Assembly: GCA_013388855.1 (NCBI GenBank)
Contig: JACAEM010000019.1
Location: forward strand, 1 to 64,000
Reading direction: 5' to 3'
Source: Chloroflexota bacterium
GTDB lineage: Bacteria; Chloroflexota; Anaerolineae; Anaerolineales; Villigracilaceae
DNA length: 64,000 bases
The position numbers were made by a program, and so were the translations under genes. Below are positions 1 to 64,000 of this stretch, piece by piece; position 1 is the stretch's first letter, and each line of letters starts with the position of its first letter. A model generated the notes under the pieces. It saw only the letters and a program-made list of their open reading frames with translations. It was not told the DNA's origin and ran no database searches.

Positions 1-44
1 GCCAACTTGCCAACCTGCAACCTTCAACTTATAATGCCTTGCAC

Positions 45-118
45 GGGCGCTTAGCTCAGTTGGTTAGAGCACTTCCTTTACACGGAAGGGGTCGGGGGTT
101 CGAGTCCCTCAGCGCCCA
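45..118 (+). tRNA. tRNA-Val (UAC)
   Basis: A full cloverleaf can be drawn. The 7-bp acceptor stem pairs GGGCGCT with AGCGCCC and the discriminator is A118. The D-arm carries AGCTCAGTTGGTTAGAGC. The anticodon stem CTTCC/GGAAG closes a TTTACAC loop, giving anticodon UAC (Val, GUA codons). The T-loop is TTCGAGT. The bases after the discriminator are CA, so CCA is probably added post-transcriptionally. Confidence 0.96.
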
Positions 119-122
119 CAAC

Positions 123-149
123 AAAAATCCCTGAAAACAGGGATTTTTT
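123..149 (+). terminator. Rho-independent terminator of tRNA-Val
   Basis: Inverted repeat AATCCCTG / CAGGGATT with an AAAA loop, followed by a T-run, starting five bases after the tRNA. Confidence 0.85.
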
Positions 150-223
150 GCTTGAAAGTCCGCTCCTCCGAGGAATTACAGAAAAGATAGATGTGTTGTA
201 ATTCTCTTTCAGTATACCGGCTT

Positions 224-254
224 TTGTACTATATTTCCGTTGTTCTCTTATAAT
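224..254 (+). promoter_or_regulatory. Candidate promoter of the sensor kinase gene
   Basis: A perfect TATAAT (249-254) lies 38 bp before the GTG start of the next gene. The best -35 is TTGTAC at 224 with a 19-bp spacer, so only the -10 is convincing. Confidence 0.4.
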
Positions 255-292
255 CAGATAACCATCTGGCATGCCGGGACAAGGGAATTCAC

Positions 293-2182
293 GTGAGTAT
301 CCGTTTTAAGGTGATCCTGCCCTATCTGCTGTTGACCCTGATCGTCGCCATGACCGGGGCATACGTGGTCACGCGTCTGGTCGCCAACTCGCTGGGCGAA
401 CGCCTCTCGAACCAGCTGCTCGAGGCTGGACGGGTGGTTTCGGGCACAATGGCGCGGCAGGAAAGCCGCCACCTGGATTCCGCCCGCATTGTGGCATTCA
501 CGGACGGCTTTGCCGACGCACTCCGCGATGGAAATCTGGAACTGCTTTCCATGCTCGCGAAGCCGGTCACAGGCGGATTGAGCCTGGACAGCCTGATAAT
601 TTTCGATGCACGGGGAAACGAAACGCTTCACTTCATCAAACAATCGGATGGTTCCCTGCTGGACGTCAGCGGAAAGGGAAATGCGCTTGCACTCTCCATC
701 GTGGACGACATCCTCACGGAGAACAACCCCAATAGCCTGCCGAAGCGTCAGATCGCCTTCGACCCGGTCGATAATCGTTACTATTACTTCACCTCCATCC
801 CGGTTGCTTCAGAAGGGCAGGTGGTTGGTGCCGCGGTCGTTGGCACTGCGTTGAACACACTCGTTCCTTTGCTGGAGAGCACCGCCGCCGCCGACGTGAT
901 CATCTATGACAGTAACGGATACGCGATCGCCTCTACGCTTGGAAGCCAGGGCATGACTGGTGAATTTCTGGAAACCCTCGTCATACCCAAGACGCTCTAT
1001 GACGATGTGATTGCCCGGGATGACAGTGTGTCCGGGAAAACCTTTGAGGTGGACGGGCGGCGATACAGCCTGGTACGGGGTCCCCTCAAGGTGGCTGGGG
1101 ACCGGCTGGCTGTCTTTGCCGTCGTCCTGCCCGAGGATTTTATCGTGCAGGCAAACCTGAACAGCCGCAACTTTTACGCGCTCCTGTACGGGGGCGCAAT
1201 GATCGCCGTGGTCCTGCTTGGATATTTGATCACAAGACTCATCATCAACCCATTGTATCAACTGGTCCGCACCTCGCGCGCCATCGCCGGCGGCGACCTG
1301 AACCAGCGCACCCGGATCAAAAGCAGGGATGAAATCGGCGTGCTGGCAAACACCTTCGATGAGATGACGGAAAACCTGCAACAACGCACGCTCGAACTGG
1401 AGAGGACGAACAAACTCCTCGAACAGATGGACAACACCAAGATGCGTTTCATTCAGGTCGCGGCGCATGAACTCCGCACCCCGCTGACGCTCGTCCAGGG
1501 GTATGCCCAGATGGCGGAGATCAAATCCGCGGGGAATGCCGAGCTGGAAAAATATTCGCGCGGCATTCAGGAAGGCACCACCCGCATGGTTGAAATTATC
1601 GACGGCATGCTGGATATTTCCCGTATCGATAACGACCTGCTCGAACCGATGTACACAGATGTTCGACTCGATGCCGTCGCCGAAAAAGTGAGAAAAGTCT
1701 TTCAGGAATCGCTCGAAGAACGAAGCCTGTCCCTGCACATCGACGGGCTTTCCGGCATCCCCGCCATCCGCGCGGACAAAGACCTGCTGTACAAGGTCCT
1801 CTATCAGGTGATCGGGAATGCGGTCAAATACACGCCTGACGGCGGGAAGATTATCGTCGGTGCGCGAATCCTCCAGCTTGACCGCGGCAACTCCGAGGTC
1901 GAAGTGACCGTAAAAGATACGGGAATCGGCATCGACCCCCAATTTCACGAACTCGTCTTCGAAAAGTTCTACCAGACGGGCGAGGTCCTTCTACACTCCT
2001 CCGGCAAGACCAAATTCAAGGGCGGCGGTCCGGGTTTGGGGCTTGCCATCGCGCGCGGCATCGTCAACGCGCATCGCGGGCGCATCTGGCTCGAAAGCCC
2101 CGGGCACGATGAAATCAAAAACCCCGGGACGACCGTCTTCATTCGGTTGCCGATGAATGGAAGTAACGATGCAGGCGCGTGA
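293..2182 (+). CDS. Membrane sensor histidine kinase (sensor-HAMP-HisKA-HATPase)
   Basis: Autophosphorylating sensor of a two-component system. TM1 is at residues 7-28. An extracytoplasmic sensor region of about 265 residues follows, probably Cache/PAS-like. TM2 is at 296-318 and HAMP at about 319-371. The HisKA H-box AHELRTPLTL gives phospho-acceptor His392, and the HATPase has an N-box, DTGIGI and GLGLAIARGI. The start is GTG, supported by AAGGG upstream. The 3' end overlaps the next gene by 14 bp. No response regulator is adjacent, so its partner is unknown. The neighbouring surface protein may be co-expressed and related to what is sensed, but that is inference. Confidence 0.9.
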   Translation: MSIRFKVILPYLLLTLIVAMTGAYVVTRLVANSLGERLSNQLLEAGRVVSGTMARQESRHLDSARIVAFTDGFADALRDGNLELLSMLAKPVTGGLSLDSLIIFDARGNETLHFIKQSDGSLLDVSGKGNALALSIVDDILTENNPNSLPKRQIAFDPVDNRYYYFTSIPVASEGQVVGAAVVGTALNTLVPLLESTAAADVIIYDSNGYAIASTLGSQGMTGEFLETLVIPKTLYDDVIARDDSVSGKTFEVDGRRYSLVRGPLKVAGDRLAVFAVVLPEDFIVQANLNSRNFYALLYGGAMIAVVLLGYLITRLIINPLYQLVRTSRAIAGGDLNQRTRIKSRDEIGVLANTFDEMTENLQQRTLELERTNKLLEQMDNTKMRFIQVAAHELRTPLTLVQGYAQMAEIKSAGNAELEKYSRGIQEGTTRMVEIIDGMLDISRIDNDLLEPMYTDVRLDAVAEKVRKVFQESLEERSLSLHIDGLSGIPAIRADKDLLYKVLYQVIGNAVKYTPDGGKIIVGARILQLDRGNSEVEVTVKDTGIGIDPQFHELVFEKFYQTGEVLLHSSGKTKFKGGGPGLGLAIARGIVNAHRGRIWLESPGHDEIKNPGTTVFIRLPMNGSNDAGA

Positions 2183-3560
2183 ACAGGATCGACGTGAGTG
2201 GCTTGTCATCCTTCTGATCCTTTTGATCGGGCTTCCGTGCATCCTGCTCGCCGGTGGATGGGCGCTTCGATTCAACCCAAACTGGAAGCTGAACGCCAAT
2301 ATGGAGTCGAATCTCGACCCGAACAGCGACTTCCTCACAAAACGACCCTTCCTCATCAACCAACTCGACCCGGACATTCTCACCAAACCGGCAGGGTACA
2401 ATATTTTCCTGACCCCCAGCGCCCAGTTCTCGACCGGCACGCGCCCCCCCATCACGACGGGGACTTCCTTTCCAACGCGCACAACCACACCCGTCCCATC
2501 GAGGACGGTCTCTGCCGCCTCTGCCAGCCCGACACGGACAACGGTCTTCGTCCCTACGCTCCCGAACCCGACCAGCACGCGTACGCCCACCAGCGTTTCC
2601 GTTTCCACGCCCACCGACACCCATACTCCCACCGCCACACCCACCCCATCCTTCACCCCGACAGCGACCTTCACACCCACGTTCACAACCGTTCCTTCGG
2701 CTGACCTGCAAATCACCAAGACCGACGACGCCACGCATTACGCCTCCAACAGCATGAAGACCTACACCATTATTGTCTCGAACCCGGTCGGACCGAGCGC
2801 CATCAACGGCGCGACCGTGACCGATATCTTCCCCACGCAAATTATCAGCGCCGTCTGGAGTTGTGCGGGCGCGGGCGGCGCGACCTGCACTGCGAACGGC
2901 GCAGGGAATATCAACGATTCGGTGAACCTGCCCGTCGGTTCGTCGGTCACCTATACAGTCAACGCGACCATTGGCGGCGGCGCGACGGGCGACCTGGTGA
3001 ATTCCGCCTCTGTCAGCCTGCCGATGGGGTATACGGATCCCGTCCCCGGCAACAACATCGCCACCGATACGGACACCCTCATCACAACCGATACCACCCC
3101 TGGGCAGGTCGGAACCACTCCAGACAGCAATGTCTATAATCTGGGGGCAGGAGGCACCCTGACCCTGAATATCGACATCACGGTTAACGGCAATCCCGGC
3201 TGGGACTTGGTTTACTATGAGCGCCCGGCGGGGAGCGGCATTCTCATGGATTGGGTAATCATCGAGATCAGCGATGGACAGAATTGGTACACGGTGTTGA
3301 ATTGGTACAATAATGCGGCGGATACGAATACGAATGTGGACTTTAATATCCTGCCCATTCCCGTGATGCCCCCCATCCCCCCGCCGCAGGAACCGGACCA
3401 GCGCGATATTCCCTCCGCCAATTTATACAACAGTACAGGCGTGTCAATCAATCTTGATGGCGTTGTCCCGCCGGGAATCTATTCCTTCATCCGAATCTAT
3501 GCTCCACCCGGTGATGCCGACGGTCAACTGGAGATCGACGCGTTGGAGGTGTTGCCATAG
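2169..3560 (+). CDS. Membrane-anchored surface protein with Pro/Thr-rich stalk and DUF11 domain
   Basis: 463 residues if begun at ATG 2169, which has GGAAG five bases upstream; an in-frame ATG at 2157 is the alternative. A basic N-terminus is followed by one TM helix (about 12-32), a long Pro/Thr/Ser-rich stalk (about 85-175) and a DUF11 beta-sandwich (about 178-290, starting ADLQITKTDD and containing VTYTV and NSASVS). The C-terminal about 150 residues form another beta-rich region. DUF11 domains are typical of cell-surface repeat proteins, so this is probably an extracellular protein held by its N-terminal helix. The coding overlap with the kinase suggests one transcript. No enzymatic motif is seen. 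Confidence 0.8.
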   Translation: MQAREQDRREWLVILLILLIGLPCILLAGGWALRFNPNWKLNANMESNLDPNSDFLTKRPFLINQLDPDILTKPAGYNIFLTPSAQFSTGTRPPITTGTSFPTRTTTPVPSRTVSAASASPTRTTVFVPTLPNPTSTRTPTSVSVSTPTDTHTPTATPTPSFTPTATFTPTFTTVPSADLQITKTDDATHYASNSMKTYTIIVSNPVGPSAINGATVTDIFPTQIISAVWSCAGAGGATCTANGAGNINDSVNLPVGSSVTYTVNATIGGGATGDLVNSASVSLPMGYTDPVPGNNIATDTDTLITTDTTPGQVGTTPDSNVYNLGAGGTLTLNIDITVNGNPGWDLVYYERPAGSGILMDWVIIEISDGQNWYTVLNWYNNAADTNTNVDFNILPIPVMPPIPPPQEPDQRDIPSANLYNSTGVSINLDGVVPPGIYSFIRIYAPPGDADGQLEIDALEVLP

Positions 3561-3571
3561 CCCCTTTCCAT

Positions 3572-3622
3572 AAAATGAAAACAGGTGAGACGGAGGAGAC
3601 GTCTCACCTGTTTTCATTTTTT
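3572..3622. terminator. Bidirectional terminator
   Basis: Long stem AAAACAGGTGAGACG / GTCTCACCTGTTTT with A- and T-runs on both sides. It lies between two convergent genes and can serve both. Confidence 0.85.
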
Positions 3623-3644
3623 CCTTTCTGTTCTGTTTTACGCG

Positions 3645-4313
3645 TTATTGGGCAGGCTGGGCGGCAGGGACCTGATCGGGACGTCCGCCAAATCCATGCC
3701 CACGAGGACCGCCGAAACCGAAACCAAAGCCCGGTCCATGGAGGAAGCCTTTGTCGAGTCCTTCCAACAGCCAATCGGCTTTTTCCTGCGTTATTGTTCC
3801 ATCGTCCACCGCCTGCTGGATGCGGTCACGCATCTCTGTCTCGTGTGCGGCCTGGATCGCCTCTTGCACGGTCTGGAGTTCCACACCCGCCGCGTCTGCA
3901 AGTTCCTGAAGCGTCTTACCATCGTTCAGGGCGGCGGAAAGTTCATCGGTGGTCATGTCCAGCGCCTGCGCGGCGGCTTCCAGTTCGGCGGAACCAAGCC
4001 TGAGCGGATGGACTGCACGAATGGCATCTATCAGGGTCTGAAGATCGACGCCTTTTTCGGTTGCCAATTGCTCAAGCGTTTTGCCAGCTTCAAGCGCAGC
4101 GGAAAGCTCATCGGTGGTCATGCCGAGCACTTTTGCAGCGGCTTCCAATTCGGCGGAGCCGAGCGGACCGCGCCCACCGCCTGGACCGTGTCCGTTCACA
4201 AACCCTGCGAGAGGCTCGTCTCCCTGCGCGTATGCCGCGACGGTTCCCACCGCGCCTACGACCATCAAGGCAACCAGCAAGCCGCCGATCCATATCCAGA
4301 TTTTCTTTTTCAT
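3645..4313 (-). CDS. Secreted protein with two tandem helical repeats and Gly-rich tail
   Basis: 222 residues. The start at 4313 is chosen because AAAAGGAG lies 7 bp upstream and the product then begins MKKKIWIWIG, a classic signal sequence or anchor (residues 5-29). Two near-identical units of about 52 residues (50-103 and 106-157) each read LGSAELEAAA...TTDELSAAL...GKTLxEL...GVxLQT. A helical segment with TITQEKADWLLEGL follows, then a Gly/Phe/His-rich tail. The TITQEKAD motif resembles DUF2680-type secreted proteins. Function is not recognised; an envelope or metal/hydrophobic-surface role is possible. Confidence 0.8.
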   Translation of the reverse strand: MKKKIWIWIGGLLVALMVVGAVGTVAAYAQGDEPLAGFVNGHGPGGGRGPLGSAELEAAAKVLGMTTDELSAALEAGKTLEQLATEKGVDLQTLIDAIRAVHPLRLGSAELEAAAQALDMTTDELSAALNDGKTLQELADAAGVELQTVQEAIQAAHETEMRDRIQQAVDDGTITQEKADWLLEGLDKGFLHGPGFGFGFGGPRGHGFGGRPDQVPAAQPAQ

Positions 4314-4467
4314 AGTTTGTCTCCTTTTTTGTACGGTTACATCAGGCTGGGGTACCACCAACCTGCATATATCTTAATCCGCGAGTGTTATGCGCTTGTG
4401 ATACCGTTGTGTAGAAATTATGGGGATGGATTACCCTTCTCATTTTTCACGGCTGGAAAGATTAAAA

Positions 4468-4494
4468 CAAAAAACCGACCCTTTGCCGGGTCGG
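4468..4494 (-). terminator. Terminator of the deoxynucleoside kinase transcript
   Basis: On the minus strand CCGACCC and GGGTCGG pair around a 6-nt loop and are followed by TTTTTTGTTTT. Confidence 0.85.
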
Positions 4495-4513
4495 TCACTC
4501 TGCAGATCAGGCT

Positions 4514-5179
4514 TTAATCTTCCGCGGCTCTCGCCACTTCCTCCGGCTCAAAAACAACCTCCTCCTTGCCGGTGAGTTTTTCCTCCACTTTTCGGATGAT
4601 CAGGTTCAAATGCCCGGGGTGCGAGACGAAATCCAGATCATCAGCGGGGACGGCGAGTACCGGGCAAAGCGTGAAATTGTCGATCCACTGTTCATAGAGA
4701 TTGTTCAACCCCTGCAGGTAGTCTGGCGCAATGGTGCGTTCGTACGAACGTCCGCGGTGGGAGATGCGATGCAAAAGGGTCGGGACAGACGCCCGAAGAT
4801 ACAGGACCAGGTCGGGGGGCGGGAGGAAGCGTGTAGTCGCTTCGTACAGGTCGCGGTATGTCCTGAAATCCCGCTGCTGGATGTGTCCCTGCAAATACAG
4901 GTTCTGCGCGAAAATTTCGGCATCTTCATACACGCTTCGATCCTGGATGACCGACGAGGGGTGTTGCGCCAGCTGGTAATGCGAGCGCAGGCGGTTCGCC
5001 AGAAAGAACACCTGTGAATGGAACGACCAGGCATCCATATCCGCGTAGAAATCCGCGAGATAGGGATTCTCCGTCACCGGTTCATAGAACGGTTCCCACC
5101 CCATTCGGACACAAAGCAGTTCCACCAGGGTGGATTTTCCAACGCCAATATTGCCCGCAATTGCCACGAATTTTTTCAT
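4514..5179 (-). CDS. Deoxynucleoside kinase (dGK/dAK family)
   Basis: Phosphorylates salvaged deoxynucleosides with ATP to give dNMPs in the cytoplasm. 221 residues, normal family length. It has a P-loop GNIGVGKST (9-17), the substrate-site Glu in EPVTENPYLADFY, the DRSVYED motif and the Arg-rich lid RGRSYER. The last about 20 residues are acidic. A second, only moderately similar kinase lies at 27100-27735, so the organism carries at least two paralogues, as many Gram-positive bacteria do with dGK and dAK. Which base each prefers cannot be read from the sequence. It lies 49 bp downstream of the DsbA-like gene on the same strand. Confidence 0.9.
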   Translation of the reverse strand: MKKFVAIAGNIGVGKSTLVELLCVRMGWEPFYEPVTENPYLADFYADMDAWSFHSQVFFLANRLRSHYQLAQHPSSVIQDRSVYEDAEIFAQNLYLQGHIQQRDFRTYRDLYEATTRFLPPPDLVLYLRASVPTLLHRISHRGRSYERTIAPDYLQGLNNLYEQWIDNFTLCPVLAVPADDLDFVSHPGHLNLIIRKVEEKLTGKEEVVFEPEEVARAAED

Positions 5180-5228
5180 CTTCCCTCCGAAAAGCGCGGG
5201 GGTCGTTTGGACCGCCCATCGAAATGAT

Positions 5229-6050
5229 TTATTGTGGGATTTCGCCAGCCAGTTCCTTGTCGATCACCTGCTTGAAGACTTCGAGCGGCTGCGCGCCGAC
5301 AATGGCAAGCCCGTTGACGAAGAACGTCGGCGTGGACCGCACACCCAGGTTGACGGCAAAATCGCTATCCGCCTGGATGGCTTGCCGGTATTTGTGGTCT
5401 GCAATACAGGTCTCAAAGACCGTCATATCCAGCCCAAGTTCCTGCGCATATTGTTTGTACACTTCATCGCCCAGTACTTCACTGGAAAAGAGTTTCTCAT
5501 GATATTGCCAGTAGGCGTTCTGCTCGCCTGCACACATGGCGGCTTCGGCGGCGGGAAACGCATCGGGGTGGATAGACGTCAGCGGAAGGTGACGGTACAC
5601 CAGCCTGATCTTTCCGGGATACGCCGCCAACAGAGGCTCATACACCTGCTGATGCCAGCGCCGGCAGTACGGACACTGATAATCGCTGAACTCGATGATC
5701 GTAATGGGGGCATCATTAGGACCGATTGCATACGAGTCTTCGGATTCGACGTCGTATCGGATATATTCCGGTTCGGAAGTGGGGACAGGCGCATCAACCA
5801 CCGGACCCCCAGCCTGCGCCGCCGTTTGTGGAGCGACTGCCGCAGCCTCGGCAAGTTCCATTCCCCAGACTACATAACCGAGAAGGACTCCCGCGGCGAA
5901 CGCCAGCACGGTCAACACCGAGTAAAAATGACTGCGCTTGAAGGTGACCGTATCCTCCTCCACAGATTGGATCGGCTCGTCGCCGAATTCAGGCTCAATC
6001 ACCGGCTCATACGATGTTTCTTCCGTCTTTTTGGTTCTTTTAATAGGCAT
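5229..6050 (-). CDS. Membrane-anchored DsbA-like thiol oxidoreductase
   Basis: Forms or shuffles disulfides outside the membrane. 273 residues from ATG 6050. A charged cytoplasmic N-terminus is followed by one TM (about 41-62), a linker, then a thioredoxin fold with an inserted helical domain. The active site is CPYC (Cys126, Cys129) in FSDYQCPYC, and the cis-Pro is in RSTPTFFVNG. This layout is the BdbD/DsbA-type family. An upstream in-frame ATG (6059) has no ribosome site. A TATAAT ends 7 bp before ATG 6050, so the mRNA is probably leaderless. It may supply oxidised thiols in concert with the thioredoxin-like lipoproteins at 8.2 and 11 kb. Confidence 0.88.
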   Translation of the reverse strand: MPIKRTKKTEETSYEPVIEPEFGDEPIQSVEEDTVTFKRSHFYSVLTVLAFAAGVLLGYVVWGMELAEAAAVAPQTAAQAGGPVVDAPVPTSEPEYIRYDVESEDSYAIGPNDAPITIIEFSDYQCPYCRRWHQQVYEPLLAAYPGKIRLVYRHLPLTSIHPDAFPAAEAAMCAGEQNAYWQYHEKLFSSEVLGDEVYKQYAQELGLDMTVFETCIADHKYRQAIQADSDFAVNLGVRSTPTFFVNGLAIVGAQPLEVFKQVIDKELAGEIPQ

Positions 6051-6057
6051 GGACGGC

Positions 6058-6063
6058 ATTATA
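6058..6063 (-). promoter_or_regulatory. -10 box giving a leaderless transcript
   Basis: TATAAT on the minus strand with seven bases to ATG 6050. The expected transcription start therefore falls at or next to the initiation codon. No good -35 is visible. Confidence 0.5.
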
Positions 6064-6132
6064 ACATGCGCAGGATATTGCTACTTTAACGGTAATGAAA
6101 CGTATATCAATTGAACAGACTCGGAGGTAGAA

Positions 6133-6357
6133 ATGACAACACAAGAAAAACGTATCCCCTGGTTTTTATGGCCCTTCGCGGCGATCTGGAAATTACTGGC
6201 AGTAATCGTCGAAATGATGGGACGGCTCGTTGCGATGATCCTTGGTATTGTGCTGATGGTCGTCGGCGTGATCATCAGTCTGACGATTGTCGGAGCCATC
6301 CTGGGCATTCCACTGGCGCTCGTGGGATTGTTGTTGTTCTTTCGGGGGTTATTCTAA
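6133..6357 (+). CDS. Small two-helix membrane protein
   Basis: 74 residues with a clear GGAGG 6 bp before the ATG. The N-terminus MTTQEKRIPWFLWP is cytoplasmic-like, and two to three hydrophobic stretches (about 17-70) fill the rest, ending FFRGLF. It resembles short YqaE/PspC-like or DUF-type membrane proteins, but I cannot assign a family. It stands alone, with a terminator overlapping its stop codon. Confidence 0.75.
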   Translation: MTTQEKRIPWFLWPFAAIWKLLAVIVEMMGRLVAMILGIVLMVVGVIISLTIVGAILGIPLALVGLLLFFRGLF

Positions 6358-6395
6358 ACAAGTAGAGCGAGATATTGATCTCGCTCCACTTGTTT
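6356..6395. terminator. Bidirectional terminator shared by convergent genes
   Basis: AAACAAGT and ACTTGTTT flank a GAGCGAGAT / ATCTCGCTC stem with an ATTG loop. It overlaps the stop codons of both neighbouring genes. Confidence 0.85.
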
Positions 6396-7077
6396 AAGGG
6401 GTATTGACTTCCGTTTGGATCCTCCGCTTTCGGAACAGAGCCAGCCCCCGGTCTCGTAACGAGGCGACAGCCCGACGCACCGCCGGGATGCGCACGGTCA
6501 GAAGGAGGAGGACGACCAATCCGTAGATCAGCGGGCGGACGATCTCTCCCTGCAATGCAAAGAAGTCTCCTTTTTTACTCCAGGCGTAGTGAAGAACAAG
6601 AAGAGGGGCGATCAAGTAGATGAATTGGTGCAGCCGTTTCCAGCCTTTGCCGAGGCGCTTTTTCCAGATGTCGAACGATGTCCAGGCCAGGGGAATCAGC
6701 AGGAGAAAGCCCGTCATACCCACGAGGATATAGGGTTTCTCAAAGACCGTCTGGAAGATAAGACTCCATGCCAGCCCATAATCAACATCAACAAAGATAA
6801 TCACATGGATGGTCGCATACAGGAACGCGTACAGACCGAGCGCGCGGCGACGTTTGAGCAGTTCGCTCCATTTGAACAACGCGTTGAGCGGCGTACAGGC
6901 GAGCGACAATACCAACAATGTGATGGCGTGACGCCCCGTACGCTGTTCCAGCTCCTGAATGGGATTGGGGGAGATGTTGCCGGTGAAGAAATCAAAGAAG
7001 ATATGAACGATGGCAGACCATGCGTAGAGATGCATGGCGACCTGAAGAGGGGTGTAGCGTTGGAAGAATTTTTTCAT
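6394..7077 (-). CDS. msrQ: MsrQ, heme membrane subunit of methionine sulfoxide reductase
   Basis: Inner-membrane b-type heme protein that passes electrons from the quinone pool or flavin to MsrP. 227 residues with six hydrophobic helices and the conserved His residues in HLYAWSAIVH, TIHVIIF and RLHQFIYLIAPLLVLHY, as in the YedZ ferric-reductase-like family. The ATG has GGGAAA upstream. It follows msrP on the same strand with a 44-bp gap, the usual msrPQ pair although in the order P then Q. Assignment rests on family hallmarks plus linkage. Confidence 0.92.
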   Translation of the reverse strand: MKKFFQRYTPLQVAMHLYAWSAIVHIFFDFFTGNISPNPIQELEQRTGRHAITLLVLSLACTPLNALFKWSELLKRRRALGLYAFLYATIHVIIFVDVDYGLAWSLIFQTVFEKPYILVGMTGFLLLIPLAWTSFDIWKKRLGKGWKRLHQFIYLIAPLLVLHYAWSKKGDFFALQGEIVRPLIYGLVVLLLLTVRIPAVRRAVASLRDRGLALFRKRRIQTEVNTP

Positions 7078-7121
7078 GATGATTTCCCAACAGGTTTAGG
7101 GAACCTGTCAGATCTTCGAAT

Positions 7122-8075
7122 TTAGTAATTCACGTTCAGATCCATGCCTTCATACAAATGGGCGACCTCTTCAGCATACCCATTGAACATTAGTGTAGGG
7201 CGGCGGTTGAATTCACCGATGCGGCGTTCAGTCGCTTGTGACCAGCGCGGGTGCGGGCGGTTCGGGTTTACGTTCGAGTAAAAACCATATTCGTTCGGTC
7301 CGACCATGCTCCAGAGTGTTGTCGGCTGTTCTGCCACCAATTCTATCCTGACAATCGACTTGATGGATTTGAATCCGTACTTCCACGGGACGACGAGCCG
7401 GATCGGCGCGCCGTTCGAGTTGGGCATGGGCAGACCATACAAACCGGTGGCAAGAATGGTCAGGTTGTGCATGGCTTCGTCGAGCCGCAAACCTTCCTGG
7501 TAGGGCCACGGGTAGAACGGACTGCTCTGCCCGGGCATCTCCTCTGGACGATAGACCGTTTCAAAGCGGACATATTTCGCGTCGGAGGTCGGTTCCACTT
7601 CTTTCAACAGGCTTGAAAGCGTGAACCCCGTCCACGGGATGACCATGCTCCAGGCTTCCACACAGCGCAATCGGTAGATGCGTTCCTCCTGCGTGAATTT
7701 GCCAAGCAGGTCTTCGATGCCAAACGTCCGCGGGTTGTTGACCAGACCGGAGACTTCCACGGTCCACGGTTTGGGGGTGAATTTTTCTGCCAGCCGGGCA
7801 ACACTCTCTTTATCTGTGGTAAATTCGTAAAAATTGTTGTAATTGGAAATATCTTCAAAGGAATTTGCCGGGTCGCCCAACTCGTCCATTTTGGCGGGAA
7901 GATCAGGTAATGCCATGGGAGGAGTTGCCTCCGCTGCCTCGGGCGCACACGCCGCCAATAGCGCAGACCCGGCCAGCACACCCGCGGCTTTCATGAAATC
8001 ACGCCGGGAAAGGTATTGCGAATAGGGCGTGATCTCCGATGATTTGATGGGAACGGATTTGTATGGATTGTTCAT
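7122..8075 (-). CDS. msrP: MsrP, molybdopterin methionine-sulfoxide reductase catalytic subunit
   Basis: Reduces methionine sulfoxide in envelope proteins, with electrons from MsrQ. The start at 8075 is chosen for AGGAG 7 bp upstream. 317 residues. It has a twin-arginine signal SRRDFMKA (23-30) leading into a lipobox-like LLAAC (Cys43), so the protein may be Tat-exported and lipid-anchored, unlike the soluble E. coli enzyme. The sulfite-oxidase fold has the molybdenum-ligating Cys138 in YRLRCVEAW, and the GLYGLPMPNSNGAP and VPWKYGFKS segments are typical of YedY. It heads the msrPQ pair, downstream of the TlpA-like and two-component genes. Confidence 0.93.
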   Translation of the reverse strand: MNNPYKSVPIKSSEITPYSQYLSRRDFMKAAGVLAGSALLAACAPEAAEATPPMALPDLPAKMDELGDPANSFEDISNYNNFYEFTTDKESVARLAEKFTPKPWTVEVSGLVNNPRTFGIEDLLGKFTQEERIYRLRCVEAWSMVIPWTGFTLSSLLKEVEPTSDAKYVRFETVYRPEEMPGQSSPFYPWPYQEGLRLDEAMHNLTILATGLYGLPMPNSNGAPIRLVVPWKYGFKSIKSIVRIELVAEQPTTLWSMVGPNEYGFYSNVNPNRPHPRWSQATERRIGEFNRRPTLMFNGYAEEVAHLYEGMDLNVNY

Positions 8076-8092
8076 GGTTGCTCCTGTGAGTT

Positions 8093-8220
8093 CCATATCA
8101 TTGCGAGCCGGTTTCTGGCGAAGCAATCACCCGTTTAACGAGAAACTCCAATCGAAAGGCTGGTACCGGTTAACTGGAGATTGCTTCATGGCGCTTACAG
8201 CGCCATTCGCAACGACATGG
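8093..8220. repeat. Dispersed palindromic repeat, copy A
   Basis: Ends are inverted copies: CCATATCATTGCGAG at the left, TTCGCAACGACATGG at the right. Internal GAAGCAATCAC and GAGATTGCTTC are also inverted. It fills the gap between msrP and the TlpA-like gene. Related copies lie at 25897-26018 and 62395-62512, with a half copy at 61339-61385. No coding capacity. Confidence 0.75.
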
Positions 8221-8223
8221 TAA

Positions 8224-8775
8224 TTAATATTCTTCAGCCAACAACGCCTGGATGTTCTCCTCGGTCTCTTTATACCTGCCTTCACCAATATGGACGTATC
8301 GGATGTGTCCTTGTTTGTCGATCAAATATAAGGCGGGCCAATAATGATTTTTATAAGCGCGCCAGGTATCGCCGTTGTTATCCTGTGCGATGGGATATTC
8401 GAGCCCATATTCGGCAACGGCGTTTTTTAGGTTCTCGAGATCTGCTTCATACGAAAATTCAGGGAAATGATTCCCGATGATGACCAGTCCCTGTTCGGCG
8501 TATTTGCTGTGCCATTCCTTGAGCGAGGGCATCACATTTTTACAGTTGATGCAGCCGAACGTCCACATTTCGACGATGACCACGTTGCCGCGCAGGTCAG
8601 CGAGGCGGAGCGGAGAATCGACATTCAACCAGGTGTCGTTCGTCAGTTCGGGAGCCGCTCCGAGATCCGGGAGAGAGGCGTGCTTGGTCATGGTGGAGTC
8701 TGCCTGGGAGGAGGAAGCTCTGGATGCGCATCCAAAAAGAATCAAAGTGAGAAATCCAAAGAGAAGTTTTCGCAT
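8224..8775 (-). CDS. TlpA-like thioredoxin-fold lipoprotein
   Basis: Extracytoplasmic thiol-disulfide or peroxidatic protein. The start at 8775 has AAGGAG 8 bp upstream, giving 183 residues. The lipoprotein signal ends ILFGC (Cys16). A Redoxin/AhpC-TSA-like domain starts about residue 40, with CINC (Cys75, Cys78) in MWTFGCINC, cis-Pro in YWPALYLID and a G-H-I-R-Y-V-H-I-G-E-G-R-Y segment, as in the thioredoxin-like domain of DipZ. It sits between msrP and the sensor kinase, and a CcdA-like membrane donor lies at 11765-12436. That suggests it receives electrons from CcdA. Confidence 0.88.
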   Translation of the reverse strand: MRKLLFGFLTLILFGCASRASSSQADSTMTKHASLPDLGAAPELTNDTWLNVDSPLRLADLRGNVVIVEMWTFGCINCKNVMPSLKEWHSKYAEQGLVIIGNHFPEFSYEADLENLKNAVAEYGLEYPIAQDNNGDTWRAYKNHYWPALYLIDKQGHIRYVHIGEGRYKETEENIQALLAEEY

Positions 8776-8831
8776 GGTCAGTCTCCTTGATGTCCCCATT
8801 CTAGGAAAACTTCCTTACAAAAGGATTACGG

Positions 8832-8867
8832 AAAAATAAACAGACCCTAAGGGTTTTAAGTCTGTTT
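8832..8867 (-). terminator. Terminator of the regulator-kinase operon
   Basis: Minus strand AAACAGAC / GTCTGTTT stem followed by ATTTTT. It overlaps the stop codon of the kinase gene. Confidence 0.75.
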
Positions 8868-10101
8868 ATGGGATAATGAACGTGAACTGCGTGCCTTTAC
8901 CGGGTCCGCTCTCCACCTTGATACCGCCACCATGTGCTTGCACGATGCCACGCGCGATGGCGAGACCCAGTCCTGCTCCGCCTGTAGCGCGGCTGCGGGA
9001 CTTTTCGCCGCGATAAAAACGCTCGAAGACATGCGGGATATCTTCCGCACGGATGCCCTCGCCAGTATCACTCACGGTCACTTCCACGCCTGAGGCTGTT
9101 CGCCGCACCCAAACGCTGACCCGCCCCCGGGCGGGCGTATGACGCAGCGCGTTGCCGATAAGATTGTTGAGCACGCGCCCAATGGACTGTGTGTCCATCA
9201 TGACCGGGTCCACATCGGAATCGACGTTGCCTTCGAGCGTGATGCTCTGCTGCTTGGCGAGTTCGGTGAAACTTTCGAGCGTATCAGAAACGAGATCACC
9301 CAGCGACGACTCAGCGCGATGAAGCGGAAAGCCACCCGCATCGAGTTGTGCCATCTGGAAAAGGTCATCGATCAGGGCGGAGAGATTCTTCACATCGCGC
9401 TGCGCTGTGTGGAGATACCGCATACTTGTATCGGGGTCATCCACCACACCATCGGCTAAGGCTTCGAGGATTGCACGCATGGAGGTGAGCGGGGTTTGCA
9501 AATCGTGGCTCACCCAGGCGATGAGGTCGCGGCGCATGGTATCGAGTTCACGCTGCTTCTGGTCGGCGGCTTGTAATTGCTCCGCCATCTGGTTGAACGT
9601 GACCGCCAGCGCAGCCACCTCATCCCGCCCATTGACAGGGACGCGCGTTTCCAAGTCTCCATCTGCCAGTTTTTCCGCCGCCCCTTTCAATTGATGGATA
9701 CGCTCCGTGATCGTGTTCGACAGGAAATACCCCAGCACCATCGCCATGCCGCCCGCAAACACAAGCAGCACAATGGCCAATAACAGATCATGCTCGCTGG
9801 CAAACATCATCTGCGCCGAAAACCAGACATTGAAAAAGGTCAGGAGGCTGGCGAGGGCATATCCGCCCAACAATGTCCAACGAAGCGTAGGAGAGAAGTT
9901 GATCCAGCCCAAGCGGTAGGCAATATATCCCGCCAGCGCCGAGACCAGCGCCGTGATGCCGAGATACAACGCCATCAATCCCAGTTCCTTCATGGGCGGC
10001 AACATCACGAGGAAGAAGATGCCCAGCGAGACGGCGACGATCAACAAGATGCCGATCACAAGGCGGACAGGCATGGAGGTTTGGGAGAGGGTTGTTTTCA
10101 T
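8866..10101 (-). CDS. Sensor histidine kinase (four TM helices, HAMP)
   Basis: 411 residues from ATG 10101. A TTG at 10140 would extend it into a palindromic repeat and is less likely. Four TM helices (about 12-33, 41-60, 72-95, 107-128) leave almost no external loop, so the signal is probably sensed in or at the membrane. HAMP is at about 125-178. The H-box WVSHDLQTPL gives His199, followed by an N-box (NNLIGNALRH), DTGEGI and GLGLAIARGI. It is paired with the regulator immediately upstream. By position between msrPQ and the Met-rich redoxin, it may control this redox island, as HprSR does for msrPQ in E. coli. That is inference. Confidence 0.88.
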   Translation of the reverse strand: MKTTLSQTSMPVRLVIGILLIVAVSLGIFFLVMLPPMKELGLMALYLGITALVSALAGYIAYRLGWINFSPTLRWTLLGGYALASLLTFFNVWFSAQMMFASEHDLLLAIVLLVFAGGMAMVLGYFLSNTITERIHQLKGAAEKLADGDLETRVPVNGRDEVAALAVTFNQMAEQLQAADQKQRELDTMRRDLIAWVSHDLQTPLTSMRAILEALADGVVDDPDTSMRYLHTAQRDVKNLSALIDDLFQMAQLDAGGFPLHRAESSLGDLVSDTLESFTELAKQQSITLEGNVDSDVDPVMMDTQSIGRVLNNLIGNALRHTPARGRVSVWVRRTASGVEVTVSDTGEGIRAEDIPHVFERFYRGEKSRSRATGGAGLGLAIARGIVQAHGGGIKVESGPGKGTQFTFIIP

Positions 10102-10114
10102 AAAAAGGTTTTCG

Positions 10115-10167
10115 CCCTGAGCGGAGTGGAACGCAGACAAAGGGCGCTTCGACTTCGCTACGCTCAG
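10115..10167. repeat. Palindromic intergenic repeat (CTGAGCG type)
   Basis: CCCTGAGCGGAGTGGAACGC at the left is matched by an inverted CTTCGACTTCGCTACGCTCAG-like arm at the right. It lies between the regulator and kinase genes. A short relative lies at 14632-14651. Confidence 0.65.
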
Positions 10168-10180
10168 CGCGATAAGTTAA

Positions 10181-10873
10181 TCACGGTTCAAATTTATAAC
10201 CAACACCCCAGACGGTGAGCAGCCGTGCGGGCTTCGACGCATCCTCTTCGATCTTTTCGCGCAAACGCCGCACATGCACCGTCACCGTGCTGGGGTCGAT
10301 GTACAGCGCGCCGCCCCAGATGCGCTCCAACAGTTGTTCACGCGTGAAGACTTGTTTGGGATGCCGCGCCAACAAATACAGCATGTCGAACTCTTTAACG
10401 GTCAACTCGACGGGAGACCCTTTGACTGTGACGACGCGGCTCTTTGGGTCGATGGATAGTCCATCGAACGACAGTGGACGTTCATTCTCCGCCGCGTCCT
10501 GTTCCCGTCCGAGACGCCGCATCACCGCCCGCACGCGGCTGACCAGTTCCTGCGGGCTGAACGGCTTGACCACGTAGTCGTCCGCGCCCATTTCGAGACC
10601 GGCGATGCGGTCGATCTCCTCGCGGCGCGCTGTCAGCATAATGATCGGCACATTGGAACGGTCACGCAGCCAGCGGGTGAGAGAGAGACCGTCCACTTCA
10701 GGGAGCATCAAGTCCAGGACCACGAAGTCCGGCATCTGGCGTTCGATCATGCCCATTGCCTGTTTCCCATCCGAAGCGATCTGCACTGCAAAACCCGCCC
10801 GTTTGAGGTAGAGACTCACCACCTCCGCAATACTGGCTTCATCTTCTACGACGAGGATGTTCTTTGCATTCAT
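10181..10873 (-). CDS. OmpR-family response regulator
   Basis: DNA-binding partner of the kinase just downstream. 230 residues. The receiver domain (5-120) has the acidic pair EDE, phospho-acceptor Asp54 (VVLDLMLPE), Thr in MLTARR and Lys in VVKPFSP. The C-terminal winged helix (about 130-228) ends VWGVGYKFEP. About 80 bp holding a palindromic repeat separate it from the kinase. It is divergent from the Met-rich redoxin gene 123 bp away, so both could be controlled from the shared intergenic region. Confidence 0.93.
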   Translation of the reverse strand: MNAKNILVVEDEASIAEVVSLYLKRAGFAVQIASDGKQAMGMIERQMPDFVVLDLMLPEVDGLSLTRWLRDRSNVPIIMLTARREEIDRIAGLEMGADDYVVKPFSPQELVSRVRAVMRRLGREQDAAENERPLSFDGLSIDPKSRVVTVKGSPVELTVKEFDMLYLLARHPKQVFTREQLLERIWGGALYIDPSTVTVHVRRLREKIEEDASKPARLLTVWGVGYKFEP

Positions 10874-10996
10874 TGGATGGAATCATACTCCAAGGTCAAG
10901 CGAAATGGTGGATGTGTTCAGAATTTCGTAATGATTGTACAGCCGTTTCGTAAGGATGGATTGCTATCATGTCGGAAATCAACAAAGGAGCCGTGT

Positions 10997-11710
10997 ATGA
11001 AAAACCGAAATATTGTGTTGCACGTGATGTTATTGCTTTTGTTCGTGCTGTCAGCCTGTGGAGGAACCGCGCCTGACGCCATGGAGAAGCCTGAAGAGGC
11101 GATGATGGAAAAACCAACCGAATCGTCCATGATGGAGAAGCCTACGGAAGAAGCCATGATGATGGATGAGACTCCCACTGCCGATGCGATGATGCTGCAT
11201 GAAACACCCACACCTGAGGCGATGATGGAGCCAACGGAAGATGCCATGATGGAATCGCCTGCCTGGTTCAGCGCCACCTTCCAGGATATCCGCAGCGGAG
11301 AGACGTTCACGATCCATGATTTCGACGGCAAGGTTGTGCTCGTGGAAACAATGGCTGTCTGGTGCTCAACGTGTTTCCAGCAGCAGGCGCAGATCAAAGC
11401 CCTGCATGAGGCGTTTGGGATGCGGGAGGATTTCATCAGCCTCTCGCTGGATATCGACCCCAACGAGGATGAATCTGCCCTGACGAATTACACTCAAAAG
11501 AACAGCGGCTTCGACTGGCGTTACGCGATCTCTGGTCCCGAGGTGGCGCGTGAGATCGGGAATTTGTACGGTACCCAGTTTTTGAACCCGCCTTCCGCCC
11601 CCATCCTAGTTATTGACCGTCATGGGGATGTGCATCCGCTCCCGTTCGGACTCAAGAGTGCGGAGGATTTGATGAAGGAAATCCAGCCGTTTTTGGATGA
11701 GGCAATGTAG
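10997..11710 (+). CDS. Redoxin lipoprotein with methionine-rich linker
   Basis: 237 residues from ATG 10997, which has AAAGGAG 6 bp upstream. The lipoprotein signal ends VLSAC (Cys21). Residues 28-87 form a low-complexity linker with 14 methionines, nearly all in MM or MMM clusters spaced 8-11 residues apart within EKPTEEAMM-like units. A thioredoxin-fold domain follows with CSTC (Cys123, Cys126) in AVWCSTCFQQ and cis-Pro in PSAPILVID. Met-rich envelope peptides (MrpX) act with YedYZ/MsrPQ as scavengers of hypochlorite in Azospira. Here a comparable segment is fused to a redoxin and lies near msrPQ. The linker may be an oxidant sink repaired by MsrP, or a Cu(I) site. A CcdA-like gene follows. 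Confidence 0.88.
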   Translation: MKNRNIVLHVMLLLLFVLSACGGTAPDAMEKPEEAMMEKPTESSMMEKPTEEAMMMDETPTADAMMLHETPTPEAMMEPTEDAMMESPAWFSATFQDIRSGETFTIHDFDGKVVLVETMAVWCSTCFQQQAQIKALHEAFGMREDFISLSLDIDPNEDESALTNYTQKNSGFDWRYAISGPEVAREIGNLYGTQFLNPPSAPILVIDRHGDVHPLPFGLKSAEDLMKEIQPFLDEAM

Positions 11711-11717
11711 TGTAGTT

Positions 11718-11754
11718 ATGGCTTTGTCGGGGGCTTGGCCCCCTACAAAGCCAT
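11718..11754 (+). other. Strong intercistronic hairpin
   Basis: ATGGCTTTG / CAAAGCCAT arms enclose GGGGGC-TTG-GCCCCC. There is no T-run, so it is more likely an mRNA-stabilising or processing hairpin, or a mobile palindrome, than a terminator. It lies between the redoxin and CcdA-like genes. Confidence 0.6.
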
Positions 11755-11764
11755 CTGAGTGACA

Positions 11765-12436
11765 ATGGAAACCATCCTCACCTCCCTTTCTTTAGGATTG
11801 CTTGCCACCACCAGCCCGTGCGTGTTGCCGTTGTACCCGGGTTTTCTCGCCTACATCAGCAGCGGGCAGAATGGTCTGCAAAATAAAACGAGCCGGTATT
11901 TTCTCGGTTTCTTTGTACTTACCGGTGTGTTGACCATGATGCTGGCGCTGGGCGGGATCATTGCCCTGCTTTCCGTATCCATTGGGAGGGTTTTGTCGTT
12001 TATCGTTCCTGTTGCCGATGCGATTATTATTTTGTTCGGGCTCCTGTTGCTGCTGAATATCAACCCATTCAAGAGCCTGCCGCAAGTGCAAGCGCCGGTG
12101 CTATCGCATCCATTTGTCAACGCGTTCCTGTACGGGCTGCTCTACGGACCGATCGCCCTGCCCTGTTCCGGTCCGCTGGTGGTGAGCATCTTTGCCCTCT
12201 CGCTGACCGCGGTGGATGCGTTTAGCAAGCTCAATGTTTTTTTCTGGTTCGGTATGGGGTTTGGCATCCCGCTGTTACTGCTTTCATTCCTCTCGGGTGC
12301 GGCACAGCGCTGGATTACGCGCCAGTTTGCGATTCGCGCCCGGTTGATCAATGTAGTCAGTGGACTGTTATTGCTGGGTGTGGGAACGTACGATCTATAC
12401 GTTAACTGGTCACTGTTACAGATATACCTTACATGA
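11765..12436 (+). CDS. CcdA/DsbD-like transmembrane thiol electron carrier
   Basis: Moves reducing equivalents from cytoplasmic thioredoxin across the membrane to exported thioredoxin-fold proteins. 223 residues, six TM helices, with the paired redox cysteines in TTSPCVLPLYPG (helix 1) and ALPCSGPLV (helix 4), the CcdA signature. A GTG six bases upstream is an alternative start, and neither has a strong ribosome site. It lies directly after the Met-rich redoxin lipoprotein, its obvious client, and close to the TlpA-like lipoprotein. Its end overlaps the convergent cyclase gene by 8 bp. Confidence 0.9.
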   Translation: METILTSLSLGLLATTSPCVLPLYPGFLAYISSGQNGLQNKTSRYFLGFFVLTGVLTMMLALGGIIALLSVSIGRVLSFIVPVADAIIILFGLLLLLNINPFKSLPQVQAPVLSHPFVNAFLYGLLYGPIALPCSGPLVVSIFALSLTAVDAFSKLNVFFWFGMGFGIPLLLLSFLSGAAQRWITRQFAIRARLINVVSGLLLLGVGTYDLYVNWSLLQIYLT

Positions 12437-14072
12437 TTTCCAATGCTTCAATATCGTTGGACTCGGATTTGTTATAAATCGAAACCCGGTTGCGCCCGGC
12501 GTGTTTCGCCGCATAAAGTGCCTGGTCTGCCGCCCGCAGGAGTTCCTCTTTTGTATTGCCATGATCGGGATAACAGGCAACGCCCACGGAGATTGTAATG
12601 GAAAGATTGAATCTTCCATATGGGATGTAGAGCCGGTTGATCGTTTGATGTAATTCATCCGCCCGGTCCATGGCGGTCTCAATGTTGATGTTGGGCATTA
12701 CCAACACAAGTTCCTCTCCACCGTAGCGGCAGGCAAAGTCACCGTGACGACTCCCGGCGGTGATGGTCTCGGCAAGCGTACGCAGGACGATATCTCCGGC
12801 TTCGTGCCCGTAGGTATCGTTCACGTCCTTGAAGTGATCAATATCCATCATCACGATACAGAGCGGATATTCCTCCCGTTCCGCGCGCGCGAGTTCACGC
12901 TCCAGCGTTTCCTCCAGATAACGGCGGTTGAACAGGTTCGTTAATGGATCGCGGATGGCTTGCTCACGCAGTTGACTTTGGAGCAGTCCAATCTCAATCA
13001 ACTGAGTATGCAATTTGTCGTTGGCGCGCATGAGGTCTTTTTCCACCTGCTTCCGATCCGTAATATCGCGGAAGACGATAATGCGCCCGCTGAGGTTCTG
13101 CTGGGCATCATAAAGCGGGGTCATGCGCAGGTCCATGTAACGGGATGGCATGTGTGGCAGGCGCAGTTCGGTGCGGGTGTCATCGTTCAACAGGGTGCTG
13201 ATCTGCTCCCACCAGTCTTTTAGCACGCTGGAGACATTCTTCCCGATATAGAATTGGCTTTCGTTGTTGAGGAGGCGCGCCATGGCGGGGTTGATATCCA
13301 CGATTCGCCCTTGTGCATCCAACACCAAGATACCATCGCTCATGTTCTCGATGAGACGGCTGCGCGCCACCGGAATCAGATCCATGAAACGATATCGAAA
13401 GAAGGAGTAGGCAAACAGGATTCCCGATAACCCAAAACTGACGGGCGCCAGATCCATCGCGAGCGCTGTAGAAAAGTTCAACTCACTGTATAGACTTGCC
13501 GCCCACGGAATGGAGGACGCCAGCAGGAATTGATAGTACTGATTCCGCAATACCGGGCTCGAACGGATGGTACCGACGATCAACAGTACGAATCCCGCGG
13601 CAATCACTGCATACGAATAAACCATGATTACAAAATACCAGGGGCCGCGCATATATTGGACCACCAGCATACCATTGACATCGAGCGAGTTGATGGATCG
13701 ATAGATCAGATGGTGGTATTCATTCGTCCATTGCAAAAGCAAAGAGATAACGGGGATCACGAAAAGCAGGGACACATGGAGCGGTTTCAACCACCTCTCA
13801 TGATGTGTGAACTGCAATACATAGATCAGGTATAACACCGGGATCGAGACCACCCCCGTGTACATTGTTTTCAGCCAGAAAAGTTTTGCCGGCGAGGAAA
13901 TATCCAGCCAGGACATGGCATACGAACCGGACCATACTGCCATGGAGAGTAACAACATTCTTAGCGTGAATGAACCCGGGGCAGAGCGCCACCAGGCAAT
14001 GAACGCGGCAAGCAATGAGATCAGGGTTGATATTGCCAGATAGAAAACATATGGGTGTACTTGGACGTGCAT
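12429..14072 (-). CDS. Diguanylate cyclase with 7TM and PAS sensor domains
   Basis: Makes c-di-GMP. The start at 14072 is chosen for GGTGA 4 bp upstream; 547 residues. The N-terminal seven-helix region (about 1-225) resembles the histidine-kinase N-terminal 7TM domain. A PAS domain follows (about 240-350, with ILVLDAQGRIVDINPA and VFRDITDRK), then a short coiled coil and a GGDEF domain beginning RDPLTNLFNRRYLEE. The active site is GGEEL, an allowed variant. RHGD five residues upstream is a complete I-site for product inhibition. It stands alone on the minus strand. A second cyclase is at 49967-51115. Confidence 0.92.
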   Translation of the reverse strand: MHVQVHPYVFYLAISTLISLLAAFIAWWRSAPGSFTLRMLLLSMAVWSGSYAMSWLDISSPAKLFWLKTMYTGVVSIPVLYLIYVLQFTHHERWLKPLHVSLLFVIPVISLLLQWTNEYHHLIYRSINSLDVNGMLVVQYMRGPWYFVIMVYSYAVIAAGFVLLIVGTIRSSPVLRNQYYQFLLASSIPWAASLYSELNFSTALAMDLAPVSFGLSGILFAYSFFRYRFMDLIPVARSRLIENMSDGILVLDAQGRIVDINPAMARLLNNESQFYIGKNVSSVLKDWWEQISTLLNDDTRTELRLPHMPSRYMDLRMTPLYDAQQNLSGRIIVFRDITDRKQVEKDLMRANDKLHTQLIEIGLLQSQLREQAIRDPLTNLFNRRYLEETLERELARAEREEYPLCIVMMDIDHFKDVNDTYGHEAGDIVLRTLAETITAGSRHGDFACRYGGEELVLVMPNINIETAMDRADELHQTINRLYIPYGRFNLSITISVGVACYPDHGNTKEELLRAADQALYAAKHAGRNRVSIYNKSESNDIEALEIM

Positions 14073-14249
14073 GATTTCACCACAATTGGTCCAATTGTAG
14101 TGTGTCATTGCTTGTACCTGACTTGCAGGCTGTTAACAAATGGGATTTATTTGTTTAGTCCAATTTTCAGAGGTAAAACCATTCCGAGTACCTAACGAAA
14201 TAAAAAACCTTGGGTCGATTGGAAAGTTCTTCAGCCTACCCGGAACGGC

Positions 14250-14627
14250 TCAGTCCCTGCCAAAGGTCTCGAGTGCGGCGCTCATGCTTTCATACATGGG
14301 AACATTCTGCAGGAAACCGGTAATGCCGAGCACATTGTAAATTTGTGGAGGCGCGTTGCACAACTTCAAGTGCGCCACTTTCATGTGGTCTTCCTTCGGT
14401 GTGTACATCTGATAAACCTTTTGGATGGCGCGTATGCCTGCACTGGTGAGGGTATCAAGGTCGCTCATATCGATCAGCAGATATCGTGCGCCTTCATCGT
14501 GTGCAATACGTGCGGCGCCCAGTAGTTGTTCCTCGCTTTGCGCATCCAACCAGCCGCGGACGTGAAAAACCGTCACCGGCACATCGACCTGTACCTGTTC
14601 GGATGTCATCGTGAAATCGGACTTCAT
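14250..14627 (-). CDS. STAS-domain protein (anti-sigma-factor antagonist family)
   Basis: 125 residues with a single STAS domain: VTVFHVRGWLDAQSEEQL, then LIDMSDLDTLTSAGIRAIQ, where the conserved Ser/Thr near TSAG is the phosphorylation site in SpoIIAA/RsbV relatives. Members bind partner-switch kinases (RsbW/SpoIIAB), but none lies in this window. Two paralogues lie at 51639-52049 and 53509-53919. The ribosome site GCGAGG is contributed by a palindromic repeat fragment. Confidence 0.88.
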   Translation of the reverse strand: MKSDFTMTSEQVQVDVPVTVFHVRGWLDAQSEEQLLGAARIAHDEGARYLLIDMSDLDTLTSAGIRAIQKVYQMYTPKEDHMKVAHLKLCNAPPQIYNVLGITGFLQNVPMYESMSAALETFGRD

Positions 14628-14631
14628 GGTT

Positions 14632-14651
14632 TCCTCGCTTCGCTCAGTGAA
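14632..14651. repeat. Short CTGAGCG-type repeat fragment
   Basis: On the minus strand CACTGAGCGAAGCGAGG matches one arm of the 10115-10167 palindrome and supplies the GAGG ribosome site of the STAS gene. Confidence 0.5.
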
Positions 14652-14677
14652 CGGATTTCGGCGATTGTATCACGTTC

Positions 14678-15496
14678 TCAGCGGATGCTTTCCCGATCGA
14701 TCCAGTACGGACAATGTTTGACCACTGCCAATGCGCCTGTCTCACACGTGGGCCACAATTCCGGCGTGACCTTCCCCGCCCGAATATGCTCATGGACAAA
14801 TTTACAGAAGGTCGGCTGCACACCGCTGAGGATATCGGCGATGAGGTCAGGCAGATTTTTCTCACCTGTCGGATACGGCACGCCAAACACACTGATGTGA
14901 ATACGATCCAGTTCGTAATAGAGCGACATGAGCACAGCCGAGACGCGGTCGATGTATTGCTTGTAGTACAGGTTCCGATCATAGTCATGCTGGATCAACT
15001 GCATCTGTGTCCGGCGGCGTGCACGGCTGATGAACCATAGGTTCAACCCATAACCCGCGCCACCCAGCGCCAGCGCCAGCGCCCAAATATAGGCGGTGGG
15101 CAAACCAAGCGCCTGCCCAAGCGTGGCCCCTCCAGCTGCGGTGACCGTCATGGTTGGCAGGGACTTCAGGAAATCCTCCGCCTTCTTCCCAAACTCGAGG
15201 CTGTCGGTGATGGATTGGATGTAGGAGGCGCGTAACTTTTCATTCTCCTTAAAATTATCCTGCCGCGACTTGTAAATAATATCCAGACTGCGCAAACTCG
15301 CCTTCATGGCGGCGATGGCATTGTTGACATACAGGCTTTCTTTTTCATTTTTCGCCGCTCGCTGTTCGATCTTCTTCAATTCATTTTCCGCCTCGAGAGC
15401 GGTTTGTTTCGAGGGAGGATCATCCGAGAAACTGCCTGTTTGCGCCCAGGTGATCCGCAGGGCAGAGGCGGGGTTCAGCAGAGAGGTTTGAGCCAT
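14678..15496 (-). CDS. Coiled-coil protein with central TM hairpin, unknown function
   Basis: 272 residues. ATG 15496 has AAGGAG 6 bp upstream. The N-terminal half is a charged alpha-helical region (about 30-115) likely to form a coiled coil. A glycine/alanine-rich hydrophobic stretch (about 120-155) looks like one or two TM helices. A basic segment (SRARRRTQMQLIQHDYDRN) and a C-terminal domain with three Cys (FCKFVHEH, TCETG, KHCPYW) follow. I do not recognise the family. It is encoded 12 bp after the C39-like peptidase gene, so the two are probably co-translated. The Cys/His tail could bind metal. Confidence 0.75.
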   Translation of the reverse strand: MAQTSLLNPASALRITWAQTGSFSDDPPSKQTALEAENELKKIEQRAAKNEKESLYVNNAIAAMKASLRSLDIIYKSRQDNFKENEKLRASYIQSITDSLEFGKKAEDFLKSLPTMTVTAAGGATLGQALGLPTAYIWALALALGGAGYGLNLWFISRARRRTQMQLIQHDYDRNLYYKQYIDRVSAVLMSLYYELDRIHISVFGVPYPTGEKNLPDLIADILSGVQPTFCKFVHEHIRAGKVTPELWPTCETGALAVVKHCPYWIDRESIR

Positions 15497-15508
15497 GTCC
15501 AACTCCTT

Positions 15509-16648
15509 TCACGCAGTTGGCAGCCGGAGATACTGGGCTTCCACATACCCGCGTTTACCCTCCGGCTCGCGCACGTAGATCCATTCGTTGGCTTTGCCGA
15601 TCTTGCTCGCGGCTTTCTTCGCTGGTTCGAGCACTTTCAACTCCGTGCCGGCTGGGAGCACTCTCGCCAACGCGCCGCCTTTCGATGCGGTCTTCCTCAT
15701 GCGGAGCCCGCTCGTACCCACCGCATCAGAGACAACCACAATCATTTTCTTCTTCGGCTTTTTAGGCTTGGACGCTTCGGATGCGGGCGCCTCCCCCTCA
15801 GGGGAGGTTGATCCCGTTGAAGGTTCGTTGGATGCCCCGGGGACCTTTTCCAGATACCACGCCGCGGCAAAGCCCTCCCTTCCATCCGGTGTGCGGACGC
15901 GCACCCACTGGTTGACCGCGCCGATCTTCGAAGGTCCATCCGCCTCGAGCAGGAGCAGGATGGTCCCGGCAGGAACGGTAGCGATAACATTCGCCATACT
16001 GGAAGTGTCGATACTCGAACGGATATTGAGTCCCCAGGTCACGTCGAGTTTGACTCGGGCGGAGTCAGTCCCCGGCGTGGAGGGAACCGTGACCGGTCCA
16101 CCGGGGCCCGATCCATAGGCTTCGTAGAGGATGACATGTGAGATGGCGCGCTTGAGACTCTTGCCCTGCGCGTACCGGTTCATCAGGTAGTCTTCTTTGC
16201 CGGTAATGGACGGGTAGGGCCAGGGATCGAGCATGAGGTAATCCCCGGCTTTGCGCTCGTAGAGCACCACCCAGTGGGTCTGGATGCCGGAGGCGGGCGA
16301 GGAATCCACCTGCACAATGACAGGCTGACCCGCCGCAATGGACGCATCGATCTGTGCCAGCGGCGCGTCACTGGTGGAGCAGGGAATGTATGCCTTGAGC
16401 GTAACATTGGGATGGATCTTGCTTACCGCCGCCCAAACGATTGCCGCGCCGACAAAACCGCCCACATCCTGCAATTTTTTGTTGAGAGTTTTTGGGGTTT
16501 CGGGGTATCCATGCCCGCTCAGGAGCATGGCGGTGGCGGTGAGGGCACAACCGACATAGCCAATGGTATCGCCGGAGTCACCGAAGCCAAGACGGTCGCT
16601 CTTCCACTTCGGGTCTTGCTGGGAATAGTTGACAAGCTGAAATGCCAC
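15509..16648 (-). CDS. C39-like cysteine peptidase domain with two SH3 domains
   Basis: 379 residues. It starts at GTG 16648 with AAGGAGGT 5 bp upstream. The N-terminal papain-like fold has Cys34 (YVGCALTATAM), His125 (GIQTHWVVLY) and Asp141 (LDPWPYP), the pattern of peptidase C39-like domains. Two bacterial SH3 domains follow, at about 205-270 and about 305-375, joined by a Pro/Ser/Lys-rich linker. There is no signal peptide or TM, which is unusual because SH3 domains of this class usually bind cell wall. Export by a non-classical route, or an intracellular role, is possible. It shares an operon with the coiled-coil membrane protein downstream. Confidence 0.82.
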   Translation of the reverse strand: MAFQLVNYSQQDPKWKSDRLGFGDSGDTIGYVGCALTATAMLLSGHGYPETPKTLNKKLQDVGGFVGAAIVWAAVSKIHPNVTLKAYIPCSTSDAPLAQIDASIAAGQPVIVQVDSSPASGIQTHWVVLYERKAGDYLMLDPWPYPSITGKEDYLMNRYAQGKSLKRAISHVILYEAYGSGPGGPVTVPSTPGTDSARVKLDVTWGLNIRSSIDTSSMANVIATVPAGTILLLLEADGPSKIGAVNQWVRVRTPDGREGFAAAWYLEKVPGASNEPSTGSTSPEGEAPASEASKPKKPKKKMIVVVSDAVGTSGLRMRKTASKGGALARVLPAGTELKVLEPAKKAASKIGKANEWIYVREPEGKRGYVEAQYLRLPTA

Positions 16649-16687
16649 AGGTCACCTCCTTGGACGGTTGAAGACGACAATGAGATG

Positions 16688-16693
16688 ATTATA
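16688..16693 (-). promoter_or_regulatory. -10 box of the C39-like peptidase gene
   Basis: TATAAT on the minus strand about 40 bp before the GTG start. The -35 is poor. Confidence 0.4.
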
Positions 16694-16739
16694 ACGCGGC
16701 GAGGAAGGGAATAACGGTTTGCGACATGTCCCGAAAATG

Positions 16740-17600
16740 TTATCTTTGCGACACCTCTATCAACGCAAGTTGTACTTCTTTTTTGCCCTCGATGGGAAGT
16801 GCATAGTTGGAGATGAAAAGTTCATTCCCTTTTTCAGCTCTGCCTCGTTTGTAATTATTCATTCCATATTGCAATTCCCAACTGTACATGGTTGCGAATC
16901 TAAAATTTCTCCTGATCTCAGGAGAGTCATCGTATGTAATCAACCACAAATGATTGCATTTTTTCATCGCATCGGCAAATATGTCATGGTCAAAACCTGT
17001 GTGGAGGATACCGTTTTTGCCATACAATTTCGATCTGGTCGCTTTGAAATAGGGCGGGTCGAGGAAGGTAAAAACCTCTTTTCCACCACCCGCCAAGACC
17101 TCACGATAGTCCGACCGTGTAATTTTTACCCCTTGCAAAAGCTCCCCTAGTCGGGCAACACGCTGAATCGATGATTCGGTAAAACGTCCAACAAAAGCCT
17201 GTTGCGAATAACCGCCCGACTCGACCACGCCGGAAAAAGTAATACGATTCAAAATGAAAAAACGAACTGCCCGTTCAAACCCAGGCAGGCTTTTAGCGTT
17301 CATGTCAACCAATTCGTCGAACAATCCCTGCCCATCCACCGTTTCGGATTTGATTTTCAGAATTTCTTTTGCCAGTTTTTCCGAGTCCGTCTGCACATAT
17401 TTCCAGAAATAATACAACTCAGGATTCAAGTCATTGATCCAAATTTTCAATTTCGGACGAACCTGTTTCAAGTAAATAAAAAATGACCCGCCGCCAACAA
17501 AAGGTTCCCTGTACTCTTCAAACTCTTCGGGCAACAGATATTTCATCTGCTGAATGGCGCGGGATTTGCCGCCAGGGTATCGCAATGGGCTTTTTACCAT
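16740..17600 (-). CDS. Dam-family adenine-specific DNA methyltransferase
   Basis: N6-adenine methylation of DNA, D12 class. 286 residues. Motif I-like YPGGKS near the N-terminus and EPFVGGGSFF bind SAM. The catalytic motif DPPYF is in TFLDPPYF. No restriction gene is adjacent, so it is an orphan methylase. The gene is visibly richer in A+T than its neighbours and begins about 40 bp after a nucleotidase fragment that stops abruptly, which suggests recent arrival by transfer. No convincing ribosome site is seen; the ATG is preceded by GATATAAA. Confidence 0.9.
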   Translation of the reverse strand: MVKSPLRYPGGKSRAIQQMKYLLPEEFEEYREPFVGGGSFFIYLKQVRPKLKIWINDLNPELYYFWKYVQTDSEKLAKEILKIKSETVDGQGLFDELVDMNAKSLPGFERAVRFFILNRITFSGVVESGGYSQQAFVGRFTESSIQRVARLGELLQGVKITRSDYREVLAGGGKEVFTFLDPPYFKATRSKLYGKNGILHTGFDHDIFADAMKKCNHLWLITYDDSPEIRRNFRFATMYSWELQYGMNNYKRGRAEKGNELFISNYALPIEGKKEVQLALIEVSQR

Positions 17601-17639
17601 TTTATATCGGATGAATTTTGAATCATAATCACTGCTAAT

Positions 17640-17735
17640 TTACACAAAACATCCAGGATGGCATTCCTGCCACCTTCGCAGAAATGCCCTGTCGAAGTCC
17701 GCGAGGACATCGTCCATATCCACGAGAATTCTCAC
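17640..17735 (-). pseudogene. 5' fragment of a 5'(3')-deoxyribonucleotidase gene
   Basis: Translation from GTG 17735 gives 31 residues beginning VRILVDMDDVLADFD, then AFLRRW, then a stop. The DMDDVLADF motif is the HAD nucleophile site of NT5C-type deoxyribonucleotidases, normally about 190 residues. Everything after residue about 30 is missing, and the Dam-type methylase gene follows about 40 bp on. The GTG overlaps the stop codon of the preceding gene (ATGTGAG), so the intact gene was once translationally coupled to it. Confidence 0.65.
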
Positions 17736-18427
17736 ATCGTCCCTCCGTACCCGTATGGTAACTGCCCGAGAAACGCGTCCATGTTCCCCGGAACAATAAA
17801 CACATTTTTGATGAGCTTGCTAAAGCCGTTCGGGTTCTTTGGTACCAGCAGCAAACCATCCCTGGCGTCCCGGTCCCGGGCAAAGAAATCCCAGTCCTGA
17901 TCCTTTTGGAAGCGGGCTTTCTCGATACGGCTAATCTCCTTGAATGTGAAGAACAGACGGTAATCCAAGTGACCCGGCGCAAAATAGACCGCGATGCCGG
18001 TGGCAGTGATGATATACACCGTTGGGTAGCCAAAGAACTGCGCATCACGATAGGAAAGGGTAAATCCCACCACAATGATGAAGAACTGCCAGAAGGACAG
18101 CCCGAACTGTCCCTTGATAAAGAAGGAGAGCAGAGCACTCCCGGCAAGCAGAATGGAAACATTGCGCACGGCTCTTCCCCACGGGACGGCTGGTCGGTCC
18201 ATATAAAACTTTCCTCCTCCCGGGGCATGTTCGCGGCGCATGTGTGAGACCCACGCGGTGGACTGCCACCACAACAGGACAAGCCCCAGAATGATAACCA
18301 GAAGAAAAGCAATCGAAAAATTAGGGGGCCATGCCCACAACACAACCAGTGGAAACCACGCGTAGGGGAACTGTTTGATAAACAGACGGGGAACGTTGAG
18401 GATAAGGCGGTCAAAGAATTGACGCAT
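17732..18427 (-). CDS. Integral membrane protein, unknown function
   Basis: 231 residues. Two hydrophobic segments near the N-terminus (about 18-57, including FPLVVLWAWPP), a basic loop (MRREHAPGGGKFYMDRP), two more helices (about 85-125), then a cytoplasmic beta-rich C-terminal half (YRDAQFFGYPTVYIITATG, RLFFTFKEISRIEKARF, KLIKNVFIVP) that resembles bacterial PH-like domains of YcxB type. That resemblance is tentative. A TATAAT six bases before the ATG implies a leaderless mRNA. Confidence 0.8.
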   Translation of the reverse strand: MRQFFDRLILNVPRLFIKQFPYAWFPLVVLWAWPPNFSIAFLLVIILGLVLLWWQSTAWVSHMRREHAPGGGKFYMDRPAVPWGRAVRNVSILLAGSALLSFFIKGQFGLSFWQFFIIVVGFTLSYRDAQFFGYPTVYIITATGIAVYFAPGHLDYRLFFTFKEISRIEKARFQKDQDWDFFARDRDARDGLLLVPKNPNGFSKLIKNVFIVPGNMDAFLGQLPYGYGGTM

Positions 18428-18433
18428 GAGGTA

Positions 18434-18439
18434 ATTATA
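18434..18439 (-). promoter_or_regulatory. -10 box giving a leaderless transcript
   Basis: TATAAT on the minus strand, six bases from ATG 18427. No separate ribosome site exists. Confidence 0.5.
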
Positions 18440-18611
18440 CAGTCAAAAGAATCGCCCTTACCAAAGCGTTCGGTCAGACAACAGCGGCATGTCCACAAAA
18501 CGGAACTTCGATCTCCAGCACAAAATAACGGGGCACCATCCATCCGCTTATTGCGGAATACCCGACCTCCTTTGTCTTTTCAACATCTCTTCTTCGTTGG
18601 ACATTTCATCA

Positions 18612-18645
18612 TAAAAAAACAGACCGCACCTTTATAGATGCGGTC
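18612..18645 (-). terminator. Terminator of the sdh operon
   Basis: Minus strand GACCGCA / TGCGGTC stem followed by TGTTTTTTT, 36 bp after the sdhB stop. Confidence 0.85.
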
Positions 18646-18680
18646 CACTGTTTACCGATTACGAATTACTGGCAACTCTC

Positions 18681-19388
18681 TTACTCAACCTTCCCAGTGA
18701 TTGTCGCCAGTTTCAACTCGCCAATTGCCTTCGTGATCGGGATCTCACGCGGGCAGGCAAGCGTGCAGTTGTAGGCGGTGTGACAGCGCGCCAGACCGTC
18801 CGTCTCGGCAATGATGTGCATGCGTTCGGAGGCGGCTTCGTCGCGGCTGTCGAAGATGAAGCGATGAGCAGTAACCAACGCGGCGGGACCATAATACTGG
18901 TCGCTTGCCCAGAACGACGGACAGGAAGTCGTGCACGCCGCGCACAAAATGCACTTGGTCGTTTCGTCGAAGCGGGCGCGCTGTTCGGGCGATTGGAGAC
19001 GTTCGCGTCCATTCTCGGGCAACGGCGACTCATTGATGAAATACGGAAGCACCTTCTTGTAATTGTCGAAGAACGGCTCCATATCCACAATCAGGTCCTT
19101 GGCAACCTTCAAACCCAGCAGCGGCTCGACCGTGATCCTGTCACCCACATCGCGTACAAGCGTCTTGCACGCCAGCATGTTGCGGCCGTTGATGCGCATC
19201 GCATCCGAGCCGCACACGCCGTGCGCGCACGAACGGCGAAAGGACAACGTGCCATCCTTGTAGCCCTTCACATACTCGAGCAGATCAAGGATACGGTCGG
19301 TTTCCTCGGCTTCGATGGTATAGGTCTCGTAGCGGAATCGCTTGTCCACTTCAGGGTTATAGCGAAAGACTTTTAAAGTAACCTGCAT
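18681..19388 (-). CDS. sdhB: Succinate dehydrogenase iron-sulfur subunit
   Basis: Carries electrons from the flavin of SdhA to quinone. 235 residues from ATG 19388 (TGAGG 5 bp upstream). The N-terminal ferredoxin fold has the 2Fe-2S cysteines in SCAHGVCGSD and LACKTL. The C-terminal helical domain has CILCAACTTSCP for 4Fe-4S and CHTAYNCTLACP for 3Fe-4S. It starts 10 bp after sdhA and ends the operon sdhC-D-A-B. Confidence 0.96.
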   Translation of the reverse strand: MQVTLKVFRYNPEVDKRFRYETYTIEAEETDRILDLLEYVKGYKDGTLSFRRSCAHGVCGSDAMRINGRNMLACKTLVRDVGDRITVEPLLGLKVAKDLIVDMEPFFDNYKKVLPYFINESPLPENGRERLQSPEQRARFDETTKCILCAACTTSCPSFWASDQYYGPAALVTAHRFIFDSRDEAASERMHIIAETDGLARCHTAYNCTLACPREIPITKAIGELKLATITGKVE

Positions 19389-19398
19389 GTTCGCCTCA

Positions 19399-21192
19399 CT
19401 AATAGACTCTTGCCTTCGGTTGGTATTTTGTGATGACGACCGGCTTGTAATCAATCCTGACCTTGCCGTCCTCTTTCCACGCGAGCGTATGCTTCAACCA
19501 TTCCTTGTCATCGCGTTCTGGATAATCCTCACGCGAATGCCCACCGCGCGACTCCTTGCGGTTCAAGGCGCACTCCGCCACCACTTCCGCCACTTCGAGC
19601 ATGTTCCCAAGTTCCCAAGCATTGAGCAATTCAGTATTGAAGATTTTCCCGGTATCGGTCACGCGCACGTGTTTGTAGCGTTCCTGGAGCGACTTGACCT
19701 TTGCCAGCGCTTCCTTCATTCCCTTCTCGGTGCGATAGATACCGACATCGTCAAACATGACCTTCTTCATCTCGGTGGAAATGTCGAACGCGTTCTCCTT
19801 GCCGGATGCCGTTCTCAACGCTTCGAACTGAGACCTCGCGTCTGCTTCCGGGTCCTCGGGCAACTTCTCGAAGTCAGCCTGTTTCGCGTACTCTGCCGCC
19901 TTGAGTCCCGCGTGCTTCCCGAACACGACCAGGTCGAGCAAGGAATTGGTTCCCAACCGGTTCGCGCCATGGACGGATACACACGCACATTCTCCCGCCG
20001 CATACAAACCGGGGAAGACCGTATTCTTGCTGTCAATGACCACTTCCCCATATTTGTTGGTCGGGATGCCGCCCATCGTGTAATGTGCCGTCGGCTGGAT
20101 GGGCATCATCTGTGTGATGGGGTCCACACCGAGGTACACGCGGCAGAAGTCGATGATATCCGGGAGTTTCGCAAGGACTTGCTCACCGGTAATCGTATAG
20201 GGAGTGCCATCGGGATTCGTGCGCCCGTCCATCGCCGCGTACTTGATCACGGACTCGGGACGCACATCGAGATAAACATAGTTCGAACCTTTCACGCCGC
20301 GTCCCTCGCGGATCTCTGTATAGATGGCACGCGAAACCACATCGCGGGAAGCCAAATCCTTGACGGTCGGTGCGTACTTTGGCATGAAGCGTTCGCCGTT
20401 GCCATTGATGAGTACACCGCCTTCGCCGCGTACGCCTTCCGTGATGAGGATTCCCAGTTTGTAGATGCCTGTCGGATGGAACTGGAAGAATTCCATGTCT
20501 TCGAGAGGCAGCCCCCGGCGCAGAAGGATCGCCGCCCCATCTCCCGTGTAGGCATAGGCATTCGAGGTCACCTCGAAGATGCGACCATGTCCACCCGTGG
20601 CAAAGATCACCGCCTTGGCGTGAAAGGTGTGCAATTCACCCGTGGCAAGCTCCACCGCCACCACGCCTGCCGCCCTGCCGTTGACAATGAGGAAATCGAG
20701 CACCTGGTATTCGTCGAAGAAGTTGACATTGTTCTTCAGGCACTGTTGATACAGCGTTTGCAGGATCATGTGACCGGTACGGTCTGCCGCATGTGCCGCG
20801 CGCCGAACCGGCTTGCCTGTCACGTTGTTGGTGTGTCCGCCGAATGGACGCTGCGAGATCTTGCCCTCGGGGGTACGATCAAAGGGTAGACCCATGTGCT
20901 CAAGTTCAAGCACCGCGTCGATGGCTTCATTGGTCATGAATTCAATGGCATCCTGATCGCCGAGGTAATCGGAACCTTTGACCGTATCATAGGTGTGCCA
21001 TTCGGGTTTGTCTTCCTCGTAGTTGCCCAATGCCGCGCTAATGCCGCCCTGCGCCGCGCCCGTGTGCGAGCGCGTCGGATAGAGTTTACTGATGACAGCC
21101 GTCTTCGCTCCGCGCGACGCATAGAGACCCGCCATGAGTCCCGCGCCGCCCGCGCCGACGACCACTACGTCAAATTGATGAACATTTGCCAT
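19399..21192 (-). CDS. sdhA: Succinate dehydrogenase flavoprotein subunit
   Basis: Oxidises succinate to fumarate at the cytoplasmic face. 597 residues from ATG 21192. It has the FAD-binding [17 protein letters not shown], the covalent-flavin His in [18 protein letters not shown], the catalytic Arg region around SRAIYTEI and [10 protein letters not shown], and the C-terminal capping domain. It starts 7 bp after sdhD. Length and motifs are those of the classic SdhA/FrdA family. Confidence 0.97.
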
Positions 21193-21199
21193 GATTTGA

Positions 21200-21649
21200 T
21201 TATCCTGCCGGGAAAAGTATGTCGCGCCAAAGAATATACAGCCCAATAAGGGTCATCGAGATCATCATGATGATACTCAGCAAACGGACGATCTTTCGAC
21301 CATTTGCTGACACAATGTAATCATCCGCAATCACAACCAGTCCATGCACACCGTGCGCCACGGCCACAATGAGCAGGAGGCTGGCGGTCACTGCCCAGAA
21401 GGGAGTTGCCCAAGGTTCGAGCGCGGGAATATCCGTGCTCTGCACGTGATTGGGATTCGGCATGAACCCCCAGCGCAGCACATCCGCCATATTCATCTGG
21501 GTGCGGGCACCCATAATCAGAGCGCCTGCAATTGCCACCAGGATCAAACCGTACATTGCCAGCGCGGAGAGACGCGTAAAGAGCCACATCATCATTTCAA
21601 AGTTCAGACCGCGCTTGGTCAGGGGAAGACTTCTCGATTTGGACGCCAC
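21200..21649 (-). CDS. sdhD: Succinate dehydrogenase membrane anchor subunit D
   Basis: 149 residues if begun at GTG 21649, which has GGGAGG 5 bp upstream and lies one base after the sdhC stop. An ATG at 21676 would overlap sdhC. Three TM helices (about 30-50, 78-100 and 118-138) and a His in [14 protein letters not shown] suit quinone/heme binding. Confidence 0.88.
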
Positions 21650-21650
21650 A

Positions 21651-22025
21651 TCAACCTCCCAACGCGGATTGAACAATCACCAGGACGGCAATGCCAAAGA
21701 CGGGAACAAAGACCGCCCATTCGATCCAGATGGCCTCACGCGAGTGCTCGAGCAGTTTGGGAAACAAATCCAGGATGGTGATGCGCAGTCCGTTGATGGC
21801 ATGGAACAACGCACAGAAGAAAACAAAGATCTGAAACAGCCAGTTCTCATACACAGTATTGAGAAAAACACCAAGTTCACCGCCCAGAAACGAAGCCAGA
21901 ATATGAACGGTGACAAAAATTGCCATGCCCAATCCGCCGATGCGGTGCAACACAAAGGTCAACATTGGACCCTGTCCCTTGTATCGCAAGCCTGTGGCAA
22001 GGCTGACATTCCTTTTCAGGCTCAT
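21651..22025 (-). CDS. sdhC: Succinate dehydrogenase cytochrome b anchor subunit C
   Basis: 124 residues. AGGAGG lies 5 bp before the ATG. Three TM helices and the signature sequence FVLHRIGGLGMAIFVTVHIL with heme-ligand His residues, followed by ALFHAINGLRI. It is the first gene of the operon, divergent from the Rieske gene across 261 bp. Confidence 0.92.
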   Translation of the reverse strand: MSLKRNVSLATGLRYKGQGPMLTFVLHRIGGLGMAIFVTVHILASFLGGELGVFLNTVYENWLFQIFVFFCALFHAINGLRITILDLFPKLLEHSREAIWIEWAVFVPVFGIAVLVIVQSALGG

Positions 22026-22286
22026 GAAAGCCTCCTAAAAATTTTGATTTTGGGAAGATGGTATATTATCCCATCTACGCCAAGTTTGTTAAAAGTGACA
22101 ATACTCATGGGTTATTCGTTTCAGATTTCCTCGAAAAAAGAGGGGCTTGACCTTTATAATCCAGAATACTACGACCAGACAAAGCGGTCTTATTCTAACC
22201 GAAATTTTAGCGTGGACAAATCATTTCAGCCCTGTTATTCTGCTGGCAACACGACAGTAGCTCGATTTTTGCATCTTGGAGGTGTC

Positions 22287-22775
22287 ATGTCTGAAGTTAG
22301 TCGACGCGAATTCATCAAAGTCACCACCGGTATCGTCGGGGGAATTATCGGCGCGGTGATCGGACTTCCCACTGTCTACTATTTGATCGACCCGGCGCTG
22401 CGTGAAGGGGCGAAGGAGGCGTGGATCCCCATCGGGAAACTCGAGCACATGGAAATTGGCAAGCCATACCCGTTCTCGTTCACGCGCGTCCAGGTCAATG
22501 GCTGGGAGCGGACTTCCACCAGCCACGGCGGATTCGTCACTCGCAACTCGGAAGCCCCGGACGACCTGTTCATCCTCAACAGCAAGTGCACGCATCTCGC
22601 CTGCACTGTGAACTGGTCCGACAACGATCAGGTTTACCTCTGTCCCTGTCATGACGCCAAATTCGGCAGGCAGGGCGAAGTGCTCGATGGTCCCCCACCT
22701 CGTCCATTGGATCGCTTCGATGAATTCCGTGTCACCGAAGACGGCACGCTCGAGATCTTTTACAAGGAAGGCTGA
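22287..22775 (+). CDS. Rieske iron-sulfur protein of the quinol-oxidising complex
   Basis: 162 residues from ATG 22287 (GGAGG 6 bp upstream). The N-terminal signal-anchor SRREFIKVTTGIVGGIIGAVIG has the SRRxF pattern of Tat-exported Rieske proteins. The cluster-binding boxes are CTHLAC and CPCHDAKF, ending GPPPRPL. It oxidises quinol together with the cytochrome b subunits encoded directly downstream with a 3-bp gap. I leave the symbol blank because both qcrA and petC are used. Confidence 0.94.
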   Translation: MSEVSRREFIKVTTGIVGGIIGAVIGLPTVYYLIDPALREGAKEAWIPIGKLEHMEIGKPYPFSFTRVQVNGWERTSTSHGGFVTRNSEAPDDLFILNSKCTHLACTVNWSDNDQVYLCPCHDAKFGRQGEVLDGPPPRPLDRFDEFRVTEDGTLEIFYKEG

Positions 22776-22778
22776 GCC

Positions 22779-23438
22779 ATGTGGAAAAAAATATTCGATT
22801 GGCTCGATGAACGGCTTGGTCTGAACGACATCTACAAAAATCTGCTTGACCGCCCCGAACCAAGGGGCAACTGGTGGAACACGCTCGGCTCCGCGAGTCT
22901 GTTCCTTTTTGTTTTACAAGGGTTGACCGGCATCTTTCTCACCGTCTACTACACCCCATCTCCAGACCATGCCTACGACTCGATCCAGTACATCATGGAA
23001 GGCGTCGCATTCGGCTGGTTGATCCGAGGCATCCATCACTGGGGAGCGTCATTGATGGTGATCGTGGTTTTCATCCACATGCTGCGTGTGTTCGTGACCG
23101 CCTCCTACAAATATCCACGCGAGTTGACATGGCTCATCGGCGTCGGTCTGCTGCTCGCCACCATCGGCATGGGCTTCACCGGCTACCTGCTTCCGTGGAA
23201 CCAGCGGGCATACTGGGCGACCACCGTCGGCACACAGATTGCAGGCAGTGTTCCCTTCATCGGCGAATTCATCCTCAAAGCCCTGCGCGGCGGACCCGAC
23301 CTAAGCGCCCTCACGTTACAACGCTTCTTCTCCGGTCACATCTGGATGATCCCCGCCATTCTCGCGGCGTTGATCGGCGTGCACCTTTTCCTTATCATCA
23401 AGCACGGCGAATCCCACTTCCCGACCAGGGAGGACTAA
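22779..23438 (+). CDS. Cytochrome b (b6-type N-terminal half)
   Basis: 219 residues, four TM helices. The heme-ligand His residues are seen in RGIHHWGASLMV and the HMLRVF helix, and in IGVHLFLIIKHG. The Qo-region segment GFTGYLLPWNQ is present. Length equals b6-type proteins, with the C-terminal half encoded separately by the next gene, as in bc complexes of Firmicutes and cyanobacteria. It forms the quinone-handling core of the complex. Confidence 0.94.
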   Translation: MWKKIFDWLDERLGLNDIYKNLLDRPEPRGNWWNTLGSASLFLFVLQGLTGIFLTVYYTPSPDHAYDSIQYIMEGVAFGWLIRGIHHWGASLMVIVVFIHMLRVFVTASYKYPRELTWLIGVGLLLATIGMGFTGYLLPWNQRAYWATTVGTQIAGSVPFIGEFILKALRGGPDLSALTLQRFFSGHIWMIPAILAALIGVHLFLIIKHGESHFPTRED

Positions 23439-23448
23439 GGAGCACGCC

Positions 23449-24864
23449 ATGAACGACGAAATCAAAAAGAAAATCAACGAACGCTACGAACGCGAGCTCA
23501 ACCGGGGCGAACGCTTCTGGCCCGACAGCATTTTCAAAGACTTGATCGTCTCGCTAGGCATTTTCGCAATACTTGTCCTGCTCGCCACATTCGTGGGCGT
23601 TGCCCCCGAACCCAAAGCCGACCCGGCCGATACAAGTTACCTGCCGCGCCCGGAATGGTATTTCCTCTTCCTCTTCAAATTCCTGGCGCTCTATGGACAG
23701 ATTCCCGTCATCGGCAAGATTGAATGGCTGGCAACCGTCCTCATCCCAGGGTTGGGTATCGGGCTTTTGACTCTCCTGCCGCTGCTGGATAAATCCCCCT
23801 ACCGGCATTATTCCCGCCGCATCTTCGCCCTGACTTTCATGGGAACGGTCATTCTGGACATTGTGCTGTTGACCGTTATGGCGAGTCTGCCCGTCCCCCC
23901 GGACGCGGCTGAGCTGGCCGCATCCACGACCCTGCAAGCCATCGGCGGGCTGTGGATCCCTGCTGCAATTCTCACAATTCTCGTACTTTTCTACGCCTTC
24001 AAGCGTGACATTTATCGCGAGTCTACGCGGAGGAGTCTCCCGATTTTCATAACGGTGGCAGGTTCTCTGGCGATGGTGGCGATGACCATCTACATTAGCG
24101 CGCGCGCGGCGTCATATCCCAAACCGGAAGAAGTCGAAGTGGCGACCACGCTCGTCGACCAGATTGTCGCCGGTCAGGACCTGTATTCCGTCCATTGTGT
24201 GGAATGTCACGGCGACGACGGCTCGGTGGATGTGATCGAAGGTGTGGAGGGACTCGAAGGCGAGGAGATCACGCCCATCAACAGCACGGACGTGTTGTAT
24301 ACCATCACCGACTCCGCCATGTACGAAGTGATTGCGTATGGACGCCCGAACGCGGGCATGGTCCCGTTTGGCAAAGCGTACGGTGGGGAACTCTCCCGTA
24401 GTGAAATCGACAACATCATCCTCTTTATGCGCTACACATGGGATGACCGCTTTGAGGCGCCCGAAATCCCCGCCCTCTTTCCTCCGCTGGCGGATGGGGA
24501 AGTGCCCTCCTATGAGGTGCATATTGCGCCGATTGTGAAACGATATTGTATTTCATGCCACCGCGCAGGCAAGGAAAACAACGATTACCTGATGACCACC
24601 TATGAGGAGATACTTACCACCGGCGAAAACAAGGACAAGAACATCGTCGCTGGAGACCCGAACAGTTATCTGCTCCAGGTCATTCAGGGAACGCCAATCA
24701 TGGACCCCGAGAAGCCTGACGAAGAGATGATCGGCGTCATGCCGCCGAAGGGTCACCTCAAGCCCGATGCGCTCGATGCCCTCATCCGCTGGATTATGAA
24801 CGGTATGCCTGAAACGGCTGAGGACGCAGCAAAGTTGTTTGTCGCTCCGACACCAGTACAATAA
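23449..24864 (+). CDS. Fusion of cytochrome b subunit IV with a diheme cytochrome c
   Basis: 471 residues. The N-terminal part (about 30-215) is subunit-IV-like, with the Qo motif PEWY in LPRPEWYFLF and about four to five TM helices. The exported C-terminal part carries two c-type heme sites, CVECH (Cys250-His254) and CISCH (Cys367-His371). The second site sits in a longer domain of the type seen in planctomycete cytochromes. Mono-heme fusions (QcrC) are known in Bacillaceae; here two hemes replace a separate cytochrome c1. It lies 10 bp after the b6-type gene and ends at a terminator. Confidence 0.92.
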   Translation: MNDEIKKKINERYERELNRGERFWPDSIFKDLIVSLGIFAILVLLATFVGVAPEPKADPADTSYLPRPEWYFLFLFKFLALYGQIPVIGKIEWLATVLIPGLGIGLLTLLPLLDKSPYRHYSRRIFALTFMGTVILDIVLLTVMASLPVPPDAAELAASTTLQAIGGLWIPAAILTILVLFYAFKRDIYRESTRRSLPIFITVAGSLAMVAMTIYISARAASYPKPEEVEVATTLVDQIVAGQDLYSVHCVECHGDDGSVDVIEGVEGLEGEEITPINSTDVLYTITDSAMYEVIAYGRPNAGMVPFGKAYGGELSRSEIDNIILFMRYTWDDRFEAPEIPALFPPLADGEVPSYEVHIAPIVKRYCISCHRAGKENNDYLMTTYEEILTTGENKDKNIVAGDPNSYLLQVIQGTPIMDPEKPDEEMIGVMPPKGHLKPDALDALIRWIMNGMPETAEDAAKLFVAPTPVQ

Positions 24865-24880
24865 AACCCTTCGCGTTATA

Positions 24881-24919
24881 AAAGCACCTCGGAGACCGAT
24901 CCTGCCGAGGTGTTTTTAT
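24881..24919 (+). terminator. Terminator of the Rieske/cytochrome b operon
   Basis: CACCTCGG / CCGAGGTG stem with a 12-nt loop, then TTTTTATTTT. Confidence 0.85.
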
Positions 24920-24937
24920 TTTGGAAAAGGGATCACA

Positions 24938-25222
24938 CTATGGCGCCCAGCCTCTAAAGCCATACTGCTCATAGGTTAGCAGGAGGTGCTTTTCGGAACC
25001 ATCTGCAAGGGCAATATAGATTAATAAAGTATTATCAACCCCGTTATCGAAGATTCGGGTGTCAGAGACGGGGATGGCGTCGATGTGGCTGGAATAGCTG
25101 TGGAGGTCGGTGTTGGAGGAATCGGCGTGGGTGCTGGTACGAGGGCTTGAAGGGCATTGCAAGCCAGCGAAGGCACAAGGAATAGTATAACCAATGGAAG
25201 AAAAGGTCTGGTGTTTTTTCAT
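24938..25222 (-). pseudogene. Frameshifted small lipoprotein gene
   Basis: ATG 25222 has AAAGGAG 7 bp upstream and begins ATGAAAAAAC. Read straight, the product has no sensible signal sequence. Removing one A from the six-A run gives MKNTRPFLPLVILFL, then VPSLAC (a lipobox), then a Pro/Thr-rich linker (PAPTPIPPTPTS). The C-terminal part (DNTLLIYIALADGSEKHLLL, ending FRGWAP) is in the original frame again, so a second, compensating shift is needed. It is either a decayed gene, an assembly error at a homopolymer, or a phase-variable start. Confidence 0.6.
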
Positions 25223-25315
25223 ACATCGCTCCTTTATTACACTGTATCCCCAAAATAAACACAGGGGCAGGTTGCACCCTGTGAGTATCCAAGACGGTCC
25301 ATACCTACAAATTCA

Positions 25316-25882
25316 TCACTGAATATTTCCCACCAGACCCAATTCAGGGGCGATCCGGCGCATGGACTGAATCACATTTCCCACATGTTCCCACAACTCG
25401 ACGCCAAATTCCCTGGCGGCGTGTTCCATCTCCGTACGCGACGTTCCTGCAGCGAAGGCTTTGTCCTTCCATTTCTTTTTGACGGAGGATGGCTCCAGGT
25501 CATACAAGGAGCGCGATGGTCGTACCAGGGCCACGGCAGTGATCAAACCTGTGATCTCATCGCAGGCACAGATGGCCTTCCGCACGAGCGTATCGCGCGG
25601 CATTTGCAAATGGTCGGCATGACTCAGGATATCCTGGATGATGTCTTCGGGCACACCGCGCTCGCGTAGAATCGGAGCGCCATCCTGCGGATGTTGGTCG
25701 AGCGTGGGATGAATCTCCCAATCGAAATCGTGCAGCAGACCGATCAGTCCCCAGTGTTCCACATCCTCGCCAAATTTCTCGGCATAGAACCGCATGGCGG
25801 CCTCCACCGAAAGCATGTGCCGCACCAGCCCCTCATTTTTGACATATTCACGTACCAGGGTTAACGCTTCCTCGCGGGTCAT
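25316..25882 (-). CDS. HD-domain phosphohydrolase
   Basis: 188 residues from ATG 25882 (GAAAGGT upstream). An upstream ATG at 25900 lies in the adjacent repeat and is less likely. The HD pattern is VRHMLSVE, then GLLHDFDW, then SHADH, with a further CDEITGLI segment, typical of HDIG-type hydrolases acting on nucleotides or phosphate esters. The substrate is unknown. It is monocistronic. Confidence 0.85.
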   Translation of the reverse strand: MTREEALTLVREYVKNEGLVRHMLSVEAAMRFYAEKFGEDVEHWGLIGLLHDFDWEIHPTLDQHPQDGAPILRERGVPEDIIQDILSHADHLQMPRDTLVRKAICACDEITGLITAVALVRPSRSLYDLEPSSVKKKWKDKAFAAGTSRTEMEHAAREFGVELWEHVGNVIQSMRRIAPELGLVGNIQ

Positions 25883-25896
25883 AATTACCTTTCGTA

Positions 25897-26018
25897 CCAT
25901 GTCGTTGCCAGAAAACCGAAGGCTGCCGTAGCAATCTCATATAACGATTGTTACTTTCAGGCAGACCCATTAAGTTAAGCGGAAGATTGCTTTGGGCTAT
26001 CGCTCTCGCAACGAGATT
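25897..26018. repeat. Dispersed palindromic repeat, copy B
   Basis: Left end CCATGTCGTTGCCAG and right end CTCTCGCAACGAGAT are inverted, with internal AGCAATCTC and AGATTGCTT. It lies between two minus-strand genes and touches the stop codon of one and the upstream alternative start of the other. Confidence 0.75.
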
Positions 26019-27045
26019 ATATTGATGTCGAAGTTTCGAGTCCGTTTTGGGCAGCGAGGTCATCGAGCAGGGCTTCCACTTCATCGAGGAACTGGTCGAG
26101 TCCGTTCACACGATCTTCAATGCCTTCCGCTGTCAAACCCAGTTGTCTGCAAGCGGATTGCCACGCGCTCACTGCGTGATCAGGCAGCACATCCACAGCC
26201 AGAGTCCAGGTTTGCAGGAGCGGCCACAACGCGGATTGCGGTCGATCACTCTCTGTCATCGCCCGGATCGCCTTTTCGTAATAGTTCACACGCGTCGGGT
26301 GGATCCTGGAATCCACGCGGGCATTTTCCACTGCGGCTTCGAAGGCAAGTTTCCAATCCGGAATCCATGATTGAATGGTGGATGAATCCAACGCGGACGC
26401 GCCCATCAGACCGACAAGCGCCGCATCCATGCCGGGGCGTTGAGCTGCCCCTGCCCGAGGAGCAAATTCCAGCATCAGACGCCGCTCCTGCAACGGCGGA
26501 CCCGACAACTCTGCCACCGCATTAACCGCGTGGAACAACGACTTCATGTATTTTGCCACATCCTTGGGCGTGACCGTGTCACCCACTTCGAGCAGGTCGC
26601 GCCAGATCTGGCGCGCATGCGAGAGCAGGGAGCGCGAACGCTGCAGTGCAGGCGCGGGGGCATTGAACTCGAACCCGGCACGCAGACCTGCTTGTACAAA
26701 CTCAAAGAATTTCTCGCGCTCGAACAACAACTGTGGGTCGTACATCTCCCAACCCAGCCAGGGGTCGAGTCGCAATTCACGCGGGCGTTTGAACTCCGCC
26801 TTGGCGCGATGACCGATGTCCACATGGAAGTCGGGGGTCAGTTTGACATACTCACGCCGGTGCTTCGGCTCGTTGGCATGGACAATGATGATATCCACGT
26901 CTGCGGTGCCGCCGAGGATGGGATCACCCTCATCGGAGGCAAGCGAACCGGTCAGGTAGGCGGCAATAATGTCGCTATCGTTGTAGGCGCGCTCTTGCGC
27001 GGTCTCTTTGGCGATTCGGATCAGTGATTCACGCGTGACTCGCAT
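26017..27045 (-). CDS. Nucleotidyltransferase-fold protein
   Basis: 342 residues with an AGAGGAA ribosome site. The N-terminus has the polymerase-beta-type nucleotidyltransferase signature: GS in YLTGSLAS, the DVD pair in GGTADVDIIIV, and a later acidic residue in DFHVDIGH. The remaining about 230 residues are helical, with no recognised domain. It may be a one-off minimal nucleotidyltransferase relative; the substrate is unknown. The last codon and stop fall at the edge of repeat B. Confidence 0.75.
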   Translation of the reverse strand: MRVTRESLIRIAKETAQERAYNDSDIIAAYLTGSLASDEGDPILGGTADVDIIIVHANEPKHRREYVKLTPDFHVDIGHRAKAEFKRPRELRLDPWLGWEMYDPQLLFEREKFFEFVQAGLRAGFEFNAPAPALQRSRSLLSHARQIWRDLLEVGDTVTPKDVAKYMKSLFHAVNAVAELSGPPLQERRLMLEFAPRAGAAQRPGMDAALVGLMGASALDSSTIQSWIPDWKLAFEAAVENARVDSRIHPTRVNYYEKAIRAMTESDRPQSALWPLLQTWTLAVDVLPDHAVSAWQSACRQLGLTAEGIEDRVNGLDQFLDEVEALLDDLAAQNGLETSTSI

Positions 27046-27099
27046 AATGATTCCTCTATGCTTTCGACGCCGAGAACGGCGGCGGAAGCAATGTGATCA

Positions 27100-27735
27100 T
27101 CAAGGCAATGGCAAACTTTGTTGAAACGGAGGCAGGTTGAGGCTTTGGCGGATGCGGTTTTCCATCCATTTCAAATGTTCGGGGTTTTGGACAATGTTCA
27201 GGTTATTCGTGTCTATCGTTAGAACAGGCGTGTGGTCAAAAGGTTTTGAGAAGAATTCCTCGTACGCCATGTTGAGTTCGTGAATGTAGGAGCGTTCCAT
27301 CTGGCGTTCGTAGGGACGGTCGCGCAAGGCGATGCGCTGCATGAGCGTATCGGTGCTGGCTTGCAGGTAGACGAGCAGGTCGGGTTTTTGGATTTTCTCC
27401 GCCAGCGCTTCATGCACTTTGTAATACATGTCGAGTTCGTCGCCTTTGAGGTTGATGCGTGCAAAGAGCGCGTCTTTGGCAAAGGTGTAATCGGCGAAAA
27501 GGTGTTTGCCGGTTGCCAGCAGATCGTGGACGATGCGGCGTTGCTGGTGGTAACGGCTGAGCAAGAAGAAGATCTGGGTCTGGAAGGCGTATCGTTCGCG
27601 GTCGCTGTAGAAATCGGAGAGGAAGGGATTCTCTTCGAAGACCTCCAGCAAAATTTCGGCATCAAAAGCGTTTTGAAGAAGGCGGGCAAGGGTGGTCTTA
27701 CCAACTCCGATCACCCCTTCGATGGCTACGTACAT
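27100..27735 (-). CDS. Second deoxynucleoside kinase
   Basis: 211 residues. P-loop GVIGVGKTT, EENPFLSDFY, a DYTFAKD motif instead of the DRS motif of the other paralogue, and lid RDRPYERQME. The different active-site motif implies a different substrate preference, so the two kinases at 4.5 and 27 kb probably split the purine and pyrimidine deoxynucleosides. The GGAG site is 8 bp before the ATG. It follows 54 bp upstream of the nucleotidyltransferase-like gene on the same strand. Confidence 0.9.
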   Translation of the reverse strand: MYVAIEGVIGVGKTTLARLLQNAFDAEILLEVFEENPFLSDFYSDRERYAFQTQIFFLLSRYHQQRRIVHDLLATGKHLFADYTFAKDALFARINLKGDELDMYYKVHEALAEKIQKPDLLVYLQASTDTLMQRIALRDRPYERQMERSYIHELNMAYEEFFSKPFDHTPVLTIDTNNLNIVQNPEHLKWMENRIRQSLNLPPFQQSLPLP

Positions 27736-27783
27736 GAATTGCGCTCCGTTGGGTATGTTACCGCAAGGATACCATACTTAAAG

Positions 27784-27820
27784 TATCAGGTGTCAGGTTT
27801 TCAAGTGTCAGGTGTCAGTT
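27784..27820. repeat. Short tandem AGGTGTCAG-type repeat
   Basis: Three degenerate copies of (A/G)GTGTCAGGT. The same phrase TTTCAAGTGTCAGGT recurs at about 58369-58383, just before leuS. Intergenic filler of unknown role. Confidence 0.45.
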
Positions 27821-27879
27821 ATAAAGCGAACCTGCCCGTGCTAGACTCCGATTAGTCAATCATCGAAAGGGAAGATACC

Positions 27880-29040
27880 ATGCCATCCAAAGTATTTTTC
27901 GGAACTGCGCGTCAGGCGCGGTTGGAAGCCAAAGAAACATTGCCCGCGAAACTTGACCTGATCTTGAACGAACTGCATTTGCGCGACCGTGTGGACAAGG
28001 AAACGGTCGTCATCAAGATGCACACCGGCAACAATATGATCTACTCCACCATCCATCCCGTCTTTGTGCGGCGCGTGGTGCAGGCGATCAAAGACGGAGG
28101 CGGCAAGCCGTTCGTGGTGGATGTCAACTGGGATACCGCCGGGGCGGAAACACGCGGCTATTCGACTGAGGTGCTGGGCTGCCCGGTCTATCCCGCCGCG
28201 GGACCGGATGAGAAGTATTTCTACGAACATGAGCGCCCATTTAAGAACATCCAGAAGTGGAAGGTCGCCGGGTTAATCCAGGATTCGAGTTTCATGGTCA
28301 ACTTTGCCCACGTGAAGGGACATCCCAGCTGCGGATTCGGCGCAGCGTTCAAGAACATCGCGCTGGGCTGCATGGCGGGCAATACGCGCAGTCAGATGCA
28401 CGATGCCATGCATTATGACCAATATTGGTTCCCCGAGAAATGCCCGGATAAAAGCGTCATGCAGCAGATCGTGGACTCCTGCCCCCATAACGGCGTGGTC
28501 ATTGACAAGAATGACCCGAATCAATTGCACATGCATTTCGAAGAATGCAATCAGTGTGGGCGCTGTCTCAAGGTGGCGCCAGAGGGCAGCTTGAAGATCG
28601 ATGCGGTTAATTTCCACACCTTCCAGGAAGCCTGCGCGATTTCAGCGGATATTGTCCTTTCGACGTTCGAGCCGGGCAAGGTGGTGCATCTCAACCTCGC
28701 CACACACATGACCCCGGTCTGTGACTGCTTCGGGTTCACGTCCATGCCCATCCTGCCGGATGCTGGTGTTTTTGGTTCCGATGACATCGTGGCGCTTGAC
28801 CAGGCGACGCTGGATGTGATCGCCAAGACACGCCTGATCGAAGACAATATCCCAACTACGATGGAAGTGCACACGCGCGAGGGACATCCCTTCCGCTGGC
28901 TGCATGGTCCACATAAGGATCCGTACAAGGTCACGGAATACGGCGAGAAGCTTGGTCTCGGCATGCGTGAGTATGAACTGGTGGATGTGATGCCGCTGGA
29001 ATTCCCGGAACGTTCGTCGGTAACTTACATTCCGGCGTAG
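27880..29040 (+). CDS. DUF362 iron-sulfur protein
   Basis: 386 residues (AAGGGAAG upstream of the ATG). It carries the DUF362 core (VVIKMHTGNN, VNFAHVKGHPSCGFGAAFKNIALG) and a ferredoxin-like segment CNQCGRCLKVAPEG. That motif has only three of the usual four cysteines, because Val replaces the cysteine of the KVCP pattern. A 3Fe-4S or an unusual 4Fe-4S cluster is possible. The reaction is unknown for the family. It is monocistronic with a strong terminator. Confidence 0.85.
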   Translation: MPSKVFFGTARQARLEAKETLPAKLDLILNELHLRDRVDKETVVIKMHTGNNMIYSTIHPVFVRRVVQAIKDGGGKPFVVDVNWDTAGAETRGYSTEVLGCPVYPAAGPDEKYFYEHERPFKNIQKWKVAGLIQDSSFMVNFAHVKGHPSCGFGAAFKNIALGCMAGNTRSQMHDAMHYDQYWFPEKCPDKSVMQQIVDSCPHNGVVIDKNDPNQLHMHFEECNQCGRCLKVAPEGSLKIDAVNFHTFQEACAISADIVLSTFEPGKVVHLNLATHMTPVCDCFGFTSMPILPDAGVFGSDDIVALDQATLDVIAKTRLIEDNIPTTMEVHTREGHPFRWLHGPHKDPYKVTEYGEKLGLGMREYELVDVMPLEFPERSSVTYIPA

Positions 29041-29072
29041 CATCCTGTAAAATCCGCCCGCCTAAAATTTGA

Positions 29073-29119
29073 AACAAATGAAAGAGGAAAGACAATGAGT
29101 CTTTCCTCTTTCATTTGTT
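29073..29119. terminator. Bidirectional terminator
   Basis: Perfect 21-bp stem AACAAATGAAAGAGGAAAG... with a five-base loop. It separates the DUF362 gene from the convergent exporter operon. Confidence 0.85.
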
Positions 29120-29145
29120 ATTTGGTCTACCTTCACCTCGGCCAA

Positions 29146-31026
29146 CTATGCTACTGCAATCGTTTCCTCCTCCTGTTTTTTGAACTGACTCATATAGAGT
29201 TCATAGTAGGCGCCCTGCCTGGCAAGCAATTCTTCGTGGCTGCCTTGCTCTACAATATCGCCATGCTGCATAACGAGAATCAGGTCCGCGTCGCGGATGG
29301 TGGAGAGACGATGGGCGATGACAAAGCTGGTACGGCCCTTCATCAAATTATCCATGGCACGCTGGATGAGGATCTCGGTTCGTGTGTCCACGCTGGAGGT
29401 GGCTTCGTCCAAAATAAGAATCTTCGGGTCTGCAAGCACCGCGCGTGCAATGGTCAGCAACTGCATCTGCCCCTGCGAGATGTTGGAGGTCTCCTCATTG
29501 ATGACCATGTTATAACCGTCCGGCAACGTGTGGACAAAATGGTCCACGTGCGCGGCTTGGGCGGCAGCGATCACTTCATCATCCGTGGCATCCGGCCGCC
29601 CGTAACGGATGTTTTCCATGATCGTACCGTTGTAGAGCCACGTATCCTGCAAGACCATGCCGAATATTTTTCTCAGGTCTTTGCGTGTAAAATCGCGGAT
29701 ATCGTGACCATCAACGAGAATTCTTCCGCTGTCCACATCGTAGAAGCGCATCAGCAATTTGACCATGGTGGTCTTTCCAGCGCCGGTCGGACCGACGATG
29801 GCAATCTTGTGCCCAGGCTTTGCTTCGGCGGAAAAGTCGTTGATGACCGGCTTCGCCGGGTCATAACCGAAATGGACATCCTGGAACTCGACATGTCCCT
29901 GCACACTTTCGAGTTTGATCGGGGATTCAGTTTCTTTCACTTCTTCCGCTTCATCGAGGAATTCAAAGACGCGCTCTGCCGCTGCGGCGGTTTGCTGCAG
30001 GACATTGGAGATGTTCGCAAGCTGGGTAATCGGCTGTGTGAACGAGCGAACGTACTGAATGAACGCCTGAATATCGCCGACGGTGATCGTTCCACGGATG
30101 GCAAGGTACCCGCCGAGGATGGCGACTGCCACATAGCCAAGATTGCCGATGAACATCATGATTGGCATCATCAAGCCGGAGAGGAACTGTGATTTCCACG
30201 CCGCATCATATAGTCGATTATTGGACTGGTCGAACTTTTGTATGCTCTCCTCTTCGCCATTGAAGGCTTTCATCACGATGTGACCGCCGTACATTTCCTC
30301 GACATGTCCGTTAACGTGACCGAGGTAATCCTGCTGTTCCTTGAAGTATTTCTGCGATTGCCGGACGATCAGCATGACTGTGACCATTGAAAGCGGGATG
30401 ACGATCAGCGCAACCAGGGTCATTGCCCAACTGATGGAGAACATCATGACCAGCACGCCCACCACGGTCACCAGCGAGGTAATGATCTGGCTCAGACTCT
30501 GGCTGAGGGTTTGGTTGAGCGTATCCACATCATTGGTGATGCGCGAGAGCACTTCGCCATGTGTGGTGCCGTCAAAATACTTGAGCGGCATACGGTTGAT
30601 CTTCCTGGAGAGGTCACGGCGGAAACGATAGGAGATGTTGGTGGACACATTCGCCATGATCCAGCCCTGGATGTAGGCAAACAGCGCGGAAAGCAGATAC
30701 AGCCCCAATGTCCAGAGAGCGATGCGCCCGATATAGGCGAAGTCGATTGTCCCGGTGCCGCGTAGTTCCGCCAGCACGCCTTCGAACAGTTTGGTGGTGG
30801 CGTTACCGAGAATCTTCGGGCCGACGATGTTTGCCGCAGTGGAAGCCACCGCAAAAATGATGACGATGAGGATGGGTAGACGATATGCACCGAGATATTC
30901 GATCAACTTGCGCATCGTACCTTTGAAGTCGTGGGCTTTCGCGATGGGAGCGCCCATCATGTGTGCACCGGGAGGTCCTCCCATGGGGCCGCGCCCATGT
31001 TGTCCGGGTCTTTGTTGCATCATCAT
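29146..31026 (-). CDS. ABC exporter half-transporter (canonical ATP site)
   Basis: 626 residues. A Gly/Pro/His/Met-rich N-terminus (MMMQQRPGQHGRGPMGGPPG), a six-helix exporter TMD (about 45-345) and an NBD with GPTGAGKTT, signature SQGQMQL, Walker B ILILDEATSSVD and H-loop IAHRLST. The signature Ser-Gln-Gly-Gln departs from LSGGQ. It overlaps the upstream exporter gene by 4 bp and pairs with it as a heterodimer. Exports lipids or hydrophobic drugs; substrate not known. Regulated by the MarR gene heading the operon. Confidence 0.92.
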   Translation of the reverse strand: MMMQQRPGQHGRGPMGGPPGAHMMGAPIAKAHDFKGTMRKLIEYLGAYRLPILIVIIFAVASTAANIVGPKILGNATTKLFEGVLAELRGTGTIDFAYIGRIALWTLGLYLLSALFAYIQGWIMANVSTNISYRFRRDLSRKINRMPLKYFDGTTHGEVLSRITNDVDTLNQTLSQSLSQIITSLVTVVGVLVMMFSISWAMTLVALIVIPLSMVTVMLIVRQSQKYFKEQQDYLGHVNGHVEEMYGGHIVMKAFNGEEESIQKFDQSNNRLYDAAWKSQFLSGLMMPIMMFIGNLGYVAVAILGGYLAIRGTITVGDIQAFIQYVRSFTQPITQLANISNVLQQTAAAAERVFEFLDEAEEVKETESPIKLESVQGHVEFQDVHFGYDPAKPVINDFSAEAKPGHKIAIVGPTGAGKTTMVKLLMRFYDVDSGRILVDGHDIRDFTRKDLRKIFGMVLQDTWLYNGTIMENIRYGRPDATDDEVIAAAQAAHVDHFVHTLPDGYNMVINEETSNISQGQMQLLTIARAVLADPKILILDEATSSVDTRTEILIQRAMDNLMKGRTSFVIAHRLSTIRDADLILVMQHGDIVEQGSHEELLARQGAYYELYMSQFKKQEEETIAVA

Positions 31027-33266
31027 GCCAACTCCTCCTTGCTGAGCTGCGACAAGGCAATTTCTTGATAGGTCTCACAGTTTTTCATAAGTTCCTTGTG
31101 TGTACCCTTGCCGACAATTCTTCCCTCGTCGAGCACGATGATCTGTTCGGCCTCTTTGATAGTGGAGACGCGCTGGGTGACGATCAAAAGGGTATTGTTG
31201 GCGGTTTTCTCTTTGAGGGCGCGTCGCAACGCGGCGTCGGTTTTGAAATCGAGAGCGGAGAAGCTATCGTCGAGAATGAAGATCGGGGGCTTTTTGACCA
31301 GTGCCCGGGCAATGGAGAGCCGTTGCTTTTGTCCGCCGGAGACGTTCGTGCCGCCCTGGGCAATCTCGGTTTGCATCCCCTCGGGTTTTTCGTTGACAAA
31401 CTCTTTTGCTTGCGCGATCTCCATCGCGGATTGAAGCATCTCGGATGTGGCGTTTTTATCGGCATAGAGCAAATTGCTTTCTATTGTGCCGGAGAACAAG
31501 GCGCTCTTTTGCGGAACATACCCGATCTTGTCGCGCAGGTCGTGTTGGGTTACGTCGCGAATGTCCACGTCGTCGATGAGGATGGAGCCGCCAGTCACTT
31601 CGTAGAAGCGCGGGATGAGGTTGATGATGGTGGATTTACCGGAGCCGGTCGAGCCGATGAAGGCGGTGGTCTGACCGGGTTGGGCAGTGAAACTGATATT
31701 TTCGAGGACGTTCGTGTCCGCACCGGGGTAGCGGAATGAAACATCCCGGAATTCCACAGTGCCTTTGAACTTTTCAGGGAATTTCTTCGGCTCTTTCGGG
31801 TCGTGAATGTGCGGCTCGGTCTTGAGCACTTCGTCGATACGGTCGGCGGAGACCGAGGCACGCGGAATGATGATAAACATCATCGAAAGCATCAGAAACG
31901 ACATCACGATCTGCATGGCGTATTGGATGAACGCCATCATGTCGCCAACCTGCATATTGGCATTGGCGACTTCGCGCGCACCAAACCAAATGATGGCGAG
32001 CGTCAACCCGTTCATGATGAGCATCATCAATGGCATCATTACCACCATCACACGGTTGATGAACAGACTGACAGCAGTCAGGTCTTTGTTGGCAACATCG
32101 AAACGGTCTTCTTCGAACTGCTCCATCGCGAAGGCACGGATGACCATCATGCCGGTCAGGTTTTCACGCGAGACGAGATTGATGCGGTCGGTCAGTTTCT
32201 GGACGAGTTTAAACTTCGGCAGGGATAACGAAAAGACAATGGCGATCAAACTGACCAGCATCAGGACCGCCACACCGATCAGCCACGCAAGCGGAGAGTC
32301 CTGATTGACGACTTTGATGATGCCGCCAATGCCGATCAATGGGGCGTAAAACATCATCCGCACCATCATCATGACCACCATTTGGATCTGGGTCACATCG
32401 TTGGTCGTGCGCGTGATAAGGGACGCGGTCGAAAACTTGTCGAATTCTGCGCTGGAAAAACTTTCGACTTTCTGGAAGACGTCGCGGCGAATATCGCGCG
32501 CCATGCCCGCCGCAATCTTTGCGGAGAAATAGCCGACGATGATGGTCGTTACGCCGGAGAGCAGGGTCAACAGGATCATCCAGCCGCCGACGTTCAGGAT
32601 GTAATCGTTCTGGAGTTTCTCCGTATCCATACCAAGCGCTTCATACTCTGCCTTGACCACGCTCACGCCGGCCTGTACAAGCAGCGAGTCATTCATGCCT
32701 GCAAATTGTTCATTCACAGTATCAGTGATACCTGCCAATTGCTCGGCGGGGAGTTGTGTCAGCAGATCGAACACATCCATGCCAGGAGGGAATTGCGACG
32801 GGTCCAAGCCGTCAAACGCGCCACCCATTTCCGCGGCTTTGGCGGGGTCGGTCAATACCTGCTCGATGCCCGAGACGGTCAACAGGGCTTTCGCCATAAC
32901 CGGGTTAAGGCGGTCAATCTCGGTCTGCGTAATGTCTTTCAAGACATAAATTGGCTCATTTGCAAGGACAGGGTACTTTTCGAGGTAGGTTGCGTAATCA
33001 GGAGACGAATCATCGATCAGCGAGTAGGAGGCAAGGATATCTTCCTTGTCCTGGCTGTTCAGGAAGATGGCCAGCTTGTCCATTTCGCTTGCACGGATAG
33101 CTTCGGGCAGGGCATTTTCCACGCCGCCTTGTTGCAGCCCGGTATTGACGATGCGCGAGAGATAATCGGGCAGCGCCAGGTCGATGTTTGCCTGGGCAAA
33201 CAGGAGCGCAATGGCAAGCACCAGCATCACCCAGTAAGGTTTTGCATACTTCAGTAGCTTAAACAT
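31023..33266 (-). CDS. ABC exporter half-transporter with large external insert and degenerate ATP site
   Basis: 747 residues from ATG 33266 (AAGGAG upstream). TM1 is at about 10-30. An extracytoplasmic segment of about 190 residues then follows before TM2 (about 230-255), far longer than the usual loop; it is acidic and helical. The NBD has GSTGSGKST, VSGGQKQRLS and Walker B FILDDSFSALD, where Asp replaces the catalytic Glu. Gln replaces the H-loop His in VTQRVST. These changes mark the non-canonical site of heterodimeric exporters such as TmrAB/BmrCD. It is co-transcribed with MarR upstream and its partner downstream. Confidence 0.92.
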   Translation of the reverse strand: MFKLLKYAKPYWVMLVLAIALLFAQANIDLALPDYLSRIVNTGLQQGGVENALPEAIRASEMDKLAIFLNSQDKEDILASYSLIDDSSPDYATYLEKYPVLANEPIYVLKDITQTEIDRLNPVMAKALLTVSGIEQVLTDPAKAAEMGGAFDGLDPSQFPPGMDVFDLLTQLPAEQLAGITDTVNEQFAGMNDSLLVQAGVSVVKAEYEALGMDTEKLQNDYILNVGGWMILLTLLSGVTTIIVGYFSAKIAAGMARDIRRDVFQKVESFSSAEFDKFSTASLITRTTNDVTQIQMVVMMMVRMMFYAPLIGIGGIIKVVNQDSPLAWLIGVAVLMLVSLIAIVFSLSLPKFKLVQKLTDRINLVSRENLTGMMVIRAFAMEQFEEDRFDVANKDLTAVSLFINRVMVVMMPLMMLIMNGLTLAIIWFGAREVANANMQVGDMMAFIQYAMQIVMSFLMLSMMFIIIPRASVSADRIDEVLKTEPHIHDPKEPKKFPEKFKGTVEFRDVSFRYPGADTNVLENISFTAQPGQTTAFIGSTGSGKSTIINLIPRFYEVTGGSILIDDVDIRDVTQHDLRDKIGYVPQKSALFSGTIESNLLYADKNATSEMLQSAMEIAQAKEFVNEKPEGMQTEIAQGGTNVSGGQKQRLSIARALVKKPPIFILDDSFSALDFKTDAALRRALKEKTANNTLLIVTQRVSTIKEAEQIIVLDEGRIVGKGTHKELMKNCETYQEIALSQLSKEELA

Positions 33267-33386
33267 CAGCCTTTCTCCTTGCAAAATATTTTTCGTTGCA
33301 TTGCATAAAGTTCCTTTCGATCATGACCGTGAAAGTGTATGATCTGCCTGTGAATTGAATGTGAAGAATTGGGGATGAGAAGGCGT

Positions 33387-33842
33387 TCAATGAACAGGAT
33401 CAACTTCGAGGTCCTGCCCGATGCGGGTCATGAGGTCGAGCGCCTCGCTGATCTGCGTACGTTGTTCGTCCGTCAGCCTCGCTTCCATCTCCGCCACCCA
33501 GCGATAGCGTTCTTCGATTCCCTGCTCGATGAGTTCGCGTCCTTTTTGGGTGAGGTCCAGCAGTTTGGCGCGCCGGTCGTTCGGATTCTCCTGGCGCATG
33601 ATAAGTCCGCTTTGAACGAGTTTATCCGCCAGTTGGCTGGCAGCAGCCGGGGTGATCTCGAACCGTTCACTGACCTCCGACATGCCGCACGCACCGTAAT
33701 GATACATCTGCATCATCATGCTGAACTGCGGCATGGAAAGCCCGGTGGAGCGGGCAAAACGCCACCAGCCGCGCATGGAGCGGTGCAGAAAAACATCCAT
33801 CCATGCACGGATGGATCGATTGAGCCGGGTTTGTTTTGTCAT
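33387..33842 (-). CDS. MarR-family transcriptional regulator
   Basis: 151 residues, winged-helix: GLSMPQFSMMMQMYHYG, SEVSERFEITPAAASQLADKLVQSGLI, and RRAKLLDLTQKGRELIE as the wing. Usually such regulators repress their own operon and release on binding lipophilic compounds. It lies upstream of the two exporter genes on the same strand, with an inverted repeat overlapping its promoter. Confidence 0.9.
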   Translation of the reverse strand: MTKQTRLNRSIRAWMDVFLHRSMRGWWRFARSTGLSMPQFSMMMQMYHYGACGMSEVSERFEITPAAASQLADKLVQSGLIMRQENPNDRRAKLLDLTQKGRELIEQGIEERYRWVAEMEARLTDEQRTQISEALDLMTRIGQDLEVDPVH

Positions 33843-33861
33843 AGTTAAGCTCTCTTGTTAG

Positions 33862-33903
33862 TTAAGCATACTTAAATTTATAACTCAACCCCGTTTTGGT
33901 CAA
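33862..33903 (-). promoter_or_regulatory. Promoter and candidate MarR operator
   Basis: Minus strand: TTGACC (33898-33903), 17 bp, TAAATT (33875-33880). An inverted repeat TTAAG-N4-CTTAA (33862-33875) abuts the -10 and start point, and a second TTAAGC follows at 33845-33850. This is the expected layout for autorepression. Confidence 0.55.
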
Positions 33904-34334
33904 GAGGCGGGGAATTAGAGGTTTGTTAGAAAACCGGGATGGAAAATCGACGTATGAATTGGATCATCCCGCGATTACCCAAACCGGAAATAAAGAATTC
34001 GCAACAAATGAAAAGGAGTCGCTTGCACGACTCCTTCTTGTTGCCCAAAAACACACAGACGGGAACCCGCATGAAAATGCAGGTTCCCGTCCGCCTCTCT
34101 CCTACCAATAAACCACCAGTAAGTGCCTGTATTGTATGGCTTCATGGTCATCCATTCAACGCAACAAAAGTACTACGGGTGTGAAAATAAAGACAAACGA
34201 CCAATCGGCATACTATTGTATGGCCGCGCTCCAAAACACATTTCCAAAAATCATCAGAGAATGGTAATATGCTATGGTAATCACCCTCCGGTCCTCACAT
34301 GGAACATAACCGGATAGTCGAGCGTTGGGAAATT
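33904..34334. other. Long intergenic region with two hairpins
   Basis: No convincing gene. Two strong inverted repeats are present: AAGGAGTCG / CGACTCCTT at about 34012-34035, and GACGGGAACC / GGTTCCCGTC at about 34058-34090. Read on the minus strand each is followed by a T-rich stretch, so they could be stacked terminators of an unseen minus-strand transcript or a small RNA. The GGAGAGAGGCGGA phrase on the minus strand recurs in the terminator region near 36524. Confidence 0.45.
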
Positions 34335-35474
34335 ATGCAGAAGATCTTCATCAGTTATTCCCGCAAGGATACCGATTTCGTCCGCAAATTGGCGGGCGAT
34401 TTCGAAAAAGCCGGATACGATGTCTGGTGGGACCTCACTGACCTGCGCGGCGGTGACGACTGGGTACGCCAGATCCCCGCCGCCATCGAGGCGAGCCAAT
34501 TCATCGTGGTGGTGCTGTCGCCGAATTCCGTTGCATCCGAATGGGTCCAAAAGGAATACACCCAGGCATTATCCCTGCGCAAGAAGATCATCCCAATCAT
34601 GCTGGCATCGTGTAACGTGCCGTTCGCACTGAACACGATCAATTACGTGAATTTCTCAGCCGGGGAATATGAGGACAATTTCAAAAGCACCCTGACCGCC
34701 CTGGGATACAAGGGCAAACCGCCCGCTGTCACGCCGTTCGAAAAGGTTAAATCCACCCTACCTGCATGGACGAAATATGCCCTTCCCGCCTTGCTGGGAA
34801 TCGTTTTTCTGCTGTTCCTGCTATTTCGCCCCGAACCTGACACGCCTCCCCCCACACCTGACCCTGTCTCCACCTCCACACCAACACCTACATCTGAGCC
34901 TTTCACTGCAACTGCCAGTTCCACTGGCACAACGTCGCCCACCACCACGGCAACGCTAACCATCACACCTGTAACGCCGACCTTGACTCCATCTGCCACC
35001 AGAAAACCGCCCTTTGAGTCGCTGAGTTTCTGTGTGCTTGCATTGAAGGATGTGTTCGCCATCAATGTTCGCTCCGGTCCCGGCACCAATTACATCCCTT
35101 TGGGAGAGCCGCTGCGCGTGGGAAAATGCCTTGCCTTTTGGGCGCTCAACGAAGAGGAGACCTGGCTCCTCGTGGCAAACGGTCAAACCGACCCGGATAT
35201 GCGCCAATACGAAGGCGGCTGGATCCGCCGCGATCTATTGATCCCCGAGGAACTGACCGGTCCCATCAACCTGCCCATTGTTACGCTGACATCCACCCCC
35301 ACCAGCACAGCGACATCCACGATCACCCCCACCCAGACCCCTTCCTTCACGCCGACGAGAACGCCCACCCCGACGGAAACCGATACGCCGACATCGACTC
35401 CCACCGATACATCCACGCCAACGCCTACCCCGTCTCCGGAGCCGACGGAAACCGACACGCCGACTCCATCCTGA
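34335..35474 (+). CDS. TIR-domain membrane protein with external SH3 domain
   Basis: 379 residues from ATG 34335 (GGGA 5 bp upstream). ATG 34299 is an alternative with a 12-residue extension. The cytoplasmic TIR domain (1-about 125) begins MQKIFISYSRKDTDF. The W70-x3-E74 motif (SEWVQKEY) is where bacterial NADase TIRs have their catalytic Glu. There is one TM helix (148-165), a Pro/Thr/Ser linker, a bacterial SH3 domain (about 230-305, NVRSGPGTNYIPLG) and a Thr/Pro tail of 65 residues. It looks like a sensor with an outside ligand domain and an inside TIR effector or scaffold. No defence partner gene is adjacent. Function is inferred only. Confidence 0.85.
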   Translation: MQKIFISYSRKDTDFVRKLAGDFEKAGYDVWWDLTDLRGGDDWVRQIPAAIEASQFIVVVLSPNSVASEWVQKEYTQALSLRKKIIPIMLASCNVPFALNTINYVNFSAGEYEDNFKSTLTALGYKGKPPAVTPFEKVKSTLPAWTKYALPALLGIVFLLFLLFRPEPDTPPPTPDPVSTSTPTPTSEPFTATASSTGTTSPTTTATLTITPVTPTLTPSATRKPPFESLSFCVLALKDVFAINVRSGPGTNYIPLGEPLRVGKCLAFWALNEEETWLLVANGQTDPDMRQYEGGWIRRDLLIPEELTGPINLPIVTLTSTPTSTATSTITPTQTPSFTPTRTPTPTETDTPTSTPTDTSTPTPTPSPEPTETDTPTPS

Positions 35475-35504
35475 GCGCGCGATTTACCCGGGTACGAAAA
35501 AGCC

Positions 35505-35710
35505 TCAATAACGCACCATCAACCCGAAGTCCGAGGGGAGAAGCGAATATATATACGCGTCGAAGATGGAACTCCCCACCACCATCCGGTTCAGTAAAAT
35601 TCCCTCGTACTGTGCGCCGATCTTTTCCGCCACGCGAACGCTATAACTCATCCGCATCTTCCAACTGAAACGGACGCAACGCCATCGGTGACACGGGTCG
35701 AAAGCAGCAT
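35505..35710 (-). pseudogene. Decayed GNAT acetyltransferase gene
   Basis: AAGGAG and ATG 35710 open a frame reading MLLSTRVTDGV. One frame over it continues ALRPFQLEDADEL, the typical GNAT N-terminus, and then stops. Immediately after, a different frame gives AEKIGAQYEGILLNRMVV, then SLLPSDFGLMVRY and a stop, the typical GNAT C-terminus. About 350 bp of the middle (acetyl-CoA site) are gone. This explains the 312-bp gap between the TIR gene and the terminator. Confidence 0.65.
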
Positions 35711-35723
35711 ATCCACTCCTTAA

Positions 35724-35755
35724 ATAAAAACGGAGTCATGGTTGTGCGACTCCGT
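35724..35755 (-). terminator. Terminator of the NarL-type regulator gene
   Basis: CGGAGTC / GACTCCG stem on the minus strand followed by TTTTTATTT. Confidence 0.8.
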
Positions 35756-35786
35756 AATTATAGTAGGCTGGCATGCTCTTTGGAAA

Positions 35787-36458
35787 TTAAGTCGTGATGT
35801 ATTCCCGCAGACTGTGCTCCACCGCATACGCCGCGGCTTCCGCACGATTGTTCACGCCCAGTTTCGAGAGGATGCTCGAAACATAATTGCGCACCGTGCC
35901 TTCGCCAAGGAATAATTGCTTGGCGATTTCGCGATTGGTCTTCCCCTCCGAAACCAGCAGCAGCACGTGTTTTTCCTGTTGGCTCAGATGCGCGAACGCC
36001 GAGGCCTCCTCCTCCTTCACAGCGCGGCGTACTTCCTGGAAAACGCGCTGGGTCACCGCCGGGTCAAGCAACGCTTCGCCGCGCGAGACCGCTTCAAGCG
36101 CCTTCACCAAATCGTCGCTCCCGATCTGCTTGAGGATATAGCCCGAAGCGCCCGCCCGAATGGCGGAGAACAACATCTCATCCTCGGCGTACGAGGTCAA
36201 CATGATCACTTTGATGTTCGGGTGCTTGGTGACGATCTGCTCGCATGCTTCTATCCCCGAAGTCCCCGGCAGGCGAATATCCATGACCACCACATCCGGC
36301 TTGAGCATGTCCGTCTTCTCGATCGCCTCCCGTGCCGATGCGGCTTCCCCAATCACATCGAACTGCGGATGGCGTTCCAATAAAGATTTCAGCCCCAGTC
36401 GCACGACCTCATGGTCGTCCACCAGAATGATCCGTTGCTTGGGAGGTTGCTTTGGCAT
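35787..36458 (-). CDS. NarL/LuxR-family response regulator
   Basis: 223 residues. The receiver has DDHE, phospho-acceptor Asp60 ([10 protein letters not shown]), Thr in MLTSYAED and Lys in YILKQI. The C-terminal LuxR helix-turn-helix is at about 155-212 ([20 protein letters not shown]). It is closest in layout to DevR/LiaR regulators. No kinase gene is adjacent, so it is an orphan here. TAAAAT lies six bases before the ATG, consistent with leaderless initiation. Confidence 0.93.
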
Positions 36459-36464
36459 ACTCCG

Positions 36465-36470
36465 ATTTTA
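36465..36470 (-). promoter_or_regulatory. -10 box giving a leaderless transcript
   Basis: TAAAAT six bases before ATG 36458 on the minus strand. The intervening CGGAGT is too close to the start to act as a normal ribosome site. Confidence 0.45.
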
Positions 36471-36493
36471 CCCCAAAATTCCCCAAAAAATAT

Positions 36494-36525
36494 AAAAAAC
36501 GGGCGGTTTTGGATGAACATCCGCC
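36494..36525 (-). terminator. Distal terminator below hsp20
   Basis: Minus strand GGCGG / CCGCC with an inner GGATG / CATCC pair, then CGTTTTTT. Confidence 0.6.
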
Positions 36526-36553
36526 TCTCTCCCAGCCGAAGATTGATACCGCT

Positions 36554-36589
36554 TAAAAGATGACAGCCACCTCCCGCGTGGCTGTCATC
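36554..36589 (-). terminator. Terminator of hsp20
   Basis: Minus strand GATGACAGCCAC / GTGGCTGTCATC stem followed by TTTT, 17 bp after the stop codon. Confidence 0.8.
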
Positions 36590-36605
36590 CAATTGTCTGA
36601 CTATT

Positions 36606-37049
36606 TTACTTTGCCTTGATGCTGATGACCTTGGGCTTGACCTCTTCCGCTTTCGGCAGGGTGATGGTCAGAATGCCGTTCTCGAACTCAGCCTTTGCCT
36701 TATCCGCGACCACTTCGGTCGGCAGGATGACGGAGCGCTCGAAGGAGCCCCAGCGCTGTTCACGGATATGCCAGGCGCGTTCTTTCTTCTCTTCCTGCTG
36801 TTTCGCCTCGCCCTTGATGGTAAGCACCTCACCGGTAATATTGATCTGCACCTCGTCGGTTTTGATCCCCGGCAGGGCGGCTTTCACGACGATCTCGTCG
36901 TCGGTCTGGTACATGTCGATCGCAGGCACGGTCCAACTGTCCTTGAAGACAGAGAGCGGGCGGGTGAACGCATCATCAAAAAGACGGTCCATAGCCTCGC
37001 GCAGGGTCATCATCTCACGAGCGGGTTCCCAACGGATTAAGTTAGACAT
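36606..37049 (-). CDS. Hsp20/alpha-crystallin small heat-shock protein
   Basis: ATP-independent holdase in the cytoplasm. 147 residues with AAGGAGGT 5 bp before the ATG. The alpha-crystallin domain (about 42-135) contains VPAIDMYQTDDEIVVKAALP, the RSFxR-like GSFERSVILP and the conserved AEFENGILTITLPK, ending VKPKVISIKAK. It is single-gene. A hairpin lies in its leader. Confidence 0.95.
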   Translation of the reverse strand: MSNLIRWEPAREMMTLREAMDRLFDDAFTRPLSVFKDSWTVPAIDMYQTDDEIVVKAALPGIKTDEVQINITGEVLTIKGEAKQQEEKKERAWHIREQRWGSFERSVILPTEVVADKAKAEFENGILTITLPKAEEVKPKVISIKAK

Positions 37050-37086
37050 AGGTACCTCCTTTTGGTGGTTGATTTATGCCCTTAAT

Positions 37087-37123
37087 ATAAAGAGCCTGCG
37101 TTAGAAGAACGCAAGCTCTTTAT
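37087..37123 (-). promoter_or_regulatory. Hairpin upstream of hsp20
   Basis: Minus strand ATAAAGAGC / GCTCTTTAT with an inner TGCGTT / AACGCA pair, starting 38 bp before the hsp20 ATG and 24 bp after the stop of the gene above. It may be that gene's terminator (poor T-run) or a cis-element in the hsp20 leader. It does not match the CIRCE consensus. Confidence 0.45.
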
Positions 37124-37146
37124 CAAAAATTTATATGAGCTTTTTT

Positions 37147-37467
37147 CTACTTCCGTAGTGGTGATCTGCATCTCTCACACAATTTGCCATCATCCCAATC
37201 TTGTTGCAATCCACATTGGGGACAAAATACCTGTTTTTCAGCTTTCATCCTTTTAGGCATAATTCTGACCATTTCTTCCATTGCAACTACTCCAACAAAA
37301 ACACCTAAAAGGTTACCCGCCAATCCAAAGTAATTTCCTCCAATAAAACCACATACCAAAGCTGTCAGCACCGTCAACATTCCAAATATAACAGGATTGT
37401 GTCCGTTAGTTTTGGCGCGTCTGGACACAATCCCGGTTGCAACAGCAATAAGTACCAACTCAAGCAT
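37147..37467 (-). CDS. Small membrane protein with C-terminal zinc ribbon
   Basis: 106 residues. Two or three hydrophobic helices (about 1-14, 27-62), a basic segment (IMPKRMKAEK), then a zinc ribbon CPQC...CERC (about 82-101). GTGGGAAA precedes the ATG. Not recognised beyond this. The gene is more A+T-rich than its neighbours. Confidence 0.72.
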   Translation of the reverse strand: MLELVLIAVATGIVSRRAKTNGHNPVIFGMLTVLTALVCGFIGGNYFGLAGNLLGVFVGVVAMEEMVRIMPKRMKAEKQVFCPQCGLQQDWDDGKLCERCRSPLRK

Positions 37468-37500
37468 TTTCCCACTCTTATTTGCACTTATGATATAGAT

Positions 37501-38220
37501 TTAATCTTTCTTCCGCTTGTAATCCACAAAACGATATCCAACGCCGCGCTCGGTGAGAATATACTTCGGATTGGCAGGGTCTTTTTCCAGTTTCTGGCGC
37601 AGGTAGTTGATATAGAGACGCACATAATGCGGCTCATCGCGATATTCGTATCCCCATACCTTCACAAGGATCTGGTCGTGGGTCACGACCCAGCCCGCGT
37701 TCTGTACGAGATGATACAGGAGGCGGTATTCAGTCGGGCGCAATTTGACGAGCTTGCCCTCCAGCCACACTTCCCGGCGGTCAAAGTCGATCTTGAGCCG
37801 GTCGTCCACTTCAATGATGTCGTGCATCGAACCGCTGGCGCCCTCCGTACGGCGGATAACCGCTTTCACGCGGCTGACGAGTTCGCGCGGGCTGAACGGC
37901 TTGGTGACGTAATCGTCTGCGCCCAGTTCGAGTCCGCGCACACGGTCATCCTCCTCGCCCTTGGCAGTGAGCATGATCACGGGCACGTTGCTGACTTCCC
38001 GGATGGTCTCAAGCACTTCGAAGCCATCGATGTCGGGCATCATCACGTCGAGCAAAATAAGATCGGGGGTAACGTCGCGCAATTTTTGAATGGCTTGTTT
38101 GCCATTGAAGGCTTCGGCGACCTGGAAGCCGTCGTGCTCCAAATTCATTCGGATGAAACGCACCATGCGCTCCTCGTCGTCCACAACAAGGATACGGCGG
38201 CGCTCAAACTCTTCAGGCAT
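37501..38220 (-). CDS. OmpR-family response regulator at the end of the kinase operon
   Basis: 239 residues. The receiver has VVDDEE, Asp58 ([10 protein letters not shown]), MLTAKG and TKPFSP. The C-terminal winged helix (about 140-235) ends [13 protein letters not shown]. It begins 3 bp after the small-protein gene, so it belongs to the Ser/Thr kinase, PP2C, J-VWA and FHA operon. No His kinase is present, so it may be a target or output of the Ser/Thr kinase. Confidence 0.92.
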
Positions 38221-38223
38221 GGG

Positions 38224-38466
38224 TTATTCCCTCACAAATCCGATCAGGCTTTCCTCTTCCTGGCTTTCGAGCACTTCGATCAACGCGATCCTAGCAAGGG
38301 GCCAAATCACCTTGGTCACATTCTGCTCCAGATAATGGACATCCTTGCCGTCGCGCAGCCGCGGATTGACCAGTGTAATGATCGTATCGCTGGGTTTGGG
38401 CAATTCCTCGATCTCGCCCAAAATCGACGCTTCGCCGGTAATATGTAAAATAACGGAGTACGCCAT
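38224..38466 (-). CDS. Small conserved-looking protein in the kinase operon
   Basis: 80 residues from ATG 38466 (AAAGG upstream). Soluble and beta-rich: MAYSVILHITGEASILGEIE, then TIITLVNPRLRDGKDVHYL. No Cys, no TM, and an acidic C-terminus. I do not recognise it. Placed between the FHA protein and the OmpR-type regulator with gaps of 24 and 3 bp, it is probably part of the same module. Confidence 0.7.
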   Translation of the reverse strand: MAYSVILHITGEASILGEIEELPKPSDTIITLVNPRLRDGKDVHYLEQNVTKVIWPLARIALIEVLESQEEESLIGFVRE

Positions 38467-38490
38467 GCACAGGCACCTTTCCCGGAACAA

Positions 38491-38997
38491 CTAAATATTG
38501 CGAAGGAGGATCTGTATCTTCAGTTTGCCCACTGCGACGATATCACCATGATTCAGGGGTTCCTCCACATGGGGGTTGAGACGGCGCCCATTCAAATAGG
38601 TGCCGTTCGACGAGCCCAAGTCCATGACCACCACCCGGTTCCCTTCGCGCTTGACGACGGCATGCAAACGGGAAACACCCGAGGCATATGCCTGATATGG
38701 AGTCAGGTCGATGTCGGGCATGATGGGCTGTCCCTCGCTCAGACGCCCTAGGGTGAATTCGTTACGCGAGGCGAGCGGGAGAATCTTTCCACTATCCATC
38801 AAATGCAGGGAGAGCCAGCTGTCACCGGCGGCAACCGGTTCGGGGCGTGGAGCCTTTTTCTTAAGTTCCTCCTCGATCTGCTCGTCTGTGATTGCCTGTG
38901 TGACAAGCGTTTCTATCCCGTCGAGTTGGGCGCCACATTCGGCGCAGAACATCGCTCCTGAAACATTTTGATGCTGACAATTTGTGCATATGATCAT
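38491..38997 (-). CDS. Zinc-ribbon FHA-domain protein
   Basis: Phosphothreonine-reader adaptor. 168 residues. The N-terminal zinc ribbon has Cys4, Cys7, Cys18 and Cys21. A linker follows, then an FHA domain (about 62-165) with the full set of phosphopeptide-binding residues: Gly84-Arg85, Ser109-Arg-x-His112 and Asn131-Gly132. ATG 38997 overlaps the preceding stop codon by four bases, so the two proteins are translationally coupled. It is the likely substrate or reader of the Ser/Thr kinase encoded in the same operon. Confidence 0.93.
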   Translation of the reverse strand: MIICTNCQHQNVSGAMFCAECGAQLDGIETLVTQAITDEQIEEELKKKAPRPEPVAAGDSWLSLHLMDSGKILPLASRNEFTLGRLSEGQPIMPDIDLTPYQAYASGVSRLHAVVKREGNRVVVMDLGSSNGTYLNGRRLNPHVEEPLNHGDIVAVGKLKIQILLRNI

Positions 38998-40481
38998 GAG
39001 ACCAACTCCTTCTTTGGCGGCGTGATGAATAAAGCCCGCGTGCCATATTTGATCTGTTTACTTCCCTCATCCGAGAGGGCATTCTTCCTTTGAAGGTTTT
39101 CCACTTCCAACATAATCGTTTGCGCCAGACTGCGCTCGCCCTGTGTCAACAGGTTCGATGCCAGGGTTTGAAGGTGTCGCGTGGCGGTATCGATCTGTCC
39201 TTTTTCGATTTCCTTCCTGGCGCGTTCCTGCATCCGGTACAGCATCAACCGGGACATTGCCTGAACGATCTGCGGCGGCGGTGGATCCGTCTCCGGTGAG
39301 TCGGATACGGGTCGTCGGAGGCGTAATCGGTGCATCGGAACAGGCGTCGGATGGGAGGCGATCGAGATTTTGAGATTGCCGTCCAGGAAGTCTGTTACCT
39401 CTGATTTTACCGCTTTTGGCTGAATAATGTACTCGAAAAGTATACGAGTGGAAGTATCTTGCAATATTGGCCCCAGGTGGAGGATGTTTCCTTCGAGCGA
39501 GACCGGGGAGGGGTCCGGCTGGAGGCGGAACGCGTATCCCAAGTCGATACCATCGATCGGCTTGAATTCCAGAGTAACTTCCTCGGCATAGACCTGGGCA
39601 AGGGCGTCGAATTTCTCGAGCAGGAGGCGCTTGATGTCCTGCGGTTTGGCGATATAGGCGCTACTTCCACCCGTCCGCGTGGAAAGCACATCCAGAAAAA
39701 TATCGTTCCATTCCTTTCCAATTCCCATGGCACTGATGCCGATGCCATGTTCGGCGAGCCGCGCCGCCAGTGCGAGACATAGTTGCTCGTCGCCATAAGT
39801 CTGACCGTCGGTGAGAAGGATAATGTGATTGATGCGCTTGGAATCGATACTGCGCATGACTTCCTTCGTACCAGCCTCCAGCCCCTGATAGATCTCCGTG
39901 CCTCCGGCAGGCTGTATCATCTGGATCTTCGCCTCCAGGCGGGATCGTTCCTGGTAAAAAGCCGCCGGTATGATCGCTTCGGCGCGATCACTGAACGTGA
40001 CAACACTGAGGATATCCTGCGGCCGGAGGTTTCGCAATACTTGTATGGCGGTCGCCTTGACCATATCCATCTTTTCGCCCTGCATGGACGTGGAGCGATC
40101 GAGCACCAGGCAGACATTGAGCGGTGGAGCGGGCGTTGCCCGCGCCTTGGCAGGGGTCTCGATGTCCAGGATGAGATACAGCATCTGCGGTTCGTCCAGC
40201 CTGATCAGGTTGGGGCGGCTATAGGTGATAGTGTACTCGTACGGTAGATCGACCTTTTCCTCGGGAGGCAGAGTGGCGTCATATTGTGCACGGCGCTTTG
40301 GGTTGGAGAGCGTCTCGTATGCCTGTTGGACGCCTAAAAACAGTTCGGTTTCCCCGGCGGCTGTATTTTTGTCGGGATGGAGTTTTTGCGCCGCATCAAA
40401 GTAGGCGCGCTTAATCTCCTCCTGAGAGGCATCGCGCGGCACACCAAGAAGAGCATAAAAATCCTGTTGACTGAAAGACAT
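38994..40481 (-). CDS. J-domain/VWA fusion protein
   Basis: 495 residues. The N-terminal DnaJ J-domain (about 4-68) has an intact HPD (KLHPDKN), so it can stimulate Hsp70. A short linker leads to a VWA domain (about 115-300) with a complete metal site: DRSTS, Thr in GGTE, and LLTDG. The C-terminal region continues with a beta-sandwich and a helical tail (IVQAMSRLMLYRMQERARKEI). VWA with PP2C and kinase recalls the TerY-P triad, but the J-domain fusion is not part of that set. It is 2 bp after the PP2C gene. Confidence 0.9.
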   Translation of the reverse strand: MSFSQQDFYALLGVPRDASQEEIKRAYFDAAQKLHPDKNTAAGETELFLGVQQAYETLSNPKRRAQYDATLPPEEKVDLPYEYTITYSRPNLIRLDEPQMLYLILDIETPAKARATPAPPLNVCLVLDRSTSMQGEKMDMVKATAIQVLRNLRPQDILSVVTFSDRAEAIIPAAFYQERSRLEAKIQMIQPAGGTEIYQGLEAGTKEVMRSIDSKRINHIILLTDGQTYGDEQLCLALAARLAEHGIGISAMGIGKEWNDIFLDVLSTRTGGSSAYIAKPQDIKRLLLEKFDALAQVYAEEVTLEFKPIDGIDLGYAFRLQPDPSPVSLEGNILHLGPILQDTSTRILFEYIIQPKAVKSEVTDFLDGNLKISIASHPTPVPMHRLRLRRPVSDSPETDPPPPQIVQAMSRLMLYRMQERARKEIEKGQIDTATRHLQTLASNLLTQGERSLAQTIMLEVENLQRKNALSDEGSKQIKYGTRALFITPPKKELVS

Positions 40482-40483
40482 GA

Positions 40484-41392
40484 CTATCCGATTAACTGAA
40501 CGAGGATCACACTAATGTTATCGGGTCCCCCCGCTGCGTTCGCCGCGCTCACCAAATTCTGGCACGCACGCTGGAGGTTGGGCGCGTCTACAATGGAGCG
40601 AACCAGATCCTGCTCGGCGACCACACCCCACAAACCGTCACTGCAAATCATCAAATAACCGGGTTGGGGAAAACCAACCGTAAAAATATCCGGATCAAGA
40701 ATCTCCCCCTGTCCAAGGGCGCGATACAACACATTTCTGTGTGGATAGTTCGCGGCTTCCTCAGGGGTGATATGCCCCAATTCCTCGAGGCGTTTCACCA
40801 GCGAATGATCGCGGGTAATCGGTTCGATGCGACCATCGGGAAAGACAAAATAAGCGCGGCTGTCACCCACATGGGCAACTGTGATCTGCTGACCGACCAC
40901 CAGGGCGGCTGTCAGGGTCGTTCCACTGCCCGGAGCTTCCCGTTGAATGGCGCGTTGCGCCTCGCCCACGGCAGTCTGCATGATTTCTTGAAAGGACTCG
41001 TCCATCGTGTCCGTTTTCACCTGAAAAAGATATGGGTGGAACTTGCGCAGCACATATCCTGCCACGGTGCGGATCGCCGCGTTGCTCGCCACCTCTCCAA
41101 ACTGGTGTCCTCCCATACCATCCGCAACGATGTACAGTCCAAACGGCAGGTTTCCCGAATTGCCAGCCATGGTGGTCGTCAACGCCAGCAGGCTGTCCTC
41201 GTTCAATTCCCGCTGTTTTCCAACAGACTGCCCGCAACCGGAAACTAATTGCTGGAGGTCGTAGCGCGGGTTCTGATTGTTGACGATTGCCTGGATCTGC
41301 TGTTCCGAGAGGGGGGCAGTATTGGCGGTATCCTGTGTATTCGTTGCAGGAGATTTTTTATTACCGAATAACCAGCGAAAAAATTTATCCAC
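40484..41392 (-). CDS. PP2C-family Ser/Thr protein phosphatase
   Basis: Reverses the kinase encoded upstream. 302 residues. After a basic N-terminus and a linker, the PP2C fold (about 50-300) has all metal-binding acids: NEDS, VADGMGGH, SDGLWG and GPDN, plus the GSGTTL and GDSRAY motifs. There is no TM, so it is cytoplasmic. It lies 12 bp after the kinase gene and 2 bp before the J-VWA gene. Confidence 0.94.
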   Translation of the reverse strand: MDKFFRWLFGNKKSPATNTQDTANTAPLSEQQIQAIVNNQNPRYDLQQLVSGCGQSVGKQRELNEDSLLALTTTMAGNSGNLPFGLYIVADGMGGHQFGEVASNAAIRTVAGYVLRKFHPYLFQVKTDTMDESFQEIMQTAVGEAQRAIQREAPGSGTTLTAALVVGQQITVAHVGDSRAYFVFPDGRIEPITRDHSLVKRLEELGHITPEEAANYPHRNVLYRALGQGEILDPDIFTVGFPQPGYLMICSDGLWGVVAEQDLVRSIVDAPNLQRACQNLVSAANAAGGPDNISVILVQLIG

Positions 41393-41404
41393 AAAAACTC
41401 CTTC

Positions 41405-43300
41405 TCACGCAAGCAATGCGTATACCTTATGGTCTGTGGAACCAATATACACAATATCGTCATACACCAACGGCGTGCCGGTGATGGGTCCCTCGGTCCC
41501 GAACTTCCAACGCAGACGTCCCGTGCGATATTCAAGACAATATAAATTGCCATCTACTGATCCGCAATAAAGCGAATCTTTGAACACAACAGGCGAACCA
41601 TTGACCTGGTGTTCTGTACGAAAACGCCAGACTTCCTTCGAAGTTTTGATCTCGACTGCATAGATGAAACCATCTGCCGCGCCGACAAAGACCATGTCAT
41701 CGACAAGGCAGGGGGTGCTGATGGAAGCCTTTCCCAGACGGAACCGCCAGATCACCCAACCGTTGCGCGGGTCGAGCGCGTACAATGTTCCATCCACAGA
41801 TGAGAAAAATAGCGCCTGAGGGGTCCCCACCGTGGAGGATGTGACCGCGCGCTTCGCGCGGAAGCGCCACTTCAAGTCGCCGCGGAAATCAACCGCATAG
41901 TAATCGCCTGTTTCGCAACCGACATACACAAGTTCGTTTTGCACAAACGGGGTCGAGCGGATGGGGTCCGCCGCTTCGAACCGCCATACCATCCGTCCTG
42001 TGTTGAGGTTGACCGCGTGGAGGTGCCGGTCATCCGAGCCGATAAAGACATGTCCCTCAGCAATACGCGGAGAAGAGCGGATTGGTCCATCTGTGTAGTA
42101 GGTCCATACCACCTTGCCGGAGCGGGCACTGACCACGTGCAGACGTTTATCCTCCGAACCGACATAAATATTCCCGTCAAACAAGGCAGGGCGGGAAACG
42201 ATACCGCCATCCGCCGGGTATTTCCACTGGAACTTGCCATCCGCCGCGTTCAACGAATAGAGATTATTATCATAACATCCAATATAAAGCGACCCCTGAA
42301 AGATCGACGGCGTCCCGCGGATTTCATCCTCACACTTGAACGACCACAACGGTTTGATGCCGCCCACGCCCACCGGACCTGTTTGCGGGCCGGCAGCCAG
42401 GCGCACGAGCGCGCCCGTCTTGCGTGCGACCGTGACAAGGGCCTGTTTCATATCCGCCGCACTGCGGAACCGGCTCTCCGGCGCGTATTCCAGCGCCATA
42501 TTAACCACCGTCTCCAGTTCCGCCGACACCGCAGGGTTGATCCGGCGCATGGGACGTTCTGCGAACGAGAACGGAGGTTCGAGACGCGGGTCGCGCCGCG
42601 TCAACGCGTGGTGGATGGTCGCGCCGAGGGCGTAGATGTCAGCCGCGGGCGTGGCTTCGCCGCGATATTGTTCCGGAGGTGAATACCCCTCGGTGCCGAT
42701 CATCGTCCCTTTGATGCCCGATTGGAATACCTTGGCGATCCCAAAATCGACGAGCATCACATCCCCGTTGGAATTGATCATCACATTCGAGGGCTTCATA
42801 TCGCGGAAAATGATCGGGTCCGGTTTGTGGCTGTGCAAATATTCGAGCACGTCGCACAATTCGATTGCCCAGCTTAAGATCTGGTGTTCGGGCAGAAATC
42901 CGTTCGCTTCATTGATGATGGTCTCCATATCCTTGCCGTGGATGAATTCCAGCACAAGGTACGAACGGCTTTCCAGGGAAAAATAATCGAAGATGCGCGG
43001 AATGGATGGGTGGTGGAGCGTGGCAAGCAGATTTGCCTCCCGCTCGAAATTCTGGACAATGGTTTCGCGCACCAAAGGATCGGGAGCGGTATTGATCATT
43101 TCCTTCACCGCCACCAGTTTGGTCACGTTGGGGAAGTGCATGTCTCTGGCGCGATAAACCGAACCCATTCCACCGATCCCGATCACCTCTTGAATCGCAT
43201 AACGCTTGGCGAGGAGAACGCCTGCCTGTAATTGACGCGGGGTGGAAGAGCCTTGATCGCCCTGATCGTCTGATAATTCAGGGAATATTCTTGTTTCCAG
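41405..43300 (-). CDS. Ser/Thr protein kinase with cytoplasmic eight-repeat PQQ-type beta-propeller
   Basis: The kinase domain (about 28-290 counting from 43300) has the G-loop IGIGGMGSVYRARD, catalytic Lys in LVAVKEM, FRDMKPSNVM and DFG. No TM follows. The remaining about 320 residues are eight repeats of about 40, each like (I/V)xSTPxxxxxxVYVGxxDGxLYAxxxxTGxxxWRF. The last lacks its Trp strand and the first supplies it, so the ring closes. The start is uncertain: TTGTCA-N17-TATAAT (43322-43350) is followed by AGGAG and then CTG 43300. The nearest upstream ATG (43375) lies above that promoter with a poor ribosome site. It heads the signalling operon. Confidence 0.88.
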   Translation of the reverse strand: METRIFPELSDDQGDQGSSTPRQLQAGVLLAKRYAIQEVIGIGGMGSVYRARDMHFPNVTKLVAVKEMINTAPDPLVRETIVQNFEREANLLATLHHPSIPRIFDYFSLESRSYLVLEFIHGKDMETIINEANGFLPEHQILSWAIELCDVLEYLHSHKPDPIIFRDMKPSNVMINSNGDVMLVDFGIAKVFQSGIKGTMIGTEGYSPPEQYRGEATPAADIYALGATIHHALTRRDPRLEPPFSFAERPMRRINPAVSAELETVVNMALEYAPESRFRSAADMKQALVTVARKTGALVRLAAGPQTGPVGVGGIKPLWSFKCEDEIRGTPSIFQGSLYIGCYDNNLYSLNAADGKFQWKYPADGGIVSRPALFDGNIYVGSEDKRLHVVSARSGKVVWTYYTDGPIRSSPRIAEGHVFIGSDDRHLHAVNLNTGRMVWRFEAADPIRSTPFVQNELVYVGCETGDYYAVDFRGDLKWRFRAKRAVTSSTVGTPQALFFSSVDGTLYALDPRNGWVIWRFRLGKASISTPCLVDDMVFVGAADGFIYAVEIKTSKEVWRFRTEHQVNGSPVVFKDSLYCGSVDGNLYCLEYRTGRLRWKFGTEGPITGTPLVYDDIVYIGSTDHKVYALLA

Positions 43301-43321
43301 AGAAATTCTCCTATTCGGTAA

Positions 43322-43350
43322 ATTATAGTTTGCAGTCCCATGTTTGACAA
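43322..43350 (-). promoter_or_regulatory. Sigma-70-type promoter of the kinase operon
   Basis: TTGTCA (43345-43350), exactly 17 bp, TATAAT (43322-43327) on the minus strand. It drives the six-gene signalling operon and is the main argument for translation starting at 43300. Confidence 0.65.
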
Positions 43351-43409
43351 CCACCCAAAAGCCTTTTGTTTTCATTTTCGTTTGCCGCCGACACCTTCGA
43401 TCGTCCCCC

Positions 43410-43438
43410 TTGCCGGGAACCCGGTTCTGCGGCACAAT
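43410..43438 (+). promoter_or_regulatory. Promoter of the phosphoesterase gene, probably leaderless
   Basis: TTGCCG (43410-43415), 17 bp, CACAAT (43433-43438), then eight bases to GTG 43447. It is divergent from the kinase promoter 60 bp away. Confidence 0.5.
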
Positions 43439-43446
43439 ACCCTCTT

Positions 43447-44073
43447 GTGAAGATCCTTGCCGTCAGCGATGAAGTCGTGGAACGCCTGTACAGCCTCTGC
43501 AACAACGGACATTTCAGCGATGTCGAATTGATCATTGGGTGTGGAGACCTGCCCTACCCCTACCTCGAAACCCTGATTACTTTTCTGAACGTCCCTTTGA
43601 TGTACGTCCCCGGCAACCATGATCCGGATTATGATCCCGCCCAGACCATCACCTATGCAGAAGGCGGCTCCAACCTGGACTTGAAGCTGGTGCGCTATAA
43701 ACGGTTTTTGATCGGCGGCTTCGGCGGATGCATCCGATACCGTCCCGATGGAGCAAACCAGTACACGCAAACGGAAGCCTACATCAGAGCCTTTCGCATG
43801 CTCCCCCGACTTCTGGTGAATCGCATCCACTACGGGCGCTCCCTCGACATTCTCATCTCACACTCTCCTCCCTTTGGCATCCACGACGATGACACCAGGG
43901 CCCATGAAGGCTTGAAAGCCATTAACTGGCTGATCCGCGTGGCAAAACCGCGTTACCACTTTCACGGACATACCCACTTCCAACGCCGCAACCTGTCGCC
44001 CTCTGAAACAATCCAGGGAATAACAAAGATCATCAACGTTTTCCCCTACAAGGTCATTGAAGTCAGTCATTAA
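43447..44073 (+). CDS. Calcineurin-like metallophosphoesterase
   Basis: 208 residues from GTG 43447, beginning VKILAVSDEV. The metal-binding motifs are degenerate at the first site (SDEV instead of DxH), with GCGDLPY, YVPGNHDP, a later ISHSPP and GHTHFQRR. The missing DxH residue could alter metal use. It hydrolyses phosphate esters or nucleic acid ends; substrate unknown. No ribosome site precedes the GTG, which fits leaderless initiation. The ParB-like gene follows 30 bp on. Confidence 0.85.
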   Translation: MKILAVSDEVVERLYSLCNNGHFSDVELIIGCGDLPYPYLETLITFLNVPLMYVPGNHDPDYDPAQTITYAEGGSNLDLKLVRYKRFLIGGFGGCIRYRPDGANQYTQTEAYIRAFRMLPRLLVNRIHYGRSLDILISHSPPFGIHDDDTRAHEGLKAINWLIRVAKPRYHFHGHTHFQRRNLSPSETIQGITKIINVFPYKVIEVSH

Positions 44074-44103
44074 TCATAAATCAATATTCCGGACTTTAAA
44101 CAA

Positions 44104-45006
44104 ATGAGCAACCTACCCAATAATATTTCCGAACAAGCACGTGCCGATTTTCAACGGGCGCGTTTCAAAGCGTTCATGAACCGCGTTTGGGCGACCATTT
44201 CCGGACAGCCCACCACCCTCCTTTCCTACGACGAGATCAAGGAAAAATTGCACATCGGCGGTCCCATCTATCGGGGAGTGCAGACCGTTCGTGTGGACCA
44301 GATTGCGGGGAGTCTGAACCGCTATCACGAGTTCGACCGCGTCTTCCTGCCAGCCACCGACCAGCTCGCGGCGCGTTGGCAAAGCGTCAACCGCGCCTTC
44401 TATCAGGAAATCAGCCTGCCGCCTGTCGTCCTGTACAAGGTGGGGCAGGTCTACTTTGTCGTGGACGGACATCATCGCGTATCGGTGGCGCGCGAGCAGG
44501 GACAGATCTTCATCGAAGCCGAGGTGCGCGAATGTTCGACGCGCGTCAACATCACGCCCGACATCAAGCCGGAGGACCTGGAAATCCTCCATGACAAAGT
44601 ACACTTCCTCGAACGCACATCCCTCGACCGGCTGGTCCCTGGCGCCAACATCAAACTCACGATCCCTGATGGCTTTGAGCGCATGCTCGAACATATTGCC
44701 GTGCATCGCTACTTCATGGGTCTCGATTGGAAACGCGACATTTCCGAGGAGGAGGCGGTCAGGCATTGGTATGAAACCGTATACCTGCCCGTCGTCAACG
44801 TAATCCGCGACACGGACATTTTGAAGGAATTCCCCGGCAAAACCGAAGGTGATCTGTACCTCTGGGTGCTCGATCATCAACATTATCTTGCAGAGAAGGA
44901 AAATATCCCCCTTCAACCGCCCGAGGAAGCAGCGCGCACCTTCGTGGAAGCCGGGGTGAAAAAGCCGTTAATCAAGAAGAAGGCATCCAAAAACAAACCG
45001 AAATAA
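44104..45006 (+). CDS. ParB/sulfiredoxin-fold protein with extra C-terminal domain
   Basis: 300 residues. The N-terminal region ends in a ParB-like segment YFVVDGHHRVSVAREQG (about 120-137), whose DGHHR matches the conserved box of the ParB N-terminal/DUF4032-type family, known for nucleotide binding. The C-terminal half has no helix-turn-helix that I can see and ends in a Lys-rich tail (KKPLIKKKASKNKPK) that could bind nucleic acid. It precedes the DapA-family gene by 11 bp, so they are one transcript. Function unknown. Confidence 0.8.
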   Translation: MSNLPNNISEQARADFQRARFKAFMNRVWATISGQPTTLLSYDEIKEKLHIGGPIYRGVQTVRVDQIAGSLNRYHEFDRVFLPATDQLAARWQSVNRAFYQEISLPPVVLYKVGQVYFVVDGHHRVSVAREQGQIFIEAEVRECSTRVNITPDIKPEDLEILHDKVHFLERTSLDRLVPGANIKLTIPDGFERMLEHIAVHRYFMGLDWKRDISEEEAVRHWYETVYLPVVNVIRDTDILKEFPGKTEGDLYLWVLDHQHYLAEKENIPLQPPEEAARTFVEAGVKKPLIKKKASKNKPK

Positions 45007-45017
45007 ACGGAGAAAAA

Positions 45018-45926
45018 ATGACATCAGCGCACCCCCTCGCCGGAGTCTACGCCGCGGCGGTCACCCCTCTGAAAAACGATTCTTCCTTGGATCTCGAGTC
45101 TGTCCCCGTTATATTGAAGTTTCTCGCCGACCGGGGCTGTCATGGCGCGGTGCTTTTCGGCACGACCGGAGAGGGACCGTCGTTCTCTCCCACCGAACGC
45201 GAGGCGTTGATGCGCTCCGCGCGCGCCTATCGTCACCAAGTACGCGGCTTCCGTTTGATTGCCGGGACCGGCACCCCAAGCCTCAGCGAGACCATCGAAT
45301 TGACAAAACTCGCCTTCGAACTCGGCTACGATGCTGCGCTGGTGGTGCCTCCCTATTACTTCCGCAAAGCGACTGATGACGGGTTGTTCGCATGGTTCAG
45401 CGCACTTATTAAAAAAGCCGTCCCCACGGATGGGTATTTACTCGGTTACCACTTTCCCAATGTGGCGGGTATCGGATTCTCCATCGACCTGCTCGCGCGT
45501 CTGAAAGATGCCTTCCCGGTCCAATTCGCGGGCATCAAAGACTCCTCACACGATGTCGATCTGGCTCGGACGCTCGGCGAAAAGTTCGGCTCTGACCTTC
45601 TCGTATTGACCGGCACAGACTCCTATCTGCAACTCGCTATGGAGAACAAAGCCGCCGGTTGCATCACCGCGCCCGCCAATCTCATCTCACCCGACCTGCG
45701 CGAGGTGTGGAATGGAATGAACGAAGGCAGGGATATTTCAGAGGTGCAGAAACGCGTGAACGAACAGCGACACATCCTCGAAAAATATCCGCCTTTCCCG
45801 CCGATGCTCAAAGCCCTGTTACACCGGCTGCACGGATTGCCCCGCTGGACTGTCAAACCGCCTCTGGAAGAGGTCAAGAATGAACTGGAAGAACAGGCAG
45901 TGGCCGAAATGCAAACCTTCCTGTAA
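45018..45926 (+). CDS. DapA-family aldolase/synthase
   Basis: Class I aldolase TIM barrel: dihydrodipicolinate synthase, N-acetylneuraminate lyase or KDG aldolase type. 302 residues. It has AAVTPLKND, FGTTGEGPSFSPTER, the Tyr of the catalytic triad in GYHFPNVAG and the Schiff-base Lys in FAGIKDSSHD. The YHFPN box differs from the YNVPGR of true DapA, so a sugar-acid or other aldolase is more likely than lysine synthesis. GGAGA precedes the ATG. Confidence 0.88.
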   Translation: MTSAHPLAGVYAAAVTPLKNDSSLDLESVPVILKFLADRGCHGAVLFGTTGEGPSFSPTEREALMRSARAYRHQVRGFRLIAGTGTPSLSETIELTKLAFELGYDAALVVPPYYFRKATDDGLFAWFSALIKKAVPTDGYLLGYHFPNVAGIGFSIDLLARLKDAFPVQFAGIKDSSHDVDLARTLGEKFGSDLLVLTGTDSYLQLAMENKAAGCITAPANLISPDLREVWNGMNEGRDISEVQKRVNEQRHILEKYPPFPPMLKALLHRLHGLPRWTVKPPLEEVKNELEEQAVAEMQTFL

Positions 45927-45928
45927 AA

Positions 45929-45960
45929 CAAAATCTCCCGCTTTTTGGCGGGAGATTTTG
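45929..45960. terminator. Bidirectional terminator
   Basis: CAAAATCTCCCGC / GGCGGGAGATTTTG stem. It separates the aldolase gene from the convergent znu operon. Confidence 0.85.
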
Positions 45961-45984
45961 TTGATCGGCGCAGTGAACAAGAAA

Positions 45985-46824
45985 CTATCTTCCCGCCATC
46001 TTCTTCCAAACAAAGACCAGCAGAAAGAACACGGTCGCGGTCAATACAATCGCCGCGCCGGAAGCGATACTCAGATAGAACGAAAGATATAGTCCAATGA
46101 TACCCGCCAGCGATGCGAAGGCGGCCGCCAGCATCATCATTGTGGAGAGTCGATGCGTGAGCAGATACGCCGTCGCCGCAGGAGTGACCAGCATGGCGAC
46201 CATCAACGCCACGCCGACGGTTTGCAGCGAGACCGCCACTGTCACGGCGATGAGGGCAAGCAGCAGGTTGTTGAGGAAACCCACGGGCAGGCGCAGCGTC
46301 GCGGCAAGGATCGGGTCAAAGGACAGGGTCATGAACTCCTTATAGAACGCGAAGACGATCAGGAGGACGATCCCGCCGAAGATCAGGATCAACCACAGGC
46401 TTTGCGTCGAGACGCTAAGCACATCCCCAAACAGAAAGTGACTCAAGTCCACAGCGTAACTGCGCACCGTGGAGATCAGCGCCACGCCTAGTGCGAACAT
46501 CCCGGCAAAGACGATGCCGATGGACGTGTCCTCCTTGATCTCGGAATTCTTGCTGATCAGGCCGATGCCCAATGCCGCGATGACAGCAGTCCCCAGCGCC
46601 CACCAAAAGAGGGTATCGCGTGCGCCGCCGCTAACCAGGTATCCCAGTGCGATGCCGGGCAGGATGGTGTGCGCCAATGCATCTCCAAAGAACGCCATGC
46701 CGCGCAGGACAACATAACTGCCGATGACTGCACAGACAATGCCGACCAAAACGGCGGCAATCATGCCGCGTTGCATGAATTCATAGGAGAGGGGGGCGGC
46801 GAGCCAGTCAATGAATGTGGTCAT
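45985..46824 (-). CDS. znuB: Metal ABC transporter permease (ZnuB type)
   Basis: 279 residues. ATG 46824 has AAGGGGAG upstream and overlaps the end of the ATPase gene. About eight TM helices, with the family sequence GSYVVLRGMAFFGDALAHTILPG near the N-terminus and LLVTPAATAYLL in the middle. It imports Zn2+ or Mn2+ with the upstream ATPase and binding protein. Metal choice rests on the regulator and the His-rich partners. Confidence 0.92.
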   Translation of the reverse strand: MTTFIDWLAAPLSYEFMQRGMIAAVLVGIVCAVIGSYVVLRGMAFFGDALAHTILPGIALGYLVSGGARDTLFWWALGTAVIAALGIGLISKNSEIKEDTSIGIVFAGMFALGVALISTVRSYAVDLSHFLFGDVLSVSTQSLWLILIFGGIVLLIVFAFYKEFMTLSFDPILAATLRLPVGFLNNLLLALIAVTVAVSLQTVGVALMVAMLVTPAATAYLLTHRLSTMMMLAAAFASLAGIIGLYLSFYLSIASGAAIVLTATVFFLLVFVWKKMAGR

Positions 46825-47617
46825 GCTCCCCTTCATCACAACAATCGTCCGTACTTAAGATATTTTGTCCGTCCACCGGTTTCAAGCGCCCGCCGTACGC
46901 TCTTAACAGGTTGTCTGTGTGTAACACATTCTGCGGCTCATCGAACGCGATGATCTGATGATTGAGCAGCATGATGCGGTCAAAATGACTGGCTGCCTGG
47001 TCGAGATCGTGAGTCGCCACCATCACCGTGACCTTGTCCTTTTTGAATCTTTCCAACAGGTTGAGAATCCCTTCCTGTGACGGGGCATCGAGACCGGTGA
47101 GCGGTTCGTCCATCAGCATGAGTTCGGCTTCCTGCGCCAGCGCACGGGCAATGAACATGCGTTGCTGCTGTCCGCCGGAGAGCTGGCTGATCTGGCGTTT
47201 GGACAGGTTTGCCAGTTCCACCGTCTCCAGCGCACGATGGACAATATCCCAATCCTTCCTGTGAGGCCAGTTGAACGGACCGAGTTTGGCGGAGCGCCCC
47301 ATCATGACCACATCCGCCACGCTGACAGGGAAATTCCAATCCACCTGGCTGCGCTGGGGGATGTAGCCGATGCAGACATGCCCGCGCGGGCGCGAACCGA
47401 AGATGTTCACTTCGCCAGACTGTGGCTGCAAGACACCGGCAATGGTCTTGATCAACGTGCTCTTACCCGCGCCATTGGGTCCCACAATGGCAACTTGTTC
47501 GCCTTCATGCAAATGAAAGGTGACATCCTCCAGCGCCACGCGCCCGTTGTAGCGAACGGTGAGATGAGAGACAGCCAAAACGGGCTGGTCATGCAAATGA
47601 TCGGAATGCGGGTACAT
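46808..47617 (-). CDS. znuC: Metal ABC transporter ATP-binding protein (ZnuC type)
   Basis: 269 residues. Walker A GPNGAGKST, LSGGQQQR, Walker B LMLMDEPLTGLD and H-loop ATHD. The sequence YIPQRSQVDWNFP is common to Mn/Zn/Fe importers of this class. Unusual metal-binding ends: HSDHLHD at the N-terminus and DDCCDEGEHDHIH at the C-terminus, which could sense cytoplasmic zinc. It begins 5 bp after znuA. Confidence 0.93.
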   Translation of the reverse strand: MYPHSDHLHDQPVLAVSHLTVRYNGRVALEDVTFHLHEGEQVAIVGPNGAGKSTLIKTIAGVLQPQSGEVNIFGSRPRGHVCIGYIPQRSQVDWNFPVSVADVVMMGRSAKLGPFNWPHRKDWDIVHRALETVELANLSKRQISQLSGGQQQRMFIARALAQEAELMLMDEPLTGLDAPSQEGILNLLERFKKDKVTVMVATHDLDQAASHFDRIMLLNHQIIAFDEPQNVLHTDNLLRAYGGRLKPVDGQNILSTDDCCDEGEHDHIH

Positions 47618-47622
47618 GTAAA

Positions 47623-48561
47623 TTATTGTAACGCTTTTACCAATTCCGAAACGTTGTATTTCATCATCTCGATGTAGGTCGCCGCAGGAGCGCCATCCGT
47701 CAACGACTCGAGACGCAGGCTCGTCACCACCTGCACACCGGTCTCCTCTGCGATCTGGTTGGCAAGCGCGTTGTTCTCCACATCGCTGAGGAAGATGGCA
47801 GGCGCGCCCGAAGATCGGATCGCCTCAATCACCTCGGCAATCTCTTGTGCAGAGGCGCTGGCATCGGAGCTGAAACTCGGCAGGATGGTATCCACGATGG
47901 TAAACCCGTAGCGCTCGGCAAAATATCCCATCGATTCATGATTGGTAACCAGCAAACGGCGTTCCACAGGGATGGTTTCCACCTGTTCCTTGATCCAGGC
48001 ATCAAGCCCCATCAATTGCGCGATGTACGTGTCGGCATTGGCTTTGTAGATTTCGGCGCCTTCAGGATCAGCCTGAATCAACCCGTCCCGGATGTTTTCC
48101 ACATAGGTGACAACCAGGTTCGGGTCAAGCCACATGTGTGGATCACCCGCCTCATGCTCATGTTCATCGTCTGATTCCGTTTCTCCGGCATGTTCCTCCA
48201 TCTGATGCGGTTCCAGCCTGGCGGTCGCGGTAATGACCAGCCGTTCGCCATCTGCGTTTTCCAATAATGGCTCAATGAAATGCTCATACTCAATGCCGTT
48301 CAGGATCAAGACAGTGCTTTTCGAGATCTTCACCACATCGGCAGGAGTGGTCTGATAGGCATGAGGGTCCGCATCGACTGGCAGCAGGGAATCCACGTTC
48401 AGGCGGTCACCTGCGACATGTTGGGCAATATCTGCCAGGAAGGTGGTGGAGGCGAGCACGCTCAGGGTTGAGTCGCTACTTTGAGAGGCAGATCCGCACG
48501 CGGCGAGGAGAAGAGCCGCAAGGGTCATCGCAACAATAATGGAATTGAAAATCTTTTTCAT
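47623..48561 (-). CDS. znuA: Metal-binding lipoprotein (ZnuA type)
   Basis: 312 residues from ATG 48561 (GGGAG 6 bp upstream). The lipoprotein signal ends LLLAAC. The cluster A-I fold carries the metal His ligands in DPHAYQ, an acidic His-rich loop with DDEHEHEAGDPHMWLDPN, NHESMGYFAERY, and an Asp near ILPSFSSD. The His-rich loop before DPHMW is typical of zinc binders. Hairpins of the fur/zur terminator lie just upstream. Confidence 0.93.
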   Translation of the reverse strand: MKKIFNSIIVAMTLAALLLAACGSASQSSDSTLSVLASTTFLADIAQHVAGDRLNVDSLLPVDADPHAYQTTPADVVKISKSTVLILNGIEYEHFIEPLLENADGERLVITATARLEPHQMEEHAGETESDDEHEHEAGDPHMWLDPNLVVTYVENIRDGLIQADPEGAEIYKANADTYIAQLMGLDAWIKEQVETIPVERRLLVTNHESMGYFAERYGFTIVDTILPSFSSDASASAQEIAEVIEAIRSSGAPAIFLSDVENNALANQIAEETGVQVVTSLRLESLTDGAPAATYIEMMKYNVSELVKALQ

Positions 48562-48630
48562 TAAGAACTCCCAATTTTCATCCCCCGCCATTTGGCGAGG
48601 GATGGTTTGATCAGGGAACGATCTTCCTGA

Positions 48631-49047
48631 TCATTTACATTTTTCACACAGACCGAACAATTGCAGCCAATGTTCCTGGATCTGGTAACCGGTCCTTTGC
48701 TCAATGGATTCGGTTAACGGTTTTAGATCGTCGCCGTCGAAGAACTCCACCTGCCCGCATTGTTTGCAGAGCAAAAGGTGCTGATGACCATGCCCGGCAG
48801 AAATGAATGCCTGGCAGCCATGCGGCTGATGCACACGCTGGATGAGGTGCAGTTCCTCCAGCTTTTCGAGCGTGCGGTACACCGTGACCAGCCCAAGCGC
48901 GCTATATCGTTGGCGCGCCAGGTCGAAGACCTCAACGGGGGTGAGGGCACGGGGGGAGCCTTGCACGGTCTCGACGACCGCCCGGCGTGCGCTTGTGACA
49001 CGACAGCCATTATCCTGCAACTGGTTTAGCCAAGAAGTATCAGTCAT
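48631..49047 (-). CDS. Fur-family metalloregulator, probably Zur
   Basis: 138 residues from ATG 49047. A winged helix (VTSARRAVVETVQGSPRALT, then TVYRTLEKLEELHLI) and the metal-binding domain with HGHQHLLLCKQCGQVE and C-terminal CEKC, two CxxC pairs for structural zinc. It heads fur/zur-znuA-znuC-znuB on one strand, so zinc-dependent repression of its own uptake operon is the simplest reading. A perfect inverted repeat sits in its promoter. The assignment to zinc over manganese or iron is inference. Confidence 0.9.
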   Translation of the reverse strand: MTDTSWLNQLQDNGCRVTSARRAVVETVQGSPRALTPVEVFDLARQRYSALGLVTVYRTLEKLEELHLIQRVHQPHGCQAFISAGHGHQHLLLCKQCGQVEFFDGDDLKPLTESIEQRTGYQIQEHWLQLFGLCEKCK

Positions 49048-49060
49048 AAACACTCTTTTT

Positions 49061-49081
49061 TGAAATTGAAAATCAATTTCA
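49061..49081 (-). promoter_or_regulatory. Fur/Zur-type operator
   Basis: Perfect 9-3-9 inverted repeat: TGAAATTGA, three A on the plus strand, TCAATTTCA. It is 13 bp upstream of the regulator's ATG and overlaps the likely -10 (TTGTAC-N17-TTCAAT on the minus strand), the position expected for autorepression of the whole znu operon. Confidence 0.7.
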
Positions 49082-49096
49082 ATAATTGTACAAAAG

Positions 49097-49127
49097 AAAA
49101 AACAGGGCGTCAAGAGAAGCCGCCCTG
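49097..49127 (-). terminator. Terminator of the two-gene operon 49139-49879
   Basis: Minus strand CAGGGCG / CGCCCTG stem followed by TTTTTT. Confidence 0.8.
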
Positions 49128-49138
49128 CTCTTTTCAGA

Positions 49139-49315
49139 TCAACTTTGCCAGGTAATGGTGTGATAGACCACAGAGCCAGCAACCAGCACGGTGACTACGA
49201 TTCCTGTGATCTTCGAGACCGGTTTGCGTTCCTCCTTCGGTTTGGCGAGCTGGTTGGCATTGAGTTTTGCTCCTAAGGCAGCGACGGCGGGAATGGCGGC
49301 ACAGAACATACACAT
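49139..49315 (-). CDS. Small Cys-containing membrane protein
   Basis: 58 residues from ATG 49315 (AGGAG 6 bp upstream). It begins MCMFCAAIPAVAALG, with two Cys at the start of a hydrophobic segment, then a basic linker (KPKEERKPVSK) and a C-terminal TM helix (about 37-55). No family recognised. It follows the HEAT-like gene by 9 bp. Confidence 0.65.
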   Translation of the reverse strand: MCMFCAAIPAVAALGAKLNANQLAKPKEERKPVSKITGIVVTVLVAGSVVYHTITWQS

Positions 49316-49324
49316 AAACAACTC

Positions 49325-49879
49325 CTATTCCTTATCCAGGTCGGCGCTTTCGTTCGGGAGCACTTCCTTCTTGAGCAGGAAGTATGCACCGGTGAAGTGA
49401 TCGTCCACACTGCCAACGAGCAGGGCACGCCGCGTCGGGAGCATATGGACCACTTCCCAACCTTCGAGCCCGCGGTCATCCAGTGCAGGGACTTCGAAAC
49501 CTCTGCCCAATGGGTCGTCGCCCATTAGAGCACCGGCCGCAATATAGATCATCTTGTAGCGATAGACCTTACCGCCTGATTGAAGCCGCTTCTTCGCGGA
49601 CTCTAGGCGGGCGCGGTGCTCACTCTCGCGTTCCGCTTCGACTTCGCGGCGCATCCGTTGCATCTCAGGCGATTCAAGGATCTCCTGCGCCACTTCGAGG
49701 ATGGATTCGTCGTCGCTGAGCGTAGCGGTCACGATGAACTCATACCCGCGCCGGTCTCCCAGTTTGACAAGTCCCTCCGCCGCATCGAGTTGGGTCATCC
49801 AATCTTCGTCTTCCGTCATCAATTCATAGAGCGTTTCGACATCGCGCATGGCGACAAGGTCGTTGATCTCTGTTCTCAT
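49325..49879 (-). CDS. HEAT-like repeat protein with C-terminal DUF4177-like domain
   Basis: 184 residues. ATG 49879 has AGGAGG 6 bp upstream. The N-terminal two helical pairs (LYELMTEDEDWMTQLDAAEG, LGDRRGYEFI) look HEAT-like. A charged coiled segment follows, then a small beta domain (YRYKMIYIAAGALM, GLEGWEVVHMLPTRRALLVG, FLLKKEV) resembling DUF4177. Function unknown. It is divergent from the cyclase gene. Confidence 0.72.
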   Translation of the reverse strand: MRTEINDLVAMRDVETLYELMTEDEDWMTQLDAAEGLVKLGDRRGYEFIVTATLSDDESILEVAQEILESPEMQRMRREVEAERESEHRARLESAKKRLQSGGKVYRYKMIYIAAGALMGDDPLGRGFEVPALDDRGLEGWEVVHMLPTRRALLVGSVDDHFTGAYFLLKKEVLPNESADLDKE

Positions 49880-49940
49880 GGTTCCTCCTGTAAACCAATA
49901 TGCCCGCATTGTATCACCCTGTCGAACATTACTTATTTGT

Positions 49941-49952
49941 GAATGTACATTC
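49941..49952. promoter_or_regulatory. Perfect 12-bp palindrome between divergent genes
   Basis: GAATGTACATTC, 15 bp before the cyclase start and 61 bp from the HEAT-like gene start. It could be an operator; no binding protein can be named. Confidence 0.3.
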
Positions 49953-49966
49953 AGCGGGAATCGTGT

Positions 49967-51115
49967 ATGATTCGACCCAATATCGTCATGATCCAAGCAT
50001 TGTTCAGTCAACTCCTGACCGATCTGGGCGAACTGGAGGGGGATTACCGTGCGTTCCATTTGAAGGACGACATCGCGTTGAGCATTTTCTCTTTTTCAAT
50101 TGCCAGCGTCAGTATTCTTACCATGCTGCGGGCGGATCTGTTTTTCTTCCAGGATGCGCCCAGTCTGTTTGCGATGATAGCGCTCAGCCGGATCATCTAC
50201 GTGACAATCACCATATCGGTCATGCTTGCCGTTCTAAAAACCAGCAAGGTGAAGAAATTCGACCGTTTGTTATGCGTCTGGCTATTCTTCACAGTGATCT
50301 ACCTGGTGGCAGGTAACTTCCTCAGACCGTCAGACTACACGACAGCATCCTTTGCCATCATTGTGCCATTTGCCATCTACCTGCTATCTCCGCTTAGGAT
50401 TTCCACCAATGCCATACTTGCATTCACATTTTCGGCAGGGATACTCTTTGTCGAGTATTTCCTGAAAACCGGAGAGGAGTTCGCTCCTCTGGGTGGGGCA
50501 ATCGCCGCGCAATTGGTCGTCCATACGCTCGGATTCGGTGCATCCATACAACTCCAGTCCTACCGGCGCAAATCCTTTAAAGCGTACATTGAGGAAAAGG
50601 ATGCCAAAGAAATGGTGGCGTACCTGGCAAACATCGACCCGCTCACCAAAAGCCTGACCAGACGGCAGTTATTCAACATTGCCGAAAGTGAATTTTTGAG
50701 GTTCATCCGCTATCGCAGACCGCTTTCCATGCTCATCATCGACGCGGATCACTTCAAGAACATCAACGATTCATACGGTCACCACACAGGGGATGTCGTT
50801 TTGAGAAGCCTCTCCCTGGTGGCAATGGAACAGAAACGCGCCCAAGACACGTTCGGCAGGTTGGGCGGGGAGGAGTTCGGATTGATCCTTCCCGAGACGA
50901 ATTTGGAACAGGCAAAGGTGGTGGCGGAACGCATCCAAAAGACATGGGCAGACTCCCCGGTCAACATTGACGGAAAATTGATCCATTCCACCGTGAGCAT
51001 CGGCGTGGCGGAGGCAAAACCCGACGATGTATCCTTCGATGACATACTGCGCCGCGCAGACCGTATGTTATACAAAGCTAAGGAAGCGGGAAGAAACCGG
51101 GTCGTTGCAGAATGA
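49967..51115 (+). CDS. Diguanylate cyclase with membrane sensor domain
   Basis: 382 residues from ATG 49967; ATG 49988 is possible. Five to six TM helices (about 35-190), then a GGDEF domain (about 210-380): IDPLTKSLTRRQLF, DADHFKNINDSYGH and the active site GGEEF. Five residues before it the I-site Arg-x-x-Asp is not intact (AQDTFGRLGGEEF), so product feedback may be absent, unlike the cyclase at 12.4 kb. It is followed by its own terminator. Confidence 0.9.
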   Translation: MIRPNIVMIQALFSQLLTDLGELEGDYRAFHLKDDIALSIFSFSIASVSILTMLRADLFFFQDAPSLFAMIALSRIIYVTITISVMLAVLKTSKVKKFDRLLCVWLFFTVIYLVAGNFLRPSDYTTASFAIIVPFAIYLLSPLRISTNAILAFTFSAGILFVEYFLKTGEEFAPLGGAIAAQLVVHTLGFGASIQLQSYRRKSFKAYIEEKDAKEMVAYLANIDPLTKSLTRRQLFNIAESEFLRFIRYRRPLSMLIIDADHFKNINDSYGHHTGDVVLRSLSLVAMEQKRAQDTFGRLGGEEFGLILPETNLEQAKVVAERIQKTWADSPVNIDGKLIHSTVSIGVAEAKPDDVSFDDILRRADRMLYKAKEAGRNRVVAE

Positions 51116-51118
51116 AAG

Positions 51119-51147
51119 GACCTCGCCTGTGAAGCGAGATCTTTTTT
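51119..51147 (+). terminator. Terminator of the cyclase gene
   Basis: CTCGC / GCGAG stem with a 7-nt loop, followed by ATCTTTTTT. Confidence 0.7.
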
Positions 51148-51158
51148 GATGTTGTTTA

Positions 51159-51623
51159 CTATTCTATCGGATACCCCTTGGAGCGCCACTCATTCAAACC
51201 GCCTGTCATACTGGTTACCTGCTCGTAACCCGCACCCAGCAGGATATCGCGTCCCTCCTGACTGCGATTACCGGAGCGGCAAACAACGACGATCTCCCTG
51301 TCACGCGGGACTTCGTCGAGACGCTTCGACAGTTCATCGAGTGGAATCAGTGTGGTATTGGGCGCGTGATACTCGTTCCACTCCTCCACAGTACGGACAT
51401 CCAGCACAAAAGCGCCTGCCTGATATTTTTCATAGGCTTCTTCCACGCTGATCGCAGATGGGAGACTGGCATTTCCTCCAGATCCGCCGCTTTGCAGGAT
51501 GATGAAAGCAATCAGGGCAGCGATGAGCAAAATGCCAACCTGTACACCCGGGCGCATCAAAATCGAGCGCGGGCGACGATCAGAGTTACGCCGACGGCGA
51601 TATTCCTTGTTTCTTCTAGTCAC
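51159..51623 (-). CDS. Membrane-anchored rhodanese-like sulfurtransferase
   Basis: 154 residues, GTG start with AGAGGG upstream. Very basic N-terminus (RRNKEYRRRRNSDRRPRS), one TM helix (about 27-45), then a single rhodanese domain (about 58-152) with the active loop CRSGNRS. The positive-inside rule places the domain outside the membrane. Handles sulfane sulfur or thiols there; donor unknown. Confidence 0.9.
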   Translation of the reverse strand: MTRRNKEYRRRRNSDRRPRSILMRPGVQVGILLIAALIAFIILQSGGSGGNASLPSAISVEEAYEKYQAGAFVLDVRTVEEWNEYHAPNTTLIPLDELSKRLDEVPRDREIVVVCRSGNRSQEGRDILLGAGYEQVTSMTGGLNEWRSKGYPIE

Positions 51624-51638
51624 GGTGATCCCTCTTCA

Positions 51639-52049
51639 TTATTTTTGGAATGATTGAATGGCGCTGTCAAGATCGCCAAACACTTTAAAGAACAACTTCA
51701 ACCCGGCAGATTGCAAGGCTTTATCCACGGATGGTTGCGGGCTGAGGAGTTTTACATGCTTACGCGCCCGGTTACTATGGGTGACGTCGGGACGGACCTC
51801 CGTGCCATCCGTATCGACCCGGTGCGGCACGCCGCTGTAGATCAGGGAGATTTGGTGGAGCGCCACCAGCCCGGTGCTGCTGATGTTGGTCACCTCACTC
51901 AAGTCCACGACAAGGTCTTTGGCAGTTTCCTTGTACAGCTCCTGCGCCCTGGTGATCACATCCAGATAATTCGAGGCGTTGATTTCACCTTTGATGTGCA
52001 TAATGGCGATTGGCTTTTCCGCTTGGTGAACGGAGACGTTGATTTCCAT
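51639..52049 (-). CDS. STAS-domain protein (anti-sigma-factor antagonist family)
   Basis: 136 residues with AAAGGAG upstream. STAS fold: PIAIMHIKGEINASNYLDVI, then LVVDLSEVTNISSTGLVALH, with Ser as the likely phosphosite. An insertion of about 20 residues (HRVDTDGTEVRPDVTHSNRA) precedes the last helix. A relative of similar insert layout lies at 53509-53919, suggesting duplication around the flavoreductase gene between them. Confidence 0.87.
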   Translation of the reverse strand: MEINVSVHQAEKPIAIMHIKGEINASNYLDVITRAQELYKETAKDLVVDLSEVTNISSTGLVALHQISLIYSGVPHRVDTDGTEVRPDVTHSNRARKHVKLLSPQPSVDKALQSAGLKLFFKVFGDLDSAIQSFQK

Positions 52050-52081
52050 GGGATGATCTCCTTTCGAGACCGGAATATTTT

Positions 52082-53362
52082 CTACCGGAAATTGAACTCC
52101 TCATAATGGATGTTCCGTGCAGGCATGCCCAACGCAAGAAACTTTTTCTCGAATGCCTGCACCATCGGGAGTGGCCCGCACATGTAAACATGGTGACTGC
52201 GCACATCACCCCCCGCGTTCTTGATGATCTCTTCGATGGTCAAAGAACCATCCGTCCCCGAAAATCGGATGTGCGCTTTCAAACGCGGATTCTTTTTTAC
52301 CGCAGCTTCGATCTCATCGAGGAACAATGCCTCTTCCCTGTGGCGGACGGTGTAATACAGGTCGATATCGCGGTCGAGGTTCCCATTCATATCGCGGAGA
52401 AAGGACAGGAATGGTGTCAACCCGATTCCACCTGCGATCCAGATTTGTTTTTCACCGCCGGTCTTGTAATCGAACATACCAAACGCTCCTTCGACCAACG
52501 CGTCCATGCCGGGATTGAGGTCGGTGAGCAGCGCGCGGGTGAAATCTCCGCTGGCTTTAACGGTGACCCGCAAAACGTCCTCGTGAGGCGCACTGGAGAT
52601 GGTAAACGGATGGAATTCGTTCAACGTCCGCCTGTCGGGAAAGCACACAAAGAGGAATTGTCCCGCGCGTTGTTTTTTGATCGGATTCCTTTTGGCGCGC
52701 AGAACTACTTCCGTGGTCGAGGCATTGGGATGGTTCACCGCCTCCACTGTGTAGGATACAAACCTCTTGAAAAAGCTGCCAAGGAATTCGGTGTACAGAT
52801 ACGAAACCGCGCCGATGATGAAGAATATCTGCACCCAGTTGATGGCAATGAACGCCTCGAGCGGGTGCCCGATGGTCAAGGCATGAATGTAGGCAATAAT
52901 GAAGAAAATGCCAACGGTCTTCTTGAGACTCTTCCAGCCTTCGTAGGTGCCGCCTGTAATCCGGTTCAAATACGGGATGCGCGGTGCAAGGCTGACCAAC
53001 GCAATGGAAACAATGCCTGTGAATGCAATGACTGCGAGATAGTTGCCGAGTTTCCAGCCGGTCAGGGAAATGGGGACGGTCAGCACATGCGCGAAGATCA
53101 GCAGAAGCGCGGCAGTGGAGGTATGGCGGTGAGTCACATACATCTTGTCGAGTCCGCCAAAGTACGGCTCCGCCCATTTCGGGCGCGTGGAGAGGAACAA
53201 TGAACAAGCCATCAGGATGATGTTGGTCGAACCAATCACTTCGCCCGCGTATTGACGGATAAAATTCTCTCGTCCGTCATTCACAGGCGGGAAGACCAGC
53301 CAGACCATGACATTCAAAATGACCAAAACAATAATGGATACATTACCGATATTCCGCTTCAT
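52082..53362 (-). CDS. Membrane ferric-reductase-like flavocytochrome
   Basis: 426 residues with GGAGAG before the ATG. Six TM helices (about 8-215) with heme-ligand His residues in THRHTSTAALLLIFAHV and AYIHALTIGHP, then a cytoplasmic FAD-binding barrel (FHPFTISSAPHE) and NAD(P)-binding lobe (GGIGLTPFLSFLRD, VYMCGPLPMVQAF). This is the NOX/FRE architecture. It takes electrons from NAD(P)H to heme and then to an external acceptor, either metal or oxygen. It lies between two STAS genes. Confidence 0.9.
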   Translation of the reverse strand: MKRNIGNVSIIVLVILNVMVWLVFPPVNDGRENFIRQYAGEVIGSTNIILMACSLFLSTRPKWAEPYFGGLDKMYVTHRHTSTAALLLIFAHVLTVPISLTGWKLGNYLAVIAFTGIVSIALVSLAPRIPYLNRITGGTYEGWKSLKKTVGIFFIIAYIHALTIGHPLEAFIAINWVQIFFIIGAVSYLYTEFLGSFFKRFVSYTVEAVNHPNASTTEVVLRAKRNPIKKQRAGQFLFVCFPDRRTLNEFHPFTISSAPHEDVLRVTVKASGDFTRALLTDLNPGMDALVEGAFGMFDYKTGGEKQIWIAGGIGLTPFLSFLRDMNGNLDRDIDLYYTVRHREEALFLDEIEAAVKKNPRLKAHIRFSGTDGSLTIEEIIKNAGGDVRSHHVYMCGPLPMVQAFEKKFLALGMPARNIHYEEFNFR

Positions 53363-53508
53363 GGTCTCTCCAGAAAATGTGCCTTACGCAGATCGTCCCG
53401 AAGGGATTGCAATTCAGGCTTGCTTTCCGTCCAAACCTTTGGGGTGGTGCGTACCATCAGGGATTAAATCAAAAAGCGACATGGGCAAACACCCACGCCG
53501 CCTTCATA

Positions 53509-53919
53509 CTAAAAGGATTTCACTGCTTCATCGTAATCCGTGAACACAGCAAAGACCCGGTCAAAACCCACCATTTCGAGCACGCTCTTCACCTCCTCGC
53601 GCGGATTGAGCAACTTGATATGCTCCTGTACGCCGGCGTTGCTGGTCTTTCCCACGGACCGATAAGCGGACCAACCCGATTCCGTATCGGGCAATTCCTC
53701 GCCCTTTGTCAACAGAGCAATGCTGTGCAGGGCAACCAGGCCGGCGCTGCTGATATAGGTGAGGTCGGTCATATCGATCAAAAAATCCCGCGCGCCAGAT
53801 TCATACAACGCCTTCGCCTTGTCGATCAATTCCTGATAAGACTGCCCATCCAACTGCCCGTCGAGGCGGATGACCGCCACCTGAACACTCCCAATCGCCT
53901 TCGAAGTCGTAATATTCAT
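53509..53919 (-). CDS. STAS-domain protein (anti-sigma-factor antagonist family)
   Basis: 136 residues from ATG 53919 (AGAGGA upstream). STAS fold: VQVAVIRLDGQLDGQSYQEL, then FLIDMTDLTYISSAGLVALH with the phosphosite Ser. A short insert (PDTESGWSAYRSVGKTSNAG) matches the position of that in the 51639-52049 paralogue. No partner kinase in the window. Confidence 0.87.
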   Translation of the reverse strand: MNITTSKAIGSVQVAVIRLDGQLDGQSYQELIDKAKALYESGARDFLIDMTDLTYISSAGLVALHSIALLTKGEELPDTESGWSAYRSVGKTSNAGVQEHIKLLNPREEVKSVLEMVGFDRVFAVFTDYDEAVKSF

Positions 53920-53952
53920 AACCAGTCCTCTCTCCAAGTTTGGTTCCTTCAA

Positions 53953-55170
53953 TTATAAACCTGCTTTCCGTTTCAACCGCTCCATTCGATGCCCGATCTC
54001 AGACATCCAGAACTTCTGCACGTACGCTGGCTGATCGAGTTTTCCCACCTGCTTCAACGCGGACTTTGTCCATTTCAACGCGGATCTCACATCGCGCTCC
54101 CTATGTTCGTAGTATTTCGCCAGCTCGATGAACGCATACAAATGACCCTGCTCCGCAGCGGCTTCCCACAACCGGATCGCCTTCTCCAAGTCGCCGCGTT
54201 TCTTCTGCAGGATGGACAGGCGCTTCACCGCCACGCCGAAATCTGATTCCGTTAAACCAGATTCAAGCCCGCGCTCGAACAAGCGCGCCGCCTCGTCCCA
54301 ATGACCGAGATCATCGAACAACCTGCCAAGCGCGATGAAATCCAGCCCATGTTGCACGCGTCCATCGTACGGGTTCTGCATCACCTCGTTCATATGCGCC
54401 AGCAACGCCGCCATCGCCACCACATCCATGGCGTTGTGATAGAAGACGCCGCCCAGCGGACGCGCATCGCCGGACCGTAAGTAATCGAAATACAAAAAGG
54501 GAATTTCATACCCCGGCACTTCCTCGCTCGAACGTTTCAGACCCAGCACATGCTCTTCAAGGTATTTTAGCGCGCGCGACTCAAGCCGGTCGCGCCAGAG
54601 GCGGCGGGCCAGGGGAAGCAGATCAAGATGGGAATACTCCCAATATGGAATGGGAATCTGATGCAGACGATAGCGTGTGGACAGCAATGGCGCGTCGAAG
54701 GCTTTGCCGTTGAATGTCACCAGCGCCGCACAGGGAGCGAGGAAATCCGCCAGTCCCTCGAGCAATGCCGGCTCTTCCGCCGGGTCGCGCATGAAATATT
54801 GCCGCAGGACCAATTGATCGTCGATGAAACGCGCCACACCGATGAGAAAAGCGTACGTGCCGGTGCCGCCGGAAAGACCGGATGTTTCGGTATCGAGGAA
54901 GGCGAACTTGGAAATCGGAAGGTTGGAGAGCTGCGAATCGCCCGCCCATTCTGAGATAAAAGAAAGAGGGAGAGTGGAAAGAATCGGCGATTCGCCATAC
55001 AGGGTATCGGAAGGATAGACCTGCTCTACGGCGAACACATCACCACGCGGGGTGGGGATGTACCTGCCAGCCACGACTGAGTCGATGGGATGGGAATCAG
55101 GTTTCGGCTTGGAGGGAACCGGGATTCCTTTCCCAACGCCAAGCGATTTGAGTTTATCCGAAATGGACAT
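53953..55170 (-). CDS. YprB-type RNase H-like exonuclease with TPR tail
   Basis: 405 residues from ATG 55170. The DEDD-type nuclease core (about 90-255) has DTETSGLSGGTGTYAF, VTFNGKAFDAPLL and HNAMDVVAMAAL, giving the acidic metal ligands. The C-terminal 140 residues are helical repeats of TPR/Sel1 type (DDLGHWDEAARLFERGL, DLEKAIRLWEAAAEQGHLYA). Predicted to trim nucleic acid ends. A promoter with TACAAT six bases from the ATG suggests leaderless translation. Confidence 0.88.
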   Translation of the reverse strand: MSISDKLKSLGVGKGIPVPSKPKPDSHPIDSVVAGRYIPTPRGDVFAVEQVYPSDTLYGESPILSTLPLSFISEWAGDSQLSNLPISKFAFLDTETSGLSGGTGTYAFLIGVARFIDDQLVLRQYFMRDPAEEPALLEGLADFLAPCAALVTFNGKAFDAPLLSTRYRLHQIPIPYWEYSHLDLLPLARRLWRDRLESRALKYLEEHVLGLKRSSEEVPGYEIPFLYFDYLRSGDARPLGGVFYHNAMDVVAMAALLAHMNEVMQNPYDGRVQHGLDFIALGRLFDDLGHWDEAARLFERGLESGLTESDFGVAVKRLSILQKKRGDLEKAIRLWEAAAEQGHLYAFIELAKYYEHRERDVRSALKWTKSALKQVGKLDQPAYVQKFWMSEIGHRMERLKRKAGL

Positions 55171-55176
55171 GGCAGT

Positions 55177-55205
55177 ATTGTAATCGTATCCTTTTGCAGG
55201 AACAA
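55177..55205 (-). promoter_or_regulatory. Promoter of the YprB-type gene, leaderless
   Basis: TTGTTC (55200-55205), 17 bp, TACAAT (55177-55182), then six bases to the ATG. Confidence 0.55.
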
Positions 55206-55375
55206 ACCAGGGTTTGTCGGTCAAGCCCGGCAACCCAATATGTTACAAAAGCCAGGAAATTGACACGGTTCATGCTTTCGAAATATCAGAGACGGGCAAG
55301 TTCTTTTTGACCGGTTTGTTTGAACGGTGGTCGTTTGCCGGGGTGTTTTCCTATGGTAAACGAAATAACAAGCTA

Positions 55376-55415
55376 TAAAAAGCCTCTGAGAATTCGAAAC
55401 CCTCAGAGGCTTTTC
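55376..55415 (-). terminator. Terminator of leuS
   Basis: AGCCTCTGAG / CTCAGAGGCT stem, flanked by TTTTT on the minus strand, 20 bp after the leuS stop. Confidence 0.85.
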
Positions 55416-55434
55416 TCGACCATTCGTCAACCGG

Positions 55435-58341
55435 CTATACTACAATACTCACCAGCCGCTTATTCGCCACGATCACTTTCTTCGGCTCTTTGCCCTCCAG
55501 ATATTTCTGGACCACTACCGAAGCCAGCGCGGCAGCTTTGATTTCCTCTTCGCCCGCCTCCGCCGGGACCGTGATGCGGTCTCTCACCTTGCCGTTGATT
55601 TGCACGGGCAGTTCGATCATGTCCTCTTTCGCGGCTTCCTCGTCCACCTGGGGCCAGCGCTGCTGATGGATCGAGTATGGTTTGCCCAGGTGATTCGTCC
55701 ACAGTTCCTCGGCGATGTGCGGCGCGACGGGCGCCAGCATCTTCAGGTAGATTTCGGTCGCTTCATTCCATTCGGAACTTCCGACCACTCCTGCTTCGCG
55801 CGCCTTGTACATCTCGTTCAGCAGTTCCATCAGCGAGGAGATGATGGTGTTGAACTCGAAGTTTTCGAAGTCGTGCGTCACCCGTTTCAGCGTCTGGTGA
55901 ACGCGGCGGCGGAGAGTCCGTTTGGTTTCGTCGGAAGCAGAGCCGGGTGGAGTCTGATCCGTGAACAGCATCCACACGCGCCTCAGCCAGCGCGAGGTAC
56001 CGTCAATGCCCTGCGAGTTCCACGGGCCGCCTTCCTGCCAGCGATAGGCGAACATCAGATAGGTGCGCAGGGCGTCCGTGCCGTACTGCGCCACCAGTTC
56101 GTCGGGCGCGATCACGTTGCCCTTGCTCTTGGACATCTTGTCGCCGTCTTCGCCCAGGATGATGCCCTGATTACGCAATTGCAACATCGGCTCGTTCCCC
56201 TCGACAATACCCGCATCGCGCAAGGCCTTGTGGAAGAAACGCGTGTACAACAGGTGCATGGTGGCGTGTTCGATGCCGCCCGTGTAGGTGTCAACAGGCA
56301 TCCAGTAGTTGTACTCTTTCTCATCGAACGGCCCTTTGTCGTAGTGCGGACTCAGATAACGCAGGTGATACCACGAGGAACACATGAAGGTATCCATCGT
56401 ATCGGTCTCGCGCGTGGCGAGGCCGCCGCATACTGGACAAGTTGTGTTTTTCCACGTCGGGTGTAACTTCAACGGCGATTCACCCGTCGGTCTCCATTCT
56501 ACGTCTTCGGGCAGCAACACGGGTAGTTGGTCTTCGGGGACGGGATTCCAGCCATCTTTTTCACAGTAAATCATCGGAATCGGCGCGCCCCAATAACGCT
56601 GGCGCGAGATCAGCCAGTCGCGGTAACGGTAGTTGACCGCCTCTTTGCCCATGCCTTGCTGCTCCAACCAATCAATGACCGCGCTGATGCCGGGATTCTT
56701 GCGTCCCTTCTGGTCATTGACCTTCGTCCCGTTGAATGGACCCGAATTGACCATGACGCCCGCGCCGATGTATGCCTCTTTCAGTTCGCCCCCCTCACCC
56801 CCATCCCCTCTCCCACTGGGAGAGGGGTGAAGGGGTGAGGGTTCGGGTCGGATCACCTCGACGATGGGTAGATCATACTTTTTGGCGAACGCGAAGTCGC
56901 GCTCGTCGTGCGCGGGGACGGCCATGATGGCGCCCGTGCCGTAGCTCATCAGCACATAGTCGGCGATCCAGATGGGGATGCGCTCACCGTTGACCGGGTT
57001 GATGGCATAGCCGCCCGTGAAGACACCCGTCTTTTCTTTGTCGGCGGCTTCGCGTTCGATGTCCGATTGACGCGCGGCTTGCGCCTTGTACGCCTCGACG
57101 GCTTCACGCTGTTCGGGCATGGTGATTTTGTCCACCAGTGGATGTTCGGGGGCAAAGACCATGAAGGTCGCGCCCCAGAGCGTGTCGGGGCGGGTGGTGA
57201 AGATTTCGATGGGGTCGCCCGCTTCGGTCTTGAAAATGACCGAGGCACCCTCGGAACGCCCAATCCAGTTCGTTTGCAGCACCTTTACGCGCTCGGGCCA
57301 GTCCAATTCGTCGAAGTTCAGCAGTTCATCGGCGTACTTGGTGGTTTTGAAGAACCACTGCTCCAAATCTTTTTTGATGACGGGCGTGCCGCATCGTTCA
57401 CAGACGCGGTTTTCGCCGATGACCTGTTCGCGCGCCAGCGTAGTGTTGCAGTTCGGGCAGAAATCCACCGCCGACATCTTGCGGTACGCCAGTCCGTGTT
57501 TGTATAACTGGATAAAGAACCACTCGGTCCACTTGTAATATTCGGGGTCGGCCGAGACGGCTTCGCGCTCCCAATCGAACATGGTGCCCATGGTGCGTAA
57601 CTGGCGGCGCATGTTCTCGATATTCTTGTACGTCCATATCTTGGGATGAATGCCGCGTTTGATGGCCGCGTTCTCGGCGGGCAGACCGAAGGCGTCGAAG
57701 CCGATGGGGAATAGCACGTTGTATCCATTCATGCGCTTGAAGCGGGCGCGCGCATCCGATGGCGCCATGGGATACCAATGACCGAAGTGCAGGTCGCCGG
57801 AGGTATATGGCAGCATGGTCAGTGCGTAGTGTTTGGGACGGCTCTCGTCAATCACGGCGCGGTACAACTTGTCCGCTTCCCATTTTGCCTGCCAGCGCGG
57901 CTCCAGCTCCCGTGGGTTGAAGGAGATGTCGCGTTTGGGTTTGTTCCCGGCGGGTTTGGTCTTCGTCACCGCCTGAATGGCGGTCGGCTTCTGTTCCACC
58001 GGCATCACCGCCCTAGGCTGTTCGGTCACTGGGACGATGGCTTTGATCGCTTTCGCCTTCGGCGCGGTCTTGCGGGCGGCGGGCTTCTTCGCGCTCGCCT
58101 TTACCGGGGACTTGACCGTCTGGGCTTTCGGCGCGGCTTTTCGGACGACAGGCTTCTTCGCCGCCGCCTTCACGGAAGACTTGACCGCTTTGGTTTTCGA
58201 AACGGTCTTTTTCGCCGCCGTCGTTTTTGTGGCTGGCTTCTTCACTTTAGGAGCCGGTTTAACTGCCTTTGCCTTTGTCGTTTTGACGGTCTTTTTCGTC
58301 ACGTTTTTTTTCTTTGTGTCTTTTTTCCTGGTTGTCGCCAT
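55435..58341 (-). CDS. leuS: Leucyl-tRNA synthetase with histone-H1-like N-terminal tail
   Basis: Charges tRNA-Leu. 968 residues, about 130 longer than usual. Residues 1-135 are a Lys/Ala/Thr/Pro tail built of VKKPA/AKKPV-like units, similar to eukaryote-like H1 or AlgP tails. The enzyme proper starts near NPRELEPRWQ. The HIGH box is HFGHW, the editing domain has YGTGAIMAVPAHDERD, the zinc-like knuckles are CPNC and CERC, and the KMSKS box is intact. Residues about 501-517 are encoded by an inserted palindrome. The Lys-rich tail could bind tRNA or DNA. Regulated by an upstream T-box. Confidence 0.95.
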   Translation of the reverse strand: MATTRKKDTKKKNVTKKTVKTTKAKAVKPAPKVKKPATKTTAAKKTVSKTKAVKSSVKAAAKKPVVRKAAPKAQTVKSPVKASAKKPAARKTAPKAKAIKAIVPVTEQPRAVMPVEQKPTAIQAVTKTKPAGNKPKRDISFNPRELEPRWQAKWEADKLYRAVIDESRPKHYALTMLPYTSGDLHFGHWYPMAPSDARARFKRMNGYNVLFPIGFDAFGLPAENAAIKRGIHPKIWTYKNIENMRRQLRTMGTMFDWEREAVSADPEYYKWTEWFFIQLYKHGLAYRKMSAVDFCPNCNTTLAREQVIGENRVCERCGTPVIKKDLEQWFFKTTKYADELLNFDELDWPERVKVLQTNWIGRSEGASVIFKTEAGDPIEIFTTRPDTLWGATFMVFAPEHPLVDKITMPEQREAVEAYKAQAARQSDIEREAADKEKTGVFTGGYAINPVNGERIPIWIADYVLMSYGTGAIMAVPAHDERDFAFAKKYDLPIVEVIRPEPSPLHPSPSGRGDGGEGGELKEAYIGAGVMVNSGPFNGTKVNDQKGRKNPGISAVIDWLEQQGMGKEAVNYRYRDWLISRQRYWGAPIPMIYCEKDGWNPVPEDQLPVLLPEDVEWRPTGESPLKLHPTWKNTTCPVCGGLATRETDTMDTFMCSSWYHLRYLSPHYDKGPFDEKEYNYWMPVDTYTGGIEHATMHLLYTRFFHKALRDAGIVEGNEPMLQLRNQGIILGEDGDKMSKSKGNVIAPDELVAQYGTDALRTYLMFAYRWQEGGPWNSQGIDGTSRWLRRVWMLFTDQTPPGSASDETKRTLRRRVHQTLKRVTHDFENFEFNTIISSLMELLNEMYKAREAGVVGSSEWNEATEIYLKMLAPVAPHIAEELWTNHLGKPYSIHQQRWPQVDEEAAKEDMIELPVQINGKVRDRITVPAEAGEEEIKAAALASVVVQKYLEGKEPKKVIVANKRLVSIVV
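56791..56841. repeat. Palindromic repeat inserted in frame within leuS
   Basis: CCCTCACCCCCATCCCCTC / GAGGGGTGAAGGGGTGAGGG arms around TCCCACTGGGA. It adds SPLHPSPSGRGDGGEGG to a surface loop after the editing-domain motif, where most synthetases have only a few residues. Confidence 0.75.
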
Positions 58342-58411
58342 TCTGACCTCTTCGATATGGGTTTAGGGTTTCAAGTGTCAGGTTTCGAGCGGCAAATTAC
58401 GCCAACAAAAC

Positions 58412-58707
58412 AAAAAACCTTCATCCACAACAGGGACGAAGGTTTCCTCCGCGGTACCACCCGAATTACGTTTTCAAGCTGGAACGTCCAAACGTTTGAA
58501 CATTCGAACCTGCTAACGTCACTTTGATCGCGATAACGGGCACGCCCGGCGCTGACTACTTCGGTTCACCAGCGCAGTCCCCTTCCGGGTGACAGGCGAG
58601 TTCGATCTCGTGGCATTCCCGTTCGATGCCGTTAAAGGGCTTCCACCTCGCTCTCCCTTCTCGCTGACGGGATGACCTACTACTCCTGTCCTGACCTTTA
58701 CTATATT
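58412..58707 (-). ncRNA. T-box riboswitch leader of leuS
   Basis: On the minus strand the conserved T-box GGGTGGTACCGCGG (58449-58464) precedes a terminator stem CCTTCGTCC / GGATGAAGG and T-run (58412-58442). Upstream, about 240 nt can form stem I, with AGTAGTA, GGTGGAAGCC and GAACTCGCC. CTC in GAACTCGCC is a candidate Leu specifier. Uncharged tRNA-Leu would favour antitermination and leuS expression. Confidence 0.88.
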
Positions 58708-58712
58708 TTTTC

Positions 58713-58721
58713 ATTATAGCA
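58713..58721 (-). promoter_or_regulatory. Extended -10 promoter of the leuS leader
   Basis: TGCTATAAT on the minus strand, an extended -10, just upstream of the T-box stem I. Confidence 0.55.
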
Positions 58722-58756
58722 CAAGAGCGACCGGGATTTCCAGCCGCTCTCGCAGG

Positions 58757-58829
58757 TGGACCCAGGGGGATTCGAACCCCCGACCTTCTCAATGCCATTG
58801 AGACGCGCTCCCAACTGCGCTATGGGCCC
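58757..58829 (-). tRNA. tRNA-Ala (GGC)
   Basis: Minus-strand cloverleaf. Acceptor GGGCCCA / TGGGTCC, D-arm GCGCAGTTGGGAGCGC, anticodon stem TCTCA/TGAGA with loop ATGGCAT (anticodon GGC), T-arm GGGGGTTCGAATCCCCC, discriminator A. CCA is not encoded. Confidence 0.96.
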
Positions 58830-58903
58830 AGGATAATTTTTGATTTCAGATTTACGATTTGGATTGCTCTCTTACAATCGTCAATCATAAATCGTCAAAT
58901 CTG

Positions 58904-58976
58904 TGGACCTGAGGGGATTCGAACCCCTGACCTCCTCAGTGCGATTGAGGCGCGCTCCCAACTGCGCTACAGGCCC
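58904..58976 (-). tRNA. tRNA-Ala (CGC)
   Basis: Minus-strand cloverleaf. Acceptor GGGCCTG / CAGGTCC with a G-U pair, D-arm GCGCAGTTGGGAGCGC, anticodon stem CCTCA/TGAGG with loop ATCGCAC (anticodon CGC), T-loop TTCGAAT, discriminator A. It is paired with the GGC tRNA 74 bp downstream, a likely duplication. Confidence 0.96.
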
Positions 58977-59083
58977 ATGAACAAGGCGAAGGACATTCTA
59001 CTTGAGGCATTAAGGGATGTCAAGCAACGATTCGACGGATTCGCTGTAAAATTGTCCCATCCTGTCCGTTTTGATGGTGCACT

Positions 59084-59791
59084 ATGACCGAACCCAGCCT
59101 CAGACCTGTTTACCGCATTATGGATTTACACGAATCAGATCGCCCGCGCGAACGGCTGGCATCTCTTGGTCCACAGGCTTTGACCAATGCCGAGTTAATT
59201 GCCATCCTCCTGAGGGTGGGGGTTAAGGGTGAGAACGCTGTCACGGTAGGACAGCGCCTGCTCAACACGTTCGGCGGTTTGACGGGACTGCATCGCGCGC
59301 CTTTCGTGGAACTCAAAAAACAACACGGGCTCGGCGACGCCAAAGCCGCCCAAATTAAAGCCGCCATCGAACTGGGACGACGCCTGACGCTGGAATCGCC
59401 CGAAGAACGCCCCGCCATCAACTCTCCCGCCGATGCCGCCGCGCTGGTTTCCTACGAAATGTCCGCGCTGGAGCAGGAGCACTTGCGGGTCATATTGCTC
59501 GATAGAAGAAATCGGGTTTTGGAAACGGTGGAGGTGTACAAGGGCTCGGTCAATTCTTCGCAGGTGCGCGTGGGGGAAATCTTCAGAGAGGCGATTCGCA
59601 AGAATGCCTCGGCGGTCATCGTCATCCACAACCATCCCAGCGGCGACCCGGCTCCCAGCCCGGATGATATCGTTGTGACGCGTGCCATCGTACAGGCGGG
59701 TAAACTATTGGACGTGGAAGTTCTGGATCATCTCGTCATTGGGCAGGGACGCTGGGTCTCGTTGAAGGAGAGAGGCTTGGGGTTCGCCTAA
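59084..59791 (+). CDS. radC: RadC-family JAB/MPN protein
   Basis: 235 residues. N-terminal helix-hairpin-helix-like region ([29 protein letters not shown]), then the JAB metalloprotease-like domain with the zinc motif [14 protein letters not shown] and Glu earlier. Family members are linked to DNA repair or competence, but the biochemical role is unsettled. Single gene after the tRNA pair. Confidence 0.93.
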
Positions 59792-59817
59792 CGTTTCAAC
59801 GCTCAAACATTGAAACG

Positions 59818-60129
59818 CTACAAACTCCTCCTCACCCCAAACTCACGAAACTCCCCCGTCGGGTTTTCCCACTCTACCTTTGACTCATCCACTCGCGAAG
59901 CGCGCGGGCCTTGTTTCATCACTTCGATGAAGCGTTCCACTTTGGCGCGCTCCCCCTCCGCCACAGCCTCGACCGCGTCATAGCCCACGTTCCTCACCCA
60001 GCCAGTCAGACCACCGATCTGCCGCGCGGAAAACTCCACATGGGCGCGGAAACCGACCCCCTGCACACGCCCTTTTACCCACACATGGGCGCGGGCGATG
60101 TCATTTTCGGACGAAGGTTTCGGGTCCAT
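59818..60129 (-). CDS. acyP: Acylphosphatase
   Basis: Hydrolyses acyl phosphates. 103 residues. The phosphate-binding loop GRVQGVGFR has the catalytic Arg, and GWVRNVGYDAVE has the catalytic Asn. It overlaps the end of the upstream peptidase gene by 29 bp, so the two are co-transcribed. Confidence 0.93.
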   Translation of the reverse strand: MDPKPSSENDIARAHVWVKGRVQGVGFRAHVEFSARQIGGLTGWVRNVGYDAVEAVAEGERAKVERFIEVMKQGPRASRVDESKVEWENPTGEFREFGVRRSL

Positions 60130-61402
60130 GAGGGTTTCCTTTCTTCCGGATTGTACTCAAGACAGCAATGAGCGGAATCAATAATATTAAACACAGCAGG
60201 ACCAGGTACGGCAACGCATCCTGCAACGGCGCTGCAGGGCTGTTCTGCCCCAGGGCGGACTCGCGCCAATCCTGTTCGAGTTGGGACAGTGGAACGCCGA
60301 AGGTACGTTCGGGTCCACTCTCGCAGTCCAAGCCGTCGGCGTAGGCGCTGGCAAGTCCCAGCAACCTTGCCTCGCCGTAGGTACGGAGCAGGTAATCGGT
60401 GAACGATCGGGATTCGGCATACGCCAGAAACGCCTCGCCATCAGCGGCTGGGAAGGAAGCGCACAGGTCGCTTAACGGGATCAACCGGTTCTGGCTGACC
60501 GCATCCATCAGCGCGAGGTCATAATCCGAACTTGGGTTGATCTCCGCCAGTGTTGCCACGCCCTCCCTCAACCAGACCGGAACATTGTTGTAACCCTCCG
60601 CCACGCTGCGATACAACATCACGTGCATGATCTCGTGAGGGATGCGCTGCTCCATCGAAATGACCTGCCCCGCGCCCGGTGTGACCACCGCAGTCACGAC
60701 CCCCAGCGCTGGATGTGCCTGCCCCGCCACCCACGACTCGCCGCCAGTTTCAAGTGTGGCGCGCAAATCGTCCTTGCTGGCATAGATGAAAACATCGACA
60801 GGCTGTGTGAGGTCAATCGGCACGATGCGGCCGATGGACTGCAGCCCTACCTGTGCGACGTCCATCGCCGCCTCGCCAAATTCCGCGTCACCGTCGTACC
60901 AGTGGACCACAATCGTCCCCGATTCGAGAGTCTGCCATGTGAAACGGTTATCGTCATATCGGACGTCATACGCGTCGCTCTGAATCGTGGTCCCGTCTGC
61001 CAGTGTGAATTCGTAATACCAGCTCAGGGTCGAGAACGGGCGCAATGGATTCTGCCGTACATCAAAACGATATTCGGCGCGTCCCTGCGGGTCGATCTGG
61101 ATGGGCTGTGCGTATGTCACGCCCTCCGTGTCGTTGAAGATGACGATGGATGCTTGCTGAATGGGGATCGAAGCCTTGATCCCGGCGAGAAAGGTGACTC
61201 CCACTCCATACTCTACCTCTGCCCGAACGTTTTCCAACTCGATTCCTGCCTGCGCCTGAACCTGGTTTACACGAACCAAGAGCAATGCCGCCATCACAAC
61301 CGGAAATAAAAGATTCAGGTTATTGTGAATCTTCGAAAAACAATCTCTGATAAAGAGGGGATGGTCTCGTTCCGCTCGCAATGACATATTCATCATTCCC
61401 AT
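60101..61402 (-). CDS. Membrane-anchored gluzincin metallopeptidase-like protein
   Basis: 433 residues from ATG 61402 (GGGGAGG 5 bp upstream). A hydrophobic signal segment (LLFPVVMAALLLV) follows an N-terminus of about 22 residues encoded by half of a dispersed repeat. The external domain has HEIMH (His256, Glu257, His260) and the third ligand Glu in VWLREGVATLAE, the pattern of peptidase MA-like proteins. A C-terminal TM helix (VLLCLILLIPLIAVL) and a basic end follow. Probably anchored with the active site outside. It overlaps acyP and starts directly at the AEC gene's stop. Confidence 0.85.
   Translation of the reverse strand: MGMMNMSLRAERDHPLFIRDCFSKIHNNLNLLFPVVMAALLLVRVNQVQAQAGIELENVRAEVEYGVGVTFLAGIKASIPIQQASIVIFNDTEGVTYAQPIQIDPQGRAEYRFDVRQNPLRPFSTLSWYYEFTLADGTTIQSDAYDVRYDDNRFTWQTLESGTIVVHWYDGDAEFGEAAMDVAQVGLQSIGRIVPIDLTQPVDVFIYASKDDLRATLETGGESWVAGQAHPALGVVTAVVTPGAGQVISMEQRIPHEIMHVMLYRSVAEGYNNVPVWLREGVATLAEINPSSDYDLALMDAVSQNRLIPLSDLCASFPAADGEAFLAYAESRSFTDYLLRTYGEARLLGLASAYADGLDCESGPERTFGVPLSQLEQDWRESALGQNSPAAPLQDALPYLVLLCLILLIPLIAVLSTIRKKGNPHGPETFVRK
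61339..61385. repeat. Half copy of the dispersed palindromic repeat (copy D)
   Basis: CAATCTCTGATA at the left and CTCGCAATGACA at the right match the arms of copies A-C. It lies within the first codons of the metallopeptidase gene and encodes SLRAERDHPLFIRDC. Confidence 0.6.
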
Positions 61403-61404
61403 CG

Positions 61405-62322
61405 TCACCTCCCCAAAAAGACAAGCAGCGGTGTGAGCGTGAGCGGGCTGAGCAGGGTGCTGACAAACACCACTGCGGTGACGAGTTTCGCATCGAGGTG
61501 ATATTCCGTCGCCAGCACCGTCGCGCTGACCATGCTGGGCATGGAGGCTTGCGTGATGCTTCCCTGACGGGCGAGTCCCTGCAGGTCAAACAGTGATGCG
61601 TAGATCAACGCTCCAACGGGCGCAACGAGCAGCCGCAGAGCCACACTCAACTGCAACGGCCGCAGGTTGTTCGAGAACTCCACGGTCGTCAATTGCAGAC
61701 CGAGCAGGACAAGCATGAGAGGAATGGTACCGCCTGCCGCCAGTTCCACCGCGCGTGTGATGGGTGTGGGAATCACGATCTCCCAGGTGTTGATGGCCAT
61801 GGCAAGCAACACCCCATACATCGTCGGCACTTTGAACAATCCCAGCGCGGCTTCCTTGAAGTTCATATGTCCCAGCGATGCAATCAACACGCCCAGCGTG
61901 TAGAACAATGCCGTCGTGGTCACAAAATAAATGCCCGCAAAGGGCAGGGCATCCTCTCCGAACGCGAACGAGACCAGCGGCAGACCATAATTGCCCGTGT
62001 TGGCAAACATGGTTGTGATCAGAATGGCGATCAACGCCGGGCGTTCGAATTTCAGGATGCGTCCGAAAAGATAGGCAAGCCCGCCCATGGTTAGGACGAT
62101 GCAGAGTGTGAAGGCAATCACCACAGCCGCATCCTTCAGGTCCAACCGATTCTTCGTCATCAGATCAAAGATGAGGACGGGGCTGAACACGTAAAACACC
62201 ACACGCCCCAGACTACGGGCATCAACGTGCAGGACCTTGCCCAGCGCAAAGCCCGCGCTGCCAAGCAGGATGATCGGGAGAATATTATTCGCAAATGTGG
62301 AGAAAAGCACCGAAAACGACAT
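61405..62322 (-). CDS. AEC-family membrane transporter
   Basis: 305 residues, about ten TM helices. The central NTGNYGLPL (helix with Asn-Gly) and GGTIPLMLVLLG motifs are characteristic of auxin-efflux-carrier family permeases, which move organic acids such as malate or other anions. Its stop codon overlaps the ribosome site of the next gene, so it heads the AEC, peptidase, acyP operon. Confidence 0.9.
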   Translation of the reverse strand: MSFSVLFSTFANNILPIILLGSAGFALGKVLHVDARSLGRVVFYVFSPVLIFDLMTKNRLDLKDAAVVIAFTLCIVLTMGGLAYLFGRILKFERPALIAILITTMFANTGNYGLPLVSFAFGEDALPFAGIYFVTTTALFYTLGVLIASLGHMNFKEAALGLFKVPTMYGVLLAMAINTWEIVIPTPITRAVELAAGGTIPLMLVLLGLQLTTVEFSNNLRPLQLSVALRLLVAPVGALIYASLFDLQGLARQGSITQASMPSMVSATVLATEYHLDAKLVTAVVFVSTLLSPLTLTPLLVFLGR

Positions 62323-62344
62323 GAAGTCTGCCTTTTTAACGTGG

Positions 62345-62379
62345 AAAAGTCACGGGGATTATAACGTCTCCGTGACTTT
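62345..62379 (-). terminator. Hairpin below the HEAT-repeat gene
   Basis: AAAGTCACGG / CCGTGACTTT stem with a 14-nt loop. On the minus strand it ends TTTT, so it can terminate the HEAT-repeat transcript. Its loop holds a TATAAT that may serve the AEC gene. Confidence 0.5.
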
Positions 62380-62394
62380 CATAAGCCAGATAGG

Positions 62395-62512
62395 ATGTCA
62401 TTGTGAGGGGAACAACTCCGGAGCCATCCCCATTATTTAGAGTAAATTTGTCAAGAAAATTAACCGTTTGAGAGGAGATCACTTCGGCGAATCGTTACCG
62501 CCTCGCAATGAT
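62395..62512. repeat. Dispersed palindromic repeat, copy C
   Basis: ATGTCATTGTGAGG at the left, CCTCGCAATGATAT at the right, inverted, with GAGATCACTTCGGCG inside. It sits 8 bp from the HEAT-repeat stop codon. Confidence 0.7.
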
Positions 62513-62519
62513 ATACAAA

Positions 62520-63506
62520 CTATTCTTCTTCATCATCAAGATCGGTCAAGTCTGCATCGGGGTCGAAAGCGAAAAGATCAAAGCGGTCAAGATCCTCGGT
62601 GAAAGCAAGATTATCAAGCGCGTCTTCGATATATTCGATCTGGTCATCGTCTTCGGTCTGGTCAAGGAGGTTTTCGAGGTAGGTGCGCACATCTTCGCCG
62701 CCAATCTGCGAGAGGGACCAGATTACTGCGCCGACAATCTCGTCGTTCTCCTCCTCTTCAAGTTGCTTGAGCAATACTGTTCGCGCAGACTTCAACTCGA
62801 GATTGCCTGCCGCTTCCACTGCGGCGCGACGGACATTGTCGTCGATGCTAACCAGTGAACGGAGGACATCCTCCTCCCAGCGGTCATCGGCAGAACGTCC
62901 CATTGCCACAAGGGCGCTTGCCTGCCAGGCAGGGTCTTCGCGATGGAAGGACGACTCGATCAAAGTGGCCACTTCGATACGGGAGGAATAGCCGAGGGAT
63001 TCCAAGGCAGTACGCCGGACGCGTCCATCATCTTCACCGCTGGCGGTGGCAAGCAGGACATCTTCGATCTTGTGATAGATGCTTTCAGAGATTTCTTCCA
63101 GTTCGCCCAGGTCGACGAATAGACCGAGGGCGTTCGCCGCTTCCACGCGGACGCCAATATCGGCATCCCGCTTGAGGATGTCGAGAAAGGTCGAGGCAAG
63201 GTTTGCATCCTCGCATTCGTTGAGTAAACGGATGGCGCGCGTGCGTACAGCCGGTTCGGGGTCGGTGAGGAGGGCGCGGGCAAAATCATCGAAGTTGACG
63301 AGGGTGTCCTCGTCCGCCAGGGTTTGCAGCCCTTCAAGCAGGGACAACTTCCGGCTGGGAGCGACGCGGGGCCATACATCCAGCAGGGTATTGAGTTCGA
63401 GCGTCCCAATATCCGAGAATTGTTGCAGGTAGCGGCGGGGAAAGTCTTTGCCGGTTGCGGTCAGGGCATCCAGAACGGATTGGAAGGAAACGGGGTTTGC
63501 GTTCAT
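62520..63506 (-). CDS. HEAT-repeat protein
   Basis: 328 residues. About seven alpha-helical HEAT/PBS-lyase-like units (DPEPAVRTRAIRLLNE, DADIGVRVEAANALG, DDGRVRRTALESLG, DNVRRAAVEAAGNLEL, EIVGAVIWSLSQIG, QIEYIEDALDNL), then a very acidic tail (DPDADLTDLDDEEE). A scaffold with no enzyme motif. It starts immediately after the site-2 protease stop (TAA then ATG). Confidence 0.88.
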   Translation of the reverse strand: MNANPVSFQSVLDALTATGKDFPRRYLQQFSDIGTLELNTLLDVWPRVAPSRKLSLLEGLQTLADEDTLVNFDDFARALLTDPEPAVRTRAIRLLNECEDANLASTFLDILKRDADIGVRVEAANALGLFVDLGELEEISESIYHKIEDVLLATASGEDDGRVRRTALESLGYSSRIEVATLIESSFHREDPAWQASALVAMGRSADDRWEEDVLRSLVSIDDNVRRAAVEAAGNLELKSARTVLLKQLEEEENDEIVGAVIWSLSQIGGEDVRTYLENLLDQTEDDDQIEYIEDALDNLAFTEDLDRFDLFAFDPDADLTDLDDEEE

Positions 63507-64000
63507 TTATGGAATGGTGAAGGAAACCGGGTTGACGAAGTCCATGACGTTGACATAGAGCATGAAAAGCAGCAATACCGCCATGCCCAGTCCGTGCACC
63601 AGGTTTTCGACTTGCGGCGAGACGCGACGGCGAAAGATGAGTTCGGGCAGAATGAAGATGATTCGCCCGCCGTCGAGCGCCGGGAACGGGAACAGGTTGA
63701 AGACGCCGAGACTGATGGAGAGCGACGCGACGAGGAGCAGGGTGCGCATCTGTTCAAAGGGGTTGGAGGTGGGCGAGGTGGAGGGTGTCTGGCTGGCTTC
63801 CACGTCGCTGGCGACGCTCTGCGACATGATGTCGTAGATGCCCTTCAACCCGATCAGCCGGGTCTGTTCTTCCGGCAGCGAGCCGCGGATCAACTGGGCG
63901 GGCAGGGAAATCAACATGCGGACGTTGTAATACGCGTACCGCGCCCCGTATTCCAGCGGTTGTAGGATGGACGTGGCGGGTACAAGCGGATTGCTCAAGT
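63507..64000 (-). CDS. Site-2 protease (M50), 3' part only
   Basis: The gene continues beyond the window edge; about 163 C-terminal residues are visible. NLFPFPALDGGRIIF is the second metal-site motif (NPxPxLDGG type), with ISLGVFNLF before it, and TM helices and the short Glu/Arg-rich segment follow. The N-terminal HExxH and PDZ parts lie outside. The apparent TTG start at 63998 is just an internal codon. Upstream of the HEAT-repeat gene in one operon. Confidence 0.85.
   Translation of the reverse strand, partial: LSNPLVPATSILQPLEYGARYAYYNVRMLISLPAQLIRGSLPEEQTRLIGLKGIYDIMSQSVASDVEASQTPSTSPTSNPFEQMRTLLLVASLSISLGVFNLFPFPALDGGRIIFILPELIFRRRVSPQVENLVHGLGMAVLLLFMLYVNVMDFVNPVSFTIP

Follow-up and report, generated by a model that had tools for sequence, protein, structure and literature searches.

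Results

Gene organization of the locus

We analysed a stretch of 64,000 nucleotides (hereafter the window) from a member of the Chloroflexota. On its minus strand lie genes for a response regulator, a histidine kinase, a DipZ-type redoxin lipoprotein, MsrP and MsrQ; divergent from these, the plus strand carries genes for a redoxin lipoprotein with a Met-rich stalk and for CcdA (Table 1). This seven-gene layout is that of the initial annotation, all seven positions of which were borne out by profile matches and gene coordinates, as were the 14 Met that it had counted in the redoxin lipoprotein. Its redoxin start at 10877 was not; since the promoter box sits at 10924-10954, the start is most likely 10997. 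For the TlpA-like gene, the overlap of its first ATG with the -10-like element makes 8775 the most likely start. Absent from that annotation were also the DsbA/Rcas_1661-type thioredoxin gene and the Tat-lipoprotein signal of MsrP.

Table 1. Genes and predicted elements of the locus (window coordinates)
Feature	Position	Strand	Remarks
DsbA/DsbG-like thioredoxin, Rcas_1661 kind	5229..6059	-	NF041057 149 bits, below cut-off 190
MsrQ, haem-binding membrane subunit	6394..7077	-	NF003831 178 bits, cut-off 130; Ferric_reduct PF01794
MsrP, molybdenum methionine sulfoxide reductase, predicted Tat lipoprotein	7122..8126	-	NF003767 460 bits, cut-off 207
DipZ-type (TlpA-like) redoxin lipoprotein	8224..8799	-	WTFGCINC; M. 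tuberculosis DipZ 2hyx, E 4e-48
Predicted regulator box of the redoxin-msrPQ operon	8814..8830	-	direct repeat CGTAA-N7-GTAAG
Histidine kinase	8866..10140	-	true start probably 10101
OmpR/PhoB-type response regulator	10181..10873	-	
Direct repeat	10924..10954	+	TTTCGTAA...GTAAG (GTAA-N18-GTAAG)
Redoxin lipoprotein, 237 aa	10997..11710	+	lipobox LSAC; WCSTC active site at 11363-11374
Met-rich stalk of the redoxin lipoprotein	11057..11257	+	residues 21-87, 14 Met, predicted disordered
CcdA-like DsbD_TM thiol electron carrier	11759..12436	+	

The methionine-rich stalk

The Met-rich stalk is predicted to be disordered and to sit on a folded redoxin (pLDDT in the predicted structure about 50 vs about 97 in the redoxin domain). 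The 14 stalk Met exceed chance for their own genome: throughout its 4.03 Mb, clusters of three ATGATG doublets spaced 1-31 nt apart are confined to the redoxin gene (5/5 matches), and the reversed pattern gave 0 matches. Chance or lineage-wide low complexity as their source was rejected for this genome by this pattern, and for the surveyed loci by a control of 114 other predicted lipoproteins encoded near them (118 before the divergent redoxins L142, L146, L159 and L172 were removed), none of which is comparably Met-rich (no more than 5 Met within residues 1-61). Moreover, in 8 hand-picked sister pairs Met were retained at 77/99 stalk positions vs 221/352 for other stalk residues (p 0.006). 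Stalks with 5 or more Met are classed as Met-rich, that of L131 (5 Met) among them. As judged from these sequences, a Met-rich, predicted-disordered stalk is specific to the redoxin lipoprotein family.

MsrP and the methionine sulfoxide reductase inventory

MsrP and MsrQ both scored above curated cut-offs, and msrQ is adjacent to msrP. MsrP carries the signal SRRDF...LLAAC and the catalytic motif RLRCVEAW; in 68 MsrP sequences (window included) we found the twin-Arg motif in 60, a lipobox after it in 59 and the catalytic motif in 67, and MsrP is predicted to be a lipoprotein. As its own genome has no MsrB and a single MsrA without signal peptide, only MsrP among MsrA, MsrB and MsrP has an export signal there. 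The DsbA-like thioredoxin gene is often retained behind msrQ in relatives, with Cys and no selenocysteine (Sec) in 28/28 motif matches.

The DipZ-type redoxin as a selenoprotein in relatives

The DipZ-type redoxin is a predicted selenoprotein in 19 of 34 relatives: the codon at the first Cys site is an in-frame UGA in these 19 and Cys in the other 15, with no other stop codon there, and in the window it is Cys (TGC). A 35th homologue (L135; Cys, gene ending at the contig edge) was omitted from this count and from the DipZ-type redoxin tree. Just 3' of the UGA lies a SECIS hairpin with an 8-pair stem, whose inner 6 pairs, two of them covarying, form in 19/19 Sec-form genes and whose apical GUU is present in 18/19; the corresponding pairs, checked in 11 Cys-form genes, form in 3 to 10 of them. 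In the set scanned, each of the 10 genomes with a Sec form had SelA above cut-off. A tRNA-Sec of at least 66 bits was detected in 17/19 (not G018 and G071), and weaker tRNA-Sec matches turned up in all genomes and controls. Scanning three of the Sec forms against the NCBIfam selenoprotein models gave no score that reached a model's cut-off.

Two-component system and promoter repeats

The kinase, read by eye in 40 sequences, has four hydrophobic helices with short loops and conserved M.PP and NVW..A..MF.S.HDL motifs, and at 171 bits it lies below the heavy-metal sensor family cut-off of 293. By eye it lacks the architecture of the HprSR kinase, which we take to have two transmembrane helices and a large periplasmic sensor. 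The spacing from GTAA repeat to -10 is identical before both operons of the window, the final GTAAG starting 15 nt ahead of a -10-like TAGAAT (8798-8803) at the DipZ-type redoxin promoter and of a -10-like TATCAT (10965-10970) at the Met-stalk redoxin promoter. The redoxin box pattern is the sole genome match at up to 2 mismatches (0 here), where the reversed-pattern control also gave 1. GTAA repeats occur in 20/27 kinase-linked redoxin promoters (shuffles 0.4%; exact forms missing in 7/27), and GTAA-N7-GTAA occurs on the msrPQ-operon side in 23/38 loci (shuffles 0.3%; exact forms missing in 14/38); at loci with no adjoining regulator a GTAA repeat was seen in 4/12 Met-rich and 2/17 Met-poor cases. 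Because direct repeats thus precede both operons at many loci, a single regulator probably drives the redoxin-CcdA and DipZ-redoxin-msrPQ operons.

Linkage in relatives

The redoxin is present in 10 of 61 genomes (4/18 of its own genus) and msrP in 50; by gene content the redoxin is accessory and msrPQ usually occurs without it. The reading given in the initial annotation is partly supported: the genes stay together in relatives that have the redoxin, with this qualification for msrPQ in general. Since msrP is common in the family, shared presence says little and adjacency counts: in 8 of the 10 redoxin-bearing genomes, the present one included, the redoxin gene lies within 5 kb of msrP and divergent from it. 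In G027 and G048 the redoxin-CcdA pair faces MsrPQ directly, with no kinase in between.

The initial annotation had named beforehand a survey of msrP neighbourhoods as one of the tests that might refute it, and its proposal withstood this survey: at 55 Chloroflexota redoxin loci CcdA adjoins in 52, msrP is nearby in 26 and a kinase/regulator pair in 29. These are loci rather than genomes, four genomes contributing two each, and ten contigs are shared with the 61-genome survey; L164, L166, L167, L169, L159 and L172 were left out of the neighbour reading. The stalk is Met-rich in 28/29 kinase-linked loci vs 9/26 remaining loci (Fisher p 8.8e-7, uncorrected for descent). Twelve short-stalk paralogues with 0 stalk Met form one clade (support 100/99) in a redoxin tree that omits five Chloroflexota sequences whose motifs deviate (L132, L142, L146, L159 and L172), and no msrP or kinase was found near them in the examined stretches, which for 5/12 reach less than 4.5 kb upstream. 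By this tree, linkage and Met content are in part a single inherited event.

That a Met-rich stalk goes with an msrP/two-component setting is supported, with exceptions in both directions. Three stalks are Met-poor despite linkage: those of L154 and L170, which adjoin msrP, hold 1 and 2 Met, and that of L151, which adjoins a kinase pair, holds 3. Conversely, for 9/37 Met-rich redoxins no msrP, msrQ or kinase pair was found in the examined stretch, which for three of them (L130, L135 and L153) ends with the contig within 1.7 kb upstream. At L130 an ECF sigma/RskA pair adjoins the redoxin. In another family of the phylum, G445 and G160 have Met-rich stalks and no msrP within 10-18 kb.

Among 40 loci without the redoxin, 39 of which have msrP, no other Met-rich lipoprotein was found beside msrP; ORFs with at least 9 Met in 60 residues occur in six of the loci and are, by eye, membrane, respiratory-chain or doubtful ones. 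Unrelated Met-rich genes do occur in other relatives. As to a viral or mobile origin, a viral-contig scan gave 10 pattern matches and no relative, and this origin was rejected.

Discussion

Comparison with known systems

The comparisons made here draw on the accessible portions of the published sources. In YedY1Z1-MrpX of Azospira suillum, too, an MsrPQ-type reductase is transcriptionally coupled to a Met-rich protein outside the cytoplasm that serves as its dedicated partner. That partner is a separate peptide, whereas at the present locus the Met-rich part forms the stalk of a redoxin lipoprotein encoded next to CcdA, and the operon further includes a two-component system and a (seleno)redoxin. 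SigF/NrsF is presumably attached to the Azospira system. In Brucella melitensis (BcrXQP with BcrS-AbcS) the Met-rich partner of MsrPQ, an MXKDX-repeat protein, is cotranscribed with MsrQ and MsrP and HOCl-induced, under ECF sigma control, and the accessible text mentions neither redoxin nor CcdA (PMC8315932). As in MrpX and BcrX, a Met-rich extracytoplasmic segment is predicted here in the MsrPQ regulon (by promoter repeat, not expression); unlike them, and compared by architecture rather than sequence homology, the locus has no separate short Met-rich peptide and the stalk sits on a folded redoxin, and a two-component pair replaces an adjoining ECF sigma/anti-sigma pair in the window.

CcdA1-Etrx1-SpMsrAB2 of Streptococcus pneumoniae also combines a TlpA-type lipoprotein with CcdA in a methionine sulfoxide reductase operon, the acceptor there being a thiol-type MsrAB (PMC3914529), whereas here the reductase contains molybdenum and draws on a quinol line of its own, and the redoxin bears a Met stalk. 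Control of E. coli hiuH-msrPQ by HprSR and CusSR is likewise two-component, with a GTAA-containing box (PMC9302797); here a four-helix, short-loop kinase, direct instead of inverted repeats and two divergent operons are found. The redoxin domain of M. tuberculosis DipZ is homologous to the TlpA-like protein, which differs in being a separate lipoprotein beside msrP, with Sec in part of its homologues and CcdA as its own gene. Other UxxC selenoproteins of the redoxin/TlpA type share Sec at the first position of the CxxC, and an MsrPQ operon context was not seen in the available part of their description (PMC13188914).

No description of this gene set was found in the open-licence literature searched, as far as its accessible text goes, which is no proof of absence; the parts are known singly and their combination appears to be new. 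New here are the GTAA repeats at both operons, the predicted selenoprotein form of the DipZ-type redoxin, the predicted lipoprotein nature of MsrP and the own-genome MsrA/MsrB inventory.

A proposed regulated methionine-redox module and its alternatives

We consider it slightly better than an even bet that the gene set is a regulated, membrane-anchored methionine-redox module. The kinase would sense an envelope oxidant and the regulator would turn on both operons; HOCl as the signal would be carried over by analogy from proteobacteria. The stalk, probably an oxidant sponge recharged by neighbouring enzymes, would take up oxidants of the HOCl, chloramine or peroxide class by forming methionine sulfoxide near the WCxxC that it carries, and so act as sponge and shield for the redoxin. 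Anchored in the same membrane, MsrP would reduce the stalk with quinol electrons from MsrQ. CcdA would supply the WCxxC, and possibly the Sec/Cys DipZ-type redoxin, with electrons from thioredoxin for the repair of thiols and sulfenates; two electron lines would thus recharge one scavenging reductase. More tentatively, this might be a self-shielding reductase, an oxidant sink fused to the thiol reductase that it protects and recharged along two separate membrane electron lines, quinol-MsrQ-MsrP (Met stalk) and thioredoxin-CcdA (CxxC), within one two-component regulon, often with a selenocysteine redoxin. The partners outside the cytoplasm are predicted to have a lipid or membrane anchor, which a single-membrane cell would require.

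Rather unlikely, in our view, is that redoxin-CcdA is an ordinary envelope thiol reductant of the ResA/TlpA/Etrx type, the stalk a mere flexible tether with Met from repeat growth, and the co-location one of stress co-expression with no MsrP-stalk reaction. The redoxin domain does have a plain TlpA/ResA fold, in a lipoprotein with CxxC beside CcdA; the pair is also found in other Chloroflexota classes, where most stalks are poor in Met and the 1.5 kb examined contain no msrP, near-perfect repeats make up some stalks (L119, L120 and L211), and the three linked Met-poor loci fit as well. Yet Met count tracks the two-component setting, the short-stalk sister clade has no stalk Met at all, lipoproteins encoded nearby do not share the Met-richness, and the irregular stalks of L140, L152 and L161 retain 9-16 Met.

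The prospects are poorer for a copper module, where the stalk would bind Cu(I), redoxin and CcdA would hold either it or a target of the Sco type in the reduced state, and MsrP would protect copper-binding Met, as for CusF in E. coli. There, MsrPQ is copper-induced and keeps CusF active, according to the accessible text (PMC9302797), TlpA complexes with ScoI and CoxB (4txo, 4txv) are among the structural relatives of the redoxin, and an SCO1 gene lies near redoxin-CcdA in L127. That is, however, one locus only, from neighbour reading rather than a systematic copper-gene survey; acidic residues make up about 25% of the 36 Met-rich stalks examined and His about 1%, with 11/36 lacking His altogether, and the kinase score falls short of the heavy-metal sensor family. 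Finally, that CcdA and redoxin feed an exported MsrA/MsrB with MsrPQ as a separate neighbour is highly improbable: the pneumococcal operon is of this kind (PMC3914529, accessible part) and Etrx1 is related to the redoxin in sequence and fold, but the present genome, to which this evidence is confined, has no exported MsrA/B as electron acceptor.

Read as a methionine-redox module, the locus would unite MsrPQ repair, sacrificial Met-rich peptides and CcdA-fed surface redoxins in one recurring unit of mostly uncultured Chloroflexota, a group of bacteria from soil and water, and would add a selenoprotein to a methionine-repair operon. With the short-stalk, Met-free paralogues as a natural control, it makes directly testable whether a low-complexity Met stalk may be a designed, enzyme-recharged antioxidant.

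Gene content and membrane placement

Profile searches recovered from the window all genes named in the initial annotation, together with a thioredoxin gene absent from its list, which closes the minus-strand series (see table below). This gene is commonly retained downstream of msrQ, with a nucleoside-kinase-like gene. The genome of the window (4.03 Mb, 46 contigs) holds a second molybdopterin oxidoreductase domain. The ccdA gene and a diguanylate cyclase gene converge and share their last 8 nt, and a related GGDEF gene adjoins many of the redoxin loci. Since 59 of 68 MsrP sequences, including that of the window, have a lipobox after a twin-Arg motif, MsrP and both redoxins are predicted to be located at the membrane; the same probably holds for the DsbA-like protein. 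This predicted placement fits the single-membrane cell that is the general picture for Chloroflexota.

Features of the window and of related loci (positions refer to the window unless a contig or locus is named; order is that of transcription)
Feature	Position	Strand	Order
OmpR/PhoB-type regulator		-	1
Histidine kinase		-	2
Redoxin lipoprotein (DipZ-type redoxin)		-	3
MsrP		-	4
MsrQ		-	5
DsbA/DsbG-like, Rcas_1661-type thioredoxin	5229-6059	-	6
Redoxin lipoprotein, 67-residue stalk with 14 Met (stalk redoxin)		+	1
CcdA		+	2
Diguanylate cyclase gene	12429-14108		
Overlap with ccdA	12429-12436		
Second molybdopterin oxidoreductase domain	C44:96756-97229		
Repeat run in locus L184	G054:C241:2701-2901		
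ECF sigma factor and RskA-type anti-sigma factor	L130:183-1529		

Linkage of redoxin-CcdA with msrPQ and the kinase pair

The relatives of the stalk redoxin belong to Chloroflexota, and many come from MAGs of Anaerolineales; the cultivated species Pelolinea submarina and Bellilinea caldifistulae also carry it. In a survey of 61 genomes (that of the window and 60 relatives; orthologue threshold E <= 1e-44, next match 1e-7), close orthologues were present in 10 genomes, and in 4 of the 18 of the window's own genus, while msrP scored over the cut-off in 50, including all 10 with the stalk redoxin. The expectation that these genes stay together was borne out in one direction: redoxin-CcdA lies divergent from msrP, at less than 5 kb, in 8 of the 10 redoxin genomes, but the converse is weak, msrP often being without the redoxin. 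Genomes G027 and G048 have redoxin-CcdA directly opposite MsrPQ, with none of kinase, regulator and DipZ-type redoxin at the locus, and G046 has neither msrP nor the kinase pair (histidine kinase and regulator) within its 11-kb contig. Because kinase and regulator are present in 12 of the 39 fetched msrP loci that lack the stalk redoxin, the redoxin-CcdA unit is accessory.

Scanning the 84,980 species of the genome collection with a peptide pattern yielded 60 loci; 55 are clear relatives, all Chloroflexota, and the other 5 are weak. These 55 loci have CcdA adjacent in 52 cases, msrP in 26 and kinase plus regulator in 29. The redoxin family occurs in 21 of 400 genomes drawn from the phylum (E <= 1e-20), and outside the window's class the loci are mostly redoxin-CcdA with Met-poor stalks (1.5 kb flank viewed).

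Promoter repeats, regulator and kinase

Upstream of the stalk redoxin gene, GTAA-N18-GTAA[GT] was found in 20 of 27 loci with an adjacent regulator (shuffles 0.4%), and among loci without one in 4 of 12 that are Met-rich and 2 of 17 that are Met-poor. The longer redoxin box of the window matches only itself in its genome at up to 2 mismatches (0 mismatches); the reversed-pattern control also gave 1 match. A shorter form, GTAA-N7-GTAA, precedes the DipZ-type redoxin or msrP gene in 23 of 38 loci (shuffles 0.3%): 22 of the 31 that begin with the redoxin, to which one N18 form can be added, and 1 of the 7 that begin with msrP. In both boxes of the window the last GTAAG starts exactly 15 nt ahead of a -10-like element (10950 to 10965; 8818 to 8803 on the minus strand). 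Direct repeats one or two helical turns apart would suit binding of an OmpR/PhoB-type regulator; we infer that the window's regulator binds them, and the two divergent operons are probably one two-component regulon. Locus L130 carries an ECF sigma/RskA pair divergent from the Met-rich redoxin in place of the two-component pair, an arrangement resembling sigma control of BcrX, although its GTAA box is retained.

The histidine kinase has four hydrophobic helices, and in two of its loops M.PP and NVW..A..MF.S.HDL are conserved across 40 sequences. With the N-terminus inside, these loops would face outside, and their Met and His could be sensing residues.

Selenocysteine in the DipZ-type redoxin

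By sequence the second redoxin belongs with the redoxin domain of DipZ (2hyx, E 4e-48). In this redoxin, encoded beside msrP, the codon for the first Cys of CxxC is TGA in 19 of 34 homologues (L064 = L123, L066 = L122, L078, L092, L099, L101, L104, L108, L109, L113, L119, L120, L125, L126, L132, L133, L143, L148 and L152) and a Cys codon in 15, and the 19 are predicted selenoproteins; UxxC redoxins are a known kind of selenoprotein (PMC13188914). Plain ORF calling breaks these genes in pieces. A SECIS-like hairpin 3' of the TGA keeps its inner six pairs in 19/19 (two with both-sided change) and a GUU loop in 18/19; in 11 Cys-form genes it has decayed to differing extents, being mostly retained in L106 and L121. 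SelA scored over the cut-off in all 10 Sec-form genomes of the survey set, and a strong tRNA-Sec was present in 17 of the 19 cases. None of the NCBIfam selenoprotein models was matched at cut-off by the three Sec forms scanned. On the tree, Sec and Cys must have been exchanged about 8 times, 3 or more of these on firm branches. The window's own DipZ-type redoxin is a Cys form, with SelA and tRNA-Sec still present in the genome. In G185 (L215/L233), whose genome has tRNA-Sec, the stalk redoxin gene reads TGA in frame where WCxxC has its first Cys, and is a single candidate selenoprotein.

Probable repair of MetO outside the cell and known precedents

MsrB was not found in the genome of the window and its one MsrA lacks a signal peptide, so among MsrA, MsrB and MsrP only MsrP could repair MetO outside. 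Besides gene order this is the strongest functional support, negative in kind, for the proposed mechanism, in which the Met stalk would take up oxidant and MsrP would restore it. For the same reason the pneumococcal scheme, where CcdA-Etrx feeds MsrAB (PMC3914529), is inapplicable here as such; the likeness lies in CcdA and a TlpA-type lipoprotein within an Msr operon. A copper role, for which MsrPQ with CusF offers a precedent (PMC9302797), is a less likely reading of the locus; the stalks are acidic and His-poor. Met-rich sinks accompany MsrPQ in Brucella and, as cited there, in Azospira (PMC8315932), and thus both halves of the module have precedent. In the open-licence literature searched, we found no description of a Met sink fused to a CcdA-paired redoxin, of the two-operon two-component regulon, or of a seleno-redoxin in such a gene set.

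Met content of the stalk

The structure model gives a firm thioredoxin-like domain (pLDDT ~97) and a low-confidence stalk (~50), and solved-structure relatives include ResA, TlpA and Etrx1. At least 6 Met were present in 27 of 42 parsed redoxins, compared with a maximum of 5 in the first 61 residues of 114 other predicted lipoproteins of the same loci. Comparison of 8 sister pairs, picked by hand, showed Met conserved at 77/99 sites vs 221/352 for other stalk residues. Across the window's genome, the spaced ATGATG triplet matches only the stalk-redoxin gene. Met/Gly-rich runs occur in several relatives, and in L184 a repeat run codes MMEDDEMMNDNGDE-like sequence in a different gene.

Stalks with at least 5 Met are present in 37 of the 55 loci, in 28/29 kinase-linked vs 9/26 other loci (Fisher p 8.8e-7) and in 24/26 msrP-linked vs 13/29 others (p 1.8e-4), p values that ignore descent, as do those obtained when only the 43 loci with 4.5 kb or more of upstream sequence are counted (3.8e-5 for the kinase, 3.5e-3 for msrP). 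Few Met stand in the stalks of L154 (Bellilinea caldifistulae; 1) and L170 (2), both opposite msrP without the kinase pair, and of L151 (G058; 3), opposite the kinase pair with msrP on a different contig. Genomes G445 (L211/L230) and G160 (L212/L231), of another family of the phylum, have a redoxin-CcdA pair whose Met-rich stalk consists of MMDEPT- and MMADAPT-type repeats; msrP was not found within 10-18 kb of these.

On a tree of 52 domains Met-richness needs 5 changes, vs 14.7 under shuffled labels, and all 12 redoxins with a short stalk and no Met in it fall in a single clade (support 100/99); much of the association between Met content and linkage is thus one old split. Since the fetched stretches of all 12 lack msrP and the kinase pair (5 with less than 4.5 kb upstream), this short-stalk, Met-free paralogue is a natural control.
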